A DNA stretch of 34,780 nucleotides from a virus: positions 1 through 34,780 of IMG/VR virus record IMGVR_UViG_3300009181_000196; one strand, written 5' to 3'. Each line of letters starts with the position of its first letter. The stretch's first letter is position 1. The translations under genes were made by a program, and so were the position numbers. Shown piece by piece: positions 1 through 34,780 of the stretch. The notes under the pieces are model-generated. The model was not told where the DNA came from, did no database searches, and saw nothing but the letters and a program-made list of their open reading frames with translations.

Positions 1-1961
1 AAGAAATTTGCCCCTGTTACGAAAATTTGACGTAAAGGATCTGATATAAACATACAATCTTTACGAAGATTTTCACAGAAATTAGCATAAATCTGGAAAA
101 TAGCATTATGATTTATTTTTAAATCAGCAAAATCCAATGCGTTTCCTTGTGCATCAGCAGGAGCAGCATATTCATTTGCTTCTAGTGCTAATAGACCAGC
201 TTTAAGGTCATTACTGACTTGTGTATCATCGTACCATGCGGTTTTGTTTGCACATGCTGTGGCATAGATAGTACCCAATCCAGCTTCAACTACTAAATCA
301 AGATCAAATATTTCATCGTTTTCAATCTTACGTAGTGTACGATCTAGTTTAAGTGGTATAGATCCAATATTTTTACCAGAAGTTGTAAAGTTAGCATAAC
401 TTCCTGCTGGGAATAATGCATCTGCTTTGTCGATATAAGTAGAAATATATGCTACATCATGAGCATGGAACCCAATTTTTGGATAATTTATACCATCACT
501 TTCATTTAGTTTATTAATAATATGATTGGAGAATACACGAACTTTTCTCTTTGGAACACCATTTTCGTCTAACCATGATCCATTGTTTTTACTGCTAATA
601 TAAGGATTAACCAATGCAACTATATTATTCGAATTATTTACGGTATTTTCTAAGAAGAAAGTAGAAGGAATTCCACCATTTTGATTGTTGATTTGTCTAT
701 AATAATCTAGTGATCCAGTTCTAGCTTCGTCAAACGAGAAACTCAATTTAATTGGATCTGGATTATATGGACTTGTACGAAGTTTGAATAAACCAAATGA
801 TAAAGTATCATCAAATTTTCTAGTTCCTATATCAGGGAAAGAATATGATACTTTTTCTAGTGATTCGGAAATACTATTAGAATTCCTATTATTTCCTTGA
901 TCATTTGTGGCTGTAAGTGGGAATGCAAATTTTGTGGTAGGTAATTGCATTAATTTTTGACTGCTCAATCCCGTTACATCTAACCCATTAACAGCAGACA
1001 TACCATTTGTATATACTGATAATATAGAATCATGATTTGTATTTGCTTCTAGATTTGTGTTATCAGCTAAACCAATATAATGTCCTTCCCAACGATTATT
1101 GATTGTAGATTGAATTTTATTTACAATGATTAATCCAGCTTGACCAAAATCTGATGGCCCAGAAATATCACAAGTTTTTGCGCCTTTATTACTCCATTTT
1201 GAATCAGTATTAATGAATGCAGATCCATCAATTACACCTTTATATTGATCTAATGTAAGATCAAAGAATTTAGGAGCACCTAATACATAAGTTGCTTTTC
1301 CAGTTTGTTCTAAATCTTGTGAAACATCCGTTTCATAAGCCGAAACGAAATAATTAAGAGAAATATCATTTGCTTTAATTGCAAGCGCAGATACTCCTTC
1401 TACTAGAGAAGCAGAATTACTCATATAAAAAGTATTAAATCCTTCTTTTAAAGATTCTGCTTCAGCATTAGTAAATATACTATTAGCTGACATACCATAA
1501 GCAGTTAATGTTGCTAATTGTCCTGATAATGCAGAAAGATCATTTATTTTAGTTTTTATATCGTTTTGATTAAAATAGTATTTTTCAATAAAAGCGTAAT
1601 TTTCATAAATAATTTGAGTATTTTCTTTTACAGTTACTACTGGATAAACCAATGCTCCATAGGTAGAACCATATCCTTCACCAGTTCCATCTCCATATGG
1701 TAGACGACTAATATAAAGATTTCCTGTGGAACTATTTAAAATCTGACGAGCACCATAGTAGAAATATCTTTCTGATGCATTGGTTGGAGTTCCATAAACT
1801 TGTTCTAATTCTTCTACTGAAGTAATCTGAATAATTTCATCACATGGTCCTTTAGGAGCAAAACCAGTCATGAAAATATTAGTACCTACAGGTAAAATTG
1901 GGGATAGTGTTAAATCTTTTTCAAAAATTTCAACGCCGGGTGATTGTATACTTCTTGCCAT
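1..1961 (-). CDS. 18: Tail sheath protein (gp18), C-terminus beyond the window
   Basis: Contractile tail sheath subunit, the protein that polymerises around the tail tube and contracts at infection. The frame is open from an ATG at 1961 to the window edge (about 653 residues, no stop). The N-terminus reads MARSIQSPGVEIFEKDLT, the typical sheath opening in which an SPGV segment forms the inter-subunit arm. Near the edge a segment reads CMFISDPLRQIFVTG, like the FISP-type segment that sits well before the C-terminus in sheath proteins. The full protein is therefore probably longer than T4 gp18 (about 659 residues); that length is inference. The start is fixed by a late-promoter motif ACTAAATA ending 5 nt upstream. 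It follows the tail-tube-like gene with a short gap, as expected for a tail operon. Confidence 0.88.
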   Translation of the reverse strand, partial: MARSIQSPGVEIFEKDLTLSPILPVGTNIFMTGFAPKGPCDEIIQITSVEELEQVYGTPTNASERYFYYGARQILNSSTGNLYISRLPYGDGTGEGYGSTYGALVYPVVTVKENTQIIYENYAFIEKYYFNQNDIKTKINDLSALSGQLATLTAYGMSANSIFTNAEAESLKEGFNTFYMSNSASLVEGVSALAIKANDISLNYFVSAYETDVSQDLEQTGKATYVLGAPKFFDLTLDQYKGVIDGSAFINTDSKWSNKGAKTCDISGPSDFGQAGLIIVNKIQSTINNRWEGHYIGLADNTNLEANTNHDSILSVYTNGMSAVNGLDVTGLSSQKLMQLPTTKFAFPLTATNDQGNNRNSNSISESLEKVSYSFPDIGTRKFDDTLSFGLFKLRTSPYNPDPIKLSFSFDEARTGSLDYYRQINNQNGGIPSTFFLENTVNNSNNIVALVNPYISSKNNGSWLDENGVPKRKVRVFSNHIINKLNESDGINYPKIGFHAHDVAYISTYIDKADALFPAGSYANFTTSGKNIGSIPLKLDRTLRKIENDEIFDLDLVVEAGLGTIYATACANKTAWYDDTQVSNDLKAGLLALEANEYAAPADAQGNALDFADLKINHNAIFQIYANFCENLRKDCMFISDPLRQIFVTGANF

Positions 1962-1966
1962 AATGA

Positions 1967-1974
1967 TATTTAGT
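1967..1974 (-). promoter_or_regulatory. Late promoter for tail sheath
   Basis: ACTAAATA on the minus strand, 5 nt before the ATG at 1961. It resembles the T4 late consensus TATAAATA. It overlaps one arm of a 7-bp inverted repeat (1969-1975 / 1984-1990). Confidence 0.65.
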
Positions 1975-1997
1975 GTTTTTAATCACTAAAATTATTA

Positions 1998-2570
1998 TTA
2001 TGTTAATAAAATTGTTTCAATTCTTCTAAAAACAAATTCAAAAGTAGTTTCTATTTCTCCACCATCCCTGTGAGAATAAGAAATTTCTCCTAATGTTGTA
2101 GGAAAAGCAGATTTATATACCCACTGAATAACATCATTATGAAATTCATCTTTTGCTGTTAAAATAAAATCCGTGGAATATTGTCCCAATCCATGATCCT
2201 TTTCTGTTATAGGGGTTTCATATATACCACTCCGTTCATTTCTTAATAAATCCAACCATTTATGTATTACCCAATAATTATTAAACTGATTATCAATTGT
2301 AAAATTAATAGTCAAAGGTTCATATGATGGTTTATTATGTGATGATACATAAACTGTGCTGCCTCCATATCTAACTTCTTCTGCTGGTATGGTATTTTTA
2401 GGAACCACAACTCCATATACAGAAAATTGAAGCGTATTTAAATCTAAATCCGTATTACTTCTTTGAAATCTTTTATTAAATGGTTTCAAAGCTTCTGGAA
2501 GAGATAAAGTAAGGGTAAATTTATCTTTCCTAGATTTATTCAAAAACGATTGATCATAATGATTACTCAT
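1998..2570 (-). CDS. Tail tube protein family (gp19-like)
   Basis: 190 residues, close to the 163 of T4 gp19. The C-terminal third carries the recognisable tube-protein pattern: a hydrophobic strand, then FPTTLGEISYSHRDGGEIET, then FEFVFRRIE. This matches the FPTxxGEIxxxxxxxxEIxxFxVxF ending of gp19-family proteins. By family knowledge these subunits form the inner tube of the contractile tail; a gp54-like tube initiator or a tube paralogue is an alternative. It is encoded immediately upstream of the sheath in transcription order, whereas T4 has 18 before 19, so this may be a second, paralogous tube-fold protein. It starts 1 nt after the preceding gene's stop with no Shine-Dalgarno sequence. 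Confidence 0.6.
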   Translation of the reverse strand: MSNHYDQSFLNKSRKDKFTLTLSLPEALKPFNKRFQRSNTDLDLNTLQFSVYGVVVPKNTIPAEEVRYGGSTVYVSSHNKPSYEPLTINFTIDNQFNNYWVIHKWLDLLRNERSGIYETPITEKDHGLGQYSTDFILTAKDEFHNDVIQWVYKSAFPTTLGEISYSHRDGGEIETTFEFVFRRIETILLT

Positions 2571-2571
2571 A

Positions 2572-3123
2572 TTATAATGTTACACCAAATTGATTTTGTA
2601 TATATTTTTGCATTGCTGGGGGAAAATATAAATTTGGCTTTTTAATAATATTTGTAATTTGAGATCCGTCTTTAGAAAATCTAATGGTTACTACTGCATA
2701 ATCACGACCATCATAAATTTTTACCATTTGATAATGAGGATACATATCACCAATTTCTTTCATTACTGTGTATTGATATGTGGGTTTTCCAGATGATTTG
2801 GCATTACCAGCAGTAGTTTCTATATTATGAAATCTAGCCATAAGACCAGTTTTATATTCATTAATATTATGTGTAGCTTTTATGGGTTTATCTACATTTG
2901 CTTTTGATGGCTGATTAGATGAAGCAAACATAGCACTTTGTTGCTGTTGTATTTTTGTTCTTGTTAAATCGTGATTGTGATGGGTGTCCTTGAGTCCATG
3001 TTGTAATCCTAATAAACCAGCAGCACCTAATGCCGCACCTGTTGCATACTTTTTAGCAGAATCTTTCCAAGATTCATCTAATAACATTAATTGTTCTTGT
3101 ACGATTATATCAAATTGATTCAT
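2572..3123 (-). CDS. Unknown late protein between terminase and tail genes
   Basis: 183 residues starting MNQFDIIVQEQLM. I do not recognise the family. A short hydrophobic Ala/Gly/Leu-rich stretch (ATGAALGAAGLLGLQHGL) lies near residues 28-45 and is followed by a His/Gln-rich linker. The C-terminal 90 residues look folded, with alternating strands (YAVVTIRFSKDG, ITNIIKKPNLYFPP). The frame can be extended upstream to a TTG at 3147 inside the terminase gene. I chose ATG 3123 because a late-promoter motif ACTAAATA ends exactly 5 nt before it. The position inside the packaging/tail cluster suggests a virion or assembly protein, but that is inference. Confidence 0.7.
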   Translation of the reverse strand: MNQFDIIVQEQLMLLDESWKDSAKKYATGAALGAAGLLGLQHGLKDTHHNHDLTRTKIQQQQSAMFASSNQPSKANVDKPIKATHNINEYKTGLMARFHNIETTAGNAKSSGKPTYQYTVMKEIGDMYPHYQMVKIYDGRDYAVVTIRFSKDGSQITNIIKKPNLYFPPAMQKYIQNQFGVTL

Positions 3124-3128
3124 ACATT

Positions 3129-3136
3129 TATTTAGT
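3129..3136 (-). promoter_or_regulatory. Late promoter overlapping the terL-C stop codon
   Basis: ACTAAATA on the minus strand, 5 nt before ATG 3123. Its internal TAA is the stop codon of the terminase C-terminal gene (3132-3134). Confidence 0.65.
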
Positions 3137-4604
3137 ATGGTCGCCAACCTTGATTAAACAAATCATCAAAATCTGGGTTTTCAGTTTGTGATGTATTTCC
3201 CATAAATGATGGTAATGCATCTCCTCCTAATGAATTGTTTTCATTACCATATATAGATAATGGATTCATAAAATGTTTAATTCCATAATCCACAGATTTA
3301 ATTACAATTGGTTTTCCGTTTTCGTCTTTTTCTATAATATCAAAATAAATAGGAGCAATATCTTCATGCAAGACCATTAATGCCCAAATTAATGACATAA
3401 CTCTATCATCGTGCGCTCCATGCTTTGCTGACCATGTACCAGCTTTACTACGAATAAAATCGTTTAATTCTAAAACAGTATTAATATCATTAATCTGTAC
3501 ACGTTTTTCTATATTAATCCAATATCTTTGATTCATTACTCCATGATATTTGGTGTTTGTATGAGCAATAATACCTAAATTATTAGACACTCTGTTAGCT
3601 ACACGATTCACCCCCCAATTTACAATATTTTCATAATTGAAATCCTTTTTTAGATTATCTACCACTTGTGCTCCACAATTGTTTCGTTCAATCATAGCCA
3701 GTGGATCACCCCAATGTTGTAATATTTCTCTTAATTTAGCAGTAAATTCTGTTGGAGTGATTTTATTATTATGATAAACAGCAACTTGTTTGATTCTTCT
3801 AGGATCTGTAATATCCAATACTTGTACCACAGTTGCATCTTTGCCAACTCCTTCTGCTATATCAACTCCAACAACATAAATCTTTTCATCACTAGGCTTT
3901 TCCCATAAAGAATATCTTCCTTCATCTAATAAAAATAATGGTTTTAATGTGAATTTTTTCATCGAATCAAATAATTCTTGATCCAATGCTGATTCGCCTA
4001 CTTCATCGAATTGACATTCGTACTCACGTTTCCAGATACTCACATCTCCCAAAGAACTCATAGTTTCTTTTGCCCATTTCTCTGTTCTACCCGGAACTTC
4101 ATTCCATAAAACTTTCATACTAACCCAATTATTTTCTCCCTTAAGCGATTGACTATATAATTTATAAAACAATCCAGCAGTATCTCTAGGAGTAGATGCC
4201 ATAATTACTTTAGATTTTGTTGATGAAGAAATAATCGGATATACTGATGCCCAAAATTCATTTAAAATATGACAATTATGAGATATTACACCATTTGTGA
4301 AATATCTTCCTCCATCTACGTTTGTAACATCATATGCATCTATAAATCCATTTTTAGTAACTGATATAACTTTTTTATATCCAAAATTTGATACTATTTT
4401 TTTGTATCTAGATTTACTAGCATAAGTAAAATTTCCAGAATATGTTAATAATTCGTGATTTTCACTACATATAAGTTCAGTTCCATCATCAAATTTTAGT
4501 TTTACCGATTTTATATTTTTATTTTTAATTACACCAGAAAAGGATTTCCATCCAGTATCTGTTAAAATTTCCCAATCATTTGGATTTGAATTATTTTCTT
4601 CCAT
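3132..4604 (-). CDS. 17: Large terminase C-terminal part with split C-intein
   Basis: 490 residues. Residues 1-110 are a C-intein: block B motif GTELICSENHELL (His50), block F AYDVTNVDGGRYFTNG (90-105) and block G ISHN (107-110), with penultimate His109 and the cyclising Asn110. Cys111 is the +1 nucleophile and first C-extein residue. Residues 111-490 are the rest of gp17: the end of the ATPase domain with motif III-like ASTPR (136-140), then the RNase H-fold headful nuclease with Asp248 (VGVDIAEG), Glu306 (AMIERNNCG) and Asp399/Asp400 (GAHDDR). Splicing in trans to the N-terminal product would give a 564-residue terminase; T4 gp17 has 610. The start codon lies inside the last codons of the endonuclease gene (14-nt overlap), so the two are translationally linked. 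No strong Shine-Dalgarno sequence is visible. Confidence 0.93.
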   Translation of the reverse strand: MEENNSNPNDWEILTDTGWKSFSGVIKNKNIKSVKLKFDDGTELICSENHELLTYSGNFTYASKSRYKKIVSNFGYKKVISVTKNGFIDAYDVTNVDGGRYFTNGVISHNCHILNEFWASVYPIISSSTKSKVIMASTPRDTAGLFYKLYSQSLKGENNWVSMKVLWNEVPGRTEKWAKETMSSLGDVSIWKREYECQFDEVGESALDQELFDSMKKFTLKPLFLLDEGRYSLWEKPSDEKIYVVGVDIAEGVGKDATVVQVLDITDPRRIKQVAVYHNNKITPTEFTAKLREILQHWGDPLAMIERNNCGAQVVDNLKKDFNYENIVNWGVNRVANRVSNNLGIIAHTNTKYHGVMNQRYWINIEKRVQINDINTVLELNDFIRSKAGTWSAKHGAHDDRVMSLIWALMVLHEDIAPIYFDIIEKDENGKPIVIKSVDYGIKHFMNPLSIYGNENNSLGGDALPSFMGNTSQTENPDFDDLFNQGWRPY

Positions 4605-5541
4605 AAAAATTATAGTCTTTTTCTGTTATTACTTTATAAAAAAAGTCATTTTTTGAGCACCATTCTTCAGTATATTTCTTTTTATTTAAAAAATTTGATT
4701 GATTTAATTCAGAAGAAGGTTTAATTTCATATATTATTTTATTATCAAAATCAACAAAATCTGTAATGTATATTCTTTCATTTTCTCCATCCATATACGA
4801 TATTCTTAATTTTTCATATTCTAACTTTAAATTATTTTCATGAAAAATTAATTCCCAATTACTTCTATAATTTAATCCAGTAATATCAGATTTAATTCGT
4901 TTTGCTCTTTTTCTATTTTCTGATTTTGGTGTGAATTCTCCAGCTAATATTTTAGCTTTCATTGTTTTTGAAATTTTTTGATCGCAATTTTTGGACAATC
5001 TATGTAATCTGTCTTTTATTTTATATTCCATTGTCCATTTTTTGGCATTTGATTCTCCAATTTTTCTTTTATTTTCTTCGGATAACTTCCGTCCAGTTAA
5101 AGATTTGGATTTTTTTTCTTTTGCTTCTTTGGTTTGAACCATCCACATTCCACGTTCTTTAGCTTTTTTTGACAACATTAATTTTAGGCAATCTTTATTC
5201 TCGCAATATTTATATAAAATTCCTCCTTTATATTTAACTGGATTATTACATACACTACAATTTAATCTTTCGGTGGATATTATATTTAAAATATACTCTA
5301 ATTTATTTTTAAATGGAATATGTTCATATTTTTTTGTATGTTCAAAAATAGATAAAAGCAATACTTTATCTTTAAACTTAGAAATTAATCTAGGAACTAT
5401 TAATTTATTATTAATATAATATGTATTATTGCAAATTTTTTTAGTTTCTTCTAAAGTATAAATTAATTTGTTTTCTAAATTATATACATTTATTTTATTT
5501 ATGATATCACTAGTATAATTATATTTTAATGGATCGAACAT
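4591..5541 (-). CDS. Free-standing homing endonuclease, NUMOD3 plus PD-(D/E)XK-like
   Basis: 316 residues from ATG 5541. Numbered from an in-frame GTG at 5559 (six residues longer), it shows a probable zinc finger with Cys101, Cys104, Cys119 and Cys124. A NUMOD3-type DNA-binding motif follows (LTGRKLSEENKRKIGESNA, 155-173), common in phage homing endonucleases, then a long Lys/Arg-rich linker. The C-terminal nuclease-like domain reads YRSNWELIFHE (Glu236), YITDFVDFDN (Asp267) and IIYEIKP (Glu278, Lys280), a PD-(D/E)XK arrangement resembling the very short patch/TnsA/gp4 type. It probably cuts intein-free terL alleles and spreads the cassette. The GTG lies inside the terL-N gene and within a GATAAATA promoter motif, so ATG 5541 is preferred. 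Confidence 0.85.
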   Translation of the reverse strand: MFDPLKYNYTSDIINKINVYNLENKLIYTLEETKKICNNTYYINNKLIVPRLISKFKDKVLLLSIFEHTKKYEHIPFKNKLEYILNIISTERLNCSVCNNPVKYKGGILYKYCENKDCLKLMLSKKAKERGMWMVQTKEAKEKKSKSLTGRKLSEENKRKIGESNAKKWTMEYKIKDRLHRLSKNCDQKISKTMKAKILAGEFTPKSENRKRAKRIKSDITGLNYRSNWELIFHENNLKLEYEKLRISYMDGENERIYITDFVDFDNKIIYEIKPSSELNQSNFLNKKKYTEEWCSKNDFFYKVITEKDYNFYGRK

Positions 5542-5548
5542 ACATAAT

Positions 5549-6205
5549 CTATTTATCACTATTAAATAGATTGTATGCAGTTTCTACTGAAATTTTTTTA
5601 ATTTCTTGCGTTTTTTTATTTTTTAATTCAACTAGGACTGAACCTTCGACGCACTCGATCCAGTCCGCTTCATCGACAAATAGCAGATTAGCACTCATAC
5701 CACGACCAGCAGTTCCTGTTGTAGTACTAATACCAATTTTAGATCCATTTTGAAGTTCTAATGATTCCAATCCATAATATTCAACTGGAGATTTTAACCA
5801 ATTTGGTAGTTGTTCATATGCCATACGAATTCTTTTAAATATTTCTTTTGCTGTGTTTTCTTTATTTGCTACTAAAAGTATTCTTTGATCCGAATAAAAT
5901 AAAGCAGTCCACAAACAATATATTGTAGAAATAGTCGTTTTTCCAACTTGGCGACTAAACAAGAGCAAAGAATTTTTTGAATCTCTAATCATCCTTAATG
6001 CCTTTTTTTGATACGGATGTAACTTAATTTTTTGTTTTCCTTCATCCAAATTGACAATATAAAAATAATTTTCTGCAAAATGTAATACATTTTCTTTACA
6101 TTTTTTTAATTCAGCTAATCTTTCTGGTGTCCATTCAAATTCTGCTCCTGCTGTTGGAAGAGCAGGATTATTCATGTAAATTTCTTTTTTAGTTACTCTA
6201 GCCAT
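5549..6205 (-). CDS. 17: Large terminase N-terminal part with split N-intein
   Basis: 218 residues. Residues 1-184 are the ATPase half of the packaging motor: an HPYQ adenine-binding segment (63-66), Walker A SRQVGKTT (84-91), the region TTTGTAGRGMSANLLF, and Walker B LLFVDEA (174-180) with Asp178 and Glu179. Residues 185-218 are an N-intein: Cys185 starts block A (CVEGSVLVEL), and the chain stops 34 residues later. The protein alone lacks the rest of the ATPase domain and the nuclease, so it must be trans-spliced to the product of the terL C-terminal gene. Its ATG lies 84 bp from the divergent start at 6290. The upstream sequence is only a poor late-promoter match (ATTAACTACTCTT ending at the ATG). 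Confidence 0.93.
   Translation of the reverse strand: MARVTKKEIYMNNPALPTAGAEFEWTPERLAELKKCKENVLHFAENYFYIVNLDEGKQKIKLHPYQKKALRMIRDSKNSLLLFSRQVGKTTISTIYCLWTALFYSDQRILLVANKENTAKEIFKRIRMAYEQLPNWLKSPVEYYGLESLELQNGSKIGISTTTGTAGRGMSANLLFVDEADWIECVEGSVLVELKNKKTQEIKKISVETAYNLFNSDK
5550..5557 (-). promoter_or_regulatory. Late promoter motif at the terL-N stop codon
   Basis: GATAAATA on the minus strand, formed by the last codons of the N-intein gene (GAT AAA TAG). It ends 8 nt before ATG 5541 of the endonuclease. It could drive the endonuclease and the terminase C-terminal half separately from the N-terminal half. Confidence 0.45.
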
Positions 6206-6276
6206 AAGAGTAGTTAATACAAAAAATAAAAAAATAAAATTTTTTTTGAGATTTATTGAAAAAATGAAAGAAAATG

Positions 6277-6284
6277 TATAAATA
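6277..6284 (+). promoter_or_regulatory. Late promoter, perfect TATAAATA
   Basis: An exact match to the T4 late consensus octamer, ending 5 nt before ATG 6290. It predicts transcription starting at or next to the start codon. Confidence 0.8.
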
Positions 6285-6289
6285 GAAAT

Positions 6290-6946
6290 ATGAGCAATAA
6301 ATCTCTATTCGAAAAACTATTTGAAGAAGTAATGGAAAACGACGAAGCTGCACTAGGTATTGATAGCGGAGATTCCGCTGGAGATATGGGTGGTGAAGGC
6401 GATGAATTTGGTGGCGAAGATATGGGTGGCGAAGAAGTCACTCTTACTATGGATAAAGCCACTGCTGAAAAGCTAATGGATCTTCTAAGTGCTGCACTAG
6501 GTGGTGGACATGAAGAAGAAGGCGAAACTTCAGAAGATGAATTTGGTGGTTCTGAAGAAGGTGCTGGAGAAGAAGGTTTTGGTGGTGGAGATGAAGCTGC
6601 TGAAGAATCTGATGAAGATGAAGCTGCTGAAGAATCTGATGAAGATGAAGACGCAGAAGAAGAGGAAGAAGAAGGTTCACTAAAAGAATCTCCTCAAGCT
6701 CAATACAAGCCTTTCACAAATAAAGGCGAACAAATGACAAAACCCGGCAATCGTAAAGTTGGTGGTGTAGCTGGTACTGTTTCTGGTGCTGGTAAAGCAG
6801 AAAAGACTGCACAAACACAAGGAACGGCACATTATATGCCCTTTAATGATAAAGGCGAAAAACTACAACAAAAAGGAAACATGAAAGTTTCTGGTGCTCG
6901 CGCAGCTAATCCTAGCGGACCCGGAAAATCAGTTTTCCATCCCTAA
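6290..6946 (+). CDS. Highly acidic repeat protein, possible prohead core/scaffold
   Basis: 218 residues. The N-terminus MSNKSLFEKLFEEVMEN looks helical. The middle is Gly/Asp/Glu-rich with several GGEDMGG/FGG-type turns and a run of acidic residues including two tandem DEAAEESDE units. The C-terminal third is basic and holds two related segments: YKPFTNKGEQMTKPGNRKVG and YMPFNDKGEKLQQKGNMKVS. I do not recognise a named family. The extreme charge, perfect late promoter and position beside packaging and neck genes fit a head-core or internal virion protein, by loose analogy with acidic T4 gp67/gp68; that is inference. A strong terminator follows. Confidence 0.65.
   Translation: MSNKSLFEKLFEEVMENDEAALGIDSGDSAGDMGGEGDEFGGEDMGGEEVTLTMDKATAEKLMDLLSAALGGGHEEEGETSEDEFGGSEEGAGEEGFGGGDEAAEESDEDEAAEESDEDEDAEEEEEEGSLKESPQAQYKPFTNKGEQMTKPGNRKVGGVAGTVSGAGKAEKTAQTQGTAHYMPFNDKGEKLQQKGNMKVSGARAANPSGPGKSVFHP
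6590..6643 (+). repeat. 27-bp perfect tandem duplication
   Basis: Two adjacent identical 27-bp units (6590-6616, 6617-6643) begin GATGAAGCTGCTGAAG and encode DEAAEESDE twice within the acidic tract. They look like a recent in-frame duplication. Confidence 0.85.
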
Positions 6947-6967
6947 TCTTTAATAAATTTAAAATTT

Positions 6968-6999
6968 AAAAGAGGACTCTTCGGAGTCCTCTTTTTTTT
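6968..6999 (+). terminator. Rho-independent terminator
   Basis: A 9-bp stem AGAGGACTC / GAGTCCTCT (6971-6979, 6984-6992) with a TTCG tetraloop, followed by seven further T. It ends the 6290-6946 unit. Confidence 0.93.
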
Positions 7000-7000
7000 G

Positions 7001-7013
7001 ACTAAATACTATT
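7001..7013 (+). promoter_or_regulatory. Late promoter abutting a start codon
   Basis: ACTAAATACTATT matches 11 of 13 positions of the extended T4 late consensus TATAAATACTATT, and ATG 7014 follows at once. It lies directly after a terminator, so it must be the promoter for 7014-8116. Confidence 0.78.
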
Positions 7014-7355
7014 ATGATTTCATTTAAAGAATTCTTTTTACAAGAACATACAGAAAATCCTCTTCATAGAAGAGATTCTGCTTTATGGAAAGGCAATTCT
7101 TTTAGTAAAAGAACAGGTAAATTATCAAAAGGTGGTATTATGGCTAATCGTCATAAACCTACTGATCGTAATTTTAAAAAATACGATAAAGTCGAAACTG
7201 GTTTAATTACTCCTAGTAAAGCAAAAGAATTAATGGGAAATAAAAAACTTCGTTCAAATGAATTACATAAAGGCAAGCACATGGGCAGAAGTAATGTTAT
7301 TCTTAAATCTTTACCAAATGGTAATTTCGTAGTAACTAAAAAAGAAAAAAGATAA
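7014..7355 (+). CDS. Small basic late protein, unknown
   Basis: 113 residues, strongly basic (many Lys/Arg, e.g. KGKHMGRSN). The N-terminus MISFKEFFLQEH is an amphipathic opening of a kind that recurs in small phage proteins (it resembles MxFKxFL starts). The remainder has no motif I can assign. It is the first gene of a two-gene late unit: the stop at 7355 is followed after 2 nt by the gp14-like neck gene. Cotranscription with a connector protein makes a structural or assembly role plausible, but the function is unknown. Confidence 0.65.
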   Translation: MISFKEFFLQEHTENPLHRRDSALWKGNSFSKRTGKLSKGGIMANRHKPTDRNFKKYDKVETGLITPSKAKELMGNKKLRSNELHKGKHMGRSNVILKSLPNGNFVVTKKEKR

Positions 7356-7357
7356 TT

Positions 7358-8116
7358 ATGTCATGTTATTATTCTGGTGCAGGAAATGGATCTAATTGTT
7401 ATGAGTTATACGATAAAACTCGTTTAACTCCTGACACAGAAACTATTGCTAATGTTGCTGAAGAAATGGTACAAAGCATGGGACAAAAAATTGATTATTA
7501 TGTTAATACCATGACATTATCTGGAGCAGATCAATTATATGGTGAACAACCTACTAGTGTTTATCATGGTCCTGTTGCGGTTAAAATGATTATTAATTTA
7601 AATGAATCTGCATTATCATTAAGTAAATTCGGGTTTAATTCAGAAGATGATGTTACTGGTTATATGGCTTATAATAATTTTGAAAAAGCCATGGCTGGAG
7701 AAACAATTTATACTGAATTAAATCAAGATGTTGAACCTAAATCTGGTGATGTATTTCGTATGACAGAATACGGTAGTGACCGTAAAAATGGTAGAGGAGG
7801 AAATTATTTTCAGATTACACAACGCAGAGATCAAGATGTGGGTGCTAATATGAATCCATTAGGAGGACATTATGGCTGGGAAATTAAAGCTAAAAGACTA
7901 GAATATAGTTGGGAACCCGGTCTTCCTATCGAAACAGTTAATGAACAAACCACAGAAGATACATTCTATGGTAAATTATCCAGTAACATTATGGGAGAAC
8001 TGTCTTCTGCTCCTAAATCATACGAAGGGTCGGTGGATCAAGAAAGCACCAATCATATTATTGATATGGGTGTAAATGATACTTCTATATATGGTACTTA
8101 TGATTTAAATTCTTAA
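7358..8116 (+). CDS. 14: Neck protein, gp14-like
   Basis: 252 residues; T4 gp14 has 256. The gp14-type layout is visible: an early segment VAEEMVQSMGQKIDYYVNT, then SGADQLYGEQPTSVY (the D-x-L/Y-GE-P/D step), KMIINLNESALSLSKFGFNS (compare the SKFG of gp14), PKSGDVFRMTEYG, then GWEIKAKRLEYSWE near the end. By family knowledge gp14 joins gp13 in the neck between portal and tail. I recognise this from pattern, not from an alignment, so the call is moderate. It lies two bases after the small basic gene and converges with the FG-GAP gene across a short inverted repeat. Confidence 0.62.
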   Translation: MSCYYSGAGNGSNCYELYDKTRLTPDTETIANVAEEMVQSMGQKIDYYVNTMTLSGADQLYGEQPTSVYHGPVAVKMIINLNESALSLSKFGFNSEDDVTGYMAYNNFEKAMAGETIYTELNQDVEPKSGDVFRMTEYGSDRKNGRGGNYFQITQRRDQDVGANMNPLGGHYGWEIKAKRLEYSWEPGLPIETVNEQTTEDTFYGKLSSNIMGELSSAPKSYEGSVDQESTNHIIDMGVNDTSIYGTYDLNS

Positions 8117-8139
8117 TATAGATTTAATTTATATTAAGA
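8111..8139. terminator. AT-rich inverted repeat between convergent genes
   Basis: A perfect 10-bp inverted repeat, TCTTAATATA (8111-8120) and its complement (8130-8139), with a 9-nt loop. Each arm contains the stop codon of one of the two convergent genes. The stem is weak and no long T tract follows, so a bidirectional terminator is possible but unproven. Confidence 0.4.
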
Positions 8140-9027
8140 AATTTTATAAACACTAATTGCACCAGATGAATTTCCATTTTTATCATTAAGAGGTGCACCT
8201 ACGACTATTCTATCTCCTGTTGAATTCATTGAAACACTATATCCGAAAACATCTTCATTAGCTTCTCCATATATATCTACTAATCCTCCTAATTTATTCC
8301 AAACTCCATTTTCTAAATAATAAACTCTAACTGAACCCGAATTACGTCCATTTTTATCATTATAAGGTGCGCCTACAACTATTCTATCTCCCGCTGAATT
8401 CATTGAAACGCTATATCCAAAATAATCACCAGCAGCTTCTCCATCTATATCTACTAATCCTCCTAATTTAGTCCATGTATTTCCAATCAAAGAATAAACT
8501 CTAACTGAACCAGAATTACTTCCATTTCCGTCATTAAAAGGTGCGCCTACAACTATTCTATTTCCCGCTGAATTCATTGAAACACTAAATCCGAAATTAT
8601 CACCAGCAGCTTCTCCATCTATATCTTGTCCTAATTGAGTCCATACATTTCCAATCAAAGAATAAACTCTAACTGAACCAGAATCAATCCCTTTTCCATC
8701 ATTATTAGGTGCGCCTACAACTATTCTATCTCCTGTTGAATTTATCGAAACGCTTCGACCAAAATTATCACCAGCAGCTTCTCCATCTATATCTTGTCCT
8801 AATTTAGTCCATGTATTTCCAATCAAAGAATAAACTCTAACTGAACCAGATCGAGGCGCATTTGTGATATTAATGGGTGATGCTATTACTATTCTATCTC
8901 CCGATGAATTCATTGAAACGCTATATCCAAATTTATCATCAGTAGTTCCTCCATATAAACTTAAACCAAGTTGAGTTATATTTAATTCTTTAATAATTGC
9001 TGATAATAATACTCTTGCTCCTAACAT
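8134..9027 (-). CDS. FG-GAP-like repeat (beta-propeller) adhesin
   Basis: 297 residues made almost entirely of five repeats of about 55 residues. Each has the form D-x-FGxSVSMNSxGDRIVVGAP, then a variable xNDxNGxxSGSVRVY, then GNTWTKLGxxIDGEA. The FG and GAP motifs mark integrin-alpha-like beta-propeller blades. Asp/Asn-rich loops (NDKNGNSSG) look like calcium sites. Five blades is fewer than the usual seven, so either an unusual propeller or assembly as an oligomer is implied. It is the last gene of a minus-strand fibre operon (12965 to 8134). A surface-binding role on the tail fibre is inferred from fold and position. The ATG follows the preceding stop by 4 nt with no Shine-Dalgarno sequence. 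Confidence 0.78.
   Translation of the reverse strand: MLGARVLLSAIIKELNITQLGLSLYGGTTDDKFGYSVSMNSSGDRIVIASPINITNAPRSGSVRVYSLIGNTWTKLGQDIDGEAAGDNFGRSVSINSTGDRIVVGAPNNDGKGIDSGSVRVYSLIGNVWTQLGQDIDGEAAGDNFGFSVSMNSAGNRIVVGAPFNDGNGSNSGSVRVYSLIGNTWTKLGGLVDIDGEAAGDYFGYSVSMNSAGDRIVVGAPYNDKNGRNSGSVRVYYLENGVWNKLGGLVDIYGEANEDVFGYSVSMNSTGDRIVVGAPLNDKNGNSSGAISVYKIS
8185..8945 (-). repeat. Five tandem DNA repeats of about 170 bp
   Basis: The FG-GAP units are also alike at DNA level: segments such as CTATTCTATCTCC, GAATTCATTGAAAC and CCAGCAGCTTCTCC recur with small changes. Synonymous positions are conserved, suggesting recent duplication or recombination. The boundaries are approximate. Confidence 0.75.
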
Positions 9028-9031
9028 AATA

Positions 9032-9649
9032 TTAAGAAGTTAAATCTCCACCTAATAACCACGTATTTGTGTCTATTTTAAATAAAGCAGCACAAGAATT
9101 TTGATCTGTTAACTTAAATTTACTATTATTACTTAATAAAGTAACACCCGCCTCACCAGCTACTGTTACTTGACCCGTTCCTTCTTGATAAATTACAATA
9201 TTAGTTCCAATATCAAAAGGTGTATGAGAATTAGTAGGTATTTTAATAGTAATTGAAGTATTACTTATAATTCCTACTATAGAATTAGCCGCCTCTAATG
9301 GCAAATAACTATTATTAATAGATATGGATGAATGTATTTTTGTTTCAACTGATAATCCAGAAGTATCAACTTTCAATCCACCATAACCCTTAACTATAGT
9401 ACTATCTAATTTAGGTGGTGTTATACAATCATCTGCAAGTTCAGATGAAGTGACGGATTTTAATCCTATTTTATTAGCAGTAATTGATCTATTTGCTAAT
9501 TTTGTTGTAATTACTGGCAAACTTAAAACATGATCAGAAATAGCACTCAGTTGTGCATTTCCAGTACCTGCTGTTCTATCTATCACAACATAATCAGTAC
9601 TTAAAACACTAGCGTATGTCGATAATTCTGATACCTTTTTATTTGCCAT
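9032..9649 (-). CDS. Tail-fibre-associated protein
   Basis: 205 residues. The N-terminus MANKKVSELSTYASVLSTDY followed by VVIDRTAG resembles the openings of phage fibre-tip proteins. The C-terminus has an alternating-strand region (GTNIVIYQEGTGQVTVAGEA) and ends in a compact SCAALFKIDTNTWLLGGDLT. The same IxxNTWxLxG ending is common in marine phage fibre proteins and resembles the end of the fibre at 13701-14702. A middle segment with repeated ITxxKxxxxSV motifs fits a shaft. The start is set by a late-promoter motif ending 5 nt before the ATG. Its exact position in the fibre is not known. Confidence 0.65.
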   Translation of the reverse strand: MANKKVSELSTYASVLSTDYVVIDRTAGTGNAQLSAISDHVLSLPVITTKLANRSITANKIGLKSVTSSELADDCITPPKLDSTIVKGYGGLKVDTSGLSVETKIHSSISINNSYLPLEAANSIVGIISNTSITIKIPTNSHTPFDIGTNIVIYQEGTGQVTVAGEAGVTLLSNNSKFKLTDQNSCAALFKIDTNTWLLGGDLTS

Positions 9650-9654
9650 AATAT

Positions 9655-9662
9655 TATTTAGT
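9655..9662 (-). promoter_or_regulatory. Late promoter overlapping the Ig-gene stop codon
   Basis: ACTAAATA on the minus strand, 5 nt before ATG 9649. Its TAA (9658-9660) is the stop codon of the preceding Ig-domain gene. Confidence 0.65.
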
Positions 9663-10809
9663 TAAGTTGCCAATATGTGTTCGTATCAAGTAATGCATAT
9701 TCTTCATTTCTTGTTATCATATAATTAGAATTCACAGATAAAGGAACACTTAAACTTGTTACACTACCAACAGTATTTGTAGCAACACATGCATAATTTG
9801 CTTGATCGGTTATTTCTATATTATTTAGAGTTAATATTTTCCCTGTTATTCCTAAATCAATAAAAGGATTAGCTTTTATCCATTTATATGAAATTGGATC
9901 TGTTCCATCAGCTTCAGCAGTAAATGTAAACGATTTTTCCACATCAACAGTGCCAGATACTGGTTGTGTAGTAAAAGTTAAGTTTTTATTTACTGTAATA
10001 TAAAACGGAGGACTAGTAACAGTACCAAAACTATTTGTTAATACACAATCATATTTTCCGTCATCGTTAGCATTTAATAAAATATATAACTCTACTTTTC
10101 CAGTATTTGTTGTTATTAATGGTTTATAATATATTCCGTCTTTTCTCCATTGTGCTGTGATTGGTAATGCTCCAATACAACTTAAATATGTATTCAATAC
10201 TTGACCAGCATTATAAGTAGCATCTGTTGGATTTGTTACTACGACTATTTGTTTGTATAATTTTAATTGAACCGTATTACTAGTTCTTGAATTTAGTGAG
10301 TTTTTTGCAATACAATAATAATTAGCTTCGTCCGAAACTTGTACTTTATTAATATAAATCGTATCTGCTGTGGCAGATGGAATCAAAATATTATTCTTAT
10401 ACCATTTATAATTAATAGGATCTGAACCAATAGCAGAAATTTTAAAAACAACAGTGGTATCTATATTAGTTGTTATTGAATCTGGTTGAGTAACAATATA
10501 TACCGCACCACCAACAGTTAAAAATACTTTGTCGCTTCGAATTGACTTGGTGTTATTTGATATTACACAATAATAATATTCTTCATCATTAGCAGTAGCA
10601 TTAGTTATAGAAAATGTATCACTGTTTGCTCCCGCAATTAAAGATTGGTTCTTATACCATTTATAAGTAATATTAGTTCCTCCAGCTTTTATTTTAAAAG
10701 TAAAAGAATCGCCTATTCCTATTATTCCTCCTATTGGTTGTTGTACAATATAAGGAGCAATATAAGATACTATATTACAATACTTAATATATGATCCTTT
10801 AATAAACAT
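9658..10809 (-). CDS. Four-domain Ig-like virion protein
   Basis: 383 residues holding four tandem immunoglobulin-like (I-set type) domains of about 85 residues. Each has a core Trp (YKWYKN, YKWYKN, AQWRKD, YKWIKA) and an F-strand D-x-x-x-Y-x-C motif (EEYYYCVISN, ANYYCIAKNS, GKYDCVLTNS, ANYACVATNT). Only the third domain also has the B-strand Cys (LSCIGALP); the others replace it, so three domains should lack the usual disulphide. Ig domains on tailed phages decorate capsids or fibres and bind carbohydrate surfaces. The gene sits inside the fibre operon. Upstream is only a degenerate late-promoter sequence, so it is probably read from 12978. Confidence 0.85.
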   Translation of the reverse strand: MFIKGSYIKYCNIVSYIAPYIVQQPIGGIIGIGDSFTFKIKAGGTNITYKWYKNQSLIAGANSDTFSITNATANDEEYYYCVISNNTKSIRSDKVFLTVGGAVYIVTQPDSITTNIDTTVVFKISAIGSDPINYKWYKNNILIPSATADTIYINKVQVSDEANYYCIAKNSLNSRTSNTVQLKLYKQIVVVTNPTDATYNAGQVLNTYLSCIGALPITAQWRKDGIYYKPLITTNTGKVELYILLNANDDGKYDCVLTNSFGTVTSPPFYITVNKNLTFTTQPVSGTVDVEKSFTFTAEADGTDPISYKWIKANPFIDLGITGKILTLNNIEITDQANYACVATNTVGSVTSLSVPLSVNSNYMITRNEEYALLDTNTYWQLN

Positions 10810-10832
10810 AATATTTTAAATCCTAATATTGT

Positions 10833-12965
10833 TTACACATCAGCATACAAATCAAATAGACTAGGCGCAGTTTTTCTTAAAATGAAATTTTTTGAGGCAC
10901 TAGACGGAACTATTAGAGTACCAATTTTTGGTGTAATTCCAGCACTACTAACAAGTGTAACAGGTTGAGTATTTAAATTCAAAATCGTAAACTTTATAAT
11001 TGAACCCGTTTGTATTTTCCAAAAAGAATGCGAATCTAAACTATTCGCTGTAGCTAATGTTAAATAATACGACGTACTTCCTGTAGCGACTATATATTCA
11101 TTCATTAATTCTGTAATACTAAGAGTATCAGGACCATTCTTTTCAATCGAACTTTTTAATCCTTGGACATTTCCTCTTAAATAAGTTGCACTAATACTAC
11201 TATTTCCTAGTACTGTTGTATTATCACTAATGCCATTTGTATTATAACCAATAACAATTTGATTATAACCATCTACTCCATATATATCTGTGTCTGCTCC
11301 TATTAATACGTTTTGATAACCATATTGTATATTATTTCCAGCATAAGATCCAATAGCAACATTTTCCGAACTAAATGAGGACACTAATGCACTTCTTCCT
11401 ACTGCAACATTAAGATTTCCATTTAAATTAAGTTGTAATGCGTATTTTCCTATCGCAACATTATCTTCTGAACTTAATGAATTCGATAAAGCTGCATGTC
11501 CAATAGCAGTATTAGCATTTCCCTTGTCGTAACGTAAAGTAAAATTCCCAACTGCTACATTCTGAAATCCAGACTCATTAGTACGCAATGAATGAAACCC
11601 AATTGATACATTATCGTATCCACTAATATTTCCAAATTGACTATAATAACCAATAGCTACATTTTTTTCTCCAATTGTGGAAGTACCCAGTGCGTATGAT
11701 CCTACTGCTGTATTATATGCACCACTTAACTCGCCATAACCACCAGATATTTTTCTAAGAGTGCCAGTACCAACAGCAACATTATACTTATTCTCGGATT
11801 GAGCTGAACATAAAGATTGATATCCTACTGCTGTATTAACATTGTTATTATAATTACCATTACCAATAGTTAATCCACTAATTAATGCATCTCCGGTTAC
11901 TGACAATGTAGCAAATAATATATTATTGATTGACGTATTTCCAGTTACCGTTAACGCATCAACTAATGTACCACCAATTACTTGTAAATTTTGTGGATAA
12001 GCAGATAAACTAACATCGCCAGTTCCAATTCCAACTTTACCATCATGAGTAATAATCATTTTAGTTGATGCATTAGAATTACCTGATGTAGTAGTCAAGA
12101 AAGTCAATTTACCGGGCGATGATCCAGAAATAGCATTATTTCCTTCAACTTCACCCTGTATTGAAGCACATCTTCTCAAGATGCCATCTTTAGAATAATA
12201 CGAAAAATCTATTAATCCTACATTAGATCCATCTGTTGTAGGAGCACCTGTTAAACCAAAAGTATTATTAAAAGATTTATTAAATGAAAATACTCCAGCA
12301 CTACTAGTATTATCAGCATAAGACCATAACCCCATTCTTTGTGTGCCCGTACCTGCTACATTAAATCTTAAAACGCCAGTATTACTTGATAAAGATGTTA
12401 GAGAACCTACATTAACATTTCCACCTTTATCAATCATAAATGGATTAGGATCATTTGATTGATCTTCAATAATAAAAGCAGGAGCAGATCCAGTTTGAGT
12501 AACCTTTACTGCTGGTATAATACTAGAATTCGATGTGACATGCAATCTAGCACTAGGGGAATTTGTACTCATTCCTATATTTGCATCGGAATTGATATAC
12601 ATGGCAGTTAAATTATTAACTTTATTATAAATGCCTCTACCAAAATCTAAAGTTAATGTATTAACCCCATTTCCATTTAATGAACCATCGCTAATAATTA
12701 CTTCTGTGCTAGTTCCAGATAAATAATTAGTATAAGTAAAATTATTTACATGAATATTATCACAATAAATATCTCCATCTATATTAGCTGATAATAAAGA
12801 AATACCTTGGCTTGAACTTAACAATCCATTTACGACGAAATCGCCTTCGAATGGTTGATCTGGTGATGCAATAGGATCACTAGCACTATCAGGAAACCCA
12901 ACAGTTTGGTTCGTATGATGGTTTTTTCTATGAAGTTTGTCGTGGAATCGTGCATTTCCTGCCAT
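10833..12965 (-). CDS. Large tail fibre with YadA-like head repeats
   Basis: 710 residues. The first part (MAGNARFHDKLHRKNHH and following) is probably the attachment region. Residues of about 100-350 include a fibre segment with GNVNVGSLTSLSSN and DGKVGIGTG elements. The core (about 370-600) is a run of roughly eleven NxAVG/NVAIG repeats such as NTAVGYQSL, NVAIGYYSQ and NVAVGRSAL, the left-handed parallel beta-roll of YadA/trimeric-adhesin heads. That predicts a trimeric fibre. The C-terminus (ITPKIGTLIVPSSASKNF and following) is a small beta domain. A TTG three bases upstream is less likely than ATG 12965, which sits 5 nt after a late-promoter octamer. It heads the minus-strand fibre operon. 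Confidence 0.82.
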   Translation of the reverse strand: MAGNARFHDKLHRKNHHTNQTVGFPDSASDPIASPDQPFEGDFVVNGLLSSSQGISLLSANIDGDIYCDNIHVNNFTYTNYLSGTSTEVIISDGSLNGNGVNTLTLDFGRGIYNKVNNLTAMYINSDANIGMSTNSPSARLHVTSNSSIIPAVKVTQTGSAPAFIIEDQSNDPNPFMIDKGGNVNVGSLTSLSSNTGVLRFNVAGTGTQRMGLWSYADNTSSAGVFSFNKSFNNTFGLTGAPTTDGSNVGLIDFSYYSKDGILRRCASIQGEVEGNNAISGSSPGKLTFLTTTSGNSNASTKMIITHDGKVGIGTGDVSLSAYPQNLQVIGGTLVDALTVTGNTSINNILFATLSVTGDALISGLTIGNGNYNNNVNTAVGYQSLCSAQSENKYNVAVGTGTLRKISGGYGELSGAYNTAVGSYALGTSTIGEKNVAIGYYSQFGNISGYDNVSIGFHSLRTNESGFQNVAVGNFTLRYDKGNANTAIGHAALSNSLSSEDNVAIGKYALQLNLNGNLNVAVGRSALVSSFSSENVAIGSYAGNNIQYGYQNVLIGADTDIYGVDGYNQIVIGYNTNGISDNTTVLGNSSISATYLRGNVQGLKSSIEKNGPDTLSITELMNEYIVATGSTSYYLTLATANSLDSHSFWKIQTGSIIKFTILNLNTQPVTLVSSAGITPKIGTLIVPSSASKNFILRKTAPSLFDLYADV

Positions 12966-12970
12966 CAAAG

Positions 12971-12978
12971 TATTTATT
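12971..12978 (-). promoter_or_regulatory. Late promoter for the fibre operon
   Basis: AATAAATA followed by CTTTG and then ATG 12965. It lies back to back with the plus-strand promoter at 12981-12988. Confidence 0.7.
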
Positions 12979-12980
12979 CA

Positions 12981-12988
12981 TATAAATA
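12981..12988 (+). promoter_or_regulatory. Late promoter, perfect TATAAATA
   Basis: Exact T4 late octamer, 6 nt before ATG 12995. It is separated from the opposing minus-strand octamer by 2 bp. Confidence 0.78.
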
Positions 12989-12994
12989 ATTAAA

Positions 12995-13696
12995 ATGGCT
13001 GATACTACCACCAATTTCTTTATTAATCAGAATTATAACCAAAATTATGATATTACTTGGTCATTTCAGTATAATATATCTGGATCGAATACTAGTACTG
13101 GTGGATTTTCCACGTTTTTATTCAATAATGATACATTAGTTGGAGGAGGAAAATATTCTGGAGTAGGATTTTCTACATATAAAAGCAGTCAAGGCGTTAC
13201 TGGTGCTGTATTAGGTATAATATTTGATACAACCAACAACATTAAAATTAAATCAACTACTAAATTTACCACCTTAACTACAATTCCGTTATTTACAGAA
13301 TTAACACCATTTATAAACACTACTAATAAATTTAATACAATAAGATTCAATTTAACGAATTTAGGTAGTATATTAAATATAGCAATTAAAGAATTAGATA
13401 CTAATACATATAAAACTGTTGCTACTATAAACACTAATATTACAGCAAATGATACAGATTTTTATAAAATAGGTTTTGGTTATTCGTCTCCATTAAAAAG
13501 TGGTGATCCAAAATTATTATTTAAAATTAAAGATATACATATACATGGTAGCACTCATATTCCAGAAACTAAAATAAAAAAACCCCCATATAATTTTAAT
13601 ACAAACACATATTATATAATACAATCCCAAAATTCAGATAAAATTGAAATAGGACGACCAACTCCTGCTTCAGTTGGATCTTTATTGTATAAATAA
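12995..13696 (+). CDS. Lectin-like (ConA/L-type fold) virion protein
   Basis: 233 residues. The first 170 look like a legume-lectin-type jelly roll: GGFSTFLFNNDTL, GGGKYSGVGFSTY, GAVLGIIFDTTNN, then FNTIRFNLTNLGSILNIAI and DTDFYKIGFGYSSPL. The GIIFDTxxN and KIGFGYSS segments recall the GVxFDT and xVGFSA strands of L-type lectins. A Pro/Lys-rich linker (HIPETKIKKPPYNF) leads to a short C-terminal tail. It probably binds carbohydrate on the cell surface. The gene is rich in Asn and Thr. Its last two codons and stop (TAT AAA TAA) form the late promoter of the next gene. Confidence 0.65.
   Translation: MADTTTNFFINQNYNQNYDITWSFQYNISGSNTSTGGFSTFLFNNDTLVGGGKYSGVGFSTYKSSQGVTGAVLGIIFDTTNNIKIKSTTKFTTLTTIPLFTELTPFINTTNKFNTIRFNLTNLGSILNIAIKELDTNTYKTVATINTNITANDTDFYKIGFGYSSPLKSGDPKLLFKIKDIHIHGSTHIPETKIKKPPYNFNTNTYYIIQSQNSDKIEIGRPTPASVGSLLYK
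13688..13695 (+). promoter_or_regulatory. Late promoter made of the preceding stop codon
   Basis: Perfect TATAAATA formed by the Tyr-Lys-stop end of the lectin-like gene, 5 nt before ATG 13701. It decides the start of the next gene against an upstream in-frame ATG at 13674. Confidence 0.75.
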
Positions 13697-13700
13697 AATT

Positions 13701-14702
13701 ATGGATTCATTTATTACAGATTTATCAGAACAAACAAAAGTCGCAAACAAGGATTATACGGTCTTTGATATACAAGACGTAACTACTGGAAAATATAATA
13801 CAAGAAAGGTATCATATGATACAATATACAATCAATTAGTTACAGATGTAACAACTCAATTTAATACTCAATTTACTAAAATAGACAAAGGAATTACCGA
13901 GGCAAAAGCATCAGCTAATTCTAAATTAGATAAAAAAGGAACAAATTTAAATCTTCTGGAAAAAATGACGGGTCCATTATTAGTTGATACATTTTCTGCT
14001 ACAGGATTATCATATTTTAAAAACACGGTAGATTTAGGTTCTAATTATATTTCAAATGTTAAAGATCCTAGACTTGATCAAGATGCTGCAACTAAAATAT
14101 ATGTAGATACCTACGTAAATGGTAAAGTTGCTAACCTTACCACTTCAACTAATTTTTTAAAAAATACTGGAGACAAATTGATAGCAGGAGATTTAGAATT
14201 AAATCGAGACCCAAGACAACCTTTCCACGCCACAAATAAAAAATGGGTAGAAGATAAAATTAGTAATGCTACCTCAACAGTTCAACAAACCATTACATCT
14301 AATATTTCAAATGCATATGTTCCCTTAAGTGGTGGTACAATGACAGGTTCTTTGGTTTTAAAAGGATTTTCGGAACAAACACCATCAGTAATTACACCAG
14401 CGAATAATAAAGTAACATTAAATTTAAATACTGGGAATACATTTTCTATAAATTTAAACGCAAATGTCACTGAGTTTATTTTAACTAATGCACCATCAGC
14501 AGGTACATATACTATAACACTAGCTATAAAAAATACTGGAAATTTTACGGTTGCTTGGAATACATTCGATAATCAAACTGTCAAATGGGCTGGTGGTGGT
14601 ACTCCAACCATGACTACAGGTGCTACCAAAACAGATATATACTGTTTAACTTATATCGCACAAACATGGTATGGGTTTATCGGAGGACAAAGTTTTCAAT
14701 AA
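13701..14702 (+). CDS. Tail fibre protein with coiled-coil shaft
   Basis: 333 residues from the promoter-supported ATG. The N-terminus MDSFITDLSEQTKVANKDYT is a fibre attachment-like opening. Residues of about 50-80 (TKIDKGITEAKASANSKLD) are coiled-coil-prone. Typical fibre phrases follow: NYISNVKDPRLDQDAATKIY twice in variant form, YVPLSGGTMTGSLVLKG, then a C-terminal beta domain with GTYTITLAIKNTGNFTVAW and a terminal IAQTWYGFIGGQSF. SGGTMTG and DPxxxxDAATKxYVD are hallmark repeats of phage fibre shafts. It is followed by the Gly-rich adhesin, the same fibre-then-adhesin order as T2 genes 37 and 38. Confidence 0.78.
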   Translation: MDSFITDLSEQTKVANKDYTVFDIQDVTTGKYNTRKVSYDTIYNQLVTDVTTQFNTQFTKIDKGITEAKASANSKLDKKGTNLNLLEKMTGPLLVDTFSATGLSYFKNTVDLGSNYISNVKDPRLDQDAATKIYVDTYVNGKVANLTTSTNFLKNTGDKLIAGDLELNRDPRQPFHATNKKWVEDKISNATSTVQQTITSNISNAYVPLSGGTMTGSLVLKGFSEQTPSVITPANNKVTLNLNTGNTFSINLNANVTEFILTNAPSAGTYTITLAIKNTGNFTVAWNTFDNQTVKWAGGGTPTMTTGATKTDIYCLTYIAQTWYGFIGGQSFQ

Positions 14703-14710
14703 TAAATTAT

Positions 14711-15514
14711 ATGCCAATAGGAAATGCATTAGCTGTTATAATATCTAAAAAAATACAATATTTTGATTTCGATATCATTATTAGTAATAATACAACTGGA
14801 TATGAGCTTTATCCTGTGTTAGTACAACTAGGTTGGAATAAAGCTCAACCAATAAAAGGAACCGTAATCGTAAATGCCGGGGTAACTATGAGTGGAACTG
14901 CTAGTACTTCAACAGCAGTGGGTGCACCAGCATTTAAAATTACAAACATAAATAGACTTTCGATAATAAATATACGAAACAACGGTTCAATAATAGGATC
15001 TGGCGGAAATGGAGGTACTTGGGAGGGAGAAGGTGGAGGAGGTCATGCTGGTGGTGATGCCATCAACTGTAGTATTGCTTGTAATATTAATTTATTAAAT
15101 CATGGAACTATAGCTGGAGGTGGAGCAGGCGGAGGAGGAGCCGTAGGAGGTGGAGGTGGAGGTGCTGGTTCACCTGCTGGAACAGGAGGAAAAGGTAAAA
15201 TGATGTGCCCACCAAATGTTAATGGACAACCGGGGTCTTGTTATGGTTATGCCCCATATGGACGGAACGGATCATCAACAACAGGAGGACAAGGACTTTT
15301 CCCAACTCAAGGAAAATATTATTATCCTGATTCTCCTGCTAATGGCGGAAATGGGGGAGATTTAGGAACCAAAGGAGATACTAGTGGAATTTATATTAGT
15401 GGTACAGTAAAGTCTTCATCCCCAGGAGGATATGCTGGGAAAGCAATCAATTATCCTTCTAATGGAACTGGATACCATTTAGATCCTAGTTCTACAGGAA
15501 CTATTATAGGATAA
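14711..15514 (+). CDS. Glycine-rich receptor-binding adhesin, gp38-like
   Basis: 267 residues from ATG 14711 (a longer in-frame start at 14585 lies inside the fibre gene). Residues 1-95 are a beta-rich attachment part with NINRLSIINIRNNGSIIG. After that come glycine-rich motifs: SGGNGGTWEGEGGGGHAGG, IAGGGAGGGGAVGGGGGGA, SPAGTGGKGK and ANGGNGGDLG, separated by variable loops. This is the polyglycine-II sandwich layout of T-even gp38 adhesins, where the loops determine receptor choice. Four Cys are present in the variable part (SIACN, MMCPP, GSCYG). Its place directly after the fibre gene supports a tip adhesin. Assignment rests on composition and context. Confidence 0.72.
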   Translation: MPIGNALAVIISKKIQYFDFDIIISNNTTGYELYPVLVQLGWNKAQPIKGTVIVNAGVTMSGTASTSTAVGAPAFKITNINRLSIINIRNNGSIIGSGGNGGTWEGEGGGGHAGGDAINCSIACNINLLNHGTIAGGGAGGGGAVGGGGGGAGSPAGTGGKGKMMCPPNVNGQPGSCYGYAPYGRNGSSTTGGQGLFPTQGKYYYPDSPANGGNGGDLGTKGDTSGIYISGTVKSSSPGGYAGKAINYPSNGTGYHLDPSSTGTIIG

Positions 15515-15527
15515 GATCAATCCCAAT

Positions 15528-15764
15528 TCATAAATTCTCTTCTACCCTGAAATCGTGATTCATTGCAGGAAATCTTTGAGTAATATATTTTTGTAAAGCA
15601 ATCGGTTTGATCCAAGATGAACTTTTTTCTAAATCTATTTTAGATTTTTCGGCTTGTTGATTAATCAATTGTAATGCTTCAGCTAGACATAACCATCTAG
15701 AATATGTATCAATTGTCATTACATGAGTTTTATTCGATTTAGTTTTTATGGAAACCTTTTTCAT
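15528..15764 (-). CDS. Small unknown protein
   Basis: 78 residues, MKKVSIKTKSNKTHVMTID and following. A Trp-containing helical segment (YSRWLCLAEALQLINQQAEK) lies in the middle. No family is recognised. Its ATG overlaps the stop of the upstream gene (TAATG), so it is the third gene of a small operon that starts at 16571. It converges with the adhesin gene. Confidence 0.65.
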   Translation of the reverse strand: MKKVSIKTKSNKTHVMTIDTYSRWLCLAEALQLINQQAEKSKIDLEKSSSWIKPIALQKYITQRFPAMNHDFRVEENL

Positions 15765-16159
15765 TATATAAAATTCTTAATAAGAAACCCCAAAATTATA
15801 GTGTTTATTTCGTTTACTGGAAAATCAGTATTAATAATCTTTAATGTCTTTAAAGAAGAATTGATATTATTGATCATTAATTCAATTATTGCCATGCGTT
15901 CTTTATCTTGACTAAACTTAGAAATAAAATTAGTTCTAATAAGATTAAACAAATTTTCCATATTTTCTAATCCAGATTCAGTTAATTTTCTATTAAAAGA
16001 ACTTATATCATAAGTATCCAAAAGAGATTTGTCTTTTTCTATTACAAAATCCCTGAGTATCCTTCTTAGATCTTCTACATTAACATTAGTTTTTTCAAAA
16101 TGCGTTACGCTAGAAGAAGAAGCAATTGCGTTTTTTAATTCTTTGGATTTAAATTCCAT
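15764..16159 (-). CDS. Unknown helical protein
   Basis: 131 residues, mostly predicted helix, with EDLRRILRDFVIEKDKSLLD and ELMINNINSSLKTLKIIN. No motif recognised. It is the middle gene of a three-gene operon: it starts 1 nt after the upstream stop and its own stop overlaps the downstream ATG. No clear Shine-Dalgarno sequence; an AGGA lies rather far upstream. Confidence 0.65.
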   Translation of the reverse strand: MEFKSKELKNAIASSSSVTHFEKTNVNVEDLRRILRDFVIEKDKSLLDTYDISSFNRKLTESGLENMENLFNLIRTNFISKFSQDKERMAIIELMINNINSSLKTLKIINTDFPVNEINTIILGFLIKNFI

Positions 16160-16160
16160 A

Positions 16161-16571
16161 TTAAGGATTTTCCTGAATTTTCTTATAAGCTTTTATAAGA
16201 CTTTCATCAGCTTTATCTAAATCAATCATATCAGTTTGCATGAATGTTTTCGCAGTAACTTCTACTGAAACTGATTTATCACATTCTCTGCAATTAAAAG
16301 TGTTTAGATTATTTAAATCTATTGGAACAAACATCTTTTTTTCCATATAACATGGACATTTAATTTCCATGCCTTGTTTTGAAAACTCTTTAATTTTTTC
16401 AACTTGTAATCTTGCTGCCAAGAATTCTATAACATTTTTATAAACATTATAAAATATAATTTGAATTAAAGTAGCTAATATAAATCCCTTGATGAAATCT
16501 AATAAGGTATTATAAAATAATAAAGACGATACCGTGCTTATCATACAAAGTATAAGGATTGGCTTTAACAT
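16161..16571 (-). CDS. Two-TM membrane protein with zinc-ribbon-like tail
   Basis: 136 residues. Two hydrophobic segments (about 4-20 and 25-43: PILILCMISTVSSLLFY, FIKGFILATLIQIIFYNVY) suggest a membrane hairpin. The C-terminal part then has Cys72-Pro-Cys74 and Cys94-x2-Cys97 (KCPCYMEKK, FNCRECDKS), a likely zinc ribbon. No named family is recognised. It heads the 16571-15528 operon behind a consensus sigma70-like promoter, so early expression is expected. A role at the host inner membrane is possible, but nothing in the sequence names a target. Confidence 0.7.
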   Translation of the reverse strand: MLKPILILCMISTVSSLLFYNTLLDFIKGFILATLIQIIFYNVYKNVIEFLAARLQVEKIKEFSKQGMEIKCPCYMEKKMFVPIDLNNLNTFNCRECDKSVSVEVTAKTFMQTDMIDLDKADESLIKAYKKIQENP

Positions 16572-16578
16572 TCTATAT

Positions 16579-16606
16579 ATTATACATTATTTTGATTAAT
16601 TGTCAA
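16579..16606 (-). promoter_or_regulatory. Sigma70-like promoter, near consensus
   Basis: TTGACA (16601-16606), 16-nt spacer, TATAAT (16579-16584), then 7 nt to ATG 16571. The -35 box lies in the last codons of the upstream gene (Val-Asp). Confidence 0.75.
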
Positions 16607-16958
16607 CGGAAAAAAGAGATAAGTATTTTGGAATTTCTAATAATTGTTGATTTACTTTATCTATTGCTCTCATAGATTTATTAAGTGCAATTTTCTGGGA
16701 TTCTTTCACAGAAGGATTATCTTTAGTATCATCAAGTTGTCTTCTCAAAACAATCAATTTTTCAAAGACATCAAACAATTGCTGTTTGTACATATTAATT
16801 TCATGGGGATAATTAATAATACGATTACCAGAATCAATTTGATTATTAATAGGTACTGCCATTTGTACAAATGGATCATCTTTTGACCCCGGACCAATAC
16901 CAGCTACTTGTCTTTCGGCATTTGCCATCGAATCTTCTTTAAAAATTTTCTTTTTCAC
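16596..16958 (-). CDS. Unknown late protein
   Basis: 120 residues from a GTG at 16958. MANAERQVAGIGPGSKDDPF from ATG 16928 is the alternative start, 10 codons on. The GTG is preferred because AGTAAATA lies 6 nt before it, the spacing of other late genes here. The N-terminal part is Gly/Pro-containing and extended. The C-terminal part (MYKQQLFDVFEKLIVLRRQL onward) is helical and coiled-coil-prone. It is encoded back to back with another late gene (16993). A virion or assembly role is inferred from the promoter only. Confidence 0.62.
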   Translation of the reverse strand: MKKKIFKEDSMANAERQVAGIGPGSKDDPFVQMAVPINNQIDSGNRIINYPHEINMYKQQLFDVFEKLIVLRRQLDDTKDNPSVKESQKIALNKSMRAIDKVNQQLLEIPKYLSLFSVDN

Positions 16959-16964
16959 TACAAT

Positions 16965-16972
16965 TATTTACT
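16965..16972 (-). promoter_or_regulatory. Late promoter-like octamer
   Basis: AGTAAATA on the minus strand, 6 nt before GTG 16958. It pairs with an opposing octamer at 16980-16987. Confidence 0.5.
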
Positions 16973-16979
16973 CAAGTTA

Positions 16980-16987
16980 GGTAAATA
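16980..16987 (+). promoter_or_regulatory. Late promoter-like octamer
   Basis: GGTAAATA, 5 nt before ATG 16993; 6 of 8 match TATAAATA. Confidence 0.55.
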
Positions 16988-16992
16988 ATCAT

Positions 16993-17430
16993 ATGAGTAA
17001 TTTATTCCAAAAAGCTTTCGTAAATGTTTTACACGAAGCACCAGAAGATGTAGCTCCTCCTGCTGGAGTTTCAGATGCAGACGCAATGGCTTCTACACTA
17101 GACAAAGGTACAGATCCAAGTGAATTCAATGTAGATGCTAATGCTGCTGCTGATCATATGATGTCTACTAATAAAATGCATTCTAATATGGTTGCTTCTC
17201 TTCAAAGTTGGATATCTAAATTAGAAGAAATGGCAACCTTTTTAAATGGCACTGGTCCAGAATCCGTTCAATCTAAGCTAAAAAATGGTATTCCTGATAC
17301 ATTATTCGATAAAATTCGTGTAGCAGAAACAAAGAAAATTGCTCGCGTTTCCATGGAATTAACTTCTCTTAATGAGATGTTAAAAGGATATCTAGCAAGC
17401 AGTACGGACGCCAAATTTCGTGGAATTTAA
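16993..17430 (+). CDS. Unknown late (probably virion) protein
   Basis: 145 residues. The N-terminus MSNLFQKAFVNVLHEAP resembles that of the acidic protein at 6290 (MSNKSLFEKLFEEVME), suggesting a shared short N-terminal signal or scaffold element. An Ala/Asp-rich low-complexity stretch follows, then a helical region (SWISKLEEMATFLNG, VSMELTSLNEMLKGYL). No family assigned. It has its own late-promoter-like octamer and converges with the primase gene after only 2 nt, with no terminator visible. Confidence 0.68.
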   Translation: MSNLFQKAFVNVLHEAPEDVAPPAGVSDADAMASTLDKGTDPSEFNVDANAAADHMMSTNKMHSNMVASLQSWISKLEEMATFLNGTGPESVQSKLKNGIPDTLFDKIRVAETKKIARVSMELTSLNEMLKGYLASSTDAKFRGI

Positions 17431-17432
17431 TT

Positions 17433-18410
17433 TTACTCTGTATATTTTTTAATAAAATCAGGAGATAATCCATCTTTTTTTAATAAAATAGTAATATCAT
17501 TAAAATCTTTACATAAAGACCCAACATCTTTAGGCCAAATAAAAACAGACTCACGAAGTTCTAACAACTTATGAGTCTTTTTTGCTGCTGCACTGTCCTT
17601 AATTTGGGAGTCTAACACCCAAATCTTCTTATGAAATGGAAACTTGTCGATCTGTTCCTGTTGTTTTACAGTAAACAATTGATACGAATTTTCTTGAATA
17701 CCTCCAATTGCTACTCCATTTTTAATAAAACATGAGTTAATTGGTCCTTCAAAAATAAAGATTGTATCATAGTTTGAATCTACTTTATCAATATTAAATA
17801 TAGTCTTTTCGCTATTAATTTTAGATAAATAACGAGGTTTACACAATTCGTCTGCCTCTAATACTGTTCTGCTTTGATAATAAACAATCTTTCCTTCTGT
17901 ATCATAAAATGGAAGAATTAATCTATTTTTATGAACTTTATCTATTAAGGATAGATATAAAGATTTTGGTCTATTTACAGCATTAAACAATCTTCTATTC
18001 TCTATGAATTTCAATACTTTATTAACAACAGTATTATTTTTATAATAATCTAATTGAGCTTTATCAAATAAATTAATACAATCTTTTGGTAAAGTCTCTG
18101 TTATAAATTTAGGTTTTTCTTCTTCTTGAAAAGAAAAAGAATATGATTGTTTAGATTCCAAAAAAATATCCGAAATGCTTATATTAGCAATTTCGGATAT
18201 CCATTGTAAAGGAGTTTTACTATAACCACAATTGTGGCAGAATACATTATTATTCTCTGGAATAAAATAAAATCTCTTCTTCTTTAACCAGCTATTACCT
18301 TCTCTACACATAGGGCATGAACCCTGATATGTGTTGTTATATCTATTCTTTGTTGGTTTCCCAACATACTGATAAAATTTTTCTACTATATAATCTTCAG
18401 GGAGATTCAT
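17433..18410 (-). CDS. 61: DNA primase (gp61)
   Basis: 325 residues; T4 gp61 has 342. An N-terminal zinc-binding domain has Cys32-x2-Cys35 (SCPMC) and Cys58-x2-Cys61 (FCHNCG), followed by a TOPRIM-type catalytic part: YDTIFIFEGPINSCF carries the conserved Glu, and KIWVLDSQIKDSAAA the Asp-x-Asp-like metal site. It makes RNA primers for lagging-strand synthesis with the gp41 helicase, which is not in this window. It has its own sigma70-like promoter whose -10 ends 6 nt before the ATG, implying a leaderless message. Confidence 0.88.
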   Translation of the reverse strand: MNLPEDYIVEKFYQYVGKPTKNRYNNTYQGSCPMCREGNSWLKKKRFYFIPENNNVFCHNCGYSKTPLQWISEIANISISDIFLESKQSYSFSFQEEEKPKFITETLPKDCINLFDKAQLDYYKNNTVVNKVLKFIENRRLFNAVNRPKSLYLSLIDKVHKNRLILPFYDTEGKIVYYQSRTVLEADELCKPRYLSKINSEKTIFNIDKVDSNYDTIFIFEGPINSCFIKNGVAIGGIQENSYQLFTVKQQEQIDKFPFHKKIWVLDSQIKDSAAAKKTHKLLELRESVFIWPKDVGSLCKDFNDITILLKKDGLSPDFIKKYTE

Positions 18411-18416
18411 GAATAA

Positions 18417-18445
18417 ATCATATCAGAGAAGTCTTCAGATCTCAA
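18417..18445 (-). promoter_or_regulatory. Sigma70-like promoter for primase
   Basis: TTGAGA (18440-18445), 17-nt spacer ending in TGA, TATGAT (18417-18422; extended -10 TGnTATGAT), then 6 nt to ATG 18410. Confidence 0.68.
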
Positions 18446-18448
18446 GAA

Positions 18449-18652
18449 TTATTTGCACTGAGATGTGATATCTTCTTTTGTCTTTGCATCAAGAATTTTA
18501 ACCATTCCTTTTCTGATCAAAGCTCCAGAAGATGGATCATACCAAAATGCTTCTACATAAATTTTATCTCCATATTGACGTTCCTGTACTTTAGGCATAG
18601 ACGGTCTACCGCTGATTGGCGAAGTAATCTGAATTGGTCTTACAATATCCAT
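18449..18652 (-). CDS. Small unknown late protein
   Basis: 67 residues, MDIVRPIQITSPISGRPSMP onward, with a beta-rich body (KIYVEAFWYDPSSGALIRKG). No family recognised. The ATG at 18652 is chosen over an upstream in-frame start (18685, inside the preceding gene) because GATAAATA ends 5 nt before it. It is a late gene embedded among early replication genes, so a virion component is plausible but unproven. Confidence 0.65.
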   Translation of the reverse strand: MDIVRPIQITSPISGRPSMPKVQERQYGDKIYVEAFWYDPSSGALIRKGMVKILDAKTKEDITSQCK

Positions 18653-18656
18653 AATC

Positions 18657-18914
18657 CTATTTATCCATTTTTTTGTTAAATTCAAATTGTTTCTCTAATA
18701 AATTGAATACATCATCATCTATTGGACCAACTTCATCTAAAATTTTAGACTCTAAACCTAATTTAAATTTATCTTTTGGAACTGATCTGTTTATGTTTTT
18801 GGGAATTGAAATAAAATGATAATCATTATTTGATTCTTCTACAAATACGAACATTTCACCTACATATAGTCCAGTTCCAACTGCGTATACATGAGATTTT
18901 AACGGAGATTGCAT
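18657..18914 (-). CDS. Conserved-looking small phage protein, unknown function
   Basis: 85 residues with LYVGEMFVFVEES and YHFISIPKNINRSVPKDKF. I recall similar sequences next to replication genes of marine T4-like phages, without known function. ATG 18914 has one of the few good Shine-Dalgarno sequences in the window (GGAGGG, 5 nt upstream). It overlaps the upstream stop as ATGTGATG, so it is translationally coupled. Its last codons, GAT AAA TAG, form the late promoter of the next gene. Confidence 0.7.
   Translation of the reverse strand: MQSPLKSHVYAVGTGLYVGEMFVFVEESNNDYHFISIPKNINRSVPKDKFKLGLESKILDEVGPIDDDVFNLLEKQFEFNKKMDK
18658..18665 (-). promoter_or_regulatory. Late promoter made of a stop codon
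   Basis: GATAAATA from the Asp-Lys-stop end of the upstream gene, 5 nt before ATG 18652. Confidence 0.65.
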
Positions 18915-19297
18915 CACATCCCTCCACTATGATTCACAGACAAAAATAACCGTGCCAATGAAGTATACAACGCATCGGCATCTAATTGTGATTTAGCACT
19001 AGTAATGACCAAAGGCTCGTTTTTCATATTATAACCTATAATTATAAAAGAACGAAGAAATTCTTCCACTGTGGAAGCAATAGCATCAATTTCATTGTTA
19101 GTCCTCTCTTTTTCTTCGTAAGAACTTTCTACCATTACTTCTTTCAATAGTCTTCTAATTTGTTCAGCAGTGATACTTTCGGAATCATATTTATTTATAA
19201 TTATTGGTTTAACAGGTGGTTTAACAGAAGACTTCTTTTCTGTATTTAAAGAAGTCTTTTTCTTTTTTGGTTTAGGGGATTTGTCTTTATTTTCCAT
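18914..19297 (-). CDS. Unknown protein with basic N-terminal tail
   Basis: 127 residues. A very Lys-rich, disordered N-terminus (KDKSPKPKKKKTSLN) precedes a helical domain (ITAEQIRRLLKEVMVESSYE, DAIASTVEEFLRSFIIIGY, QLDADALYTSLARLFL). No assigned family. The ATG lies within the end of the upstream gene (11-nt overlap), and the stop overlaps the next ATG. It belongs to the gp45 operon. A nucleic-acid-binding tail is a guess from composition. Confidence 0.68.
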   Translation of the reverse strand: MENKDKSPKPKKKKTSLNTEKKSSVKPPVKPIIINKYDSESITAEQIRRLLKEVMVESSYEEKERTNNEIDAIASTVEEFLRSFIIIGYNMKNEPLVITSAKSQLDADALYTSLARLFLSVNHSGGM

Positions 19298-19646
19298 CTG
19301 TTTTTTCTTTAAAAAAATGATTATCTTCTGTTATAGTAGGTACTCCTTTATCAATTAAAAGTTGGATGATAACTTCTATTGATTCGGTATTAATAGAAAA
19401 ATTCTTCGGAAAGAAATTATTTCCATCATTAAATTCAAACATAACTTCATTATTGAAATTTTTATTGTTATAACACGTAACAAAAATAGAAGAACCACCC
19501 GGATCAATCAATACAGTCCAACGTCTACAATCATGTTCACCATATTGCTGAAATACACGAAGAACACCAAATTTGTTATCTCTAAGTCTTTTTATGAAAT
19601 AACCCGGCGTTTTAATTTTATTCTGTTGACGTTTATTTAAAGACAT
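19287..19646 (-). CDS. Conserved-looking protein downstream of the clamp gene
   Basis: 119 residues. N-terminal KRQQNKIKTPGYFIKRLRDN, then a core with YGEHDCRRWTVLIDPGGSSI, FVTCYNNKN and NEVMFEFNDGNNFFPKNF. This looks like a conserved protein of marine T4-type phages next to gene 45, from memory and not verified. In T4 the gene near 45 is the RNA-polymerase-binding rpbA, but I see no support for that identity here. It starts 1 nt after the clamp stop codon, so it is in the same operon. Confidence 0.68.
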   Translation of the reverse strand: MSLNKRQQNKIKTPGYFIKRLRDNKFGVLRVFQQYGEHDCRRWTVLIDPGGSSIFVTCYNNKNFNNEVMFEFNDGNNFFPKNFSINTESIEVIIQLLIDKGVPTITEDNHFFKEKTDGK

Positions 19647-19647
19647 A

Positions 19648-20385
19648 TCAATTAACTTTAGCAGTTGCTATATACTTCAATTTATTGTTGCCGTCTTGAA
19701 TTTCAAATGCAACAAATCCTATTTTAGTATTTAATCTAATTTTTATTTCCCCATTTTTCGGAAAAGAAATATTCTTAAATAAATCAAAATCAAATCCAAT
19801 TGGTTTGGATATTTGTTGTCCAGTAAAATTGTTGGATATAACAGTAGAATATGTATCTATATTAGATTTAGTTTTATCCGTTAACTCCGCTATAACATTC
19901 TCTCCTTCAGAGTGTAAATATATCTTACTGCTATCAACAATAAAAGTGCTGCTTTTAATCAAAGAAATATAAGAATTATAATCAAAATTAAATTCTCCAT
20001 CAAATTCTAATGAATTTATTTTTTCTATATTAAACGACGGACCTCGTACTATACTATCATTTATTAAATGAAATTTAAATCTAGTAGAATGAGACGCATA
20101 TTCAATATTATTTTCGTTTACATTCAATTCTATGTTAGCATCTAAAGGGATACAATCAAGAACTTTAATAAATCTTTTAATATCAGAAAAACTGATGCTT
20201 CTTTTTTCTCCTTCGTATTTTACATCTTCAGTTTTTGCATATAAACTAAAGTTTGTATCAGAAGTTCTATTTAAATTAAAAATCGAATCATGCTCTAATG
20301 TAAGAGAACATAATTCATTTATTTTAGATATCGGTGTTAAAAATTTCTGTATGAAGCTATTCTTGTTTAGGATTTTCAGTTTCAT
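19648..20385 (-). CDS. 45: Sliding clamp (gp45)
   Basis: 245 residues; T4 gp45 has 228. The pattern fits: an N-terminal KLKILNKNSFIQKFLTPIS, SFSDIKRFIKVLDCIP in the first domain, and the C-terminal IGFVAFEIQDGNNKLKYIAT ending typical of gp45 (the LKY-I/L-AxA strand). It tethers gp43 and, in T4, also activates late transcription with gp33 and gp55. ATG 20385 is preferred over an in-frame TTG at 20394. It overlaps the upstream gene by 29 nt. Clamp loader genes 44 and 62 are not in the window. Confidence 0.8.
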   Translation of the reverse strand: MKLKILNKNSFIQKFLTPISKINELCSLTLEHDSIFNLNRTSDTNFSLYAKTEDVKYEGEKRSISFSDIKRFIKVLDCIPLDANIELNVNENNIEYASHSTRFKFHLINDSIVRGPSFNIEKINSLEFDGEFNFDYNSYISLIKSSTFIVDSSKIYLHSEGENVIAELTDKTKSNIDTYSTVISNNFTGQQISKPIGFDFDLFKNISFPKNGEIKIRLNTKIGFVAFEIQDGNNKLKYIATAKVN

Positions 20386-20842
20386 TATCTTCAAGGTATG
20401 ATAACACTTTTTGTAGTGTCATGTCCAGCTTTTTAATCATCTTTTCCATCTCTACTAATTTAGAATTTATAGATTTAGCTGTTATGCTATTATCAAAACT
20501 AAACTCCATCTGATTGGGATCAGATTGAAGTGGAATTACAGGAGCAGATCCTGTATCTAGATAAGGTCTAGGATCTAATTGTTGCTGTGATCTAAAATGC
20601 TGTTGTGGTTGTTGTATAACTTGCCTGCCGTTTGAAAGTCTAGTTTCTTGTACTAGACTTTCCGCTAATCTTTGAAATTCTTGTTTCTTGGGTGATAAAA
20701 AGGGATTAGCAGAAACTATATGACTATCATATCTAGAAATCTCTTGATAGGTTTGTCCTAAAAATCCCAACAGAAGTTTTTCTTCTTCTATAGGATCAAT
20801 AGTTTCGTCGAATGAAGCATTTTGTAATAGTGGATCAACCAT
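20357..20842 (-). CDS. Unknown protein between gp32 and gp45
   Basis: 161 residues from ATG 20842. An in-frame TTG at 20875 falls in the gp32 terminator loop and is rejected. The N-terminus is acidic and helical (ETIDPIEEEKLLLGFLGQTY), the middle is Gln/Pro-rich and probably disordered (QQPQQHFRSQQQLDPRP), and the C-terminus is a coiled coil (INSKLVEMEKMIKKLDMTLQ). No family is recognised. Its position upstream of the clamp could suit a replication or transcription accessory factor, but I have no motif to support one. A weak promoter (TTGAAA, 14 nt, TATAAG, 7 nt to ATG) overlaps the terminator hairpin. Confidence 0.62.
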   Translation of the reverse strand: MVDPLLQNASFDETIDPIEEEKLLLGFLGQTYQEISRYDSHIVSANPFLSPKKQEFQRLAESLVQETRLSNGRQVIQQPQQHFRSQQQLDPRPYLDTGSAPVIPLQSDPNQMEFSFDNSITAKSINSKLVEMEKMIKKLDMTLQKVLSYLEDNETENPKQE

Positions 20843-20852
20843 TCTATTACTT

Positions 20853-20890
20853 ATAAAACAGCCCATGAGTTTCAAGTCTCATGGGCTGTT
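20853..20890 (-). terminator. Rho-independent terminator after gp32
   Basis: A perfect 13-bp stem AACAGCCCATGAG / CTCATGGGCTGTT (arms 20878-20890 and 20857-20869) with an 8-nt loop and TTAT following on the minus strand. It separates gp32 from the 20842 gene. Confidence 0.88.
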
Positions 20891-20912
20891 TATATTCAGA
20901 CTCTAAGTAAAA

Positions 20913-21808
<896 letters not shown>

Positions 21809-21832
21809 AATATAGTTATATCCATGTGAAGG

Positions 21833-21860
21833 ATCATAGCAGATTATTTAACGATGTCAA
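21833..21860 (-). promoter_or_regulatory. Strong sigma70-like promoter for gp32
   Basis: TTGACA (21855-21860), 16-nt spacer ending TGC, TATGAT (21833-21838; extended -10). The -35 box is encoded in the end of the upstream gene. Expected start near 21826, giving a leader of about 80 nt, the longest in the window. Confidence 0.78.
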
Positions 21861-22167
21861 CGTCTTTTTTTAATTCAGTGTTTTTAGACTGTTGATAGAT
21901 CTTGTAAACTCCTTTGGCTTTTTGTGTTGTGTAAAAAGCTAAATCAAACCTATCATCATCTGGATAGACATGATAGGGTGCTTTAAAAAATTCTCCCATC
22001 GAAACTTCCCGATTAGAAAGAAAAAAATTAGACAGCTTTTGAAGACACAAACTTGTCTTTTCGTCTAATTTTTGAAAATTTTTCCGTATCCGATACGGGA
22101 GATTTTTTGACTTTCTTGATTCTCTTAGGTACTCGTTGTATATTGTCTTTTCGAAATCCGTACACAT
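21844..22167 (-). CDS. Conserved-looking small phage protein
   Basis: 107 residues: TDFEKTIYNEYLRESRKSKN, LPYRIRKNFQKLDEK, FFKAPYHVYPDDDRFDLAFY and TTQKAKGVYKIY. The pattern looks like a conserved small protein of T4-type phages, but I cannot name a function. The last codons contain the -35 box of the gp32 promoter. The first 140 nt overlap the end of the upstream gene in another frame, an unusually long overlap. An in-frame stop lies two codons before its ATG. Confidence 0.68.
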   Translation of the reverse strand: MCTDFEKTIYNEYLRESRKSKNLPYRIRKNFQKLDEKTSLCLQKLSNFFLSNREVSMGEFFKAPYHVYPDDDRFDLAFYTTQKAKGVYKIYQQSKNTELKKDVDIVK

Positions 22168-22441
22168 TTTTCTTTATTTTAGTTCCTTGATTTGAGTTTA
22201 AATATTTTGATATATACTTACTTTTTGATATAGTATAATCGTAATCTATGAAGTACTTTAGTAAATCATAATCGTTATCTATTGTCAACATATATTTTAA
22301 TAGACTTTTATATGTTTCGTTTTTAAGAACTAATAAAAAAATATTTGGTAGATTAAGTTTTTTTCCGTTTACAATACAAATTAAACTACAAAAACATAAA
22401 AAGTTGTGATTAAGTTCATTATTTTCCAATTCCTTTTCCAT
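22028..22441 (-). CDS. Unknown protein with long 3' overlap
   Basis: 137 residues. The N-terminal 90 residues look folded (FLLVLKNETYKSLLKYMLTI, DNDYDLLKYFIDYDYTISKS). The C-terminal 46 are strongly basic and are read from the same DNA as the start of the next gene in another frame. Either the basic tail is real, or a frameshift links the two genes. A TTGATT lies upstream (22463-22468), but no well-placed -10 goes with this start. Function unknown. Confidence 0.5.
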   Translation of the reverse strand: MEKELENNELNHNFLCFCSLICIVNGKKLNLPNIFLLVLKNETYKSLLKYMLTIDNDYDLLKYFIDYDYTISKSKYISKYLNSNQGTKIKKNVYGFRKDNIQRVPKRIKKVKKSPVSDTEKFSKIRRKDKFVSSKAV

Positions 22442-22472
22442 TTATATAATTTATCTGTTAATAATCAAAAGT

Positions 22473-23162
22473 CTAATCGGTATATTCTTTTAAAAACTTT
22501 TCATTGCTCTTAGACCATGCCTCATCATGAATAGAAAGTAATCCCGGTGAGCTATGGATAACATGAATTGGATAAACTCCTATTCTTAATTTAGCCCTGT
22601 TTGCATCAATACAACTTGATATATCATAATGATGAAAAGTATAATTTTCATTAAATTTCCAATTTGTTTTAGATATAGAAGGAAGATGTATAGCTAAAAA
22701 TAATCCATCTACTATTGCAACTCTGGCTGGAGTTGGACCAAATGCGGTGGTCATCGTCTGATTATTATTACCAGCAGGATGTGCTACTTCTCCTCTTTGT
22801 TGGTTCCTATCTGTCATTACATGCCACAATGCGGGATTTGTGAGACGAGGATTCAATCCACCAGCCAAACCCACTATATCATAACCCAATTTCTCTTTTG
22901 ATAATTGTAATTTCTCATATAATTTCAAATCATCTATGTACACATCATCGTGCGCACAAACTAAAAATTCCACATCAGTATTCTTATACTCTTGGATTTT
23001 TCTATTGTATACCACTGGCATACCCTCTGTGTTTTCCCATGTAATATCCAATTTATAATTTGGAGTATTTAACCCATCTGTCCATGATCGATATAGTGGT
23101 AATGTTTTAGCTTCTTCTCGAAGTTTTCTAGTGCATGAAACTATAACTACTTTTGGATTCAT
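22473..23162 (-). CDS. Glycosyltransferase-like protein (GT-A fold)
   Basis: 229 residues. It opens with a Rossmann-like strand (PKVVIVSCTRKLREEA). Then come VVYNRKIQEYKNTDVEFLV and CAHDDVYIDDLKLYEKL, where HDDVYIDD is a DxD-type nucleotide-sugar/metal site, then GYDIVGLAGG and DGLFLAIHLPSISKTNWKFN, and a late FHHYDISSCIDANRAKLRIG. This matches small GT2-like glycosyltransferases found in phages. The acceptor is unknown: DNA base, virion protein or host surface polymer. A probable promoter (TTGATT 23190-23195, 16 nt, TAAAAT 23168-23173) ends 5 nt before the ATG. Confidence 0.75.
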   Translation of the reverse strand: MNPKVVIVSCTRKLREEAKTLPLYRSWTDGLNTPNYKLDITWENTEGMPVVYNRKIQEYKNTDVEFLVCAHDDVYIDDLKLYEKLQLSKEKLGYDIVGLAGGLNPRLTNPALWHVMTDRNQQRGEVAHPAGNNNQTMTTAFGPTPARVAIVDGLFLAIHLPSISKTNWKFNENYTFHHYDISSCIDANRAKLRIGVYPIHVIHSSPGLLSIHDEAWSKSNEKFLKEYTD

Positions 23163-23167
23163 TTATT

Positions 23168-23195
23168 ATTTTAATGAAAAAAGCACAAAAATCAA
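23168..23195 (-). promoter_or_regulatory. Sigma70-like promoter for the GT-A gene
   Basis: TTGATT, 16-nt spacer, TAAAAT, then 5 nt to ATG 23162. Its -35 box overlaps the opposing late octamer at 23194. Confidence 0.5.
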
Positions 23196-23201
23196 TAAAT
23201 A
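23194..23201 (+). promoter_or_regulatory. Late promoter for the 23207 gene
   Basis: AATAAATA, 5 nt before ATG 23207; 7 of 8 match TATAAATA. It decides the start over an upstream in-frame ATG at 23153. Confidence 0.68.
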
Positions 23202-23206
23202 TTAAC

Positions 23207-23854
23207 ATGAGTATATTAAAAAGACCGGGTTGGCAAAATTATGAAGTCTTAGAAGAAGGAAGATTACATAACGATAAACTAAAAGAAAGAATCGGTAAAA
23301 TGTTTGACCGTTTATCTTTAGGATACTCCCCAAATCATATCGTAGATAAAATTTCGAGTATAATTAGACACGAAAAAGGTGATAAAATGGACATCAGTAA
23401 AGTATCTGATGACTATATCGTAAGCATAGCTACTAGCGATTCAGTTACTAGAGGTAGGTTTACCCCATCATTAAAACCTTCTTATGTTAGTACTTATCAA
23501 AATACTAATGCAGTAGATCCTACATACAGTGAACCAGAAGAAAGTGCTCCAGCCACTATAGATTTCACTGCTGCTTCTACCCAAACTCCTGCTCCTGTTG
23601 CTACTGCTCCTGTTGCTTCATATCAAGAAGATTCAGAAGAAGTCAAAACTTGTGGATGCGAAAAGAAAGAAATGGTATTCAATCCAAAAACAACTAAAGA
23701 CAATTTAAATAGAGTAAAAAATCCAGATAAAGGCCCAATCAAAAAAGAATCCGCTAGATTATCTCCAACCGCTATTAACAAATTATTAAAAGAAGAATTC
23801 GCAAAAAAGAAACAACATCAATTTAGAATAGAAGAAAGATACTTCAGATCTTAA
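23207..23854 (+). CDS. Unknown late protein with Pro/Ala-rich linker
   Basis: 215 residues. N-terminal domain: MSILKRPGWQNYEVLEEGRL, GKMFDRLSLGYSPNHIVDKI and DDYIVSIATSDSVTRG. The middle is a low-complexity Thr/Ala/Pro linker (STQTPAPVATAPVASYQ) with a CGCEKKE motif. The C-terminus is basic (NKLLKEEFAKKKQHQF). No family is recognised. A single-gene late unit framed by its own promoter and a bidirectional terminator, lying among early genes of the opposite strand. A virion role is inferred. Confidence 0.68.
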   Translation: MSILKRPGWQNYEVLEEGRLHNDKLKERIGKMFDRLSLGYSPNHIVDKISSIIRHEKGDKMDISKVSDDYIVSIATSDSVTRGRFTPSLKPSYVSTYQNTNAVDPTYSEPEESAPATIDFTAASTQTPAPVATAPVASYQEDSEEVKTCGCEKKEMVFNPKTTKDNLNRVKNPDKGPIKKESARLSPTAINKLLKEEFAKKKQHQFRIEERYFRS

Positions 23855-23856
23855 AA

Positions 23857-23884
23857 CAAAAAAGCCCCCTTTCGGGGGCTTTTT
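23857..23884. terminator. Bidirectional rho-independent terminator
   Basis: Stem AAAAGCCCCC / GGGGGCTTTT (23860-23869, 23874-23883) with loop TTTC. T runs occur on both strands, between convergent genes ending at 23854 and 23886. Confidence 0.93.
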
Positions 23885-23885
23885 A

Positions 23886-24107
23886 TTATCCATGCAACAA
23901 TACGTTACCTTTATAATTCTCTTTTAAGAGTAAACCTCTAGCTATATTTAAAATAGAACTAATAGACATCGTTTCCCAGTACATAATACTGGTTTCCGCT
24001 TCTCCTACTTTAATTTTAAGAATATTATTTTCAGAATGAACTACAATAGGTTTGTTATTACTAGCTAATTCGTTGAAAATTGCTGTTGTTATTTCATTTA
24101 ATGTCAT
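23886..24107 (-). CDS. Small protein translationally coupled to uvsX
   Basis: 73 residues, MTLNEITTAIFNELASNNKP onward. Strand-rich middle (VVHSENNILKIKVGEAETS) and helical end (SISSILNIARGLLLKEN). No known family. ATG 24107 is chosen over an upstream in-frame start inside uvsX (24170) because the end of uvsX supplies a strong Shine-Dalgarno sequence, GGAGGTGA, 5 nt upstream. It is cotranscribed with uvsX and ends at the bidirectional terminator. A recombination-accessory role would be a guess. Confidence 0.7.
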   Translation of the reverse strand: MTLNEITTAIFNELASNNKPIVVHSENNILKIKVGEAETSIMYWETMSISSILNIARGLLLKENYKGNVLLHG

Positions 24108-24108
24108 T

Positions 24109-25221
24109 TTATTCACCTCCTTCTGTACTAGCTTCTGCTTCCATTTTTTTAATTTCTTTGTCTTGTTCATTAGAATAAGACCATGCTACATCAATCTTCT
24201 TTTGTAATAATGGAATGATCTTATCTTCCCAAAAAGCATGATCATTCACAAAAGATTTAGCATAACCAATCTTTTCTCCATTAAACATATAAGTAGATCC
24301 AGTTTGTTGTAGTACATCCAATTCAACTGCTAACTCTAATAATCCATAATACTTATCCACTCCTGTATTAAAAGACAAATAGATCTCTCCTTGTAGATAT
24401 TGTTTAACAAAACGATTTTTAGCTGTTAATGCACGCAATAAGATTCCAACATAATTACGTTGCAATGCTGCTGTGGACCCCAATTCACTCTTAATTTCAT
24501 CTTCTTTTACTGGTTTTCTAGAAATCTGAACAGAAATACTAGGCATATAAATTGTACTCTTACCTCCACTCATTGTCTTAATAAGTGATGGATGCATTTC
24601 CCCCGGATTATCATATACATGGTTAGTAATAATAATGGGAATTTTAGTAATTGCTGCTAATTGTGTGCATGTTTGCAGCAAAGATTTAATTGATCTTGCT
24701 CTTGTTCCCATGTCTGTGCTAGACGAATCTTTTTCAATTCGATTGGCTTCCATCGCACTTTGGAGGTTGCCGAGAGAATCCAAAGCAAGAATAAACTTAC
24801 CTTCTAATCCCTTTTCTTTAACTCCTGTTAAGAATTTATGAATACTATTCCTACATTGCTCCACATTAAAAACTGGAACCAATTTCACCTTGGATGAATC
24901 TAACCCCAATCGTTCTGCTCCTTCTGGGTCAATCGCATTTTCCGTATCAAAAATAATCGGAATCATTCCTTTTTTCTGAGCATTAGCAAGAATTTTTTGA
25001 ATAAACAAACTTTTACCAGTTTGTGATTCACCATAAAGCATGGTAACCCTCCCAGCAGGGACTCCACCATCTTTTAATTTACCACTCATGATGGAATTCA
25101 ATACATAAGACCCAGTATCGATCCAATTATCTACACGACTTAATGTAGACTTATCTAAGAATGAAGCAAACGGATTTCCTTCATCTAGTAATTCTAATGC
25201 CTTTGAAATTTCTTTATCCAT
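24109..25221 (-). CDS. uvsX: RecA-like recombinase UvsX
   Basis: 370 residues; T4 UvsX has 391. Walker A GESQTGKS (64-71), Walker B KFILALDSLGNL (about 140-150), then IPIIITNHVYDNPGEMH and TMSGGKSTIYMPSISVQISR, the RecA-fold L1/L2 neighbourhood. It forms filaments on gp32-coated ssDNA, loaded by UvsY, for strand invasion and recombination-dependent replication. ATG 25221 is chosen over a GTG at 25239 because the promoter's -10 box lies between the two (TACAAT ends 8 nt before the ATG). No Shine-Dalgarno sequence. Confidence 0.92.
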   Translation of the reverse strand: MDKEISKALELLDEGNPFASFLDKSTLSRVDNWIDTGSYVLNSIMSGKLKDGGVPAGRVTMLYGESQTGKSLFIQKILANAQKKGMIPIIFDTENAIDPEGAERLGLDSSKVKLVPVFNVEQCRNSIHKFLTGVKEKGLEGKFILALDSLGNLQSAMEANRIEKDSSSTDMGTRARSIKSLLQTCTQLAAITKIPIIITNHVYDNPGEMHPSLIKTMSGGKSTIYMPSISVQISRKPVKEDEIKSELGSTAALQRNYVGILLRALTAKNRFVKQYLQGEIYLSFNTGVDKYYGLLELAVELDVLQQTGSTYMFNGEKIGYAKSFVNDHAFWEDKIIPLLQKKIDVAWSYSNEQDKEIKKMEAEASTEGGE

Positions 25222-25229
25222 AAGAATTG

Positions 25230-25257
25230 ATTGTAGCACAATTTATCAAGAAATCAA
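25230..25257 (-). promoter_or_regulatory. Sigma70-like promoter for uvsX
   Basis: TTGATT (25252-25257), 16-nt spacer ending TGC, TACAAT (25230-25235; extended -10), then 8 nt to ATG 25221. Confidence 0.72.
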
Positions 25258-25261
25258 CAAC

Positions 25262-25300
25262 AAAAAGCCCTCCTTCCGAATTTGTTCAGAAGGAGGGCTT
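25262..25300 (-). terminator. Rho-independent terminator before uvsX
   Basis: 12-bp stem AAGCCCTCCTTC / GAAGGAGGGCTT (25265-25276, 25289-25300) with a 12-nt loop and TTTTTG on the minus strand. It ends the 25669 unit just before the uvsX promoter. Confidence 0.92.
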
Positions 25301-25318
25301 CAACAACAAACAATTTTT

Positions 25319-25669
25319 TTATTCGTCAAACAACTTCACCACAGACTCTTCACTAGGAGAATCTTGCGGAGCTAGATTAGCTGCTCCGAATACTTTGGAA
25401 TATTGCTCCAATAAACGAGCATCAACAACCACTTCACCCAATGTTACAGAAGCCAAGTTAAAATTCCAAAGAGTTCCATCTGGTCTTGTTGCTACGTCTA
25501 CAAACTCAGCAAAAAATAGAGGAATCAATTGAACTTGAAGTTGACCATTTTGGGCTTGGTTTACGTTAATCATAGCTGGGTTTTTCACAACCAAAGTCGT
25601 GTCAGTGCGATTAACTTGTTCACCTAGGATAGTCCTACCAATAGAATCAATGAATGTTACATTTGTCAT
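25319..25669 (-). CDS. Conserved-looking small protein, possibly Sm-like fold
   Basis: 116 residues: VTFIDSIGRTILGEQVNRTD, TTLVVKNPAMINVNQAQNGQ, LQVQLIPLFFAEFVDVATRP, then a variable acidic tail (SPSEESVVKLFDE). The strand pattern and the L-V-x-V-K-N-P-A segment recall a conserved small protein of marine T4-like phages and loosely an Sm/LSm-like barrel; both statements are from memory. It is a single-gene unit with its own promoter and terminator, between polymerase and uvsX. Confidence 0.7.
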   Translation of the reverse strand: MTNVTFIDSIGRTILGEQVNRTDTTLVVKNPAMINVNQAQNGQLQVQLIPLFFAEFVDVATRPDGTLWNFNLASVTLGEVVVDARLLEQYSKVFGAANLAPQDSPSEESVVKLFDE

Positions 25670-25680
25670 ATTCGTTTAAT

Positions 25681-25708
25681 ATATTAACACATTATTTTTA
25701 AAAATCAA
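25681..25708 (-). promoter_or_regulatory. Sigma70-like promoter overlapping the gp43 stop codon
   Basis: TTGATT (25703-25708) contains the polymerase stop TGA (25705-25707). 16-nt spacer ending TGT, TAATAT (25681-25686), then 11 nt to ATG 25669. Confidence 0.65.
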
Positions 25709-28251
25709 GATAATAATTCATCTAAAGAACACATTAATTGTTCCGTTGGTTTTCTAGGAACCCAATTCATTGTTTTATAAAATCTTTCAATACATTTATA
25801 CATATCCTTTTCAAACATTTCAAACATATTTGGTTTAAATATATTATGAAATTCTGCTGGATATCTATTTTTAAAAGCAATTACCTTTATTCCATACTTA
25901 TTTGGAGTATCAACATAAAATAATTTCATCTTATCTCCACTGGATATTTTCTCGTACTTATGTGAAATACCCAATTCTTCTATTAATAAATTATAATAAT
26001 AAGCAGCTTTCACATGCCATGGCATACCTTTGCATGTAGAATATCCATCACATTGGGCTTCGTATTTTTCCAGATTTCTAATACCAGAAACCTGTGATAT
26101 TTCTTCGATAGACATAGACAAAAATTTATCATAGGCACTAGAAAATGCTTTATTTGTTTCTGATTCTGATTTAGTTAAAATCAATGTTTCAATAATGTTT
26201 TTAACATATGGCTTAACTGATTTAGGCATTTTAGTGCTGACAACTTCCACACCAGTATATTTCCATGGATCTTCTGGAGCAAATCCTTCTTTATCAAGCA
26301 TGTGTAATACATATCTTTTCTTTTCCAAGAAAATACCATAATCACACAAGGTTTCTCTCTTGAATTCGAATCTACAATCAGATGTATTAAGAGTTTTAAT
26401 TGCCCATGATTTTATTTCTGCATTAATAAATTTTCCCAATTTTTCTGCAACCTTATACGTTTCTTCAGTCAACTTCCCGTCTATCGTAAAGTCTGTAACT
26501 AATTGAAACAAAGATAGATAAACACTATCTGTATCCCCAGCTATCAATCCTTTGTTCAATTCAACTGGATCGGCTATTCCAGTTTCTTGTGTTACAAATT
26601 TTTTAAATATTTCTCTGGCTTCTTTTACTACTGCTTGTCCAGTTAATGTAATAGATTCCGCAATATCAACATCTTGAATGGGACAATATTTATTTGATAG
26701 GATTCCATAAACACTGTTAATAAAAATTTTTATAGCTTGTTGTTTAGTATCTAATTGATTTAATTTTATTTTTAAATCATTTGATTTGCTTTTACTCTGT
26801 TTTAATTTTTTTGCATCTGCTCTAGTTTTCACACGTTTTTTATAAAATGTATCAACCATATCAGCCATGATACCTTTTTTCTTTTGAGTAAAAAGCACTT
26901 TAGCTTTTGATATTACAATCTTTTCTTTTAAAATAAAATTTTTAAATTCAGATTTTGTCATATCCAAAACAATCCCATCCACATTACGAATAGATATTTT
27001 ATCTTTATCTACATTTATAATTTTACCAACTTTTGTTTCTGGTGACGTATTTAATGTTATCATTGTGTTTGGATACAATGAATTCGCATCAAAACTAACA
27101 ATTGAACTATGATGCCCTGCTAACGGAACTGAAACATACCCTCCTTCGAAATCTCGTTGCTCTTCATCCACAATAATAGTTACAAGCCTTTGATTACGCT
27201 TTCTAGCTTCAACAGCAGTAGCTCCTGTAACTAGACTAACTGTGCCTAATGCTGATTCAAATGTAGTACATCCCATATAAGATAGCATTCTAAGTAGTTC
27301 TACATATTTTAATTGTTCTTCTAATCTAACCAAAAGACGAACGTCTTGAATGTTATAATCAACAAAAGTTTCCCAATCATTGACCATAAATTCATATAAA
27401 CTCTGATCACCATAATCTAATTTGGTTTCATCCAGTTCTACTTGACCAATGTAATCTAATTTATAACTTTCTCTATTAACAGGACAAAACTTTTTATAAA
27501 TGTCCATATAATCAACACAAGAAATTCCATCTAAACGATGAACTATCTCTTTTTTCCCAAACTTTCCAGCAAAAGCTTTAGTATAACGTCTTCCATATGG
27601 AGATAACGAATCCGCTTCTTGTTCTCCAAGAAGTTTTACAATACGATTAATGATATAAGGTATGTCATAGCGATCACTCGCCCAACCACTTAGAATATCA
27701 GGGGAGTTTTCCCGAATATAATTAATAAATCTCGTTAAAAGTTCTTCTTCTGTTGTGCAGAAATAGTAATCTACATCTTCTTCTTTAGAAGAGTATTGTT
27801 GATTGCCCCATACTTTATACCTTTTAGTAGAAGAATCATAAATTGTAATTACATTTATCTCTACACTAGCATCTTCTGGAGTAGAAAATGCTCCCTTGCC
27901 AACAGCTTCAATATCCAGAAAAAATATCTTTAATGCAAATTTAGCAAAATCTTCAGTGTCATTATACTTCCAATATGTATCAATCAATGTTTGCTGAACT
28001 GGACTATAATTATCAAATACTTGTTTAATCCCACGTTCTTTTAAATATTTTGTTTTATCAAAATAGTTATTAAACTCTTTCTTTCTAAGGCATGTATTAA
28101 AAATACTAGTAGCTTCTCCAGTGATATCTTCATAATAAAAATAGGGAAGGCATGGAACCGAAGTCACAATGCGCTCCCCATTTTCATCCCATGTATGTAT
28201 TTCTACTACTTGTTCTCTATAATTATAGACTGCATTTCTGTATCCTACCAT
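25705..28251 (-). CDS. 43: Family B DNA polymerase (gp43)
   Basis: 848 residues; T4 gp43 has 898. 3'-5' exonuclease motifs: Exo I FFLDIEAVG (Asp113, Glu115), Exo II ILSGWASDRYDIPYI, Exo III YNIQDVRLL. Polymerase motifs: A VSFDANSLYPNTM, B KIFINSVYGILSN, C IAGDTDSVYL (the first residues are Ala-Gly instead of the more common Tyr-Gly), and KKRYVL thumb-proximal motif. All catalytic residues are present, so it should replicate and proofread. Promoter and start codon are fused with an inverted repeat over the ATG. Confidence 0.96.
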   Translation of the reverse strand: MVGYRNAVYNYREQVVEIHTWDENGERIVTSVPCLPYFYYEDITGEATSIFNTCLRKKEFNNYFDKTKYLKERGIKQVFDNYSPVQQTLIDTYWKYNDTEDFAKFALKIFFLDIEAVGKGAFSTPEDASVEINVITIYDSSTKRYKVWGNQQYSSKEEDVDYYFCTTEEELLTRFINYIRENSPDILSGWASDRYDIPYIINRIVKLLGEQEADSLSPYGRRYTKAFAGKFGKKEIVHRLDGISCVDYMDIYKKFCPVNRESYKLDYIGQVELDETKLDYGDQSLYEFMVNDWETFVDYNIQDVRLLVRLEEQLKYVELLRMLSYMGCTTFESALGTVSLVTGATAVEARKRNQRLVTIIVDEEQRDFEGGYVSVPLAGHHSSIVSFDANSLYPNTMITLNTSPETKVGKIINVDKDKISIRNVDGIVLDMTKSEFKNFILKEKIVISKAKVLFTQKKKGIMADMVDTFYKKRVKTRADAKKLKQSKSKSNDLKIKLNQLDTKQQAIKIFINSVYGILSNKYCPIQDVDIAESITLTGQAVVKEAREIFKKFVTQETGIADPVELNKGLIAGDTDSVYLSLFQLVTDFTIDGKLTEETYKVAEKLGKFINAEIKSWAIKTLNTSDCRFEFKRETLCDYGIFLEKKRYVLHMLDKEGFAPEDPWKYTGVEVVSTKMPKSVKPYVKNIIETLILTKSESETNKAFSSAYDKFLSMSIEEISQVSGIRNLEKYEAQCDGYSTCKGMPWHVKAAYYYNLLIEELGISHKYEKISSGDKMKLFYVDTPNKYGIKVIAFKNRYPAEFHNIFKPNMFEMFEKDMYKCIERFYKTMNWVPRKPTEQLMCSLDELLS

Positions 28252-28264
28252 TTACAGATGGTAG
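28245..28264 (-). promoter_or_regulatory. Inverted repeat over the gp43 start codon
   Basis: A perfect 7-bp repeat CTACCAT / ATGGTAG with a 6-nt loop. On the minus strand the gp43 ATG begins the downstream arm and the -10 box TACCAT lies in the upstream arm. It may be an operator (DNA or RNA level). Confidence 0.5.
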
Positions 28265-28286
28265 CACAGAGTTTTACAAAAATCAA
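28258..28286 (-). promoter_or_regulatory. Sigma70-like promoter for gp43
   Basis: TTGATT (28281-28286) overlaps the stop TGA of the glycosyltransferase gene. 17-nt spacer ending TGC, TACCAT (28258-28263), then 6 nt to ATG 28251. Confidence 0.6.
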
Positions 28287-29497
28287 GGATTGTATCGTTT
28301 CAAATTAACACGATTTGGATCACCATATGGAAGTGTAAACAATTCTTTATAACATCCAATATTTTTATCCAATTCCAAGAAACGATCTTCTGCTACCTTC
28401 CTTCTCTTATATGAACTATTCTTATAATGTCCAGTTCTACGAAGTTCTTCTTCGATCTTATACATCATTTCTTCACCAGTCTTAAACTTAATCTCAGCTT
28501 GTTCATAAGTACACATATCCTGACATGCTACTGGCAATCCATATGCACATGCTTCGATATATTTCAAGTCACTCTTAGCCCTATTAAATGAATTATCCTG
28601 TAATGGCGCAACCATCATTTGAACTCCAAGCTCATGGATCTTTGCTGGATAATCATATAATCTCTGCCATTGATGAAACTCAATCTCTCCACGTTCAATA
28701 TAAGGACGTAATGCCAATGGGAATGCTCCAATGAATACCCATTGATACTTATGTCTACTATCTATAATAGCCTTGATGACATGTTCGAAATCATCTTTTT
28801 GACCGACTCTATTTTCAACATCAAAGTGAGCACCACTACCTGCATAAAGTAAACGAGGTTTCTTTTTATTTTTATCATATAAAGCATTTATCCTATTTGG
28901 ATCAAAATAATTTCCAATCCACCATTTTGCAGGGAAATTTGGAATAACCGTAATTTCTTTCTTACCAGTTCTTTCTTGATATAATTTTCTCATGAAGTCA
29001 CAAGTAACAGTAACTTCATCACACAATCCAATAATATCAACTACGGTATTTCTAATCTCATCAGAAGTAAATGCAGTTTTAAACTTATTGTAATCAGGAA
29101 TATCTTCACGGAAAACTACATCATCCACCTCGTAAATAATCCTAAACTTATGTTCCTTCTGTACTTCTTTTAGGAATTTAACAAATTGTAATTGTGCTGG
29201 AGTGGCTTGCCTCTGTACACGCAAAGCGGTGCAGTTTACGTAAAACCTTGGGTCCAATACCATTACGGTGGAATCGCAGACCATAAAATGTCCTTGATAA
29301 TTCAATAAATGACTAACCCATCCTAACCTATAAAGTCCACATCCACTCAAATCTGCTCCGTATTGAATAACCCTAGGTAATCCAACTTCCGAAGGCTGTT
29401 CTGGTTTCTTCTGCTGAATTTGTTCTACTTGTGCAATAGGTGGTGCAATAGGTCTAAACTGCGAAAACGGAGCAGGAGGTGTGAAAGTGTTAAACAT
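28283..29497 (-). CDS. Glycosyltransferase (GT-B, GT4-like)
   Basis: 404 residues. A Pro-rich N-terminal tail (about 1-40) precedes the first Rossmann domain (RVIQYGADLSGCGLYRLGWV, where GxGxYR contacts a donor or acceptor; FRIIYEVDDVV; CDEVTVTCDFM). The second domain has RLLYAGSGAHFD, YQWVFIGAFPLAL and VQMMVAPLQDNSFNRAKSDL, then KYIEACAYGLPVACQD, the GT4 E-x7-E region. It is encoded between gp46 and gp43, inside the replication cluster. T4 uses GT-B enzymes on modified cytosine, so DNA glycosylation is one possibility, but no base-modifying enzyme is visible in this window; protein or host-polymer glycosylation is equally open. Confidence 0.85.
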   Translation of the reverse strand: MFNTFTPPAPFSQFRPIAPPIAQVEQIQQKKPEQPSEVGLPRVIQYGADLSGCGLYRLGWVSHLLNYQGHFMVCDSTVMVLDPRFYVNCTALRVQRQATPAQLQFVKFLKEVQKEHKFRIIYEVDDVVFREDIPDYNKFKTAFTSDEIRNTVVDIIGLCDEVTVTCDFMRKLYQERTGKKEITVIPNFPAKWWIGNYFDPNRINALYDKNKKKPRLLYAGSGAHFDVENRVGQKDDFEHVIKAIIDSRHKYQWVFIGAFPLALRPYIERGEIEFHQWQRLYDYPAKIHELGVQMMVAPLQDNSFNRAKSDLKYIEACAYGLPVACQDMCTYEQAEIKFKTGEEMMYKIEEELRRTGHYKNSSYKRRKVAEDRFLELDKNIGCYKELFTLPYGDPNRVNLKRYNP

Positions 29498-29505
29498 TAA
29501 AATTA

Positions 29506-29531
29506 ATTATAATCACACTATATAATGTCAA
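29506..29531 (-). promoter_or_regulatory. Possible promoter for the GT4-like gene
   Basis: TATAAT (29506-29511), 8 nt before ATG 29497. TTGACA (29526-29531) overlaps the gp46 stop TGA, but the spacer is only 14 nt. Confidence 0.5.
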
Positions 29532-31336
29532 GCAAAAGGATTATAATTTATTCTTTTTGTGATATTATTTTTCTTTTCTAAAAATACCACATCACCTGTT
29601 GCCTCTTTCATATTTTCTTTTCTATGAGAAATTACTAATACACATTCATCATATTTTTCGATACGTTCTTTGATTATATCCAATACTAAACCCATTCCTC
29701 TCTGGTCTACACATGTATCCAATAATTCATCATAGATAGCAATATTGTATGTTACATCACCTTGTAATCTACGCATATCCATAAAAGAAAACATACAACT
29801 AAAATCAATAGACTTTCTTTCTGCTCCAGAAAAATTGAAGTAACTACATAGTTTATTCTTCTCGTTTATGATCTGTTCTTCAAAATATTCATCAAAATTA
29901 CAAATACAATTAGCATCTAATTTAGACAAATAATGACGAATCCTATCATTAAACAATAATAAAATCTTTTTCACAATATAAGACTTAACACCTTCTTCTG
30001 ATACAATAAACTTTACTGTATCCATAATACTCATGTTGCTTCTTAAAGAAGAAACTGATTCTTTTAATGATTCTAATAATGATATATGTTCTTCTATAAT
30101 TAGATCAACTTCGGTATTAGTTGATTTTAATTCTTCGATATCACCATCTAATTGAGATAACCAAATATCTAATTGTTTAATTCTTTCTTTGATATTCTTC
30201 TTTTTCTGTTCATTTACGGCATATTGATTAATTTTTTTATTTGATTTATCAATAGCAAATTCGATTTTTTCCTTGTTGCTTTTATGCTTTTCTATTTTAG
30301 ATTCTATTTCACGAACAGTTAATTGTTCGATTTCGATTAGTTTTGTAATCTTTTCTTTTTCTTCTTTTATTAATTCTTTATCGTGATCTTTTACAGGACG
30401 CAAACATGTAGGACAATTTTCTCCTTTTACTCCAATCTTTGGTAGAAGAATTTGATTTTGATTTATATTTGCTTTAATTTTAAACTTCTCCTCACTCAAA
30501 GAATTAACCAATCCTTCTACTGTGTTTTTAACATTTTTGAATTCCTTTATCTTTTCTTTGATTTGATCTAGATCTTCAGTAATTTGTTTATCAAATTCTT
30601 CTGTTAACTTTTCTTTTTCAGAAAGATTGTCTATTTTTCTATTTTCATAAATAGAAATTTTATTCTTTCTATTATTTAGAATCGTATCTTTTTGTGTATT
30701 GAGAGAATTCAAAGTTCTTTCTGAATCCTCCATTTTTGTCAGTTCAATCTCATAATCTCTTTTTACTTTAGTATAATTATCTCTTACTGTGGATAACATT
30801 CTACTGAAAACGTCCAGATTAAAAATACCTTCAATGAATTTTCTTTTATCCACTTTGGATTTTGCCATGAATGGAACATTATCATTCAAGGTCATGATTA
30901 CACAATTCTGAAAAATACTGGGGGAAGCATTAATAAGTGTGTGTAAATACTCCTCTGTATTTTTAATACTATCTCTAGTTATATCTGTTCCATTTTTATA
31001 AAGATACAACTTCGAAGGATTCAATGTCCTTACAACTTTAAACGAATCCTTGTTAGATTCTGTTATTACATCAAATTCTAAAACAACTTCACATGCTCCA
31101 CTAGTATATGTATTAGCAATTAAATCTTTCTTTAATTCACGAATAGTTGTTCCAAATATAGAAAAATATAAAGATTCCAATAAAGCAGATTTACCAATAG
31201 CATTTTGTCTATCAGATTTATCTCTGTTAATCCCAGTTATAATATGTAATCCCTTTTTAAATTCTAATTCTACTGGTTCTTCGCCAAAAGAAAGAAAATT
31301 CTTAACGCTTATCTTATTAAAATTTATTTTTTTCAT
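29528..31336 (-). CDS. 46: Rad50/SbcC-like recombination nuclease subunit (gp46)
   Basis: 602 residues; T4 gp46 has 560. The Walker A region is extended: GINRDKSDRQNAIGKSALLE (35-54) ends in GKS but has about eight residues more than the usual GxNGxGKS. Long coiled coils flank a zinc hook with Cys308-x2-Cys311 (ENCPTCLRPV). The C-terminal half has the signature motif NFSGAERKSIDFS, Walker B IAIYDELLD, and the H-loop VLVISHRKE. With gp47 it processes DNA ends for recombination-dependent replication. Its ATG overlaps the gp47 stop by one base (TAATG). Confidence 0.93.
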   Translation of the reverse strand: MKKINFNKISVKNFLSFGEEPVELEFKKGLHIITGINRDKSDRQNAIGKSALLESLYFSIFGTTIRELKKDLIANTYTSGACEVVLEFDVITESNKDSFKVVRTLNPSKLYLYKNGTDITRDSIKNTEEYLHTLINASPSIFQNCVIMTLNDNVPFMAKSKVDKRKFIEGIFNLDVFSRMLSTVRDNYTKVKRDYEIELTKMEDSERTLNSLNTQKDTILNNRKNKISIYENRKIDNLSEKEKLTEEFDKQITEDLDQIKEKIKEFKNVKNTVEGLVNSLSEEKFKIKANINQNQILLPKIGVKGENCPTCLRPVKDHDKELIKEEKEKITKLIEIEQLTVREIESKIEKHKSNKEKIEFAIDKSNKKINQYAVNEQKKKNIKERIKQLDIWLSQLDGDIEELKSTNTEVDLIIEEHISLLESLKESVSSLRSNMSIMDTVKFIVSEEGVKSYIVKKILLLFNDRIRHYLSKLDANCICNFDEYFEEQIINEKNKLCSYFNFSGAERKSIDFSCMFSFMDMRRLQGDVTYNIAIYDELLDTCVDQRGMGLVLDIIKERIEKYDECVLVISHRKENMKEATGDVVFLEKKNNITKRINYNPFA

Positions 31337-32376
31337 TATAATGATTTTTGATACAATTCTACAGTGTAATTAATTAATTCCTTTTTATTATTAACATCAA
31401 GCAAATCAATAAATTCTATAATTGCTTGCTGTACATCAATCCCAGAAAAATCTTGCTTCTCTTCATCTAAATCGTACTCAGACTTATTTCCTTCGTACTC
31501 AATATTCAATTGAGTTGGTTGTAATGTTTTGAATTTAGTAATTAAAAATTCTAAATCTTCTGGAGTAACCCTTCTGTCGATTCTAAGTTTAATTAAATTG
31601 TTTTTAAACAGTTCTTTAATTTTTTCAGTTATAGTTTTTTCTGAAATAAGAAAAGAAAGATTGAGATTATGATGTTTTGGTGAAATGGTATTCTCAGTAA
31701 AACGCATTTCACCCGTTTTCAATCCCATTATATAATATCCCTTTTGGGAGCCAGCATCATTGAAATCCATCTGGAAAGGATTTCCAACATATACAATCTT
31801 TCCATTATCGTATGTCTTCGTATCTTTTAAATGAAAATGCCCAGATACAATAATTTCAGACTTATCCAAGATATCACCAGCAGAAATACCATCATCACAC
31901 AAAGCAAAACTGTTCATCCGAAATAAACTAATTTCGAAATGACCAAAAGTAAAATCTGCTTCAGGAATATCATGCAATTCTACTCCCCAAGGAATAAAAT
32001 TAATCTTTCTATCTCTATACTCAACCGTAAGTGGTTTATCAACCACCGTAATGTTGCTCCAATTTTTATAGGGAGAAATAGAATTCACTTCTGAAGAATC
32101 TTTAAGGAAGCAATCATGATTGCCGACAATCATGATCACATTAAAATCCTTAAACAACTCTAAAAGTTTAGTACCAAAATGCAAAGAATCTACAGAAACT
32201 TCGTCTCTTGTATGGAAATAATCTCCACAAAAAATTACATCTTGTATTCCTTTGCTTTTAATATCTTGAATGAACCAATTAGCCCATTCCCAAGAAACAT
32301 CATGCCAATATTTGGAGTTTTGGTGCACTCCAATATGGATATCAGAGAAAATTGCTACGTTATTTGATCGAAACAT
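31336..32376 (-). CDS. 47: Mre11/SbcD-like nuclease (gp47)
   Basis: 346 residues; T4 gp47 has 339. All metallophosphoesterase motifs are present: FSDIHIG (Asp12, His14), CGDYFH (Asp52, His55), VGNHD (86-88), then FGHFEI and SGHFH. It is the nuclease partner of gp46. ATG 32376 is chosen over a GTG at 32391: a promoter (TTGAAA, 16 nt, TATCAT) has its -10 ending 6 nt before this ATG, and the GTG lies inside the promoter. Confidence 0.94.
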   Translation of the reverse strand: MFRSNNVAIFSDIHIGVHQNSKYWHDVSWEWANWFIQDIKSKGIQDVIFCGDYFHTRDEVSVDSLHFGTKLLELFKDFNVIMIVGNHDCFLKDSSEVNSISPYKNWSNITVVDKPLTVEYRDRKINFIPWGVELHDIPEADFTFGHFEISLFRMNSFALCDDGISAGDILDKSEIIVSGHFHLKDTKTYDNGKIVYVGNPFQMDFNDAGSQKGYYIMGLKTGEMRFTENTISPKHHNLNLSFLISEKTITEKIKELFKNNLIKLRIDRRVTPEDLEFLITKFKTLQPTQLNIEYEGNKSEYDLDEEKQDFSGIDVQQAIIEFIDLLDVNNKKELINYTVELYQKSL

Positions 32377-32382
32377 TCCCCT

Positions 32383-32410
32383 ATGATACACTACTTTTTA
32401 CAAATTTCAA
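32383..32410 (-). promoter_or_regulatory. Sigma70-like promoter for gp47-gp46
   Basis: TTGAAA (32405-32410) contains the gp55 stop TGA (32407-32409). 16-nt spacer, TATCAT (32383-32388), then 6 nt to ATG 32376. Confidence 0.65.
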
Positions 32411-32862
32411 TCATAATATGGATCTTCTTCGCAAGTAGAATCAATTATCGGCTTAACATACACATGTCCTTCTGAAGTTGACATAATTTCTTCGTATTTT
32501 CTCTGTCTAAATTCATTCAACGTATCATGATGCTTCTTTTCTTTTTTAATACGATTGATAAAAGCATGAAATGCTATCGTTGTAAAGTATCCAAACGGAG
32601 AAGTGTCTCCCGTTACATCAAACTTTTTTCTCTTTAATGCGCTAAACATCTTAATAAGCGCATCACCAATCATATCTTCCTTGTACGAATAATTAATAAA
32701 CTTAGGACTGTAGCCCAATCCTTCTGATATTTTATTTAAACATTCTCCTAGATAATTAGTGCAATCCCCAGTTTCATAATATAATTCTATTGCTTTTTTG
32801 AATTCTATTGGATTTACATAAAATCGCTCTTTATTTGTTTTCGGTTTAATTGGAGTTTCCAT
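32407..32862 (-). CDS. 55: Late-transcription sigma factor (gp55)
   Basis: 151 residues; T4 gp55 has 185. The core sigma-2-like region is recognisable: SYKEDMIGDALIKMFSALKR, SPFGYFTTIAFHAFINRIKK, EKKHHDTLNEFRQRKYEEIM. It matches the T4 gp55 pattern Q-E-M-I-x-D-(A/G)-I and Y-I-T-Q-A-C-F-N-A-F-V-Q-R-I-K-K-E. In T4 it directs host RNA polymerase to TATAAATA promoters with gp33 and the gp45 clamp. The late octamers across this window fit that role. It has a sigma70-like promoter ending 8 nt before the ATG. gp33 was not identified here. Confidence 0.88.
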   Translation of the reverse strand: METPIKPKTNKERFYVNPIEFKKAIELYYETGDCTNYLGECLNKISEGLGYSPKFINYSYKEDMIGDALIKMFSALKRKKFDVTGDTSPFGYFTTIAFHAFINRIKKEKKHHDTLNEFRQRKYEEIMSTSEGHVYVKPIIDSTCEEDPYYD

Positions 32863-32870
32863 TCATGCAT

Positions 32871-32898
32871 ATTATACATTATAATAAATAAAAATCAA
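32871..32898 (-). promoter_or_regulatory. Sigma70-like promoter for gp55
   Basis: TTGATT (32893-32898), 16-nt spacer, TATAAT (32871-32876), then 8 nt to ATG 32862: the same geometry as uvsX. Confidence 0.72.
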
Positions 32899-32908
32899 TA
32901 AATAATAA

Positions 32909-34351
32909 TTATAATTCATTAATTGTATACTCAGAATACATTATTTTTTCATTATTATATATTTCTTTTCTTTTATTCGAATGTTCTGTGCCGTATTCCA
33001 ATTTGTCTGCTATATCTAAAATAACCAATTCGTCTTTATTTTCGTTTAAACGAAGACCTCTACCAATACTTTGCACAGTTCTAATGAAACTCTTGCCTCC
33101 TGCTGCGAATAAAATCATATGAAGATTTTTAATATTTACTCCAGTAGAAAAAATAGAACTAATAGCAATACAAACTACATTGTTATTATTTTCCATTATT
33201 TCTTTTACTTTATCTCTTTCCTCAACCTCAACTTCTCCACGAATAAAAAATACTTGTTTATCTTTTAAATTAGTAGACAACTGATCATATAAATGCTGCC
33301 CATGATCAATATTGTTTAACAAAATCAAAACATTATTTTTAAAATTATTACATGAAGTTTGAATTACTTTATTTCTAAAAATGTTATAAGATAAAAACTG
33401 TAGTTCATTTCTATAGTTTTCAGTAGGATCAACGCTTCCTTTTACTCTTATAGGTTTATTTAAATAATCTAATTTAATTATTTTTACCGACACATTTGTT
33501 AAAAACTTTTCTTCTCTTAATTCATGTGAAGATTTAGTAATTAAAACTGGTCCTATTTTCCCCAATACATTCCATTTATCTAAATTATCTTCTGGAAGAG
33601 TTCCAGTAAACCCGAATTTATTTGGAGTTTTAATTTTTTCTATCAACTTTGACGACTTATTGTTTTTCTTAATGCCATGAGCTTCGTCGATAATTAATAA
33701 ATCTACTGATTTGATCCATGGATTCTGTTCAAATCTACTTAGTAGAATGTCAGTATTGGCAATTATCACGTTTGCATCTAAATCTGGATCTATTTTTCCA
33801 GTCCATCTGGTGGCTTTAAAACTTACGTTGTATTCTTGAAAATCGGAAAATGTTTGATTTACTAACCCCAAATCTGGAACTATAATTAAACATTTAAAAG
33901 TTTTTGTATTTTTAGAATACAAATAAAAATTTTCTATTAACGAAGCAATCGTCAATGTTTTTCCTGCTCCTGTGCCTAATACACAAACTCCTCTTCCAGT
34001 AGACATACAAAGATTAACCGTATCTTCTTGATAATCTCTTAAATCTAGATTTAATCTTTTGATTAAAGGTTTTCCTACTTTTGGATTTAATTCAGCTAAT
34101 GCTTCTGGAGTATAACTTATCTCATAAGTATACTTTTTAAGCTCCAAAAAAGCTTTAATTTCTCCTACTAATCCAATATCAAAAGCTCCATTCGGAGCAA
34201 TTGCATACAATCTTTTCTGAGTAAAGAACGATCTGTTAAATTTGGCTGCTGGATTTTGTATAGAAAAAAACTCTCTAATCTCACCGAAGTTATCCCCAGT
34301 AAGAATAGCTTTATTTTTTTTGCTATCAAAATCTACAAGAAGCTTTATCAT
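32909..34351 (-). CDS. uvsW: SF2 helicase UvsW
   Basis: 480 residues; T4 UvsW has 503. Q-motif-like LDLRDYQEDTV, Walker A GTGAGKT (126-132), DEAH box LIIDEAH (219-225), motif III GFTGTL, and motif VI QSIGRGLR. The N-terminal about 95 residues form the small UvsW DNA-binding domain. It unwinds branched DNA and R-loops and in T4 helps switch from origin-dependent to recombination-dependent replication. The ATG overlaps the stop of the uvsY-like gene by one base (TAATG). No own promoter is seen, so it is probably cotranscribed with uvsY. Confidence 0.92.
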   Translation of the reverse strand: MIKLLVDFDSKKNKAILTGDNFGEIREFFSIQNPAAKFNRSFFTQKRLYAIAPNGAFDIGLVGEIKAFLELKKYTYEISYTPEALAELNPKVGKPLIKRLNLDLRDYQEDTVNLCMSTGRGVCVLGTGAGKTLTIASLIENFYLYSKNTKTFKCLIIVPDLGLVNQTFSDFQEYNVSFKATRWTGKIDPDLDANVIIANTDILLSRFEQNPWIKSVDLLIIDEAHGIKKNNKSSKLIEKIKTPNKFGFTGTLPEDNLDKWNVLGKIGPVLITKSSHELREEKFLTNVSVKIIKLDYLNKPIRVKGSVDPTENYRNELQFLSYNIFRNKVIQTSCNNFKNNVLILLNNIDHGQHLYDQLSTNLKDKQVFFIRGEVEVEERDKVKEIMENNNNVVCIAISSIFSTGVNIKNLHMILFAAGGKSFIRTVQSIGRGLRLNENKDELVILDIADKLEYGTEHSNKRKEIYNNEKIMYSEYTINEL

Positions 34352-34746
34352 TACATTTGTTCCATGGAAGTCATTTGAATCATATTTTTAATATCATAAG
34401 TTAAACTGGAATATATCTTTTCCACTTTTTCTAGATACTCAACAATAGATTCGTTTTCCTTTATTTCTTCGTTTATCTTTTTAACTTCATCTGTGGCTTC
34501 CACAGTCTTTTCTAAATTAATTTTAGATAAAGTAATTGGGCTTGCCGCTTCAGATTTGGAAATTAAAGATTTAACCAAGACGTTTTTTGACTTGACTAAT
34601 GTATTTAGTTCAATTTTATGGTTAATTAAACGAGAAGCCCAATAATGCTTTCTAGCAGGTGCACGCATAGAAGATTCTTTTAAATTCATTTCATTGATTT
34701 CAAGTTCTTTGTTTATCTCTGAAATATATCTTTTTAAGATTTCCAT
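34351..34746 (-). CDS. uvsY: UvsY-like recombination mediator
   Basis: 131 residues; T4 UvsY has 137. Mostly helical and charged: SEINKELEINEMNLKESSMR, then APARKHYWASRLINHKIELN and VEYLEKVEKIYSSLTYDIKN. The HYWxxxLxxHK segment and the C-terminal YLExxxKxIxxxxYxIKNxI match UvsY of T4-type phages. It would load UvsX on gp32-covered ssDNA. Size, pattern and linkage to uvsW support the call. Its -10 box TATAAT ends 8 nt before the ATG. Confidence 0.72.
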   Translation of the reverse strand: MEILKRYISEINKELEINEMNLKESSMRAPARKHYWASRLINHKIELNTLVKSKNVLVKSLISKSEAASPITLSKINLEKTVEATDEVKKINEEIKENESIVEYLEKVEKIYSSLTYDIKNMIQMTSMEQM

Positions 34747-34754
34747 ATCAAGAT

Positions 34755-34760
34755 ATTATA
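34755..34760 (-). promoter_or_regulatory. -10 element for uvsY-uvsW
   Basis: TATAAT with an upstream TGA (extended -10), 8 nt before ATG 34746. The expected -35 lies beyond the window end. Confidence 0.55.
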
Positions 34761-34780
34761 TCATATTTGATAAATAAAAT

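What the first reader, a model, noticed from the sequence alone, without database searches (positions are those of the whole stretch)
4275..5653. Atypically split intein plus homing endonuclease cassette in the packaging ATPase
Seen: the terminase is cut right after Walker B (FVDEADWIE / CHILNEF). The N-part ends with a 34-residue block-A-only N-intein (Cys185). The C-part starts with a 110-residue C-intein carrying block B His50, block F, His109 and Asn110, with Cys+1. An endonuclease gene lies between them and overlaps both neighbours or nearly so. Known: the metagenomic AceL-TerL intein has this same early split, and fractured genes with split inteins and free-standing endonucleases are described. 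Inference: this is a complete native locus with its own nuclease, probably an active trans-splicing system with a very short N-intein.
Basis: partly seen in the sequence, partly recalled or inferred. Interest (0 to 1): 0.92.

Follow-up and report, generated by a model that had tools for sequence, protein, structure and literature searches.

The report
Split packaging motor with embedded nuclease
A phage's DNA-packaging motor gene is broken in two by a DNA-cutting "homing" gene, and a two-part self-splicing protein element (a split intein) very probably joins the two halves again; this one belongs to a wide family of such insertions that hit the ATP-hydrolysis motif of phage motor genes, including in cultured T4-like phages where it can be tested.

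Summary
The terminase large subunit (TerL) is cut five residues after the Walker B DE. The first gene ends in a 34-aa N-intein, the second starts with a 110-aa C-intein, and a 316-322-aa nuclease gene lies between. Predicted spliced product: 184+380=564 aa.

It is real and not unique. I found six independent versions at this exact site (IntC 55-94% identical), empty alleles in close relatives, and a contiguous mini-intein at the same site (L145, 57% identical). A sister family sits five codons upstream in cultured T4-like phages (HY03, PD112, TG1, JK32, Thanatos-2). Catalytic intein residues are conserved, IntC is under strong purifying selection, and intein DNA is far more alike than its flanks, as lateral spread predicts.

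The nuclease is a TnsA-like PD-(D/E)XK enzyme, not the I-Bth0305I type associated with classical fractured genes. Of 46 distinct relatives, 43 lie beside a C-intein and 39 directly follow a Walker B junction, in TerL, SF2 helicases, clamp loaders and PhoH.

Best reading: a homing nuclease invaded the S2 loop of a TerL mini-intein, and trans-splicing restores TerL. The split type (AceL/GOS-TerL) is known. The nuclease family, the allelic series and the doubly fractured TerLs appear new. Splicing and cleavage were not tested.

The parts
5654..6205 (-). TerL N-extein (184 aa): Walker A SRQVGKTT, Walker B LLFVDE, ending DWIE
   Evidence: T4 gp17 match E 6e-30; Terminase_6N; PHROG 5989 E 3e-54
5549..5653 (-). 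N-intein, 34 aa (Cys1 .. K34) plus stop codon
   Evidence: 0 of 1000 shuffles reach its similarity to contiguous TerL inteins; Cys1 at the same junction in six loci
4591..5541 (-). TnsA-like PD-(D/E)XK homing endonuclease gene (ATG start, 316 aa; alternative GTG start at 5559)
   Evidence: PF08722 above curated cut-off, 15 of 16 relatives match; Foldseek TnsA 1t0f prob 1.00, E 4.6e-3
4720..4854 (-). nuclease active site E230, D261, E272-x-K274
   Evidence: D261, E272 and K274 invariant in 16 relatives; E230 is E or D
5188..5259 (-). zinc-finger-like cysteines C95, C98, C113, C118 of the nuclease
   Evidence: all four kept in 13 of 16 relatives
4275..4604 (-). C-intein, 110 aa: block B SENH (His50), block F YDV, penultimate His109, Asn110
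   Evidence: CatC and gp41-1 matches; invariant H50 and N110, near-invariant H109; Hint fold
3132..4274 (-). TerL C-extein (380 aa, Cys+1 HILNEF..) with the nuclease domain, plus stop codon
   Evidence: gp17 match E 2e-20; Terminase_6C

Best explanation
The insert is a mobile element in two functional layers. A class 1 mini-intein occupies TerL five codons after the Walker B DE. A TnsA-like homing endonuclease gene has invaded the intein's own S2 loop (after its first helix), so the intein, and with it TerL, is now encoded by two genes. The three genes are translated from closely abutting or overlapping frames. IntN (34 aa) docks into IntC (110 aa). Cys1 forms a thioester, Cys+1 takes over the N-extein, Asn110 cyclises with help from His109, and a 564-aa TerL is released; without this the Walker B motif and the nuclease domain stay on separate chains. 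The endonuclease is inferred to cut intein-free TerL alleles around the conserved Walker B codons of a co-infecting relative, and repair copies the intein and nuclease across. Shown here: homology, residue conservation, fold, purifying selection, empty/contiguous/split alleles at one site, lateral spread of the insert. Inferred: trans-splicing, DNA cleavage, homing.
For: Profile match of joined IntN+IntC to contiguous TerL inteins over all 144 columns, prob 99.7, E 2.3e-26. Six distinct loci at this site with the same gene order and Cys1/His/His/Asn/Cys+1 kept. Empty alleles in close relatives; intein-bearing ones all have Cys where empty ones have Pro, Lys or Ser. Contiguous allele at the same site, 57% identical. 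Selection: IntC dN 0.03/dS 0.27, HEN 0.16/0.55, IntN 0.11/0.74 (window vs L018). Lateral spread: identity 0.89-0.94 over window 4975-4275 against about 0.69-0.77 a few hundred bases away; IntC dS 0.27 against extein dS 0.80-1.00. Opposite case: L020/L021 N-exteins 98% identical but inteins 53-65%. Nuclease active site conserved and HENs cluster by insertion site. Plaque-forming T4-like phages carry the sister arrangement in this essential gene.
Against: No transcript, protein or splicing data. The window phage is known only from metagenomes. IntN alone is too short for a database hit (it does not match CatN). HEN target cleavage is inferred. The HEN Foldseek E-value is modest (4.6e-3). In L002 the IntN is only 45% identical to the window's while the IntC is 94% identical, so the two parts do not always travel together.
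Confidence: 0.86

Rival explanations
1. Genes in pieces without splicing: the intein is dead and the two TerL chains work as a non-covalent complex.
For: A ribonucleotide reductase broken by a homing endonuclease works as two peptides (cited in PMC10448857). No splicing data here.
Against: All splicing residues are kept across six loci with IntC dN/dS about 0.11; His50 and Asn110 are invariant and His109 and Cys+1 nearly so even in 25-40% identical relatives. The intein tails would sit beside the ATPase site.
Confidence: 0.1
2. RNA splicing: a self-splicing intron, as in ICP1 terL (PMC10448857), removes the insert from the mRNA.
For: Phage TerL genes can carry introns.
Against: No intron family in 3.5 kb searched at E up to 5. 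The insert edges encode intein protein in frame with the exteins under purifying selection.
Confidence: 0.02
3. Trans-splicing is kept as a regulatory switch that delays packaging until both halves accumulate or conditions allow, rather than tolerated as a selfish by-product.
For: Insertion at the ATPase centre recurs. A modulating role of inteins has been discussed for terminases (PMC5050341).
Against: Patchy presence, empty alleles in near relatives and lateral-transfer signatures fit a mobile element without a needed role.
Confidence: 0.08
4. The nuclease is no longer a homing enzyme and is kept for another job such as packaging or head completion: its domain is distantly related to PHROG head-closure nucleases.
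For: PHROG 218 and 14892 (head closure) match at E about 2e-5.
Against: 43 of 46 distinct relatives lie next to a C-intein, across TerL, helicases, clamp loaders and PhoH, which a packaging role would not predict.
Confidence: 0.07

Closest known systems
AceL-TerL / GOS-TerL / engineered Cat-TerL atypically split inteins
   Same: TerL extein, S2-type early split, short IntN (25-37 aa known, 34 here), Cys+1; CatC is the best PDB match
   Different: Different place in TerL: the inteins closest to Cat sit about 85 extein residues downstream. Here a complete locus with its own nuclease; GOS-TerL uses Ser1 (own knowledge), here Cys1
Fractured genes with split inteins and free-standing endonucleases (Dassa et al. 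2009, cited in PMC11766414)
   Same: Order N-part, endonuclease, C-part
   Different: Those endonucleases are, from my own knowledge, Vsr/I-Bth0305I-like; here TnsA-like (TnsA 1t0f prob 1.00 E 4.6e-3 against I-Bth0305I 3r3p prob 0.75 E 0.15)
AceL NrdHF split intein with a GIY-YIG endonuclease (PMC7891396)
   Same: Fractured phage gene with an endonuclease between the halves
   Different: Class 3 intein, canonical 98/48 split, RNR gene
Mycobacteriophage TerL inteins (PMC5050341)
   Same: Inteins at Walker A, Walker B and other ATPase motifs of TerL
   Different: That paper's text does not mention split inteins; other terminase families
Split TerL of Tequatrovirus HY03 and PD112, Yersinia phage TG1, Krischvirus JK32, Shewanella phage Thanatos-2 (records not annotated as inteins)
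   Same: Same nuclease family, atypical split, Walker B
   Different: Junction YIDE/C..HN/CAFI, five codons upstream; in JK32 and Thanatos-2 the nuclease is fused to TerL-N

Membership tests
Class 1 split intein | Cys/Ser1 directly after the N-extein | tested here: met
   Cys1 in all six loci at the junction
Class 1 split intein | Block B His, penultimate His, terminal Asn, Cys/Ser/Thr+1 | tested here: met
   H50 and N110 invariant, H109 and C111 near-invariant over 12 loci
Class 1 split intein | Hint fold | tested here: met
   IntC model matches solved inteins, prob 1.00, best E 9e-7; model pLDDT 80
Class 1 split intein | Protein trans-splicing activity | not testable with these tools
   needs expression
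Atypical S2-split TerL intein (AceL/GOS type) | Split after helix 1, IntN about 25-37 aa | tested here: met
   34 aa; the break falls in the linker of contiguous relatives; range from PMC13014065 and PMC11766414
Atypical S2-split TerL intein (AceL/GOS type) | Same insertion site as AceL/GOS-TerL | tested here: inconclusive
   Original loci not held; Cat-like inteins lie at a downstream site
Classical fractured gene (Dassa 2009) | Endonuclease of the I-Bth0305I/Vsr-like family | tested here: not met
   TnsA-like by Pfam and fold
Classical fractured gene (Dassa 2009) | Gene halves with split intein parts flanking an endonuclease ORF | tested here: met
PD-(D/E)XK endonuclease, TnsA-like | E/D .. 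D .. ExK active site | tested here: met
   D261, E272, K274 invariant, residue 230 E or D, in 16 members
Homing endonuclease | Cuts the empty allele and spreads itself | not testable with these tools
   comparative evidence only
T4-type terminase large subunit | Walker A and B plus RNase H-like nuclease domain | tested here: met
Group I/II intron | Intron RNA structure in the insert | tested here: not met

The most novel reading that the evidence does not exclude
A virus-borne clade of TnsA-like homing endonucleases is specialised on the Walker B (DE-C) codons of P-loop ATPase genes and keeps breaking them (TerL, UvsW-like helicases, clamp loaders, PhoH). In TerL, several unrelated endonuclease families have invaded the same S2 loop of mini-inteins, which would explain how atypically split inteins arise and would leave some terminases in three separately encoded pieces needing two orthogonal trans-splicing reactions.
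Probability: 0.55. Interest if true: 0.78.

Novelty: new variant of a known kind. Interest (0 to 1): 0.68.

Why it matters
It puts a known biotechnology tool class (short-N split inteins) back into complete native loci. It gives an allelic series at one site: empty, contiguous intein, split with nuclease; at the neighbouring site also nuclease fused to TerL-N. That makes the origin of atypical split inteins testable. The sister form sits in cultured coliphages infecting laboratory E. coli, so trans-splicing of an essential motor and homing by the nuclease can be tested directly. Doubly fractured TerLs offer natural candidate pairs of orthogonal atypical split inteins.

Tried and rejected
RNA intron: no Rfam intron match. 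Chance ORFs or assembly artefact: rejected by six distinct loci with the same order. Classical Vsr-like nuclease: rejected for this locus. Cellular origin of the nuclease: a genome-contig scan returned no relative, but the peptide patterns used limit its reach. The Dassa 2009, GOS-TerL and Cat papers are not in the library, so statements on them rest on later papers or my own knowledge. A DNA search against phages found only short nuclease matches.

Full report
WHAT IS THERE. On the minus strand the window carries TerL-N (6205-5549), a nuclease gene (5559 or 5541-4591) and TerL-C (4604-3132). TerL-N matches T4 gp17 with both Walker motifs (E 6e-30); TerL-C residues 114-406 match the rest of gp17 (E 2e-20). 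The cut is five residues after the Walker B DE (..FVDEADWIE / CHILNEFW..).

IS IT AN INTEIN. IntC matches CatC (E 8e-9) and gp41-1 (E 1e-5), improving to 1e-11 and 9e-9 with a profile of six relatives. Its predicted structure matches many solved inteins (VidaL, gp41-1, Cat and others, prob 1.00). The joined IntN+IntC profile aligns with contiguous TerL inteins over its whole length (prob 99.7, E 2.3e-26). IntN alone beats all 1000 shuffles. No intron RNA was found.

RELATIVES AT THE SAME SITE. Split loci with the same gene order: window (=L001, L024), L002, L018/L019, L020, L021/L022, L023. The end of the nuclease gene overlaps the start of IntC in each (14 nt in the window, L002, L018, L020). 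Uninterrupted TerL: L003, L004, L007, L009 among others. Empty alleles have Pro, Lys or Ser at the +1 position; intein-bearing ones here all have Cys. L145, a 236-kb virus contig, has a contiguous intein at exactly this site, 57% identical to the window's split one, beside a C-intein at Walker A and a contiguous intein further downstream. The window's nuclease therefore sits where contiguous alleles have only a short linker after helix 1, the S2 position described for AceL and GOS TerL (PMC13014065).

MOBILITY AND SELECTION. Between window and L018, IntC is 93% identical (dN 0.03, dS 0.27) while N- and C-exteins are 79% and 73% (dS 0.80, 1.00). Nucleotide identity is 0.89-0.94 over 4975-4275 and mostly 0.69-0.77 further out on both sides. 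L020 and L021 show the reverse: N-exteins 98%, inteins 53-65%, so nearly the same host gene holds different alleles. L002 shares IntC (94%) with the window but not IntN (45%) or the first half of the nuclease: a mosaic. All three insert parts are under purifying selection in the window-L018 pair.

THE NUCLEASE. A zinc-finger-like region (plus NUMOD3 in some members) is followed by a TnsA-like PD-(D/E)XK domain with [ED]-D-ExK conserved in 16 relatives. The predicted fold matches TnsA best (1t0f, prob 1.00, E 4.6e-3) and I-Bth0305I, the crystallised homing enzyme, less well (prob 0.75, E 0.15). Of 46 distinct catalytic domains in the held loci (some near-duplicates), 43 are followed by a C-intein and 39 are preceded by an N-intein directly at a Walker B junction, mostly DE/C: 19 in TerL, 16 in SF2 helicases such as UvsW, 6 in clamp loaders, others in an AAA protein and PhoH (host-gene counts are of all 46; two have no recognisable context). 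The non-TerL cases have long IntN (about 95-110 aa) and short IntC, the canonical split. The nuclease tree follows insertion site (0 of 500 shuffles as clustered for the TerL, helicase and clamp-loader groups), and the window-site nucleases form one branch (99/95).

WIDER PICTURE IN TerL. Insertions occur at Walker A (L008, L010, L145, Vibrio phage VmeM-32; a 348-aa contiguous insert in L170), before Walker B (L133, L142, GIY-YIG nuclease), directly after the Walker B DE (HY03, PD112, TG1, JK32, Thanatos-2, L040, L046, L048, L050), five codons later (window), and about 85 extein residues downstream (L011-L016 contiguous; L023, L048, L142, L143 split with another nuclease type). L048/L049 and L142 encode TerL in three pieces with two atypically split inteins, each with its own nuclease. 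In JK32 and Thanatos-2 the nuclease is fused in frame to TerL-N+IntN. Of about 106 distinct TerL loci held, 73 are uninterrupted; the sample is biased because intein and nuclease queries fed it.

HOW IT MOST LIKELY WORKS. Shown: anatomy, homology, conserved catalytic residues, selection, allelic series, lateral spread. Inferred: the halves associate, splice by the class 1 pathway and restore a 564-aa TerL; the nuclease drives homing into empty alleles. TerL is essential in T4-like phages (established knowledge), and infectious isolates carry the sister arrangement, so the two genes must yield working TerL there.

KNOWN VERSUS NEW. Known: atypically split TerL inteins (AceL 25 aa, GOS 37 aa), fractured genes with endonucleases, inteins at TerL Walker motifs (PMC11766414, PMC13014065, PMC7891396, PMC5050341). 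Not found in the papers I could search: the TnsA-like Walker B nuclease family, same-site empty/contiguous/split alleles, doubly fractured TerL, and recognition that cultured coliphages carry split TerL. The library lacks most subscription papers, so novelty is provisional.

Noticed in passing
L048 1476-5883; L049; L142 1198-5456: TerL encoded in three genes by two atypically split inteins at different sites, each with its own nuclease; L023 shows the start of the same at its contig end.
   Followed up: partly
L025 1142-2893; L027 467-2212: Nuclease fused in frame to TerL-N plus IntN (Shigella phage JK32, Shewanella phage Thanatos-2), annotated simply as terminase.
   Followed up: partly
L026, L028, L029: Cultured T4-like phages TG1, PD112 and HY03 have TerL split by an unannotated intein at YIDE/CAFI with a TnsA-like nuclease.
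   Followed up: yes
L033 1245-4902: Proteus phage PM2 uvsW broken into three ORFs by two endonuclease genes; the first break carries a canonical split intein.
   Followed up: partly
L030 460-3435: Campylobacter phage CPt10 PhoH-like gene, annotated as a pseudogene, looks like a canonical split intein at Walker B with a TnsA-like nuclease between the halves.
   Followed up: partly
L055, L064, L066, L068, L069: Clamp-loader (RFC-like) genes fractured after Walker B DE by the same nuclease family with canonically split inteins.
   Followed up: partly
L170 1772-4523: TerL with a large contiguous insert of about 348 aa at Walker A that looks like a full intein with an embedded homing domain.
   Followed up: no
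window 8134-9027: 297-aa minus-strand ORF made of tandem repeats of about 168 bp (80-85% identical), FG-GAP-like by eye.
   Followed up: no
L006 1751-3433; L160 3034-4778: TerL reading frames interrupted without an intein (an in-frame stop; an apparent frameshift), possibly sequencing errors.
   Followed up: no
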